Of a DNA stretch of 32,741 nt, positions 1 through 32,741 are shown piece after piece (the stretch's first letter is position 1; every line of letters begins with the position of its first letter). The DNA comes from Desulfurellales bacterium. Its GTDB lineage: Bacteria; Campylobacterota_A; Desulfurellia; Desulfurellales; Hippeaceae. The stretch is taken from positions 1 through 32,741 of the forward strand of contig JALVUQ010000071.1 of NCBI GenBank assembly GCA_027035575.1, in the 5' to 3' direction. The notes beneath the pieces are model-generated. The model saw only the letters and a list, made by a program, of their open reading frames with translations, was not told where the DNA came from and did no database searches. The translations under genes were made by a program, and so were the position numbers.

Positions 1-606
1 AAACAATTTCAAACCATTTTTTTTAGAAAATTCTTTTTCCTTATAACCATATACTCTGTATAGCTCTCTCTCGAACATTGGCGTATCAATTAAAACTGTT
101 TTCATATTGTAACTTTTTAACAAATTCCATTTCCAAATCTGAGACTTGAAACATAGCCTGAAATGGTTTTCATCTAATATTACTTGATAAATTCCGCAAT
201 CCAACAATAAATAATTTAAAATGGAAACCCAAGAAAAATTAGCCGGAAAAAAAGTAGTTGGATTGAAGCTAAATAAATTTTCTTTAATTTCAATATCTTT
301 TTCAATATGTAACTTTATATATTCATATGGTATAAAAAAAGGAAAAATTTCATAGTAAAAAGTAAGAGCAATTTCTAATATCCCACTATTTATAAGTTCT
401 CTTATTAGCTCTATAATATTACTGTTTATACTATTTATACGCTTTAGTAAACTTCCTGTAACTGCCAAAGTAAAAGGGCGTTTATGCTTTTTATGCAGAG
501 ACAAAAGAGGAGCCAAACTCGTTCTAATCATGTCACTTACCTCTTCATCTGTAGATACAGATGGAAGATGATAGTACCACGCTATTACAAATCCTTTTTT
601 ATTCAT
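1..606 (-). CDS. GH57-like glycoside hydrolase/deacetylase-fold protein, 3' part outside window
   Basis: The reading frame is open from an ATG at 606 to the window edge, giving about 202 residues of an incomplete protein. The pattern resembles the N-terminal half of family 57 glycoside hydrolases: an aromatic-His-Leu-Pro segment near residue 11, a LAVTGSLL strand, a GILEIALTFYYEIFPF segment and later a PTTFFPANFSW segment followed by VILDENHF. In active GH57 enzymes the segment equivalent to FFPANFSW carries the catalytic Glu. Here Asn stands near that place, so activity is doubtful; this alignment is by eye. The start overlaps the stop of the glycosyltransferase gene (ATGA), so the two are translationally coupled, which fits a shared role in glucan or surface polysaccharide metabolism. 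Base composition is very AT-rich. The family call is moderate and the substrate is unknown. Confidence 0.55.
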   Translation of the reverse strand, partial: MNKKGFVIAWYYHLPSVSTDEEVSDMIRTSLAPLLSLHKKHKRPFTLAVTGSLLKRINSINSNIIELIRELINSGILEIALTFYYEIFPFFIPYEYIKLHIEKDIEIKENLFSFNPTTFFPANFSWVSILNYLLLDCGIYQVILDENHFRLCFKSQIWKWNLLKSYNMKTVLIDTPMFERELYRVYGYKEKEFSKKNGLKLF

Positions 607-1808
607 TCCAAACAGCTCCTAAATACCTCTAAAAGTTTATTAACATGAACTTTCCACGAGAAATTTTTAGCATAATTTGCTGCACTTTTTTTCATTTCAT
701 AAAGCTTATTTGGATTTAATGAAAGACATTCTATATATTCTACCAGCCTTTCTGTATCGTTGACCTCTACGAGAAAACCAGAATTATTATTCTGTATTAA
801 CTCATTAAGTGCACCAACATTAAAAGCCATAGGAACACATTCGTAAGACATTGCCTCCAATACGGACAATCCGAAAGTTTCATATGAAGAGACTGAAAGA
901 TATATATCACTCATTTTATAAAAACTAAATATATTTTTTGTAAACTTTGTGTGTCTGATGTGTGGTGAAAGAGAAAATTTACTCACTAAGGAATTAAAAT
1001 CATTTTCTCTTAATCCTTTTCCCACAATATTGTAAGCAAAATTTATTTTTCTTTTTTTCAATTCATTTAACACATCAATTACATAAATTAACCCTTTTTG
1101 TTCTGTAAATCTCATTACAGATAATATATTTATTGTATTCTTATCTTTTTCTCTTTTGGGATTTTCATTTACTCCTAATTCACTTACTTTCTTAAACCTG
1201 ACACCCAATGGGATAACAAATATATCTTCAGGGTTTATACTATAAACTTGAATTAAAACTCTCTTTGTAAACAATGAAGGAACTACCACCTTGCAAGAGT
1301 GCTTAATCAGCAAGGACTCTAATAGCTGTTGAAACTCGTCAGATACTGGCTTATCAAAGTATGTAAATCCTGCATAAAGAGGCAAGTGACACACTGACAC
1401 CATCTTTTTTGCAAAATTATTCATTAAAAGAAAAACGGCCACCAAAGAATTATAGAAATCTTGCACAAAAATTATATCATATTTCTTATTTAAAATTTTT
1501 GTAAGTTTTTCAAACAAATTTTGAACTATTCCAAGATCATCAGATATACTAATGGTTTTTTCTTTAAATAATTTAATCATTTCTTTATTTAAAATATTTA
1601 TTACCCTATTTTTACCATCGGTAACCACCTCATATGAGTCAAATCCACTCTCTAAATTTGTAAATGGAGTATAGTAAGTCAAAATATTTAGGACATCTAC
1701 CTCGCAATATTTTTTTAATTCTTGACTTACTTCGTAACTATATCTTCCCAACCCTCCCCAAACATAGGGTGGGTATTCAGATGTTAAAAGTAATACTCTC
1801 ACAACCAC
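603..1808 (-). CDS. Family 4 glycosyltransferase (GT-B fold)
   Basis: Transfers a sugar from an activated donor; acceptor not predictable. The 401-residue length is typical of GT4. The N-terminus has a SEYPPYVWGGLGRYSYEV motif, as in starch synthase-like GT4/GT5 enzymes, with the Gly-rich donor/acceptor loop. A linker at about 215-240 leads to the C-terminal Rossmann domain (NILSVMRFTEQKGL). The motif SYETFGLSVLEAMSYECVP contains the E-x7-E signature of retaining GT4 enzymes. The start is GTG at 1808; a second in-frame GTG lies two codons further, and neither has a strong Shine-Dalgarno sequence. It lies 23 bases after the upstream hypothetical gene, and its stop overlaps the ATG of the GH57-like gene. 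The neighbouring GH57-like gene suggests an alpha-glucan or surface glycan pathway (inference). Confidence 0.85.
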   Translation of the reverse strand: MVVRVLLLTSEYPPYVWGGLGRYSYEVSQELKKYCEVDVLNILTYYTPFTNLESGFDSYEVVTDGKNRVINILNKEMIKLFKEKTISISDDLGIVQNLFEKLTKILNKKYDIIFVQDFYNSLVAVFLLMNNFAKKMVSVCHLPLYAGFTYFDKPVSDEFQQLLESLLIKHSCKVVVPSLFTKRVLIQVYSINPEDIFVIPLGVRFKKVSELGVNENPKREKDKNTINILSVMRFTEQKGLIYVIDVLNELKKRKINFAYNIVGKGLRENDFNSLVSKFSLSPHIRHTKFTKNIFSFYKMSDIYLSVSSYETFGLSVLEAMSYECVPMAFNVGALNELIQNNNSGFLVEVNDTERLVEYIECLSLNPNKLYEMKKSAANYAKNFSWKVHVNKLLEVFRSCLE

Positions 1809-1831
1809 ACTTTCATAAAAAATTCTACAAA

Positions 1832-3205
1832 TTAGCTTAGCACCTTAAAAATCCAATTTATTATTATTTGAAAAACTTGAATAAATATTACAATTAAAGA
1901 TAAAATGCTTAACATCAACAACATTACATTAAATAAATCCATAGTTAACCTTGTTATATTTTCATCAATTATTTGCTGCATTTTATTATCCATTAATGAA
2001 ATAATATGTTTTTTATGACTTCGCAATCTCAGATATTCTAAGTTTTTAGTTTTGTAATACAAATTTCTAAGATTAAAAAATGTAAACAAAGTTTTTGGAA
2101 TATTTTTAAATATTAAAAACATTCCTTTTAACTTTATAAATGTTTCTTTAAACCCTCCCAATTCACTTTCTTTTATTTCTATTCTAAAGCTAGCTTCGCT
2201 AATTTTTAACATCTCTTCATATAGATATCTTAAAGTTTCCTCTACAAAACCGACAAACTCCAAGGATAATAAACCCAAGTATCTCAAGGGGGGATATTCT
2301 GGAACCATATCATACTTATTACCAACCATATTATACGCATTACCAAAGATTTCTTTTTTTAGTTCTATTTTTATTTCTATATCACATGTTTTATCATTGA
2401 TGTCTGGAACAAACCACTCTTTGTAATAAAAATATATTTCGTTTATTGTTGGATATGGTGTTGACAACGAAACTAACGAACCAGGTTGGTAAAAGTTAAT
2501 AAAAAAGCTACTTGAACCCCAATTATCTCTGCTTAGATTTTTTATAGATATATCCTCGTCCACTCCATGGGGTCGCAAGTAAAGAAGACGCCATATATTA
2601 ACAGCAAACTCTTCCCAATTTTTAATGGTTTTCTTATCTAAATTATATACGGATGTGTAAATGTATTTCGATACTTGAAATGTATATTCTCTATTACCAT
2701 TATTGTTATTCAACAGTAAATTCCTAACATTTCCTAAAATTTTTAATAAATTTTCATTATCTTTGTCGTTATTCGATATATAACCATCGCTACTATCTAT
2801 TAAATCATTTATTTTGCGCAAAAATCCGGCTATTTTCTTGACACTCTCCTCTCGAGACTGAAAATAAATCTTGGCATTCAGCAGTTTAAAGTGAATATGC
2901 AGAGAATTTACATCGAGTATTCCATTATTAACATAAACAAAATCCAAACGGCATTTCCCTAATTCTTCTATATCCAAACATCTAAAACCAAGATATTTTG
3001 CCTTTAATTTATCTTTAAAAAAATCATTATAATAAAACTTGTAAGCTATATTATAGACGTTGTCAAAAAACTTCTTAGTTTCGCCAAGAAACTTGAGCCT
3101 AAGCTTCTTTTTAACATTTTCGGCATTAATTCTTTCCTTTTTTATCACTATAAGGGTAAAAGCTACTTCACTCTCATCTCTATTTATAATCACCTTACAA
3201 CTCAC
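1832..3205 (-). CDS. Unrecognised 457-residue protein with C-terminal membrane anchor
   Basis: I do not recognise the family. The protein starts with GTG at 3205; an internal in-frame GTG four codons later is an alternative start. It is rich in Lys, Asn, Ile and Tyr, matching the AT-rich DNA. No N-terminal signal is seen. A Ser/Asp/Asn-rich, probably flexible segment lies at about 137-172. The last 35 residues form one strong hydrophobic helix (MLLMLSILSLIVIFIQVF) close to the C-terminus, so most of the protein probably faces the cytoplasm as a tail-anchored membrane protein. It is the first gene of the minus-strand group with the glycosyltransferase and GH57-like genes, with a 23-base gap to the next. 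A role in the same polysaccharide system is inferred from position only. Confidence 0.6.
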   Translation of the reverse strand: MSCKVIINRDESEVAFTLIVIKKERINAENVKKKLRLKFLGETKKFFDNVYNIAYKFYYNDFFKDKLKAKYLGFRCLDIEELGKCRLDFVYVNNGILDVNSLHIHFKLLNAKIYFQSREESVKKIAGFLRKINDLIDSSDGYISNNDKDNENLLKILGNVRNLLLNNNNGNREYTFQVSKYIYTSVYNLDKKTIKNWEEFAVNIWRLLYLRPHGVDEDISIKNLSRDNWGSSSFFINFYQPGSLVSLSTPYPTINEIYFYYKEWFVPDINDKTCDIEIKIELKKEIFGNAYNMVGNKYDMVPEYPPLRYLGLLSLEFVGFVEETLRYLYEEMLKISEASFRIEIKESELGGFKETFIKLKGMFLIFKNIPKTLFTFFNLRNLYYKTKNLEYLRLRSHKKHIISLMDNKMQQIIDENITRLTMDLFNVMLLMLSILSLIVIFIQVFQIIINWIFKVLS

Positions 3206-3505
3206 TTGAGAATCTTTAGACTACTAAAACTCAAATCAAAAATGTAGCCGTACTTCGATATACAACTTTCACCACTTTTTCACCTCACCTATAATTGTAG
3301 TTTAAAACAAAGTCCGAAAGAAATCAAATTTTTTTAGAAAATTCTTAAAATATTAATAATATATCTAATAGTCAATGCAGCTAACTCTACCATCCAAGAA
3401 ATGCACAAAAACAGCCGCCGGGACTTAGCCGAGCGGCTTGTGGTGAAGGGATTTTGAGTTGTTAGTGTGAAGCTTCGGAAATTTTCATTCCTGCGGTTGA
3501 AAAAT
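3206..3505. other. Intergenic gap with a GC-rich patch
   Basis: Three hundred bases between two minus-strand genes. Most is AT-rich, but 3405-3490 is clearly richer in G and C and carries a hairpin annotated separately. Short open frames cross it on the minus strand, but none has a ribosome-binding site or recognisable protein pattern. The part next to 3205 should hold the promoter of the downstream gene; a TACAAT-like -10 element is present on the minus strand without a convincing -35. Confidence 0.5.
3407..3438 (-). terminator. Intrinsic terminator after the Tat-signal gene
   Basis: On the minus strand a GC-rich stem (3429-3438 pairs with 3413-3421, one bulged base, seven-base loop) is followed by G and a run of five T. 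It lies about 70 bases after the stop of the gene at 3506-4666, which is transcribed towards it. Confidence 0.6.
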
Positions 3506-4666
3506 TTAAAAGTTAATCTCAGAAGCATAGTCAATGTAAGGTAAAATTCTTGGTGGTCCTCTTGTAATTGGAACATAATTGTTTTCTGATTTCCTTAGAC
3601 TATAAGGTCTTTCTAAATTTTTATATATCATTTCTCCAGGGTCATAATATGTTTTATTTATATAGGATTGATAGTATCCTGTAACAAAAAGACATCCTAA
3701 ATTATATGAAGTGACAAGTGCAGTGATAGCTGCGGAAGCCCACAACCTTTTCATATACTCAATTTGATTCTCCAAAGGTAAGTTGTGAGCATATACAAGA
3801 CCTTTGTAAAAGAGCTCTCTCCTTTCTTTCAGTGGTAAGTTTTCGTTATCTTTGTATTCTAAAATCTTATCTAAAGTTCCGTGCTCTGTTATTTTTGGTA
3901 TAATCAGGTCGTATATCATCTCTTTCTTTTTATCCAAGTCCACATGGAAGAATAAGCTTCCTAATCTTTCTCCACTACCTGGATAATATGTTTCAAATAA
4001 TGAAGATGAGAACATCTTTATACAATAATCTGAAACCTCACTATGGTCTGTTTTGTTACTTTTATACCCTTCATCTACTAAAAAGGATAACATCCTATCA
4101 ATACCTTCAAGATAAAATGACATTAATCTATTATTTTTAACTTCTGTAACTTCTCTTAATTTACTTGGTGATTTAATAAATGAAGAATTGTAAGATAATT
4201 CTAATAATATCATTTCATTATAAAACATAGGTTCATATTTAGCTCTTTTCAGGTCAAAATGTCTTCCTTGGTTAAATCCTTTTTGTAAATCTAAATAAAG
4301 CATTGCAGTTCTATAATCTTCCCACGTTTCATCTGAGTCGAACATGAATTCCCATGCATCATACAAAGTATCATCACCTGTTCTTGCATAATATTCAACA
4401 AGCATAGGAGGTACTTTATTAAATGTTTCTGTTATTAAATTATATCTTCTTCTTGCCTCTTTCTTAGAATAGTCGTGAAAGCTGAAGTAGAAGTCAGCAA
4501 TTTTAAGCTTTTCTTCTAACCTTTTGCTCATTCTTCTTCTTTTTCTAGCTTCTGCATCCTTTGGAATCAGTGCAAAAGGAGAAGAGACAAAAGCCAGCCC
4601 GCCCAATCCAAAAAGAATATTTCTAACAAACTCCCTACGCCCCGACCTTTTTTCAAAACCACTCAT
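3506..4666 (-). CDS. Unrecognised protein with Tat-like signal peptide
   Basis: 386 residues, ATG at 4666. The N-terminus has a twin-arginine motif GRREFVRN at about residues 9-16, then a hydrophobic stretch (ILFGLGGLAFVSSPFAL) and a possible cleavage near DAEA, so export by the Tat pathway is plausible. The rest is hydrophilic, rich in Tyr, Glu, Lys and Arg, probably helical, and has no cofactor-binding motif that I can identify; a more hydrophobic segment (SAAITALVTSYNLGCLFVTGYY) lies near residue 320. The C-terminus contains a Pro-rich ITRGPPRILPY segment. It stands alone: a terminator follows it and a divergent promoter region precedes it. Function unknown; it could be a periplasmic partner of a Tat-exported enzyme, but nothing here shows that. 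Confidence 0.75.
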   Translation of the reverse strand: MSGFEKRSGRREFVRNILFGLGGLAFVSSPFALIPKDAEARKRRRMSKRLEEKLKIADFYFSFHDYSKKEARRRYNLITETFNKVPPMLVEYYARTGDDTLYDAWEFMFDSDETWEDYRTAMLYLDLQKGFNQGRHFDLKRAKYEPMFYNEMILLELSYNSSFIKSPSKLREVTEVKNNRLMSFYLEGIDRMLSFLVDEGYKSNKTDHSEVSDYCIKMFSSSLFETYYPGSGERLGSLFFHVDLDKKKEMIYDLIIPKITEHGTLDKILEYKDNENLPLKERRELFYKGLVYAHNLPLENQIEYMKRLWASAAITALVTSYNLGCLFVTGYYQSYINKTYYDPGEMIYKNLERPYSLRKSENNYVPITRGPPRILPYIDYASEINF

Positions 4667-4700
4667 CTATCTTCACCTTAAACCAAATCTATTTAGGTAA

Positions 4701-4729
4701 TTTGTAATACATAATTTAGTGGATGTCAA
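4701..4729 (-). promoter_or_regulatory. Sigma70-type promoter, leftward
   Basis: On the minus strand TTGACA (4724-4729) and TACAAA (4701-4706) are separated by 17 bases. It is correctly placed to transcribe the Tat-signal gene starting at 4666. Confidence 0.6.
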
Positions 4730-4738
4730 ATAGAATTT

Positions 4739-4783
4739 AACCACCCATTTTTCACACCTACGAAGTGTGAAAAATGGGTGGGT
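4739..4783. repeat. Near-perfect 17-bp inverted repeat between divergent promoters
   Basis: Bases 4741-4757 are exactly complementary to 4765-4781, with a seven-base spacer; two or three more bases pair on each side if one base is bulged. It has the shape of an intrinsic terminator, but no gene in the window is transcribed into it: the leftward promoter starts at its left edge and the rightward promoter at its right edge. It may be an operator, a cruciform or a transcription insulator. Confidence 0.85.
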
Positions 4784-4787
4784 TTTG

Positions 4788-4816
4788 TTGAAGATTAAGC
4801 GGTAATGTAATATAAT
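4788..4816 (+). promoter_or_regulatory. Sigma70-type promoter of the partner-switching operon
   Basis: TTGAAG (4788-4793) and a perfect TATAAT (4811-4816) are separated by 17 bases, placing the transcript start near 4823, about 36 bases before the STAS gene. The -35 box begins five bases after the inverted repeat. Confidence 0.7.
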
Positions 4817-4858
4817 TTAAAACTTAGAATATTTTGCAGACATACTAAGGGGGTGAAG

Positions 4859-5170
4859 ATGGGGTTGAAATTTGAAGAAAGAAGCGGCGTTTTGGTTATA
4901 GAAATTGATGATAAGCTTGATTTCTTGAATGCCAAAGAGATTTACGACAAAATTGAAGAAAAGCTTAAAAACTGCGATACGGACGTTGTATTTAATTTTG
5001 AAAATCTTGACTACATCAGCAGTGCGGGCCTTCAGATTCTTATATTTACCGCAAAAAACAGAAAAACTTTAGGCAAAGGCGTGTCTGTTTATAAGCCGAA
5101 CAGTATGGTGGATAGTGTTATAAATGTTGCGGGTTTTTACTCCTTTTTGAAGAAGACTGAAGAAATTTGA
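4859..5170 (+). CDS. STAS-domain anti-sigma factor antagonist (SpoIIAA/RsbV-like)
   Basis: 103 residues, one STAS domain. In this family the unphosphorylated antagonist binds an anti-sigma or HATPase kinase and is inactivated by phosphorylation of a conserved Ser. The motif NLDYISSAGLQIL contains that site; by alignment with SpoIIAA the target is Ser55. I chose ATG at 4859 rather than GTG at 4853 because AAGGGGG at 4847-4853 is five bases upstream of the ATG and overlaps the GTG. It is the first gene of a three-gene operon with a HATPase kinase (one base downstream) and a PP2C phosphatase, which supplies the complete phosphorylation cycle. The final target, a sigma factor or another effector, is not in the window. 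Confidence 0.9.
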   Translation: MGLKFEERSGVLVIEIDDKLDFLNAKEIYDKIEEKLKNCDTDVVFNFENLDYISSAGLQILIFTAKNRKTLGKGVSVYKPNSMVDSVINVAGFYSFLKKTEEI

Positions 5171-5171
5171 A

Positions 5172-5567
5172 ATGACAAGAGTGCATCTGAGCTCTACTAC
5201 TATAAAAGATGCCCTGAAGATAGCGGATAATTTCTGTAAAAACCATTTGAAAGAGGAAAACGAGCTCTGTTTTAAGATTATGCTTGTCTATGAGGAACTT
5301 TTGACAAACATTTTTAAGCACTCCGTAAAATTGGGTTCTACGTTTGTCGATATTGAGATGAAAAACAAAAACAACGCTGTTGTCATAGAATTTGTGTATG
5401 ACGGAGGTGGGTTTGACCCCACAAACTACAGAGATAAAAGGATTGATGAGCCGTTCAGCGAAAAAAAGGAGGAGGGCGGTTTCGGTCTTTTTCTTGCTGC
5501 TGAATTTTCAAAGAGGTTTGAATACAAAAGAGCGGAAGGTTTGAATAGAATATATGTTGAAGTTTAA
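5172..5567 (+). CDS. RsbW/SpoIIAB-type HATPase anti-sigma kinase
   Basis: 131 residues, a stand-alone GHKL ATPase domain. The N-box EELLTNIFKH (residues 41-50) includes the Mg-binding Asn46; the G1 box DGGGFDP and the G2 box EGGFGLFLA follow. Such proteins phosphorylate the STAS antagonist and hold a target protein inactive. The start ATG lies one base after the stop of the STAS gene, and the end overlaps the phosphatase gene by 14 bases, so all three are co-expressed. The spacing between the boxes is as in RsbW-type rather than histidine kinases, and no HisKA domain is present. The target cannot be named from the sequence. Confidence 0.88.
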   Translation: MTRVHLSSTTIKDALKIADNFCKNHLKEENELCFKIMLVYEELLTNIFKHSVKLGSTFVDIEMKNKNNAVVIEFVYDGGGFDPTNYRDKRIDEPFSEKKEEGGFGLFLAAEFSKRFEYKRAEGLNRIYVEV

Positions 5568-7431
5568 CAGTATAAAAACAAAGCTCATATTTTACCTCAT
5601 ATTTGCGCTTATACCTGTTTTTGCAGTTTTGCTTTATACCGGAGAAAATTATATGAAGGATATTCTTTATAAAAACGCTCTTTTGAATGCCCAAATGCTG
5701 GCTTCTGAAGCTGCAAGAGACATAAAGGATATCACATCTGCCGTATCGATGAAGCCTAAGGAGATAGCTAATTTAGCCGGAAATAATATATTGGATATAG
5801 ATAAAATAAACGAGCTTATGAGATTAGACGTTAAAAACGACACTCTCATTTACGGTATGGCTTTATCTTTTTTGCCTGAATATTCGCCAAAGGGAGGCTA
5901 CTACTGCAGCTACTACTACATACATAACGGAAAAGTGAAGGCAAAACAGCTTATACCTCCGCTTTATGACTACACAAAATTTGACTGGTTCAAAAAACCT
6001 CTGAAGCTTAAAAAAAGCATCTGGAGTAAGCCGTATTTTGACAAAGGCGGCGGTAATATATGGATGAGCACATACAGCGTTCCGATTTTTAATGGAAAGG
6101 ATAAAGTTATAGGCATAGCAACAGCGGATGTGAGTATAGAGTTTCTGTCAAAAATCATAAGAAGAATAAAGGTTCTAAAAACCGGAGGAGCATTTTTGTT
6201 TACAAAAGACGGAGACGTGCTTGCGCCTTTGGGCGATAAAAATGTTATGAAAAAAAGCATAGCCGAAATTTTAAGCCATTACGGTAAGCAAAAGTTTAAG
6301 GATTTGGCATCTGCCGTGTTTGAAAAAAAAGGAGGCTACAGCAGCATACATACAAACAAATCGCAGTATCTCATTTACTATACGCCTATTCGCGGTACGG
6401 ACTGGATAGTTGGTGTGGCTTTTCCAAAAAGCGAGCTTTTTCTTCCGATGCAGAAGGTTAAGCTATACTCCTTTGCACTCATACTTGTCGGACTTTTTTC
6501 GGTTGTTGTTTTGATAATCTTTATATCAAAAAATGTTACCGGTGATATAGAAAGAATCAGAGCAATATCGCTGAAGATAGCAAAGGGTAATTTTGACGTT
6601 TCAATACCCGATGATTTTTCTGACGAATCGAAAAGCGTGGCGGATGCTTTGGGCGTTATGCAGAAATCCTTAAAGAAGTTTATGAAAGAGGTTGAAGAAA
6701 AGGCGAAGATGGAGAACGAGCTGAAACTTGCAAAAGCAATACAAAGCTCATTTATACCCAATGAAATGAAGTTGAAAATAGATAATATGGAGTTTAGGGG
6801 CATAAGTATGTGGGCAAAGCAGGTTGGAGGCGATTTCTACGGCGTCAATAAAATAGACGAAAACAGGGTTTTGTTTTATCTTGGCGATGTCTCGGGGAAG
6901 GGCATTCCGGCTGCTTTGTATGTTGCCATATTAAAGAGTATGGTTGAGGTTTTGGTTAAGCAAACGGGCTCTGTAAAAACTATTGTAACATTTCTAAACA
7001 ACTATCTGTCGGATATTGTAAAATCCAATGCATTCTCTACGATGTTTACGGGCGTGATAGACAAAAAACAAAACACGCTTGAGTACTGCAACGCAGGACA
7101 CATACCGCCTGTTGTATTCAAAAACCGTGCAGTATCCACACTTATCATAAAGGGAAATGTGCCAATCGGCGTTTTTAACGACTTTGATTTTAAAATAGAC
7201 ACAATCCCGCTTGATATGTTTGACGGTATGCTGATATACAGCGACGGCGTTACGGATGCTTTAAATGCAAGCGGTGAAGAGTTTGGTGAAGAGAGGGTTT
7301 TGGAGGTTGTAAAAAAAGGTGTGGAAGATAGTTCTGACATCGTGTCGAATTTGAAATCAGCGATAGATTCTTTTGTGGGGGAAGCGGAATTGTATGATGA
7401 TACAACCGTTCTTTGCATAAAGAAAAGTTGA
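5554..7431 (+). CDS. Membrane sensor phosphatase: Cache-HAMP-SpoIIE/PP2C (RsbU-like)
   Basis: 625 residues. A first membrane helix (LIFYLIFALIPVFAVLLY, about 10-27) is followed by a periplasmic double-Cache-type sensor region (about 35-295) with the usual Trp/Tyr-rich strands (WMSTYSVPIF, YLIYYTPIRGTDWIVGVAF). A second helix (about 305-327), a HAMP domain (to about 385), a short coiled coil (MENELKLAKAIQSSFIP) and a SpoIIE-type PP2C domain (about 410-625) follow. Metal-binding motifs are visible: GGDFYG, LGDVSGKGIPAALYVA, YCNAGHIPP, YSDGVTDA and DDTTVLCI. It should dephosphorylate the STAS antagonist when an external small molecule is sensed. The start codon ATG at 5554 lies inside the kinase gene. 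The ligand is unknown. Confidence 0.92.
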   Translation: MLKFNSIKTKLIFYLIFALIPVFAVLLYTGENYMKDILYKNALLNAQMLASEAARDIKDITSAVSMKPKEIANLAGNNILDIDKINELMRLDVKNDTLIYGMALSFLPEYSPKGGYYCSYYYIHNGKVKAKQLIPPLYDYTKFDWFKKPLKLKKSIWSKPYFDKGGGNIWMSTYSVPIFNGKDKVIGIATADVSIEFLSKIIRRIKVLKTGGAFLFTKDGDVLAPLGDKNVMKKSIAEILSHYGKQKFKDLASAVFEKKGGYSSIHTNKSQYLIYYTPIRGTDWIVGVAFPKSELFLPMQKVKLYSFALILVGLFSVVVLIIFISKNVTGDIERIRAISLKIAKGNFDVSIPDDFSDESKSVADALGVMQKSLKKFMKEVEEKAKMENELKLAKAIQSSFIPNEMKLKIDNMEFRGISMWAKQVGGDFYGVNKIDENRVLFYLGDVSGKGIPAALYVAILKSMVEVLVKQTGSVKTIVTFLNNYLSDIVKSNAFSTMFTGVIDKKQNTLEYCNAGHIPPVVFKNRAVSTLIIKGNVPIGVFNDFDFKIDTIPLDMFDGMLIYSDGVTDALNASGEEFGEERVLEVVKKGVEDSSDIVSNLKSAIDSFVGEAELYDDTTVLCIKKS

Positions 7432-7645
7432 TTTTTTAAGTTTTTATTTAAATAAACGTTTTGTTTAACGGGATTTCAAAGCGCCTGTCAGTTTTTTCTT
7501 GTTTTGCGTGCATTATTATTACAAATAGAGGTTAAACCCTTCCTGACCATTTCTTGCATACTTTGATTTTCTCGAATGCAATCGATGATAATTGTTAATC
7601 GGCAAAAAATCTGACAAGAATAAGTAATCTTGTGTAAATATTGTC
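7432..7645. other. Gap between phosphatase gene and tRNA promoter
   Basis: I see no gene in this stretch. It is AT-rich with several T runs after 7431, but I find no clear hairpin that would act as an intrinsic terminator for the phosphatase operon. Confidence 0.4.
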
Positions 7646-7674
7646 TTGACAAGCAGGGGATAAAATGATAACAA
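7646..7674 (+). promoter_or_regulatory. Promoter of tRNA-Val and thrS operon
   Basis: A perfect TTGACA (7646-7651) is followed after 17 bases by TAACAA (7669-7674), a weak -10 element. Transcription would begin near 7681, a few bases before the tRNA. Confidence 0.5.
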
Positions 7675-7688
7675 CATTCTTCGTAATT

Positions 7689-7763
7689 GGGCGCATAGCT
7701 CAGGGGGAGAGCACTTGCTTGACGCGCAAGAGGCCAGTGGTTCGAAACCACTTGCGCCCACCA
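7689..7763 (+). tRNA. tRNA-Val (anticodon GAC)
   Basis: 75 bases with encoded CCA. The acceptor stem GGGCGCA pairs with TGCGCCC, the D arm is GCTC/GAGC, and the anticodon stem CTTGC/GCAAG closes the loop TTGACGC with anticodon GAC. The T arm has the TTCGAAA loop with a CCAGTGG/CCACTTG-type stem. The discriminator is A. It lies 25 bases upstream of thrS, with only a T run and no separate hairpin between, so thrS is probably on the same primary transcript. Confidence 0.97.
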
Positions 7764-7788
7764 TTTTATTTTTTTAAGGTAGGGGCTT

Positions 7789-9651
7789 ATGGTTATTGCA
7801 GAAGGTACGAACTTGCTTGAATATGTGAAGAAAAATAAGCTGAAAGATGTTGTTGCGGCAAAGATAGGCGACAAGATAGTTGATTTGAATACAACGCTCG
7901 ATAAAGACAGCGAGGTAGAATTTATAGAGGTTAATTCCAAAGAGGGCGTTGAGATTTTGAGGCATTCGGCGGCTCATATAATGGCACAAGCCGTGACGCA
8001 TATTTTCCCCGATGCTAAATTTGCAGTAGGTCCTGCCATAGAAAACGGTTTTTACTACGATATGGATGTTGGAAAAACATTGACGGAAGAAGATTTAAAA
8101 GCCGTTGAAAAAGAGATGAAAAAAATTGTTGGCGCTAATTATAAATTTGAAAGAAGAGAGTTAGATAAAAAAGAGGCTGTCGATTTTTTCAAGAAAAGGG
8201 GCGACGAGTACAAAGTTGAAATTATAGACGATATAGACGACGATATTGTAAGTTTTTATACGCAGGGTGATTTTACAGACCTTTGCAGAGGTCCGCATAT
8301 CCCATCGACCGGATACTTGAAGCATTTCAAACTTTTGAGTGTTGCGGGGGCGTATTTTAAGGGTGATGAGAACAGACCTATGCTCCAGAGAATTTACGGC
8401 GCTGCATTTGCAACGAAAGAGGAGCTTGATAATTATCTGAAGTTTTTGGAAGAGGTTAAAAAAAGAGACCACAGAAGATTGGGCAAAGACTTGGATTTGT
8501 TCAGCATAACGGACGAGGTTGGTCCGGGTCTTATAATCTGGCATCCCAAGGGCGCAATGCTTAGGGACATAATAGAGGATTTTGAAAGAAAAGAGCATAT
8601 AAAACGGGGATATGAGTTTGTCAAAGGTCCTGAGATTTTAAGAACCGATTTATGGAAAAAAAGCGGACATTTCGACCACTACAGGGAAAATATGTATTTC
8701 ACCGAGATAGATAAGCAGAGTTTCGGCATAAAACCTATGAACTGCCTTGGTCATATCGAGGTGTATAAATCAACCAAAAGGAGCTATAAAGAGCTGCCGA
8801 AGAGGTATTTCGAGCTCGGCGTTGTGCACAGGCACGAAAAGAGCGGGGTTTTGCACGGACTTTTGAGGGTTAGAGAGTTTACGCAGGACGATGCTCACAT
8901 ATTTTGCAGACCTGACCAGCTTAACGACGAGATTATCGGCGTGCTGGATTTTGTTCAGGATGTTATGGATATGTTCGGTTTTGATTATGAGCTTGAAATA
9001 TCCACAAGACCTGAAAATTCAATAGGAAGCGACCAGCAGTGGGAACTTGCTACAAATGCTTTGATTAACGCTTTGGAAAATACAAATAGAGAATATGAAA
9101 TAAACGAAGGTGACGGTGCATTTTACGGACCTAAAATTGATGTAAAGCTAAAAGATGCCATCGGAAGAAGCTGGCAGTGTGCCACTATCCAGTGCGATTT
9201 CACTCTGCCTGAGAGGTTTAATTTAACCTATACGGATGAGGACGGTAAAGATAAGCAGCCGGTTATGGTTCATAGGGTTATTTTGGGTTCGATTGAGCGT
9301 TTCATTGCCGTTTTGATAGAAAACTATGCAGGTGATTTTCCGCTTTGGCTTGCTCCCGTGCAGGTTAGGGTTTTGCCCGTTTCTCAAAAACACGACGAAT
9401 ATGCATATAGAGTTTATGAGGAGTTGAAGAATAAAAATATAAGGGTTGAATTGGAAAGAAGAAACGAGACGCTCTCCAAAAAAATTAAACTGGCAGAAAA
9501 CGACAAAATCCCATATACTTTGATAATTGGTGATAAGGAGATTGAAAACAACGAAGTGACGGCAAGAAAGAGAAAAGAGGGTAATTTAGGCAGTTTTAAG
9601 ATAGACGATTTTGTAACTTTATTCAATAAGCAGATAGTTGACAGGAGGTGA
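7789..9651 (+). CDS. thrS: Threonyl-tRNA synthetase
   Basis: Class II synthetase that charges tRNA-Thr in the cytoplasm; 620 residues, slightly shorter than the usual 640. Domains in order: TGS (about 1-58), editing domain (about 60-210) with HSAAHIMAQ and the later Cys/His set in DLCRGPHIP, class II catalytic core with motif 2 HRHEKSGVLHGLLRVREF and motif 3 near LGSIERFIAVLIE, and the C-terminal anticodon-binding domain (about 520-620). The zinc ligands are visible: Cys in MNCLGH, His in DAHIF and His in VMVHRVI. ATG at 7789 gives a normal TGS start. The last codons AGG AGG TGA provide the ribosome-binding site of infC, so infC translation is linked to thrS translation. Confidence 0.98.
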   Translation: MVIAEGTNLLEYVKKNKLKDVVAAKIGDKIVDLNTTLDKDSEVEFIEVNSKEGVEILRHSAAHIMAQAVTHIFPDAKFAVGPAIENGFYYDMDVGKTLTEEDLKAVEKEMKKIVGANYKFERRELDKKEAVDFFKKRGDEYKVEIIDDIDDDIVSFYTQGDFTDLCRGPHIPSTGYLKHFKLLSVAGAYFKGDENRPMLQRIYGAAFATKEELDNYLKFLEEVKKRDHRRLGKDLDLFSITDEVGPGLIIWHPKGAMLRDIIEDFERKEHIKRGYEFVKGPEILRTDLWKKSGHFDHYRENMYFTEIDKQSFGIKPMNCLGHIEVYKSTKRSYKELPKRYFELGVVHRHEKSGVLHGLLRVREFTQDDAHIFCRPDQLNDEIIGVLDFVQDVMDMFGFDYELEISTRPENSIGSDQQWELATNALINALENTNREYEINEGDGAFYGPKIDVKLKDAIGRSWQCATIQCDFTLPERFNLTYTDEDGKDKQPVMVHRVILGSIERFIAVLIENYAGDFPLWLAPVQVRVLPVSQKHDEYAYRVYEELKNKNIRVELERRNETLSKKIKLAENDKIPYTLIIGDKEIENNEVTARKRKEGNLGSFKIDDFVTLFNKQIVDRR

Positions 9652-9657
9652 TATATA
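9643..9657 (+). promoter_or_regulatory. infC ribosome-binding site and AUA start codon
   Basis: AGGAGG at 9643-9648 is followed after six bases by ATA at 9655-9657. The infC frame contains no ATG, GTG, TTG or other usual start between the thrS stop (9649-9651) and the conserved IF3 N-terminus. Non-AUG starts in infC are known in other bacteria and allow IF3 to repress its own synthesis. Confidence 0.8.
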
Positions 9658-10182
9658 AGAGGAGATTTTAGAAAAAAGGAAGTTCCGCTAATTAATGATA
9701 ACATCAAGGCGGACAAAGTTAGGCTTATTTCGGAAAAAGGTGAGCAGCTCGGTATAGTAAGTTTTAAAGATGCTTTGTCAAAAGCCAGAAATGTGGGACT
9801 GGATTTGGTGGCTGTCGGGGTTAATGCCGACCCTATGGTTTGCAAGATAATGGATTACGGCAAATACAGCTATGATAAGCAAAAGAAGCAGCAAAGAAGC
9901 AAAAAAACGCAGAAGGTTATCAAGGTAAAAGAGGTTAAGCTCAGGCCGAGAATAGCCGATAACGACTATAACACAAAGATTAAGCTCGCTAGAAAATTTT
10001 TGGAAGAGAAGAATAAAGTTAAGTTTAACGTATTTTTCAGAGGCAGAGAGTTTGATAAAAAGGAATTAATAGAACAGCTTTTAGAGAGGATAAAAGAGGA
10101 TTTGGCGGATTGCGGCACTATGGAAGGAAACGCCGACTATCAGGGAAGAAGGATGTCATTCTCTTTTGTTCCTAATAAATAG
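9655..10182 (+). CDS. infC: Translation initiation factor IF-3
   Basis: 175 residues, the normal length for IF3, which binds the 30S subunit and checks the start codon. The N-terminal domain shows the conserved order PLINDNIKADKVRLI, EQLGIVSFKDAL and CKIMDYGKYSYDKQK, followed by the Lys/Arg-rich linker and the C-terminal domain (KLRPRIADNDYNTKIKLA). I place the start at ATA (9655) because the next ATG, at 9775 in this frame, would remove the first 40 conserved residues, while AGGAGG lies six bases before the ATA. The gene is in the same frame as thrS, separated from its stop codon by one codon. AUA initiation suggests autoregulation, as known for the E. coli AUU start. It leads rpmI and rplT, the standard IF3-L35-L20 operon. 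Confidence 0.95.
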   Translation: MRGDFRKKEVPLINDNIKADKVRLISEKGEQLGIVSFKDALSKARNVGLDLVAVGVNADPMVCKIMDYGKYSYDKQKKQQRSKKTQKVIKVKEVKLRPRIADNDYNTKIKLARKFLEEKNKVKFNVFFRGREFDKKELIEQLLERIKEDLADCGTMEGNADYQGRRMSFSFVPNK

Positions 10183-10192
10183 GGAGGGACAA

Positions 10193-10393
10193 GTGAAGAA
10201 GTTAAAAACAAGAAGAGGAGCTGCAAAGAGGTTTACGAAGACGGCAAAGGGCTATTTGAAGGCGCATAAGGGCGGTCACAGCCACCTTTTGTCATCGAAA
10301 AACAGAAAGAGAAAGAGGAGCTTGAAAGAGCCCATTATATTGAAATCGGGCGGAAACTATAAAAGAATAAGCACATTAATGCCTTATCAATAA
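10193..10393 (+). CDS. rpmI: 50S ribosomal protein L35
   Basis: 66 residues, typical length. The sequence begins MKKLKTRRGAAKRF and has the conserved KGGHSHLLSSKNRKRKR and LPY-like ending (STLMPYQ). The start is GTG at 10193, preceded by AGGGAGGG at 10181-10188; an upstream in-frame codon inside infC is not needed. It lies ten bases after infC and 15 before rplT. Confidence 0.97.
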   Translation: MKKLKTRRGAAKRFTKTAKGYLKAHKGGHSHLLSSKNRKRKRSLKEPIILKSGGNYKRISTLMPYQ

Positions 10394-10408
10394 CAGGAGG
10401 ATTGAAAG

Positions 10409-10750
10409 TTGAGAGTTAAAACCGGTTACACAAGAAGAAGGCGACATAAAAAGATTTTGAAGATGGCTAAAGGCTTCTATCAAAGAAGACATTCCACATA
10501 TAAAAACGCCGAGGAGAGTGTCAGAAGAGCTCTTGCCTATGCTTACAGGGATAGAAGGGTTAAAAAAAGGGAGTTTAGAAAGCTGTGGATAGCAAGAATC
10601 AATGCCGCCGTGAGGGAATACGGAATGAGTTACAGTAAGTTTATGCACGCTTTAAACGAGAAAGGCATAAACTTAAACAGAAAGGTATTAAGCGAACTTG
10701 CAATAAGACAGCCCGAGGAGTTTAAGGCGCTTGTTGAAAGTATAAAGTAA
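10409..10750 (+). CDS. rplT: 50S ribosomal protein L20
   Basis: 113 residues, near the usual 115-120. Characteristic motifs are MRVKTGYTRRRRHKKILKMAKGF, YAYRDRRVKKREFRKLWI and ARINAAVREYGMSYSKFM (each a conserved L20 segment). The start is TTG at 10409 with AGGAGG eight bases upstream (10395-10400). L20 binds 23S rRNA and in several bacteria also represses its own operon. A strong terminator follows 25 bases after the stop. Confidence 0.97.
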   Translation: MRVKTGYTRRRRHKKILKMAKGFYQRRHSTYKNAEESVRRALAYAYRDRRVKKREFRKLWIARINAAVREYGMSYSKFMHALNEKGINLNRKVLSELAIRQPEEFKALVESIK

Positions 10751-10775
10751 AAAAAGTATGTAAAACGTTGTTTAG

Positions 10776-10819
10776 TGCGAAAAGACGCCTTGTCAGGGGT
10801 GTTTTTTCGCATTTTTTTT
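10776..10819 (+). terminator. Intrinsic terminator between rplT and pheS
   Basis: A 14-bp stem (10776-10789 with 10798-10811, two G-U pairs) closes an eight-base loop and runs into eight T (10812-10819). The pheS start codon is only 16 bases beyond, so this may act as an attenuator for pheS as well as an end for the infC operon. Confidence 0.9.
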
Positions 10820-10835
10820 AACTTTCGGAGGTGAA

Positions 10836-11837
10836 ATGTATCACATAAAAAAGGAGTTTGAAGCCCTTATAGCAGATGCAAAAACGGAAGAAGACATTAA
10901 ACAAATAAAGGCTAAGTTTCTCGGCAAAAAAGGAAAGGTCTCCGAGTTGTTTAAGCAGATGGGAGGTTTGGGCGACGAACAAAAGAAAGAATTCGGCAAA
11001 AATATAAATAAGTTAAAAAAATATATAGAAGATTCACTAACAGACAGACAAACCCAAATTAAAGAGATAAGAAAAAAAGAGTCACTTGAAAAAGAGTCAA
11101 TCGATGTAACGCTGCCGGCAAGAAGAGGTTTCCTTGGAAGCATTCACCCGATAACCAAAACAATAATAGAGATTGAAGATATATTTAAGTCTATGGGATT
11201 TGATGTGGAAACGGGATATGAAATAGAGTACGATAAGTATAACTTCGAGATGTTGAATATACCCAAAGAGCACCCTGCAAGGGATATGCAGGACACTTTT
11301 TATATCAACGACAATGTCTTGCTGAGAACTCATACGTCACCTACTCAAATAAGGGTTATGGAGAATAAAAAACCACCTGTTATGTTTATTTCACCCGGCA
11401 AGGTATATAGACGCGATTCGGACATTACGCACTCACCTATGTTTCACCAGGTCGAGGGGTTGTTGATTGACAAAGATATACACTTTTCCGACTTAAAAGG
11501 CGTGTTGAGCGATTTTTTGAGGATATTTTTCGGTGATGTTCCCGTTAGGTTCAGACCGAGCTATTTCCCGTTTACGGAACCTTCAGCCGAGGTTGATATA
11601 GGATGTATTATTTGCGGGGGCAAAGGTTGCAGGGTTTGTTCAAATACAGGTTATCTTGAGGTTTTGGGCTGTGGAATGGTTCATCCGAACGTATTGAAAA
11701 ATGTCAACTATCCTGATGAATATAACGGCTTTGCTTTCGGACTCGGAGTCGAAAGGTTCGCAATGCTGAAATACGGTATAGATAACATAAAGCTGTTTTT
11801 TGAAAATGATATGAGGTTTTTAAAACAATTTTCTTAA
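10836..11837 (+). CDS. pheS: Phenylalanyl-tRNA synthetase alpha subunit
   Basis: Catalytic subunit of the alpha2-beta2 PheRS; 333 residues. An N-terminal coiled coil (about 1-90, FLGKKGKVSELFKQM) precedes the class II core. Visible motifs are HPITKTIIEIEDIF, LLRTHTSPTQIRVM, the motif 2 region VYRRDSDITHSPMFHQVEGL and motif 3 near GFAFGLGVERFAMLKYGI. An insertion CIICGGKGCRVC just before LEVLGCGMVHPNVL carries four Cys in two CxxC pairs, a zinc-ribbon-like variant also found in other PheS proteins. ATG at 10836 is preceded by GGAGG. It lies 17 bases before pheT. Confidence 0.98.
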   Translation: MYHIKKEFEALIADAKTEEDIKQIKAKFLGKKGKVSELFKQMGGLGDEQKKEFGKNINKLKKYIEDSLTDRQTQIKEIRKKESLEKESIDVTLPARRGFLGSIHPITKTIIEIEDIFKSMGFDVETGYEIEYDKYNFEMLNIPKEHPARDMQDTFYINDNVLLRTHTSPTQIRVMENKKPPVMFISPGKVYRRDSDITHSPMFHQVEGLLIDKDIHFSDLKGVLSDFLRIFFGDVPVRFRPSYFPFTEPSAEVDIGCIICGGKGCRVCSNTGYLEVLGCGMVHPNVLKNVNYPDEYNGFAFGLGVERFAMLKYGIDNIKLFFENDMRFLKQFS

Positions 11838-11854
11838 ATAGGTGAGGATTCGGT

Positions 11855-14218
11855 ATGAAAGTATCTTACAATTGGTTGAAAGAGTTTATTGATATAGAGC
11901 TGTCCGCTGAAGAATTGGCAGAAAAGATAACGATGGCGGGATTGGAGGTGGATAGCGTTACAAAGACAGAAACCTACGGAAGCGTTGTCGGTGAAGTTAT
12001 TGACATTGTTGAAAAAGACAATCTTTACTTAACAAAAGTTGATATAGGCTCTGAGATTTTGAATATAGCCACTGCCGATAAAAACGTTAATCTTCACGAT
12101 AAATTTCCTGTTGTCAAAGAGGGAACACTGCTTTCTGACGGTGTTAAAATAAGCAGAAAGAAATTCGGTGATTTTGTGAGCGAAGGTATGATGCTTTCGG
12201 CTGAAGAGCTGAACCTTGAAGAGAACTCCTCGGGGCTTTTGAGGCTCGATGAGACATTGAGAAACGGAATGGCTCTGTCTGAGATTGATGAGTTTGACGA
12301 TTACATAATAGACATTGAATTGACGCCCAACAGAGCAGATGCGTTGAGTATTCTCGGTGTTGCAAGAGATGTAAGAGCCATTACAAAAAAAAGCATTAGA
12401 TACCCGCAGATGGATTTTTCTCTCATAGAAAAAAATATAAAGAATTATATATCCGTTAAGGTTGAAGACTATAAAAATTGTCCGAGATATACGCTGCTTA
12501 TGGCTGACGTTGCAGTTAAGCCTTCGCCTATGTTTATGCGTTTGAGATTGCTGAAAAGCGGTATAAGACCCATTAACAACGTTGTGGATATAACCAACTA
12601 CGTGTTGATGGCGCTGGGACAGCCTATGCACTCTTTTGATTTCAACAGATTATCGGGAGATATATGTGTCAGAAGAGCCAAAAAGCAGGAGAAAATATTG
12701 GCTTTGGATTCAAAAGAGTACGAGCTGGATGAAAGTATGCTTGTGATTGCCGATTCAAAAAAGCCTGTTGCCATAGCGGGTGTTATGGGCTCTGAAGAAT
12801 CCAGCGTAACGGAAGACACAAAAACAGTGGCGCTTGAGAGTGCCCACTTTAACCCGGTCAGCGTAAGAATGACGGCAAGAAAACTGAAGCTCCACAGTGA
12901 GTCTTCTCACAGGTTCGAAAGAGGGGTTGACCCTAATTTATGCCTAACGGCGAGCAGTTATGCTGTGAGCTTGCTTGAAAAGTATGCCGACGCCAAAGTT
13001 TATATGGGATATATAGACCAAAAAGAGACGGAATTTAAGCCAAAGACGATAGTTTGTTCCTTTAAAGGAATAAACAGGCTGCTTGGTTCTGATTTCGAGC
13101 AGAAGGCTATTAAAGAGGTTACGGAGTATCTCGATTTTAAGCCGAAAGTAATAAGTATAGATAAATTTAAGGTGACGATTCCGACATATCGCTTTGACAT
13201 AGAGGGTGAAGCGGATATTGCAGAAGAGGTTGCAAGATGTATGGGTTATGACAAAATTACACCTACTCTGCCTGTTGTGCAGACCTCTTTTAAAATAAAA
13301 AAACCCGTTGATTATGCAAAACACCAAATAACAAAAACCCTTGCCGATATGGGATTGTCAGAGAGCGTTAACTACTCTTTTACCGATAGTTCCAAATTAA
13401 AACTATTCAGTGAGAACGAAGATGAGTTTGTCTATCTGAAAAACCCGCTGATTGAGGGTCAGGATGTTATGAGGACTACACTTGTGTGCGGTCTTTTGGA
13501 TAATCTGAAATTCAATATGTCAAAAAACGCCAAAAGCGTAGCTCTGTTTGAAATTGGCAGGGTATTTTTTAAAGAGAGTGATTTTGCAAAAGAGTTTGAC
13601 CGTCTCGGAGCTGTTATGTGGGGTGAGGCTTCCTTTAACTGGATTGAGGGCAGAAGATTTTACGATTTTTACGATATGAAAAGCGTTGCGGAAATGCTTG
13701 AGAGATTATTTAATATTGAATTTTCGTATAAAAAAACCAAAAGAAAATTTTTACATACGGGCAGAGGAGCGGATTTGTTTGCTGAGGGTAAAGATGTAGG
13801 TTTCATAGGCGAACTGCATCCCGATTTTTATGATTACTACGACATTAAATTCGACAAAAATATGCGCATAATATTGTGTGAGATTGACCTAAATTCCATT
13901 GCCGAATATGTCAAAAGTGTTAAAATGTTTGAGAGGCTTCCCAAACTGCCGACGGTTGTAAGGGACTTGGCAGTAGTTGTGGATAAGAGTGTAGATGCTT
14001 TTGATGTGAAACGCACAATAGAGTTGTTCGATAATGTTTATGATGTTGTTTTGTTTGATGTTTACGATAAGCTTGAGGACAGCTCCAAAAAGAGCCTTGC
14101 ATTCAGAATCGTTTTGAAGAATGACGATAAAACTTTTGTGGATACGGAAATAGAAGAAATAATGAACGCTGTTTTTGATGCGCTTTCTAAAAAATTTGAT
14201 GCAAAGTTGAGGGGGTAA
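11855..14218 (+). CDS. pheT: Phenylalanyl-tRNA synthetase beta subunit
   Basis: 787 residues, normal for the bacterial beta chain. Domains in order: tRNA-binding EMAP-like domain (about 40-150), B3/B4 editing domain (about 205-370, with VVDITNYVLMALGQPMHSFD and LESAHFNPVSVRMTARKLKLHSESSHRFERGVD split around 330), B5 domain (about 390-470), catalytic-like core (EEVARCMGYDKI, RTTLVCGLLDNLKFN) and the C-terminal ferredoxin-fold anticodon domain (about 695-787, FERLPKLPTVVRDLAVVVD). It assists tRNA binding and hydrolyses mischarged Tyr-tRNA-Phe. Stop TAA is one base from the ileS ATG, so translation of the two is coupled. Confidence 0.98.
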   Translation: MKVSYNWLKEFIDIELSAEELAEKITMAGLEVDSVTKTETYGSVVGEVIDIVEKDNLYLTKVDIGSEILNIATADKNVNLHDKFPVVKEGTLLSDGVKISRKKFGDFVSEGMMLSAEELNLEENSSGLLRLDETLRNGMALSEIDEFDDYIIDIELTPNRADALSILGVARDVRAITKKSIRYPQMDFSLIEKNIKNYISVKVEDYKNCPRYTLLMADVAVKPSPMFMRLRLLKSGIRPINNVVDITNYVLMALGQPMHSFDFNRLSGDICVRRAKKQEKILALDSKEYELDESMLVIADSKKPVAIAGVMGSEESSVTEDTKTVALESAHFNPVSVRMTARKLKLHSESSHRFERGVDPNLCLTASSYAVSLLEKYADAKVYMGYIDQKETEFKPKTIVCSFKGINRLLGSDFEQKAIKEVTEYLDFKPKVISIDKFKVTIPTYRFDIEGEADIAEEVARCMGYDKITPTLPVVQTSFKIKKPVDYAKHQITKTLADMGLSESVNYSFTDSSKLKLFSENEDEFVYLKNPLIEGQDVMRTTLVCGLLDNLKFNMSKNAKSVALFEIGRVFFKESDFAKEFDRLGAVMWGEASFNWIEGRRFYDFYDMKSVAEMLERLFNIEFSYKKTKRKFLHTGRGADLFAEGKDVGFIGELHPDFYDYYDIKFDKNMRIILCEIDLNSIAEYVKSVKMFERLPKLPTVVRDLAVVVDKSVDAFDVKRTIELFDNVYDVVLFDVYDKLEDSSKKSLAFRIVLKNDDKTFVDTEIEEIMNAVFDALSKKFDAKLRG

Positions 14219-14219
14219 T

Positions 14220-17000
14220 ATGACCTATAAAGACACTCTGCTTCTTCCTAAAACCGATTTTCCTATGAAGGCTAACCTTGCAAAAAAAGAGCCGGAAATG
14301 CTTAAAAAATGGAAAGAAGACAATGTTTATGAAAAGATTTTAAAAGACAGAGAAGGAAAAAAAGAGTTTGTTTTACACGACGGACCCCCTTATGCAAACG
14401 GAAACATACATATGGGTCACGTGTTAAACAAGGTTTTAAAGGATATTGTGGTTAAATCAAAAACGATGTTCGGATATAAATCCCCGTACGTTCCGGGTTG
14501 GGACTGCCACGGACTGCCTATTGAGCACAATATAGAAAAAGAGCTTGGAAGAAACAAAAAAAACTCTATGAGTAAAGCCGAATTCAGAAAACTATGCAGG
14601 GATTATGCTAAAAAATATATCGGGATACAGAAAGATGAGTTTTACAGACTCGGTGTTTTCGGAGATTGGGACAATCCGTATTTGACAATGAACTATCTGT
14701 ATGAAGCGGATACGCTCAGGGAGCTTGGAAAATTTGTTGAAAAAGGGCTTGTTTATAAACAAAAAAAGCCCGTATATTGGTGTTCTTCCTGCAAAACGGC
14801 GCTTGCAATGGCTGAGGTTGAATATCAGGACGACGAAAGTGACTCCATATATGTAAAATTCGATTTTATAAGTGATTTGGCAACGGACGACAGAATGTTT
14901 TTGGGCGATGCAATTTCTGCAATAATATGGACAACAACACCCTGGACAATTCCCGCAAACCTTGCCGTTTGTGTAAATCCCGAATTTGAGTATGCGTTTG
15001 TGAGGATAAAGGATAGAGAGGTCTATCTTGTTGCCAAGGACTTGACAGATGAGCTGATGGCAAAATTCGGCATCGACAATTATGAAATTATAAAAACGGT
15101 TAAAGGTAAAAGCCTTGAGGGAAATATTTTGGCTCATCCTCTATACGACAGGCAATCTCCTATTATACTCGGAGAGCACGTGACCTTGGAAGCCGGTACG
15201 GGTCTTGTTCACACTGCGCCCGGACACGGTGAGGAGGACTATGCCGTTGGGATGAAGTACCATCTTCCTATATACTCGCCGGTTGATGATGACGGCAGAT
15301 TTGAACAAAACGTGGAGTATTTTGCAGGTATGAAGACAACGGAAGCAAACCCCAAAGTAATAAGTACTCTAAAATCAAAGGGTATGCTTGTAAAGGAAGA
15401 AAAGATTGTCCACTCATATCCGCACTGCTGGAGATGCAAAAGCCCCATAATATTCCGCTCGACGGAGCAGTGGTTTATTTCGATAGACAAAGACGGCTTG
15501 AGGGATAAAGCTATGCAGGAGATTGACAAAACACAATGGATTCCCTCGTGGGGAAGAAACAGAATATATTCGATGATGGAAACAAGACCGGATTGGTGCA
15601 TATCGAGACAGAGAGCCTGGGGTGTTCCAATAGCTTTGTTCAAGTGTAAAAAATGCGGTAAAGTTCAATACAACAAGCAACTTATTGACCTTGTGGCTGA
15701 TAAAATGGAAAAAGAAGGGGCGGATGTCTGGTTTGAAAAAGAACCGAACTATTTTCTGCCTGAAGGTTACAGCTGTGATTGCGGCTCGAAGGAGTTTGAA
15801 AAAGAGAACGATATACTGGATGTCTGGTTTGACTCAGGTGTTTCTCATGCGGCGGTATTGGAGAGAAGGGATGAGCTAAAGTGGCCTGCCGATATGTATC
15901 TTGAGGGAAGCGACCAGCATAGGGGATGGTTTCATTCTTCCTTGCTTGAGTCTGTGGGAACAAGAGGCAAAGCGCCCTATAAGTCCGTTTTAACCCACGG
16001 ATTTGTTGTTGATTCAAAGGGCAGAAAGATGAGTAAATCCATAGGCAATGTCATAGTGCCTGATAAGATAATCAAAAAATACGGAGCTGAGCTGTTGAGG
16101 CTTTGGGCATCGGCAACCGACTATAAAGACGATGTCAGGCTCTCTGATGAAATAATGAAAAGGCTGGTTGATAACTACAGAAAAATAAGAAATACAATAA
16201 GGTTTTTGCTTGGCAATTTAAACGGCTTTGATGAAAGCAGGGCTTTGAAATACGACGAGCTTGAAGAGATAGACAGATGGGTTTTAGCCGAAGCCGAGCT
16301 TTTAAAGGAGAAACTGCAAAAGGCGTATCAAGAGTATGAGTTTCATATAATTTATAGAAATATGGCTAATTTTTGCATAACCGTTCTATCCTCTTTTTAT
16401 CTCGATATTTTGAAAGACAGGCTCTACTGTGAACGTGAAGATTCCAAGAAACGTTTGTCGGCTCAAACGGCTATGAATGAACTTTTGAAAATTATTGTGT
16501 TTTATATGGCGCCTATTTTGTCATTTACGGCAGAAGAGGCATACTCATATATGAACGGCAGCAAAGAGAGCGTCCATATGGAAGAGTTTGTTGAGCTGAA
16601 AAGTCAATTTAGAAACGAGGAGCTGATAAAGAAGTGGAAGGTATTAAGGAACTTAAAAGAGGTTACGGATAAGACGCTTGAGCTTGCAAGAGCCAAGAAA
16701 ATCATAGGTAATTCGCTTGAAGCGGATATCTGTGTGGATGTACAAAACAGCGAGTTTAGAGATGTTTTATTGAGTATGGATAGGTCGGAATTGGCTGATA
16801 TATGTATCGTATCTCATTTTGAAACGGGGAAAGCGGATAACTATCTGGAATACTATTTTGATGATGAGAAAAAGATAGGTGTGTTTGTCGTTAAGGCTGA
16901 CGGCAAAAAGTGTGAGAGATGTTGGAAATTCGATGATAGTGTGGGTAAAAATGAAACCGGGGAGAACGTGTGCAAAAGATGCTACGGCGTAATACATTGA
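14220..17000 (+). CDS. ileS: Isoleucyl-tRNA synthetase
   Basis: 926 residues, class I synthetase. The HIGH-type motif is GNIHMGHVLNK (about residue 60), the KMSKS motif is GRKMSKSIGN (about 600), and the editing (CP1) domain lies between, with TTTPWTIPANLAV near 240. The C-terminus has a four-Cys zinc finger, CERCWKFDD followed by CKRCYGVIH, which marks the usual bacterial form rather than the eukaryote-like, mupirocin-resistant form. It continues the pheS-pheT run with a one-base gap, and amrA-like gene follows 16 bases later. Confidence 0.98.
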   Translation: MTYKDTLLLPKTDFPMKANLAKKEPEMLKKWKEDNVYEKILKDREGKKEFVLHDGPPYANGNIHMGHVLNKVLKDIVVKSKTMFGYKSPYVPGWDCHGLPIEHNIEKELGRNKKNSMSKAEFRKLCRDYAKKYIGIQKDEFYRLGVFGDWDNPYLTMNYLYEADTLRELGKFVEKGLVYKQKKPVYWCSSCKTALAMAEVEYQDDESDSIYVKFDFISDLATDDRMFLGDAISAIIWTTTPWTIPANLAVCVNPEFEYAFVRIKDREVYLVAKDLTDELMAKFGIDNYEIIKTVKGKSLEGNILAHPLYDRQSPIILGEHVTLEAGTGLVHTAPGHGEEDYAVGMKYHLPIYSPVDDDGRFEQNVEYFAGMKTTEANPKVISTLKSKGMLVKEEKIVHSYPHCWRCKSPIIFRSTEQWFISIDKDGLRDKAMQEIDKTQWIPSWGRNRIYSMMETRPDWCISRQRAWGVPIALFKCKKCGKVQYNKQLIDLVADKMEKEGADVWFEKEPNYFLPEGYSCDCGSKEFEKENDILDVWFDSGVSHAAVLERRDELKWPADMYLEGSDQHRGWFHSSLLESVGTRGKAPYKSVLTHGFVVDSKGRKMSKSIGNVIVPDKIIKKYGAELLRLWASATDYKDDVRLSDEIMKRLVDNYRKIRNTIRFLLGNLNGFDESRALKYDELEEIDRWVLAEAELLKEKLQKAYQEYEFHIIYRNMANFCITVLSSFYLDILKDRLYCEREDSKKRLSAQTAMNELLKIIVFYMAPILSFTAEEAYSYMNGSKESVHMEEFVELKSQFRNEELIKKWKVLRNLKEVTDKTLELARAKKIIGNSLEADICVDVQNSEFRDVLLSMDRSELADICIVSHFETGKADNYLEYYFDDEKKIGVFVVKADGKKCERCWKFDDSVGKNETGENVCKRCYGVIH

Positions 17001-17016
17001 TTATCGGAGTGTTTTT

Positions 17017-17616
17017 ATGGATTTAAGTCTTGATGAGGGCAGGTTTCTTGTCAGACTGGCAAGAAGAGCGATAGAGCACTATTTCCAAACGCACAAGGTC
17101 TTACAAAGACCGGATGAATTCCCTGAAATCCTTGAAGAAAAAAGGGGCGTATTTGTTACGCTAAACGTGTATCCCGATAAAAGGCTTAGGGGCTGTATCG
17201 GTTATCCCTTGGCTTATGAACCGTTAATTGATGCAACAATATCATCTGCTGTCTCTGCGGCGTTTTCAGACCCGAGGTTTACACCCTTAGCAAAAAGCGA
17301 GCTTGATAAGGTTGTCGTTGAGGTTAGCGTGCTGTCACCGATGATTCCTTTGGATAAAAGCAAGAGGTACGAAAAGCAGATAAAAATCGGAAGGGACGGT
17401 TTGTTTATAGTGTGCGGTTCAAACAGCGGACTTTTGCTGCCGCAGGTGCCGGTTGAATGGCATTGGAACGAAAGGGAGTTTTTATCTGAAATTTGTATAA
17501 AAGCCGGGCTTGCTCCTGACTGCTATGAAAACTCTCTTTGTGATTTATACAGGTTCAGCGGGCAGATATTCGAGGAAGAAAGTCCAAGCGGAAACGTAAT
17601 AGAGAAAGATATTTAG
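17017..17616 (+). CDS. AMMECR1-family protein (AmrA-like)
   Basis: 199 residues covering a whole AMMECR1 domain. The family hallmark LRGCIGYP is at about residues 67-74, followed by AVSAAFSDPRFTPLAKSEL and VEVSVLSPM; the later LLPQVPVEWHWNEREFL segment is also typical. The biochemical role of this family is not established. In many bacteria and archaea it belongs to a three-part set with a Memo-like protein and a radical SAM protein; neither partner is seen here. The gene lies 16 bases after ileS and 11 before the next gene, whose ribosome-binding site overlaps its stop. Confidence 0.9.
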   Translation: MDLSLDEGRFLVRLARRAIEHYFQTHKVLQRPDEFPEILEEKRGVFVTLNVYPDKRLRGCIGYPLAYEPLIDATISSAVSAAFSDPRFTPLAKSELDKVVVEVSVLSPMIPLDKSKRYEKQIKIGRDGLFIVCGSNSGLLLPQVPVEWHWNEREFLSEICIKAGLAPDCYENSLCDLYRFSGQIFEEESPSGNVIEKDI

Positions 17617-17627
17617 GAGGTTATTTT

Positions 17628-18191
17628 ATGGATAAGATATTGAGTGAAGACAAGGAGAAACTCGAAGATATTATTGTTGATATGAAATCGGAGGTTAAGG
17701 AATCTTTTGATATTAACGAGAGTTTAAACAAAGTAAGGGATGAGCTTTCAAAATGGGGTAAAAACAATCTGTCTTTGATGTTTCAGGAGTTGAAGGGTTA
17801 CGTTGAGAAAAACAATCCTAAATTTATAGAGGAAAATAAAGAAAAGTGGGAGACTATGCTTGATAAGGCTGATGCTTTAACACAATACGGTTTGTATGTT
17901 GCACCCATTGATTTGTTAAGAAGCAGCGATAACACCGCAAAGTCGATATATGTCGGAGCCGGTGCGTTTGTCAGCAGTATAGTCTTTACCAAACTTGCAA
18001 TGAAAAAGGCAAAATTTTTGCCGTCTCTTTTGACGTCCGTGATTAGCGGTGTTGCGGCTTACTATCTGCTTGATGCCAACAAAGACGAAGAGATGAAAAA
18101 TATGCTTTTGAGCTATATAGACGATGCCAAAGACTGGATAGATACGGCTTTTGAGAATATGTACAGAATATTTAAAGATGCTGCCGCTTAA
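17628..18191 (+). CDS. Small membrane protein of unknown function
   Basis: 187 residues; family not recognised. The first 100 residues are charged and helical (many Lys, Glu, Asp), and two adjacent hydrophobic stretches follow: SIYVGAGAFVSSIVFTKLAM and LLTSVISGVAAYYLLD (about 107-153). The tail is acidic and amphipathic. It may form a membrane hairpin with a cytoplasmic coiled domain, loosely like YtxH-type proteins, but this is only a topological likeness. AGGAGG lies before ATG at 17628. The end overlaps the start of the lipoprotein gene by 14 bases. Confidence 0.75.
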   Translation: MDKILSEDKEKLEDIIVDMKSEVKESFDINESLNKVRDELSKWGKNNLSLMFQELKGYVEKNNPKFIEENKEKWETMLDKADALTQYGLYVAPIDLLRSSDNTAKSIYVGAGAFVSSIVFTKLAMKKAKFLPSLLTSVISGVAAYYLLDANKDEEMKNMLLSYIDDAKDWIDTAFENMYRIFKDAAA

Positions 18192-18732
18192 AAAATTTTT
18201 TACAGCAGTTCTCTTTATCGGGGCTGCTTTTTTGTATTCGTGCAGCAGCAGTATAAAATATCCGCAATATTCGACCCAAAATGTAGAGCAAAATAAGGTT
18301 ATAGTTAAACACGCAAAGCCAAAAACGGAATATTACAATCCGAAAACGCAAAGAGGAGTTTCTTATCTTAAACTCGGCAGGTGTAAAAAAGCGATAAACT
18401 ATTTTGGCTCATTAGACGGTTTTTTGCCTCAATACTGTCTTCTTGTTTCATACGGATACTGCGGAGCATTCAAAAAAGCCAAGAGAGAATTCTCGAAGCT
18501 CGAAAACAGGGATATTAACAACAAATGGCAGGCGAGAGTATATGCGACATTCGGTTTTATTTTAATGATTGAAAAGAAAAGCGTTTTCAGGGATTATTTG
18601 ACCGTTGCATACGCATACGACGAAAAAAACAGACTTGCAAGGGAGTTGATGCTGAAAAAACATTTAAGCCTTCTTGATAAAAAACGATACTTTAACAGAT
18701 TGTTGGATTGGTGCGGCAGTTATGATAAATAA
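18178..18732 (+). CDS. Lipoprotein with TPR-like helical repeats
   Basis: 184 residues from ATG at 18178. A type II signal is clear: basic start MLPLKKFF, hydrophobic core, and lipobox LYSC with Cys22 as the lipidated residue. The mature part contains short helix pairs (GVSYLKLGRCKKAINYFGSL, QYCLLVSYGYCGAFKKAKREF) that resemble tetratricopeptide units, suggesting a protein-binding role in the envelope. A longer version starting at 18151 is possible, but it would put charged residues before the signal, so I chose the later ATG. The start lies inside the preceding gene and its end overlaps the next by 11 bases. Specific function unknown. Confidence 0.8.
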   Translation: MLPLKKFFTAVLFIGAAFLYSCSSSIKYPQYSTQNVEQNKVIVKHAKPKTEYYNPKTQRGVSYLKLGRCKKAINYFGSLDGFLPQYCLLVSYGYCGAFKKAKREFSKLENRDINNKWQARVYATFGFILMIEKKSVFRDYLTVAYAYDEKNRLARELMLKKHLSLLDKKRYFNRLLDWCGSYDK

Positions 18733-19024
18733 AGAAGCCGTTATAGAAAAACTTAAAGAGATATACGAGCCCTGTATGCCTTTAATTGATATTGTGGAGA
18801 TGGGGCTTATATACGAAGTTAATGTTGAAGGAAGCAGTGTTGGCGTAGTTATGACCTTTACAACGCCGCACTGTCCTGCCGGTTTTCGTATGGTCAAAAT
18901 GGTTGAGGATAAAATAAAAGAGCTGAAAGGTGTAGAAAGCGTTGATGTTAAGCTGACGTTTGACCCTCCCTGGACAAAAGAGCGCTTGAGTGAGGAAAAC
19001 AGAAAAAAATTAGGTTTTATATAG
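18722..19024 (+). CDS. MIP18/DUF59-family protein (SufT/PaaD-like)
   Basis: 100 residues from ATG at 18722. The MIP18 family works in maturation or transfer of iron-sulfur clusters. Typical elements are EPCMPLIDIVEMGLIY (usual PDIVELGLV region), the Cys-containing loop TFTTPHCPAGFRM and the ending DPPWTKERLSEENRKKLGF. A longer frame from 18674 lies wholly in the lipoprotein gene and is unlikely to be used. It overlaps the lipoprotein stop by 11 bases. Its last 15 bases are also the end of the convergent Gate-domain gene. A role in iron-sulfur supply would fit the many [4Fe-4S] sites of the protein at 28854-29858, but there is no direct link. Confidence 0.88.
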   Translation: MINKEAVIEKLKEIYEPCMPLIDIVEMGLIYEVNVEGSSVGVVMTFTTPHCPAGFRMVKMVEDKIKELKGVESVDVKLTFDPPWTKERLSEENRKKLGFI

Positions 19025-19447
19025 TTTTTTCTTGAGGTAACTGTAAAACAGGTATGTAACGATAAAGGCTATAACTATGCGTGTTCCGAGCATATAAAAG
19101 CCGTTTCCGCCTATTGCTACAAAAACAAGCGTGTCTTCTATAACTGCATGACACATAGATAAAAATACAGCGGTTAAAATTATATCAATGTTTTCGAGTT
19201 TCTTTTTTTCAGATTGGGCTATAAGTATTCCCGAACCGTAGGTTATGCCCAAGAATATACCGGTAAGCATCGAAACGCTTGCTTGCTTTGAAAAACCGAG
19301 AGGCTTTATGAATATATATAAAAATTCAAGTATTTTTTTGAACAGTTTGCTGTTTTCAAGGAATTCATAGGCTATCATAAGCGGAACGATAATAAATATG
19401 AGTTTTAACGAAAGTTTGAGACTGCCGATTAGTGCGTGGATAATCAT
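19010..19447 (-). CDS. Small Gate-domain membrane protein B
   Basis: 145 residues with about four membrane helices. The pattern KLSLKLIFIIVPLMIAYEFL, then KPLGFSKQASVSMLTGIFLGITYGSGIL and ISMCHAVIEDTLVF-like region (LSMCHAVIEDTLVFVAIGG) matches the Gate or nucleoside-recognition domain family that includes spore maturation proteins SpmA/SpmB and parts of nucleoside and iron transporters. I chose the ATG at 19447, four bases after the stop of protein A, since an upstream ATG at 19498 would overlap that gene without need. The polar Cys-His and Glu-Asp residues in a membrane context could line a pore. Substrate unknown; sporulation is not implied. Confidence 0.8.
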   Translation of the reverse strand: MIIHALIGSLKLSLKLIFIIVPLMIAYEFLENSKLFKKILEFLYIFIKPLGFSKQASVSMLTGIFLGITYGSGILIAQSEKKKLENIDIILTAVFLSMCHAVIEDTLVFVAIGGNGFYMLGTRIVIAFIVTYLFYSYLKKKLYKT

Positions 19448-19451
19448 TGAA

Positions 19452-19895
19452 CTATCCGTAAACCGCCTTAAACAACAAATTGAGCAATATGCCGGCAATC
19501 AAAGAGACGATTATTCTCAACGAAATTAACAAAAAGGCGTTTGCGCCGGTTTTATGCAGTATGGCCCCTTCAACTATGAGGTTATGCGATATGCCTGTCA
19601 TAAGCCCTACAACTGTAACCTCTCGCCAATTGGGAGAAAGCGGAATCAGTGCGGCAATGGCGGCGTAAAGATTAACCGTATAGCCGCTAATCAAAGCAAT
19701 CGACATCTTGCCGCTTAAACCGAATATGCTCATAACAGGGGAAAGCGTTTTTCCTATATATGATGTAAACGGCGTATTGTTTATCAAATCAACGGCTATG
19801 TAGAACGGAACAATTGTTTTTATCAATTTAAACGAGACCGAAAAACCGTTTTTTAATCCGTTTTCAAATAACCGTTTGCTTTGATTAAGTGTCAT
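19452..19895 (-). CDS. Small Gate-domain membrane protein A
   Basis: 147 residues from ATG at 19895. It is a second half-size member of the Gate family: SVSFKLIKTIVPFYIAVDLI, then SPVMSIFGLSGKMSIALISGY and MTGISHNLIVEGAILHKTG. The layout parallels protein B, with similar position of a Ser-His and Glu-containing helix, so the two probably form a heteromeric complex like SpmA/SpmB. Its start overlaps the last 11 bases of mscS-like gene, and its stop is four bases before protein B. Transported or sensed compound unknown. Confidence 0.8.
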   Translation of the reverse strand: MTLNQSKRLFENGLKNGFSVSFKLIKTIVPFYIAVDLINNTPFTSYIGKTLSPVMSIFGLSGKMSIALISGYTVNLYAAIAALIPLSPNWREVTVVGLMTGISHNLIVEGAILHKTGANAFLLISLRIIVSLIAGILLNLLFKAVYG

Positions 19896-20970
19896 TTTTT
19901 TCCATATATACGGATAGAGACGGGAATGCAAAATCTATGCCGAGCTCTTCCATTATCGATATGATTTTCAAATTAACATCCTGTTTTATGTCAAGATACT
20001 CCGTCCATACAGCCGTGTCCGTAAAGCAGTATATAAAGATGTTCATAGAGCTGTCGGCAAATTCCGTAAAGTAAACAAGCCTGGGTTTTTCGTATATTCT
20101 TTTATGGTTTGCCAGCATTTCGCGTATTTTATTGACGGCAAGTTCCAGTTTTTCTTTGGGAGTCGAGTATGTCACACCTATTGTAAACTTAATTCTCCTT
20201 CTTTTGCGCAAAGAGAAGTTCTCCACAGCTTCGTTTGCTATTTTGGAGTTTGGAACGGAGACAAGCGAGTTTTCAAAGGTCCTTATTTTTGTACTTCTGA
20301 ATCCTATATCTTCAACAACACCTTCGGTGTCGCTTGTCTTAATCCAGTCGCCTATGGTAAACGGTCTGTCAAACAGTATCATTATGCTGCCGAACAGATT
20401 TGCAAGTGTGTCTCTTGCAGCCAAAGCAACGGCTAAACCTCCGATGCCAAGCCCCGTAATTATAGCCCCGATATTGTATCCCCAGGTTTGAATTATCAAA
20501 ACAACGGCAAAGACTATAATTGAGAACTTTATGAATTTGCTGAAAAAGGGTATGAACCCCAACGCCACTTCGTAGTCCTGCTTTTTAAATATGGTTTCAA
20601 GTGTTTTGGATAGAATATTATCAGCTCTGTAAAGTGCCCAGCTTGATACGAAAATAACAAAAGAGAACAGTATTTTTGAAGCCACAAGATTGTAGCTTGA
20701 GCCGAGGTTGAGATAGATAAAGGCAAAGTAAAGCCCTAAAATGCCTATGAAAAATTTAATGGGGGGCTCAAGCGTTTCGATTAGCTCATCGTCAAACATC
20801 GTTTTTGTTTTTTTCGCCATCATTTTTAAGGATTTTATTACTATTCGTCCAAACAGCTGCTTAAACAGTAAAAACAAAAAGACGATAAGCAGCGCAACAA
20901 GCAGTCTTCCCATACTTATATTAGCAACCGTGTAGTTTAAAAATTCTCCTATCTCTTTCGGTAAACTCAT
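19885..20970 (-). CDS. MscS-family mechanosensitive channel
   Basis: 361 residues. Four predicted membrane helices (about 20-40, 70-90, 97-118, 145-165) are followed by the pore-lining helix region, Gly/Ala-rich GLGIGGLAVALAARDTLANL (about 172-191), and LFDRPFTIGDWI, the hallmark start of the cytoplasmic beta domain. The C-terminal alpha-beta domain (VGVTYSTP-like, IGVTYSTPKEKLELAV) is complete. Such channels release solutes on osmotic downshift; some bind cyclic nucleotides, but no such domain is seen. ATG at 20970 lies 18 bases after the HAD gene. It overlaps the downstream Gate gene. Confidence 0.93.
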   Translation of the reverse strand: MSLPKEIGEFLNYTVANISMGRLLVALLIVFLFLLFKQLFGRIVIKSLKMMAKKTKTMFDDELIETLEPPIKFFIGILGLYFAFIYLNLGSSYNLVASKILFSFVIFVSSWALYRADNILSKTLETIFKKQDYEVALGFIPFFSKFIKFSIIVFAVVLIIQTWGYNIGAIITGLGIGGLAVALAARDTLANLFGSIMILFDRPFTIGDWIKTSDTEGVVEDIGFRSTKIRTFENSLVSVPNSKIANEAVENFSLRKRRRIKFTIGVTYSTPKEKLELAVNKIREMLANHKRIYEKPRLVYFTEFADSSMNIFIYCFTDTAVWTEYLDIKQDVNLKIISIMEELGIDFAFPSLSVYMEKNDT

Positions 20971-20988
20971 ACAAACACCATCAAAATC

Positions 20989-21456
20989 CTATTTTCTTAA
21001 AAGCGATACTATCTTGCGCGTATCTATCAAACCGTCAAGCACATCGTTTGTTGAACAAGCCACAATATCTGCTTCGTTTATAAGTTTTGCAAAGCAGCCG
21101 TCTTTATTGATGACAGCTATGGAGAGCCTTGCGTTTTTTAACATCAAAACGTCGTTATTTCCGTTTCCTATGGCTGCGCAATACTCTGCGCCAAGCTCGT
21201 TCAATTTTTGCAGCTTTTGAGTTCCGGCTTCACCTTGCAGTATGTTTATATTAAGTTTCAAGCCTTTAAGCTCTTTTTCAGCCGAGCCAAACGTATCGGA
21301 TGTCAAAACCTCTATCCTTTCAAACTTATCCGATAACGCCTCAAGTCTTTCTTTAACACCGTCTATCATCTTTCCGTTTTCGGACAGCGTTCCCGTATAA
21401 TCAAGCAGAAGGTATTTAAGCTCTATTTTTTCATCGTTAAATTCTATCGTAATCAT
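20989..21456 (-). CDS. HAD-superfamily protein resembling the P-domain of P-type ATPases
   Basis: 155 residues. Motif I is DYTGT (Asp19 nucleophile, Thr21 rather than the usual second Asp), motif II is LTSDTFG, and the last motif is GNGNNDVLMLKNA. The D-x-T-G-T form is the signature of P-type ATPase phosphorylation domains, and stand-alone proteins of this kind are grouped as soluble P-type ATPase-like HAD proteins. No membrane helix is present. The physiological substrate is unknown. The ATG at 21456 overlaps the permease stop by four bases (ATGA). Confidence 0.85.
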   Translation of the reverse strand: MITIEFNDEKIELKYLLLDYTGTLSENGKMIDGVKERLEALSDKFERIEVLTSDTFGSAEKELKGLKLNINILQGEAGTQKLQKLNELGAEYCAAIGNGNNDVLMLKNARLSIAVINKDGCFAKLINEADIVACSTNDVLDGLIDTRKIVSLLRK

Positions 21457-22421
21457 TTTGAGTACCTTATCCGCGGGTCAACCAAAGCATAGGTTATATC
21501 CGCTATTAAATTACCTATGAGCGTTAAAACCGTACTAATTGTTAAAATACCCATAATCGTGGGGTAGTCCCTTGCCATTGCCGAAAGATAAAACAGCTGT
21601 CCCATCCCCGGTATTGCGAAAATAGATTCCATAATGACACTTCCTCCTATAAGCCCCGGTATGGATAGACCGAGTATTGTTACAAGCGGCAGCATTGCGT
21701 TTTTTAGCGTATGAATGTAGATGGTTTTTTTGCTTGCTTTGTGCAGATAGAGCATTCTTATAAAATCCTTATCAAAAACCTCTATGACGCCCTTTCTTAT
21801 GTATCTCGCAAACCCTGCCAACGAGCCGTAAACCCCTATGGCAACGGGCAGGGCAAGATGTTTTGCCGTATCCCAGTAGTAATAAAAAGTGCCGGGGTGA
21901 ACATTTACGGAGTGCAAGCCCGAAAGCGGCAAGATATGCCACTTTACGCTGAAGAGTATCATTAAAAGCAGGGCAAGCCAAAAAGAGGGCATAGCATATC
22001 CGCTAAATACAAAAAGCGTGAAAAACTTATCGATAAAGGAATCTTTTTTGATGGCGCTTATAACACCAATGGGTATGGATATGGCAAGAGATATGATTAA
22101 AACGGCAACATTAATACCAACTGTTACAGGCAGTCTTGAGGCAATTTTTTTGATAACGCTCACACCGTCAACCAGACTTACGCCGAAATTCAGATGCATA
22201 ACCGATTTAATCCAATCCGCATACTGAACGTATAAAGGCTGGTCGAGATGGTAAAATTTCTTCATATGCTCAAGGGATTCGGCAGATATGTTGGGGTTGA
22301 AAGTTCCCATAGAGTTGATGGGGTTTCCGGGAGCAAGATGTATGATTACAAATATAATAACCGTAATCCCGAAAAAAGTGGGAACCAGTTCCAACAGTTT
22401 TTTCAGTAAAAAAACTTTCAT
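21453..22421 (-). CDS. DppB/OppB-type ABC transporter permease
   Basis: 322 residues with six membrane helices. The N-terminus KLLELVPTFFGITVIIFVIIHL and the downstream PGNPIN are typical of oligopeptide/nickel permeases of the DppB type. The coupling loop with FDKDFIRMLYLHKASKKTIY and the following LKNAMLPLVTILG and SIPGLIGGSVIMESIF are conserved. The partner permease (DppC), binding protein and ATPases are not adjacent, so it must cooperate with subunits encoded elsewhere or be an orphan. It overlaps the upstream HD-GYP gene and the downstream HAD gene by four bases each. Confidence 0.93.
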   Translation of the reverse strand: MKVFLLKKLLELVPTFFGITVIIFVIIHLAPGNPINSMGTFNPNISAESLEHMKKFYHLDQPLYVQYADWIKSVMHLNFGVSLVDGVSVIKKIASRLPVTVGINVAVLIISLAISIPIGVISAIKKDSFIDKFFTLFVFSGYAMPSFWLALLLMILFSVKWHILPLSGLHSVNVHPGTFYYYWDTAKHLALPVAIGVYGSLAGFARYIRKGVIEVFDKDFIRMLYLHKASKKTIYIHTLKNAMLPLVTILGLSIPGLIGGSVIMESIFAIPGMGQLFYLSAMARDYPTIMGILTISTVLTLIGNLIADITYALVDPRIRYSK

Positions 22422-24511
22422 CGTTTGTACAGCTCTTTCTTTTTAACCAGGCATTTGTATATAAGTTCTTCTGCGTTTTTTGCCTCTTTGGGATATTGTG
22501 TATAGGTTATGTAGCAGCCTATTATTCTATCCGCCTCGTTTCTGTCTATAACGCAGCTTTTTTGTTTAACTCTTTTAACAATACCTTTTTTGAGCTCTGC
22601 CGATATTATCTGTTTAAACGTTTCTGCGCTTGTACCTTTGTATATGAACATAAAGACATCCGCACCGGTTCTTGATACCGCATCTATATTTGATAATTTT
22701 AGCAGCTCCTGCGCAACAAAAACGATTATTTTGTCTCCTATATCAACGCCGTATTTGTAATTGATGTAGGAAATGTTTTTTATATCTATCATAAAGAGCG
22801 TAAATCTCTCTTTGGTTTTGATATATTTTTCTATTGTTGACGATAAAGTATCCCTTCGATAGAGCCCTGTCATATAATCCCTTTGAATCATATCGTTTCT
22901 GATTTCGTCGAGCTTTGATGGTACAAATACCGACGTTATGGCGCTTTGGGTTATATACGATTCTTTCAAGACTTTTTCGGTTTTTGAAAGAATGTTTAAA
23001 TCCACACTCTCTTTTTTCAAAATTTCAATCGCCTCATCGGATGACATCTTATCTCTGTAGGGTCTTTTGGTTGTCAAAGCGTCGAATATGTCGGCGATGG
23101 CAAGTATCCTTGCTCCAAGCTCTATTTTGTCTTTTTTTAACCCGTCGGGATAGCCGCTTCCGTCACATCGCTCGTGGTGGTGTTTTATGCACTGAGCTAT
23201 TTTTTTAAATTTCGGTATGCTTTTTATTATTTCATACGAAAAAACAGGGTGCAGTTTGATTATCTCGTATTCGTGCGGCATTAACCTGCCCGGTTTGAGC
23301 AGTATATTGTCTGGTATTCCTATTTTTCCTATATCGTGCAGAAGCCCCGCATTGTATATGGCCTCAAGCTCCTCTTCGTTAAGCCCCAAAGCTGCCCCCA
23401 TATTTTTGGCATAAATTGCTACATGCTCTGAGTGTCCCTTTGTGTAAACATCCTTAGCCTCCATAGAGGAGACAAATGCTTTGATTAACCCTGTTTCAGT
23501 CTCCGACAGCCTTGAGGAAATTCTCGATAAGTTTTTGTATGTGTATATCATAGAAGCAAAGTATCTAAACATTGTTTTTGCAAAAAGTATGGTTTGACTG
23601 CTCAATCGGCTGTTTGGGTTGCAAAATCCCAAGCATAAAACCGCTATCGTACGATAGTTGGATGTAATGGGTATCGCAAGGGCTTTTTTAATTGATGAGT
23701 GGTTGCATTTACTTAAATCCCTCTCTTTTGTAAACTCAACGGTGTTGATAATATTGTTTTCCCATAAATCGTACAACGGGTTGGTGCTGCACTCCTTATA
23801 GCTCATTTTTGAAAATACCGTGTTTAACTTTGCAAATATGTTTTCTGAAGGCATTACGAAACTGACCGTGTTGGCATTTGTTATCGATTTTATTTTGCTT
23901 AGCGTGTTGGAAATCCACTTGTCTATCTGTCCGCTTGATTCAATATCCGAAGCTATTTCGTTTATGAGCTTTACGTATTGGGTATTGATATTTTGTTCTT
24001 CTTTGAGTTTTTTGTTTAAATTCTCCTTTTCGAGTTGAGACGCTATAGTGTTTGCTATCAGTTTTAGGGCTTCTATTTGTTTTTCGTCAAACTCAATCTT
24101 TTTGTTGAACTTGACTATATGCAATGAACCGTAAATATTTTTGTCGGTCTTTATTGTAACGGCAAGCAGAGATTTCAAGCCTATCCGTTTCCACTCTTTG
24201 AGTGCATATTCGTAGTTTTCGTAGTCGTCTATTTTTATGTATCCTTGTTTGGTAAGAGTATTTTCAAACTCTTTTCTGTCTTTTAAGTTTATACTTTTGA
24301 TTTTTTCCAATTGAAGGCGGTCTATTATCGAAGATGAGTACTTCAGATTTATAAACCCCTCTTCCCACAGTCCTATAAACGCTCCGTCCGCTTTGAATAT
24401 TGTTGATAAGGAATTTAAAATTGACAGCCACTCGTCTTTTTTGTATCGACTGTTTATTATACTGTCTGCAATAAGAAGTATTTCTTTAAAGTCGTCGGAA
24501 AGAAAATTCAT
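22418..24511 (-). CDS. GAF-GAF-HD-GYP protein with degenerate GGDEF domain
   Basis: 697 residues, cytoplasmic. Two GAF-type sensor domains occupy about 20-165 and 195-335. The HD-GYP domain (about 345-510) is complete: TKGHSEHVA, LLHDIGKIGIPDNILLKPG, HHERCDGSGYPDGL and DIFDALTTKRPYR, so cyclic di-GMP phosphodiesterase activity is expected. The C-terminal GGDEF-fold domain starts at MTGLYRRDTL, but the GGDEF signature is replaced by TGADVF in SRTGADVFMF, so it should not synthesise cyclic di-GMP and may only bind GTP or regulate. ATG at 24511. The stop overlaps the permease start by four bases; this protein opens the operon. A weak -10 like element (24523-24528) with ACTCAA-complement -35 is possible. 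Confidence 0.92.
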   Translation of the reverse strand: MNFLSDDFKEILLIADSIINSRYKKDEWLSILNSLSTIFKADGAFIGLWEEGFINLKYSSSIIDRLQLEKIKSINLKDRKEFENTLTKQGYIKIDDYENYEYALKEWKRIGLKSLLAVTIKTDKNIYGSLHIVKFNKKIEFDEKQIEALKLIANTIASQLEKENLNKKLKEEQNINTQYVKLINEIASDIESSGQIDKWISNTLSKIKSITNANTVSFVMPSENIFAKLNTVFSKMSYKECSTNPLYDLWENNIINTVEFTKERDLSKCNHSSIKKALAIPITSNYRTIAVLCLGFCNPNSRLSSQTILFAKTMFRYFASMIYTYKNLSRISSRLSETETGLIKAFVSSMEAKDVYTKGHSEHVAIYAKNMGAALGLNEEELEAIYNAGLLHDIGKIGIPDNILLKPGRLMPHEYEIIKLHPVFSYEIIKSIPKFKKIAQCIKHHHERCDGSGYPDGLKKDKIELGARILAIADIFDALTTKRPYRDKMSSDEAIEILKKESVDLNILSKTEKVLKESYITQSAITSVFVPSKLDEIRNDMIQRDYMTGLYRRDTLSSTIEKYIKTKERFTLFMIDIKNISYINYKYGVDIGDKIIVFVAQELLKLSNIDAVSRTGADVFMFIYKGTSAETFKQIISAELKKGIVKRVKQKSCVIDRNEADRIIGCYITYTQYPKEAKNAEELIYKCLVKKKELYKR

Positions 24512-24645
24512 AGCTACTAATTACCATAATCGGGCATTAAAGTCAAACTCAACCGTCTCTTTCGTATTTAATAAATTGCCGTTGTAACAGGTTTTTTGCG
24601 CAAAATATTCTCCTTTGATGCAGCTTATTTTATACTACGTTTTTC

Positions 24646-24674
24646 TTGAATAATGCACTCTAAAATTATAACAT
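24646..24674 (+). promoter_or_regulatory. Candidate promoter of the ankyrin-repeat gene
   Basis: TTGAAT (24646-24651) is followed after 17 bases by TAACAT; a better TATAAC box is two bases earlier with a 15-base spacer. Either would begin a transcript about 25 bases before the ATG at 24707. Confidence 0.4.
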
Positions 24675-24706
24675 AAAAACGCAACTATTTTTTAAAGGGG
24701 GATTTG

Positions 24707-25405
24707 ATGGGTAAGAAGATAACGGAAAACGGATATCTTATGCACTGCTCGGAGGAGTGTGATTTGGAGGGGGTTAAAAAAGCAGTTAAAAACGGTGCCA
24801 AAGTGAATTACAAAAACAAACTCGGCGAAACTCCTTTAATGAAAGCCGTTGCAGGTAACTGCATTGATGTTGTGAAATACCTTTTAGAGGAAAAAGCAAA
24901 GGTCAATGCTAAAAATATGTGGGGTAACAGTGTTTTAATGGAGGCTATCGTAGCGGATGCAGACCTTGAAATAATAAAATTACTTATAGAACATGGCGCT
25001 TATGTGAACTCTACCGATAAATGGCTCAACACACCCTTAATGGAAGCCTCTCGAAGGGGCAGACTGGATATAGTCAAGTATCTAATTGAAAAGGGTGCAA
25101 AAATAAACGCACTGAACAGATATGACAATACACCACTAATGGCAGCTTCTGAAGGAATAATGGGAGAAGGTTTTATAGATATAGTCAAGTATCTCATTGA
25201 AAAGGGCGCGGATATAGACGTTCAGGATACCGTCGGAGAAACTGCGCTTATAAAAGCGGCTTTCAGAGATAATCTCGATATAGTTGAGTATTTGATTGAA
25301 AAGGGAGCCGATGCCTCCTTAAGGGATGTAAACGATTACACCGCCCTAAAGAAGGCACAGCTCGCCAGCGCTCATAGAACCGCAGATTTCCTTAAAACGC
25401 TATAG
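24707..25405 (+). CDS. Ankyrin-repeat protein
   Basis: 232 residues made almost entirely of ankyrin repeats, about six full units of 33 to 37 residues from about residue 8 to the end (for example GETPLMKAVAGNCIDVV, LNTPLMEASRRGRLDIV, GETALIKAAFRDNLDIV). The fifth unit carries a four-residue insertion (GIMGEG region). No signal peptide is seen. Such proteins bind other proteins; the partner is unknown. I chose ATG at 24707 after AAGGGGG (24694-24700 region); a TTG one codon before is also possible. Two repeats are nearly identical at DNA level. It is a single-gene unit that ends one base from the convergent cytochrome gene. Confidence 0.92.
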   Translation: MGKKITENGYLMHCSEECDLEGVKKAVKNGAKVNYKNKLGETPLMKAVAGNCIDVVKYLLEEKAKVNAKNMWGNSVLMEAIVADADLEIIKLLIEHGAYVNSTDKWLNTPLMEASRRGRLDIVKYLIEKGAKINALNRYDNTPLMAASEGIMGEGFIDIVKYLIEKGADIDVQDTVGETALIKAAFRDNLDIVEYLIEKGADASLRDVNDYTALKKAQLASAHRTADFLKTL

Positions 25406-25406
25406 C

Positions 25407-26042
25407 TTATTCTTCTTTGAGTTTTATCGTGTCTTTTGCGTGATACTGCAGAAACTTGGAAACAATATCCGTTTGACTTTTATCGAGGGCTGCTCTTTTT
25501 GTCATAACCCTCAATGTTGCAGGCCACTGATTTGCCGTAAATGTTGTTGTTTTGGGAAGAGCATGGCACATAGAACACCTTGCGTGAAATAGCTTTGAGG
25601 CTTTCTGCCAGACATCGTTCATATTTTTTACAAGGACATCGGATTTAACCCACACATTGTCGAGCTCAACCTCTTGCCATATAAGGTCTGTATTTTCATC
25701 TTTAACCGTTTTGGTAATCTTTATAAACTTTTCACCGTTCGGCGTGAGTTCGGCTTTTAGAATTCTTTTACCCATAAATGCGTAAATGATGCTGTTTAGT
25801 CCGTTTTGCCGCCACCCTTTGATTTTGACGTTATACCAGTCACCTTTTTTGTTGATAACATAGACCTTCGCTCCTATTTCAAGCAAGCCTATGGCTTTTG
25901 AGTGTGTATTGTCGAGGTATATATTACAGGAAGAGGATGCAAATAACGCATCCTCTTGTTTTGCAAACGACTTTTGTGAAAAAGAAGTAAGTGTAAACAG
26001 CACTGCTGTTAGAAGTATTTGTGTTAACCGGTTGAATTTCAT
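25407..26042 (-). CDS. Mono-haem cytochrome c with SH3-like domain, partner of TorA-type reductase
   Basis: 211 residues. A Sec signal (about 1-27, ending SFA) targets it to the periplasm. Residues about 38-85 look like a bacterial SH3 domain (LLEIGAKVYVINKKGDWYNV), and the single haem c site is CSMCH at 156-160, with Met180 (WPATLRVM) as a likely second ligand. It lies four bases after the TorA-like gene. In Campylobacter jejuni the pair Cj0265c/Cj0264c has the same arrangement and serves respiration with TMAO and DMSO, so this protein probably passes electrons to the reductase. The equivalence is by organisation and motifs, not by alignment. Confidence 0.9.
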   Translation of the reverse strand: MKFNRLTQILLTAVLFTLTSFSQKSFAKQEDALFASSSCNIYLDNTHSKAIGLLEIGAKVYVINKKGDWYNVKIKGWRQNGLNSIIYAFMGKRILKAELTPNGEKFIKITKTVKDENTDLIWQEVELDNVWVKSDVLVKNMNDVWQKASKLFHARCSMCHALPKTTTFTANQWPATLRVMTKRAALDKSQTDIVSKFLQYHAKDTIKLKEE

Positions 26043-26045
26043 AGA

Positions 26046-28481
26046 TTATCCTCCAAACGGAACATCGAACACGGTTACCTTCGGCGGTTTTCTTCTGTAT
26101 TTTGTGACCTTCACCAAAACCGTATTTGCGATATTCCCCTGAGCGAGTTTGGATGTTCCTTTATCCAGTGTAACGAGATTCGGATTTCCATGCTTGCACA
26201 TAGCTCCGACGGCTCCGGGTTTATCCGGGTCATACCATGCGCCCTCGTGAACAAGAATAACACCCTCTCTTATTCTGTCGGTAATAACTGCGGACGCAAG
26301 CAGTTTACCTCTTTTGTTGTGCACCATTACGAGGTCGTTTTCTTTTATGCCGTATCGTTTTGCATCTTTCGGATTTATCCACATCGGCTCTCTGTCGTTG
26401 ATTTCATAGAGGCTTCTAAGCCACGTATTATCCAATTGTGAGTGGAGTCTGAATTTAGGATGCGAGGAAACCATATGAAACGGGTACCTCTTTGATTTCT
26501 TACTGCCTAACCACTCTATAGGTTCCATCCAGGTAGGATGCGGCGGACAATCATCATATTTGTATTTTGCTATTGTATTTGAGTATATCTCAATCTTACC
26601 CGAAGGCGTTCCAAGCGGATTTTTCAAAGGATTGGCTCTGAAATCTCCGTATCTGACCCACTTCTTTGCTTTTTCCGTTATCGGGAATTCCACAAAACCC
26701 TTATCCCAGAATTCATCGAAAGACGGCATATTTAGTTTCTTGATTTTTGCCTGTTTTTGAGCAACCGAGTAGAACTGCTTTATCCAATCCATCTCCGATT
26801 TGCCCTCGGTGAATTTTTTCTCGAATCCGAGTTTCTTTGCCACGCCTGCAAAGATGTCGTAGTCGCTTTTTGCCTCATACAGCGGCTCGACGGTCTTTTT
26901 CATTGCAACTATGTATCTGTTTGTGTATTCACTCAAAACCTCTATGTCGTTTCTTTCAAATGTGGTTGTAACAGGCAGTACAATATCTGCAAACTTAGCC
27001 GTTGATGTCCAATATATTTCATTTATTATTATCGTATCAGGTCTTCTCCAGGCTTTCACCTCTCTGTTTCTGTCCATTTGATGGCTCATTGGGTTGCCGC
27101 CTGCCCACCAGACGAGCTTAATCAGCGGATATTTAATCTTTTCGCCGTTGAAATCTATAACCTTGCCGGGATTTAACAATAAATCACTTACGGCGTGGGC
27201 AAATGGTATCTCTGTTTTAACTGGATTGTCTCCGGAGGAGATACCCGGTAAAGAGGGAGCGTCTGCTTCTGGTGAACCGCCTGATGCGTAGTGATAACTA
27301 AACCCGAATCCTCCGCCGGGAAGTCCTACCTGACCAAGCATTGCTGCAAGAGTAACTATCATCCAGGGAGCCTGTTCACCGTGGTCTTGCCTTTGAATTG
27401 CCCAGCCGCTCATTATCATAGTGCGTCCCTTTGCCATAGTTCTTGCGATTTCTTTGATTGTATCGGCTTTGATTTCGGTGATTTTTTCAGCCCATTCGGG
27501 GGTTTTGGGAGTATTGTCTGTTTTTCCCAACAAATAGGGTAAAAACTTATCAAAGCCAACCGTGTATTTATCCAAGAATTTCTTATCGTATAAGTTTTCT
27601 TTGTATAGTGTATATGCTATGGCAAGCATCATTGCAACATCCGTGTTGGGTCTGATTTTAATCCACTCGGCATTCAGATATTCCGTTGTGTCGGTGTAGC
27701 GTGGGTCTATGGAGATAACCTTTTTGCCTTTTTCTTTAAGTTGTTTAACAGCGTTGTATGCGTAGTGGTCGGGCGGATTCCATCCTATCTGGTTATTTTT
27801 CAATAAATCCGCAGCCCACAGCACAACCGTATCGGTATGCTCGATTATTGTAGGCCAGGCTGTTTGTCTGTCATAAACCTCTATATTGCCTGTTACGTGC
27901 GGCAGTATGGTCATTGCCGCCTGAACGCTGAAATCGCCCGTATCGTCTGTGAAGCCGCCGAACTGATTGAGCATTCTTCTTAAAAGCGTCGGCGCTGCAT
28001 GGAGTTTTCCAACGCTGTGCCAGTCAACGCTGCCTGCAAATATAGCCGAGTTGCCGTATTTTGATTTTACCCTTTTAAGCTCTTTTGCAATAAGGTCAAA
28101 CGCTTTTTCCCAACTTACTCTGACAAATCTGTCTCTTCCCCTTCTTGCTTTATTGCTTTTGTGACCGTATTTCAGATATCCCTCTCTTACCATTGGGTAT
28201 TTAACCCTGTTTTGGGCATTTACCCTATCTGCCAATCCCTGAATCATAGGAATGGGATACTCGTCTTTGAAAGGCGATACCCTTGTAAACTCACCGCCCT
28301 CAACGATGGCGTTTACAGAACCCCAGTGTGTTGCCGTGGATTTTGTGTATGTATCCAAAACCGGTGCAGAAGGCAGTCTTTTTTTTGCAAAAGCCGACGG
28401 TGCTATATAGACTGCTGCACCTGTTGCTGCCATCGTTTTCATAAACATACGCCTTGACAGGTCTTTTGAGTTAAAACTCAT
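26046..28481 (-). CDS. Tat-exported molybdopterin N-/S-oxide reductase (TorA/BisC family)
   Basis: 811 residues. The Tat signal SRRMFMK is at 9-15 with cleavage probable after Ala32 (SAFA). No N-terminal [4Fe-4S] Cys motif follows, as expected for the DMSO/TMAO reductase type. The segment SVDWHSVGKLHAAP (about 148) contains the Ser that would bind molybdenum, and TGDFSVQAAMTILPHVTG and GWAIQRQDHGEQAPWM match the family. The C-terminal MGD-binding domain is complete (FRLHSQLDNTWLR, INPKDAKRYGIKENDLVMVHNKRG). It likely reduces TMAO, DMSO or a related oxide in the periplasm; the substrate cannot be fixed. GGAGGTGA precedes ATG at 28481. The cytochrome gene follows after three bases. Confidence 0.93.
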   Translation of the reverse strand: MSFNSKDLSRRMFMKTMAATGAAVYIAPSAFAKKRLPSAPVLDTYTKSTATHWGSVNAIVEGGEFTRVSPFKDEYPIPMIQGLADRVNAQNRVKYPMVREGYLKYGHKSNKARRGRDRFVRVSWEKAFDLIAKELKRVKSKYGNSAIFAGSVDWHSVGKLHAAPTLLRRMLNQFGGFTDDTGDFSVQAAMTILPHVTGNIEVYDRQTAWPTIIEHTDTVVLWAADLLKNNQIGWNPPDHYAYNAVKQLKEKGKKVISIDPRYTDTTEYLNAEWIKIRPNTDVAMMLAIAYTLYKENLYDKKFLDKYTVGFDKFLPYLLGKTDNTPKTPEWAEKITEIKADTIKEIARTMAKGRTMIMSGWAIQRQDHGEQAPWMIVTLAAMLGQVGLPGGGFGFSYHYASGGSPEADAPSLPGISSGDNPVKTEIPFAHAVSDLLLNPGKVIDFNGEKIKYPLIKLVWWAGGNPMSHQMDRNREVKAWRRPDTIIINEIYWTSTAKFADIVLPVTTTFERNDIEVLSEYTNRYIVAMKKTVEPLYEAKSDYDIFAGVAKKLGFEKKFTEGKSEMDWIKQFYSVAQKQAKIKKLNMPSFDEFWDKGFVEFPITEKAKKWVRYGDFRANPLKNPLGTPSGKIEIYSNTIAKYKYDDCPPHPTWMEPIEWLGSKKSKRYPFHMVSSHPKFRLHSQLDNTWLRSLYEINDREPMWINPKDAKRYGIKENDLVMVHNKRGKLLASAVITDRIREGVILVHEGAWYDPDKPGAVGAMCKHGNPNLVTLDKGTSKLAQGNIANTVLVKVTKYRRKPPKVTVFDVPFGG

Positions 28482-28630
28482 AAACTCACCTCCAAAAAAA
28501 CGTTTAAACTTTTGAAATAAATATTACCCGCTTCTTAGCCTTATTGAAATAATACTTTTTTGACAGTATCCAAACTACACCCCCATACGCCTGGCAGGGC
28601 TTAATTTTAACAAATCCTTTTGTGCATTCA
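28482..28630 (-). promoter_or_regulatory. Long leader of the torA-like transcript
   Basis: From the predicted start near 28630 the transcript has about 149 untranslated bases before ATG 28481. It contains a locally GC-rich part (28578-28602) and a small hairpin (ATACT/AGTAT around 28550-28570). I recognise no known riboswitch class. The remaining part of this gap (28668-28853) shows no gene. Confidence 0.4.
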
Positions 28631-28637
28631 TTGTTTA

Positions 28638-28667
28638 ATGATAACTTAAAAAGTTACTGTCTGTCAA
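28638..28667 (-). promoter_or_regulatory. Promoter of the torA-like/cytochrome operon
   Basis: On the minus strand a perfect TTGACA (28662-28667) is followed after 18 bases by TATCAT (28638-28643), five of six matching TATAAT. It gives the reductase operon its own start, separate from the iron-sulfur gene upstream. Confidence 0.65.
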
Positions 28668-28853
28668 TAAAAATTTTACAATGCACGTTCTCACATTCAT
28701 TTCTCAGAAAACACCCGCCATACATTTTTCTAAGACTTCTTTCATAGTTGTAATTATTATCATATATTACTTCCTATGTAAAGTATTTCTAAGTATTTTG
28801 TAAAATGTTATTATTCTAAATATATTTAAGTTTATGTCTTTTTGCAGGGCTTT

Positions 28854-29858
28854 TTAAAGGTTTTTCAAAAAATTTAGGAACTGCTGTTTGCTGTCTTCTT
28901 TAGCACTGCAAACGTGGCAGGTATCTTCTTCTTCGTTTGCGCTGTAAAACTCTTTTTTACACTCCGTACAGACCTTTTTTGTTGCTTCAAACACCTTTTT
29001 TGGTTTTGAAACAATTGAAGAGACATTTTGTGTTTCAACCGATATCGATTTGTATATGCAAGCCTCTTCACACTCTTTGCAGTTAATACAGAGACTCGGA
29101 GAAAAGAATATATAGCCTTTGCTGTCGTCTTTAACGATTGTAATTGCCTTAACCGGACAGATATGGGAGCAAACTCCGCAAAGCGTGCAGCTTGAATCTA
29201 TGGTTATCTTGGCGCTGTCTGTATAGAGTGTGTCGTTTGTTATGGGTTGAGAAATCGCTTTTATTAAAATGTCACGTTTGGATATGGAGCGTGGAGGAGC
29301 GATGTTCAAAGAAGAAAACATATTTCTCCTTGATACGCTTTCTTTGGGAATATACACGCTATCGCTCTTTTCGGTTTTAATTTTAATATCGGGTTTAATG
29401 CTCATAGCCTCAGCCAAAATAACCGATTTCTTAAAACTTTTATTGAAGTAGCGCAGCGTTTTTTTGAACTTGCAGCTTTTGCAGTTTCCCCTTTTCAGCG
29501 TTACGGTTTTAGCGTCTTTAAACCAGTTGATAAGCAAATCTTCCGTTATTCTCGATAAACAGGTTATTTTTATCTTTGAATTTGAGAATATACAACCGAT
29601 GTCAATCTGTCTATTCTCTTTTGTCTCCTCTAAGAGTTGTTTGTTGTCTTTTTTTATGTTGATGGCGGAGAATTTGCAGGCGGAATAACATAGAGAGCAT
29701 TTGATACAGATATTTTTGTTAACCGAAGGTTCGGGGGAAAACACTATTGCATCAACAATGCATATATCTTCACAATCCCTGCAGTGGCTTTTTGAGAATG
29801 TTCCCCTTATACATTTTTCTTTTGTTATTCCTATGCTTATGCAGTTTACAAAATCCAT
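28854..29858 (-). CDS. Multi-[4Fe-4S] protein with C-terminal zinc ribbon
   Basis: 334 residues from ATG at 29858 (AGGAGGG six bases upstream). Two ferredoxin-like pairs are visible. The N-terminal pair has Cys16/26/29/33 and Cys51/54/57/61; the C-terminal pair has CTLCGVCSHICP and CINCKECEEACI. A middle part has further Cys (GNCKSCKFKK) and an SRRNMF motif near 180 that resembles the start of NapF-type ferredoxins, suggesting a duplicated NapF-like layout. The last 50 residues have two CxxC pairs (CTEC, CHVC), a zinc ribbon. No signal peptide, so it is cytoplasmic. It may deliver electrons or help mature the TorA-like enzyme encoded downstream; that is inference. Exact function unknown. Confidence 0.8.
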   Translation of the reverse strand: MDFVNCISIGITKEKCIRGTFSKSHCRDCEDICIVDAIVFSPEPSVNKNICIKCSLCYSACKFSAINIKKDNKQLLEETKENRQIDIGCIFSNSKIKITCLSRITEDLLINWFKDAKTVTLKRGNCKSCKFKKTLRYFNKSFKKSVILAEAMSIKPDIKIKTEKSDSVYIPKESVSRRNMFSSLNIAPPRSISKRDILIKAISQPITNDTLYTDSAKITIDSSCTLCGVCSHICPVKAITIVKDDSKGYIFFSPSLCINCKECEEACIYKSISVETQNVSSIVSKPKKVFEATKKVCTECKKEFYSANEEEDTCHVCSAKEDSKQQFLNFLKNL

Positions 29859-29879
29859 CCTTACCCTCCTTGTCAAAAA

Positions 29880-29908
29880 AATATAAACCAAAAACGGAAA
29901 AACATCAA
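29880..29908 (-). promoter_or_regulatory. Promoter of the iron-sulfur protein gene
   Basis: On the minus strand TTGATG (29903-29908) and TATATT (29880-29885) are 17 bases apart, with the ribosome-binding site and ATG directly downstream. Confidence 0.6.
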
Positions 29909-29980
29909 CAGCTATCGACAGCTTATTAAAAAAACAGGTTTTCTTGCAGGCTGTTTTTAATATTGATTTTAAAAAAGATT

Positions 29981-29986
29981 TATAAT
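29981..29986 (+). promoter_or_regulatory. -10 element before the small lipoprotein gene
   Basis: A perfect TATAAT lies 12 bases before the ATG at 29999. No good -35 box is found at 16-18 bases. The transcript would begin only about five bases before the ATG, and no Shine-Dalgarno sequence is seen. Confidence 0.45.
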
Positions 29987-29998
29987 AGATTGTGCAGT

Positions 29999-30112
29999 AT
30001 GAAAAAATTGCTGTTTTTTGTTGCGGTTGTTATATTTTCAGCCTCTCTATACGGATGCGGACACAAAACAAATATAAAACCGCCTGCGAATCATACGTTT
30101 ATAGCTTTTTAG
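29999..30112 (+). CDS. Small lipoprotein, 37 residues
   Basis: A short frame with a full type II signal: MKKLLFFVAVVIFSAS followed by lipobox LYGC (Cys20), then only 17 mature residues with a CGHKTNIKPPA start. Small lipoproteins beginning C-G-x-K and having Pro-Pro soon after are seen among LptM (YifL)-type proteins, which help outer-membrane LPS assembly; the likeness here is short and not proof. The stop codon overlaps the ribosome-binding site of nadB (AGGAG at 30111), so it is co-transcribed with nadB. Confidence 0.65.
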   Translation: MKKLLFFVAVVIFSASLYGCGHKTNIKPPANHTFIAF

Positions 30113-30122
30113 GAGATTGTAA

Positions 30123-31682
30123 ATGCATAGACCCATAACTGTGATAGGAAGCGGCGTTGCAGGTTTAAGAGCCGCTATAGGCTTGCTGGAAGACGGTTTC
30201 GATGTAAAGATTTTTACGAAGGGTGAATTGATGCTCTGCAATACCGATAAAGCCCAAGGAGGAGTAGCCGTCGTTTTGCAAGAAAGCGATAATATAGATA
30301 GTCATATTCAAGATACGTTGAATGCCGGTGCCGGTCTTTGCAGAAAAGATGCGGTGGAGGTTTTGGTTAAAGAGGGTCCTGAAAGAATTAAAGAGCTTAT
30401 GGAGTGGGGCGCTAAGTTTGATAGAAACGACAAAGGAGAATTGGATTTTACCAAAGAGGCAGCTCATTCTACAAACAGAATCCTGCACGCATTGGGAGAT
30501 GCGACAGGACACGAGGTTGAAAGGGCGCTTGTTGAAAAACTCAAAACCTATGAAAATTATGAGCTGTTTGAAAACAGGATGCTGGTCAATTTGGTCACAA
30601 AAGACGGACACATAGAACAAGTTGAATTTTTAAACACAAAAACAAACGAATATGAGACGGTTGATACCTCTGCGGTAATTCTATCAAGCGGCGGTTATGC
30701 AGCCATATACAAAAATACGACAAACCCTTCGGTTACGATGGGAGACGGAATAGTGTCCGCATTTTTAGCAGGCGCAACCTTGGAGGATATGGAGTTTGTT
30801 CAGTTCCACCCTACGGCTTTAAAAAGATACAACGCACCGCAATTTTTATTGAGCGAGTCTATGAGGGGAGAGGGCGCTGTTTTGATAAACGATAAGGGCG
30901 AAAGATTTATGGAGAAGTATCACAGGCTTAAAGAGTTAGCCCCAAGAGACGTTGTTGCCCGCTCCATAGTTTTTGAGATGAAGAAGCGCTCCATAGACAA
31001 GGTATATCTTGATACGAGCCGTATGGGAGCGGAATTTGTCAAATCGAGATTCCCTACAATCTATGCGGAGTGTTTAAAATACGGATTGGACATAACAAAA
31101 GAGGCTGTACCGGTTGCTCCCGCTGCACACTACACTATGGGCGGAGTAAAAACGGACATATTTGCAAAGACCGATATAGACGGACTTTTTGCAGCAGGTG
31201 AAGTGGCGTGTAACGGTGTTCACGGGGCAAATCGACTTGCAAGTAATTCGATTTTGGAGGGGCTTGTTTTTGGAAACAGGGCGGCTGAGAGCGCAGGTTT
31301 ATATGCTAAATCCTTTGACTTTAAAAACTCCGATACTGCTCGTTTTGGTTGTGAGGAGTGCGAAGATATAGAAGCTATGAGAAAAAAGATTGACGATATA
31401 AAAGAAAAGCTGTGGGAGAGACTCGGTGTTGTCAGAAGCATAAACGATATGAAGGAGATGGCGGAGTGTGCGAGCGGTATGTTCTTGAAATACAACAAGA
31501 GGTACTGCTGCAAGGAGGGAGTGGAGTTAAGAAATATTGCCTTGATTTCCGTTATCATAGCCTACAGCGCGCTGGAGCGGAAGGGCAGTGTAGGCGCTCA
31601 CTACTGCATAGACACACCGCACAAATACGACAATACGAAACATATCGCTGTAAATAGAAAAGATTTGGGAGAGCTGTTTTGA
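30123..31682 (+). CDS. nadB: L-aspartate oxidase
   Basis: 519 residues. NadB oxidises L-aspartate to iminoaspartate, the first step of NAD synthesis. The FAD-binding GSGVAGLRAAIGL loop is at 9-21, and typical segments are DKAQGGVAVV, HSTNRILHALGDATGH, EFVQFHPTAL, ESMRGEGAVLIN, LAPRDVVARSI and AAGEVACNGVHGANRLASNS. The Arg and His of this family needed for catalysis are present, while the frame lacks the N-terminal features of SdhA/FrdA, so I prefer NadB. nadA and nadC are not in view. The C-terminal helical part is complete. The stop overlaps the TTG start of the next gene by four bases (TTGA). Confidence 0.95.
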   Translation: MHRPITVIGSGVAGLRAAIGLLEDGFDVKIFTKGELMLCNTDKAQGGVAVVLQESDNIDSHIQDTLNAGAGLCRKDAVEVLVKEGPERIKELMEWGAKFDRNDKGELDFTKEAAHSTNRILHALGDATGHEVERALVEKLKTYENYELFENRMLVNLVTKDGHIEQVEFLNTKTNEYETVDTSAVILSSGGYAAIYKNTTNPSVTMGDGIVSAFLAGATLEDMEFVQFHPTALKRYNAPQFLLSESMRGEGAVLINDKGERFMEKYHRLKELAPRDVVARSIVFEMKKRSIDKVYLDTSRMGAEFVKSRFPTIYAECLKYGLDITKEAVPVAPAAHYTMGGVKTDIFAKTDIDGLFAAGEVACNGVHGANRLASNSILEGLVFGNRAAESAGLYAKSFDFKNSDTARFGCEECEDIEAMRKKIDDIKEKLWERLGVVRSINDMKEMAECASGMFLKYNKRYCCKEGVELRNIALISVIIAYSALERKGSVGAHYCIDTPHKYDNTKHIAVNRKDLGELF

Positions 31683-32524
31683 ATATTATCGATGCAATAG
31701 GCAGCACACCTCTTGTAAAACTGAAAAACGGTGTGTTTGCCAAACTTGAGATGTTCAACCCTACAGGCTCCATTAAGGATAGAACAGCATATTCAATGTT
31801 GAAAGATGTCTTGGATAAAATTTCAGCTAAGGGGATAGTTGAGCCTACAAGCGGAAATACGGGGATTTCTTTGGCTTTTTTGGGAGCGTATTACGAGATA
31901 CCCGTGACAATCGTTATGCCGGAAAATTTAAGTCCTCAAAGAGTGGCAATAATGAAGTCGTTCGGTGCAGAGGTGATTTTGACAGATGCAAAAGGCGGAA
32001 TGGCTTTGTCGGTTGAAACGGCAAAGGATTTGGAAAGGGAAGGGTTTTTTATGCCAAATCAGTTTTCAAATCCACTAAATCCTGCCGTACACAAAGAAAC
32101 AACCGCCGTAGAGATTCAAAAACAGCTTGGCAGTGTTGATATATTTGTTTGTTGTGTCGGAACAGGCGGTACATTCAGCGGTGTTGCAAGATATCTGAAG
32201 GATAAAAATCCGAACCTAAAAGCGATTGCGGTTGAACCGAAATCAAGCCCGTTTTTAAGTCTGGGTAAATCGGGCACGCATAAAATTCAGGGCATAGGAG
32301 CCGGTTTTCTGCCCGATGTTATGGATATGAGCTTGGTTGACGACATTTTTGTTGTGAGTGATGAGGAGGCTTTGGATTATCAACAAAAACTTGTAAAAAC
32401 AGAGGGTATATTTGCGGGAATTTCAAGCGGGGCAGCCTATTTTGCCGCATCGAAAATCCGCTTGAGATATCAAAAATCCAATGTTGTAACTATATTTGCC
32501 GATTCTATGGATAGGTATGTGTGA
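31679..32524 (+). CDS. Cysteine synthase-type PLP enzyme
   Basis: 281 residues, fold type II PLP enzyme of the O-acetylserine sulfhydrylase family (CysK/CysM). The Schiff-base Lys lies in [11 protein letters not shown] (about residue 34), the substrate loop is [12 protein letters not shown], the phosphate-binding loop is [13 protein letters not shown], and [15 protein letters not shown] and [13 protein letters not shown] follow. It is about 20-30 residues shorter than common CysK, ending just after the ADSMDRY segment that matches the usual PDTGERY. The start is TTG at 31679, overlapping the nadB stop; no other start gives the conserved N-terminus. CysK and CysM cannot be separated with certainty. 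Confidence 0.92.
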
Positions 32525-32741
32525 TGAGGGAGCTTCAAAAAGTTATAGGATATAGGTTTAAAAATGAGGAGCTGTTAAAAAAAGCACTGACCCATAAGTC
32601 AAATGTAAGAAACAGAAACGATTCAAACGAAAGACTGGAGTTTTTGGGCGATGCCGTTTTGGAGTTGATTGTTACGGAATATTTAATCGACAAATACAGA
32701 GACACAGATGAGGGAAAATTGTCCAAAATCAGAGCCGCAAC
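32524..32741 (+). CDS. rnc: Ribonuclease III, N-terminal part (runs off the window)
   Basis: 72 residues are visible from ATG at 32524, which shares one base with the stop of the preceding gene. The sequence has the RNase III signature [13 protein letters not shown] with the catalytic acidic residues, preceded by [10 protein letters not shown], and then LSKIRAA. RNase III cleaves double-stranded RNA and processes rRNA precursors. The second catalytic motif and the dsRNA-binding domain are outside the window. Confidence 0.95.

Follow-up and report, generated by a model that had tools for sequence, protein, structure and literature searches.

The perfect inverted repeat at positions 4741-4781 of the analysed window, meaning the whole stretch of 32,741 nucleotides, is very probably a copy of a RAYT-associated palindromic repeat of the REP/TIR-like kind. 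It is most likely an orphan palindrome, produced by a RAYT system and itself non-autonomous, and thus the remnant of a mobile element and no dedicated gene switch, and it is not primarily a regulatory feature of the Tat-signal and STAS genes on its two sides. The features of the locus are as follows.

3506-4666, minus strand: 386-aa protein with a twin-arginine signal (RREFVRN); ORF and profile searches
4701-4729, minus strand: promoter of the Tat-signal gene, TTGACA-17-TACAAA; direct reading
4741-4781, no strand: inverted repeat, one copy of the palindrome family; sequence, Markov copies, folding and genome copies
4752-4770, plus strand: core of the family, TCACACCTACGAAGTGTGA; pattern search
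4758-4761, minus strand: GTAG tetranucleotide (CTAC on the plus strand) in the loop; direct reading
4788-4816, plus strand: sigma70-type promoter of the partner-switching operon, TTGAAG-17-TATAAT; promoter scan
4853-7431, plus strand: partner-switching operon; ORFs and profile searches
4853-5170, plus strand: STAS antagonist, first gene of the operon
5172-5567, plus strand: HATPase_c_2 kinase of the operon
5554-7431, plus strand: Cache-HAMP-SpoIIE phosphatase of the operon

The hairpin between two divergent promoters

The arms CCACCCATTTTTCACAC (4741-4757) and GTGTGAAAAATGGGTGG (4765-4781) pair at 17 of 17 positions around the loop CTACGAA (4758-4764). The sequence-only reading had described a perfect 17-bp stem with a seven-base loop, which direct reading confirmed and with which the fold and Markov controls agreed, though the span given then, 4739-4783, included two bases per side that lie outside the perfect pairing. 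The stem is the longest among the perfect hairpins of the 32.7-kb window, followed by one of 10 bp, whereas 20 sequences generated from the window by a first-order Markov model had longest perfect stems of 8-11 bp. The DNA fold has an energy of -19.4 kcal/mol (z = -7.65 versus shuffles). A chance origin of the 17-bp hairpin is excluded, and the structure is non-random. An Rfam search of the hairpin returned chance microRNA-type matches alone, far under the gathering scores.

The hairpin lies 11 bp from the -35 box on the Tat side and 6 bp from that on the STAS side. The Tat-side -35 box TTGACA (4729 to 4724, minus strand) is perfect and is followed 17 bp on by a weaker -10 box, TACAAA. This promoter is absent from the promoter-scan output; it is identical in the related genome G006, and its 17-bp spacing is supported because the orthologous Tat gene of G015 carries TTGACA-17-TATAAA. 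The STAS-side -35 and -10 boxes are conserved in G006 and G013 and close in G002. The 386-aa Tat-signal protein had no Pfam or NCBIfam match, and of 20 relatives, G006 and G015 alone were found to carry its gene.

The promoter reading upheld the earlier placement of the hairpin between the two divergent -35 boxes, outside both predicted transcripts, and the earlier claim that it terminates neither flanking gene also stands, as no gene transcribes into it. For the same reason, a bidirectional terminator placed between the two units to halt stray or antisense transcription is extremely improbable, even though a GC-containing stem followed by GTTTTGTT gives the pattern a terminator-like look. At an intrinsic terminator, the transcript ends in a hairpin followed by a U-run; here, two outward promoters and a weak T tract are found instead. 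The T-rich tract falls within the stem; the plus strand has a weak 3' tail and the minus strand none. On the plus strand, TTTAA precedes the stem and GTTTT follows it.

An intergenic repeat family and RAYT genes in relatives

With up to 3 mismatches allowed, the core TCACACCTACGAAGTGTGA gave 18-19 matches in the window's genome (11 on the plus and 8 on the minus strand), of which one place was counted on both strands, so that the copy number is about 18, while a reversed-pattern control gave 0-1. A genome search for further copies of the arms had been proposed in the sequence-only reading. A BLAST search with the 301-bp hairpin region against its own genome gave 15 further matches, one of them the hairpin against its own other arm, and all were confined to the hairpin area. 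The inspected core loci are intergenic, except for two that touch the ends of doubtful ORFs. Many copies are paired about 290-550 bp apart within intergenic repeat mosaics, and the arm sequence beyond the core differs from copy to copy. Covariation of the arms among copies was weak: 235 of 400 arm pairs were formed versus 211 expected when right arms were dealt to other copies (maximum of 239 in 2000 shuffles), and selection for a long stem is therefore not claimed.

The mosaics at L013:1280-2080, L011:240-700, L010:1400-2000 and L009:1180-1640 (contigs C8, C12, C63 and C52) join palindromes to degenerate tandem repeats of the TAGTGATTAGTGA type. They also carry a second, longer inverted repeat, CAAACAACGGATTAT ... 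ATAATCCGTTGTTT, which looks like a separate MITE. At the C45 locus, the window's genome has a single palindrome (L012:1394-1436), the flanks of which are split between two contigs in G002, each of them ending in a palindrome-bounded repeat mosaic (L244/L236), and are likewise split between contigs in G004; these are simple and composite forms of one site. Elsewhere in the window, at 25067-25319, three 43-nt direct repeats spaced about 100-111 bp apart would, judged by eye, give ankyrin-like units GATATAGTCAAGTATCTAATTGAAAAGGGTGC if translated.

The palindrome directly brackets a gene for a RAYT/TnpA_REP protein, an HUH tyrosine transposase, in four genomes of three lineages (G009, G002, the Thermodesulfovibrio MAG contig L105 and the Omnitrophota MAG L098), and the bracketing palindromes match the 17-base core exactly, with A or G at the variable base. 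In the single-contig genome G009, all four copies fall within 1.5 kb around the RAYT gene, two palindromes upstream and one downstream, the fourth copy having 2 mismatches. In L105, the bracketed gene is an ORF of 222 aa immediately flanked by the palindrome on either side, and the RAYT homologue of L098 lies between the same palindromes. The AAG subtype of the core is one base off TCACACCTACGAGGTGTGA, the form that brackets most RAYT genes. Y1_Tnp (PF01797) matches the bracketed genes, including the 222-aa ORF; NCBIfam REP_Tyr_transpos matches the bracketed proteins at E values of 1e-18 to 1e-22, slightly below its curated cut-off, and the G009 protein matches the solved TnpA_REP 4ER8 at 1.7e-6. 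In the aligned RAYT proteins, the HUH motif PTH[ILF]H and the Tyr motif RY[IV]HLNP are invariant.

A second, divergent RAYT gene of G002 (64% identical) has CTTGCACCTCGTAGGTGCAAG on both sides, with the same centre and different arms, and exact copies of CTTGCACCTCGTAGGTGCAAG in G002 occur beside this gene only. More divergent RAYT genes of the same branch have other palindromes at their ends, such as GGCAACCTCGTAGGTTGCC in G099. The centre CGTAGG is common to several, not all, of the palindromes of divergent RAYT genes, and GTAG stands at the centre of most RAYT-bracketing palindromes in the branch.

The palindrome could alternatively be the binding site of a genome-wide regulator, and a conserved, intergenic, near-palindromic core of 17-19 bp would suit such a regulon. 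However, many copies are paired or clustered in repeat mosaics rather than placed singly at promoters, their arms vary outside the core, and the core adjoins RAYT genes in different phyla, so that a regulon is very unlikely. An integron attC site was also considered, on account of flanking ATTTAAC/GTTGAAG motifs and the hairpin clusters, and was rejected, since the structure is a short hairpin with a near-perfect stem and the RAYT genes are bracketed by this palindrome too.

The multiple intergenic copies in the window's genome are what a RAYT-associated palindromic repeat would present, whereas profile and homology searches of this assembly (96.33% complete) gave no PF01797 or RAYT match, and hence no cognate transposase gene. 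Copies also occur in G004, G012 and G013, where no RAYT gene of the same branch was found. We therefore describe the copies as descended from a RAYT system rather than as a complete one, and infer the pairing of palindrome and transposase from the relatives, in which the palindrome directly flanks the RAYT gene.

The core was present in 9 of the 99 genomes of the relatives search, mostly of the same family. Exact copies were found in MAGs of Desulfurellales, Nitrospirae/Thermodesulfovibrio and Omnitrophota, in a Microgenomates-group bacterium and in a Campylobacterales bin; the Desulfurellales loci in this list have the same coordinates as loci in several of the relatives (e.g. WGCD01000027.1 and G002:C27), and the window is placed in this order on that basis. 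A longer exact pattern of 27 nt had no match in the viral and genome collections. The Nitrospirae MAG G103 has the shared core together with several copies of a sister palindrome, TCACACTTCCGAAGTGTGA, likely a second family.

History of the locus

G006 and G013 have the hairpin in the corresponding position ahead of the STAS gene. The STAS gene of the window is 87% identical at the DNA level to that of G002, 84% to that of G004, 70% to that of G006 and 68% to that of G013, whereas the stretch from the hairpin to the STAS start is 94% identical in G013 and 86% in G006 and only 75-76% in G002 and G004. Positions 4667-4858 thus have a mosaic ancestry, the intergenic block being closest to another genus (86-94%) and the adjoining STAS gene to its own relatives (84-87%). 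By this sequence comparison, a putative recombination breakpoint lies near the STAS start. The hairpin, which two relatives retain, is old at this locus. With the intergenic block and the STAS gene pointing to different genera, arrival by recombination is probable; the simplest reading is that the Tat gene, the intergenic block and the hairpin were probably imported together from a g5-type donor of another genus, in a tract ending near the STAS start.

These data bear on the proposals of the sequence-only reading that the hairpin is an operator shared by the divergent Tat and STAS promoters or an insulator against read-through, that is, the site of a dimeric regulator or a roadblock dedicated to these two units. 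The short distances to the -35 boxes and the retention of the hairpin at the orthologous site in G006 and G013, where the intergenic DNA is 86-94% identical, would favour such a role, but import from another genus accounts at least partly for this high identity. G002, of the same genus, has a different, longer foldback at the site, of which contig C8 of the window's genome carries a relative. In G015, the Tat gene has retained its promoter but lacks a hairpin, and the hairpin is thus not required for the persistence of the Tat promoter sequence. Considering also the roughly 18 copies in unrelated intergenic places and the same sequence bracketing transposase genes, a dedicated operator or insulator is unlikely and neither proposal held as the first explanation, though the hairpin may form a cruciform or have a secondary regulatory effect.

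Upstream of the composite repeat that G002 carries at the STAS locus, at a distance of about 0.5-0.8 kb, is an ORF (L138:2-328, contig C50) that by eye resembles the C-terminal part of an IS110-type transposase. In Pseudomonas putida, the element ISPpu9 is reported to be located within REPs (PMC8450116).

The probable RAYT-derived repeat and systems already described

REP elements and REPtrons of RAYT/TnpA_REP transposases have been described in E. coli, Pseudomonas and Stenotrophomonas (PMC2817692, PMC8266576, PMC6006769). The palindromes described here resemble REPtrons in being short, intergenic and present several times per genome, in bracketing a single HUH-tyrosine transposase gene and in that each transposase has its own variant, a pairing typical of REPtrons and TIRtrons (PMC8266576, PMC6006769, PMC3733652). 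In contrast to canonical REPs, which have GTAG or GTGG at the 5' foot of the hairpin, the window's palindrome has GTAG at the apex, in the loop at 4758-4761 on the minus strand, and membership of the canonical REPs is therefore not claimed. The palindrome is also nearly symmetric, copy numbers are tens at most, and the HUH motif PTH[ILF]H differs from those of the tabulated RAYT subclasses, in which the first His is preceded by D or N.

TIRtrons, in which TIRYT transposases occur with TIR repeat families (PMC3733652; mostly subclass 2.1 in PMC6006769), likewise comprise RAYT-like genes flanked by inverted repeats other than GTAG-footed REPs. Some TIRtron repeats are self-complementary and some are moderately abundant elsewhere, as here, and subclass 2.1 shares the Tyr motif Y[IV]HLNP. 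However, the published TIR consensus GGGGWSAS mismatches TCACACCTACGAAGTGTGA, and by reading, no motif of this type occurs in the core or the RAYT-bracketing copies. PMC3733652 makes no mention of Hippea or Nitrospirae, and the exact core string was not found in the literature searched. The hairpin ends of IS200/IS605 elements are similar in having related Y1 transposases and subterminal hairpins, but the genes between the palindromes are matched by TnpA_REP/REP_Tyr_transpos, and a complete IS in repeated copies was not seen; in G012, G014 and G015, the typical IS200-like proteins (about 150-bit matches) are not bracketed by the palindrome.

Considering these results, we propose the following scenario for the repeat. 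From the anatomy and by analogy with known TnpA_REP enzymes, a TnpA_REP-type HUH-tyrosine transposase would recognise a folded single strand of the palindrome (PMC8266576) and would cut and rejoin the DNA beside it, which would spread copies through intergenic DNA. The transposase may then have been lost from the window's lineage, with copies remaining, including that at 4741-4781, which would have no essential regulatory role. Against the RAYT-repeat reading, an assembly completeness of 96% leaves room for a missed RAYT gene, about 18 copies is low for a REP family, the one other locus compared (C45) gave no clean empty site, as the contigs of the relative break within a repeat mosaic, and conservation at the site in three genomes is unneeded for a purely parasitic copy.

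We tentatively suggest, at somewhat less than even odds, that a distinct RAYT branch is common to the Desulfurellales, Nitrospirae and Omnitrophota MAGs and recognises near-perfect palindromes with GTAG at the apex rather than the foot, the centre being fixed and the arms changing with each transposase, and that orphan populations of the palindrome remain once the transposase is lost and still pass from one lineage to another. An apparently regulatory hairpin is here explained as mobile-repeat debris, a trap for promoter annotation. The relatives provide a compact set of RAYT-palindrome pairs from deep-branching bacteria, with an apex-GTAG geometry outside the scope of current recognition models, which were built on foot-tagged REPs.
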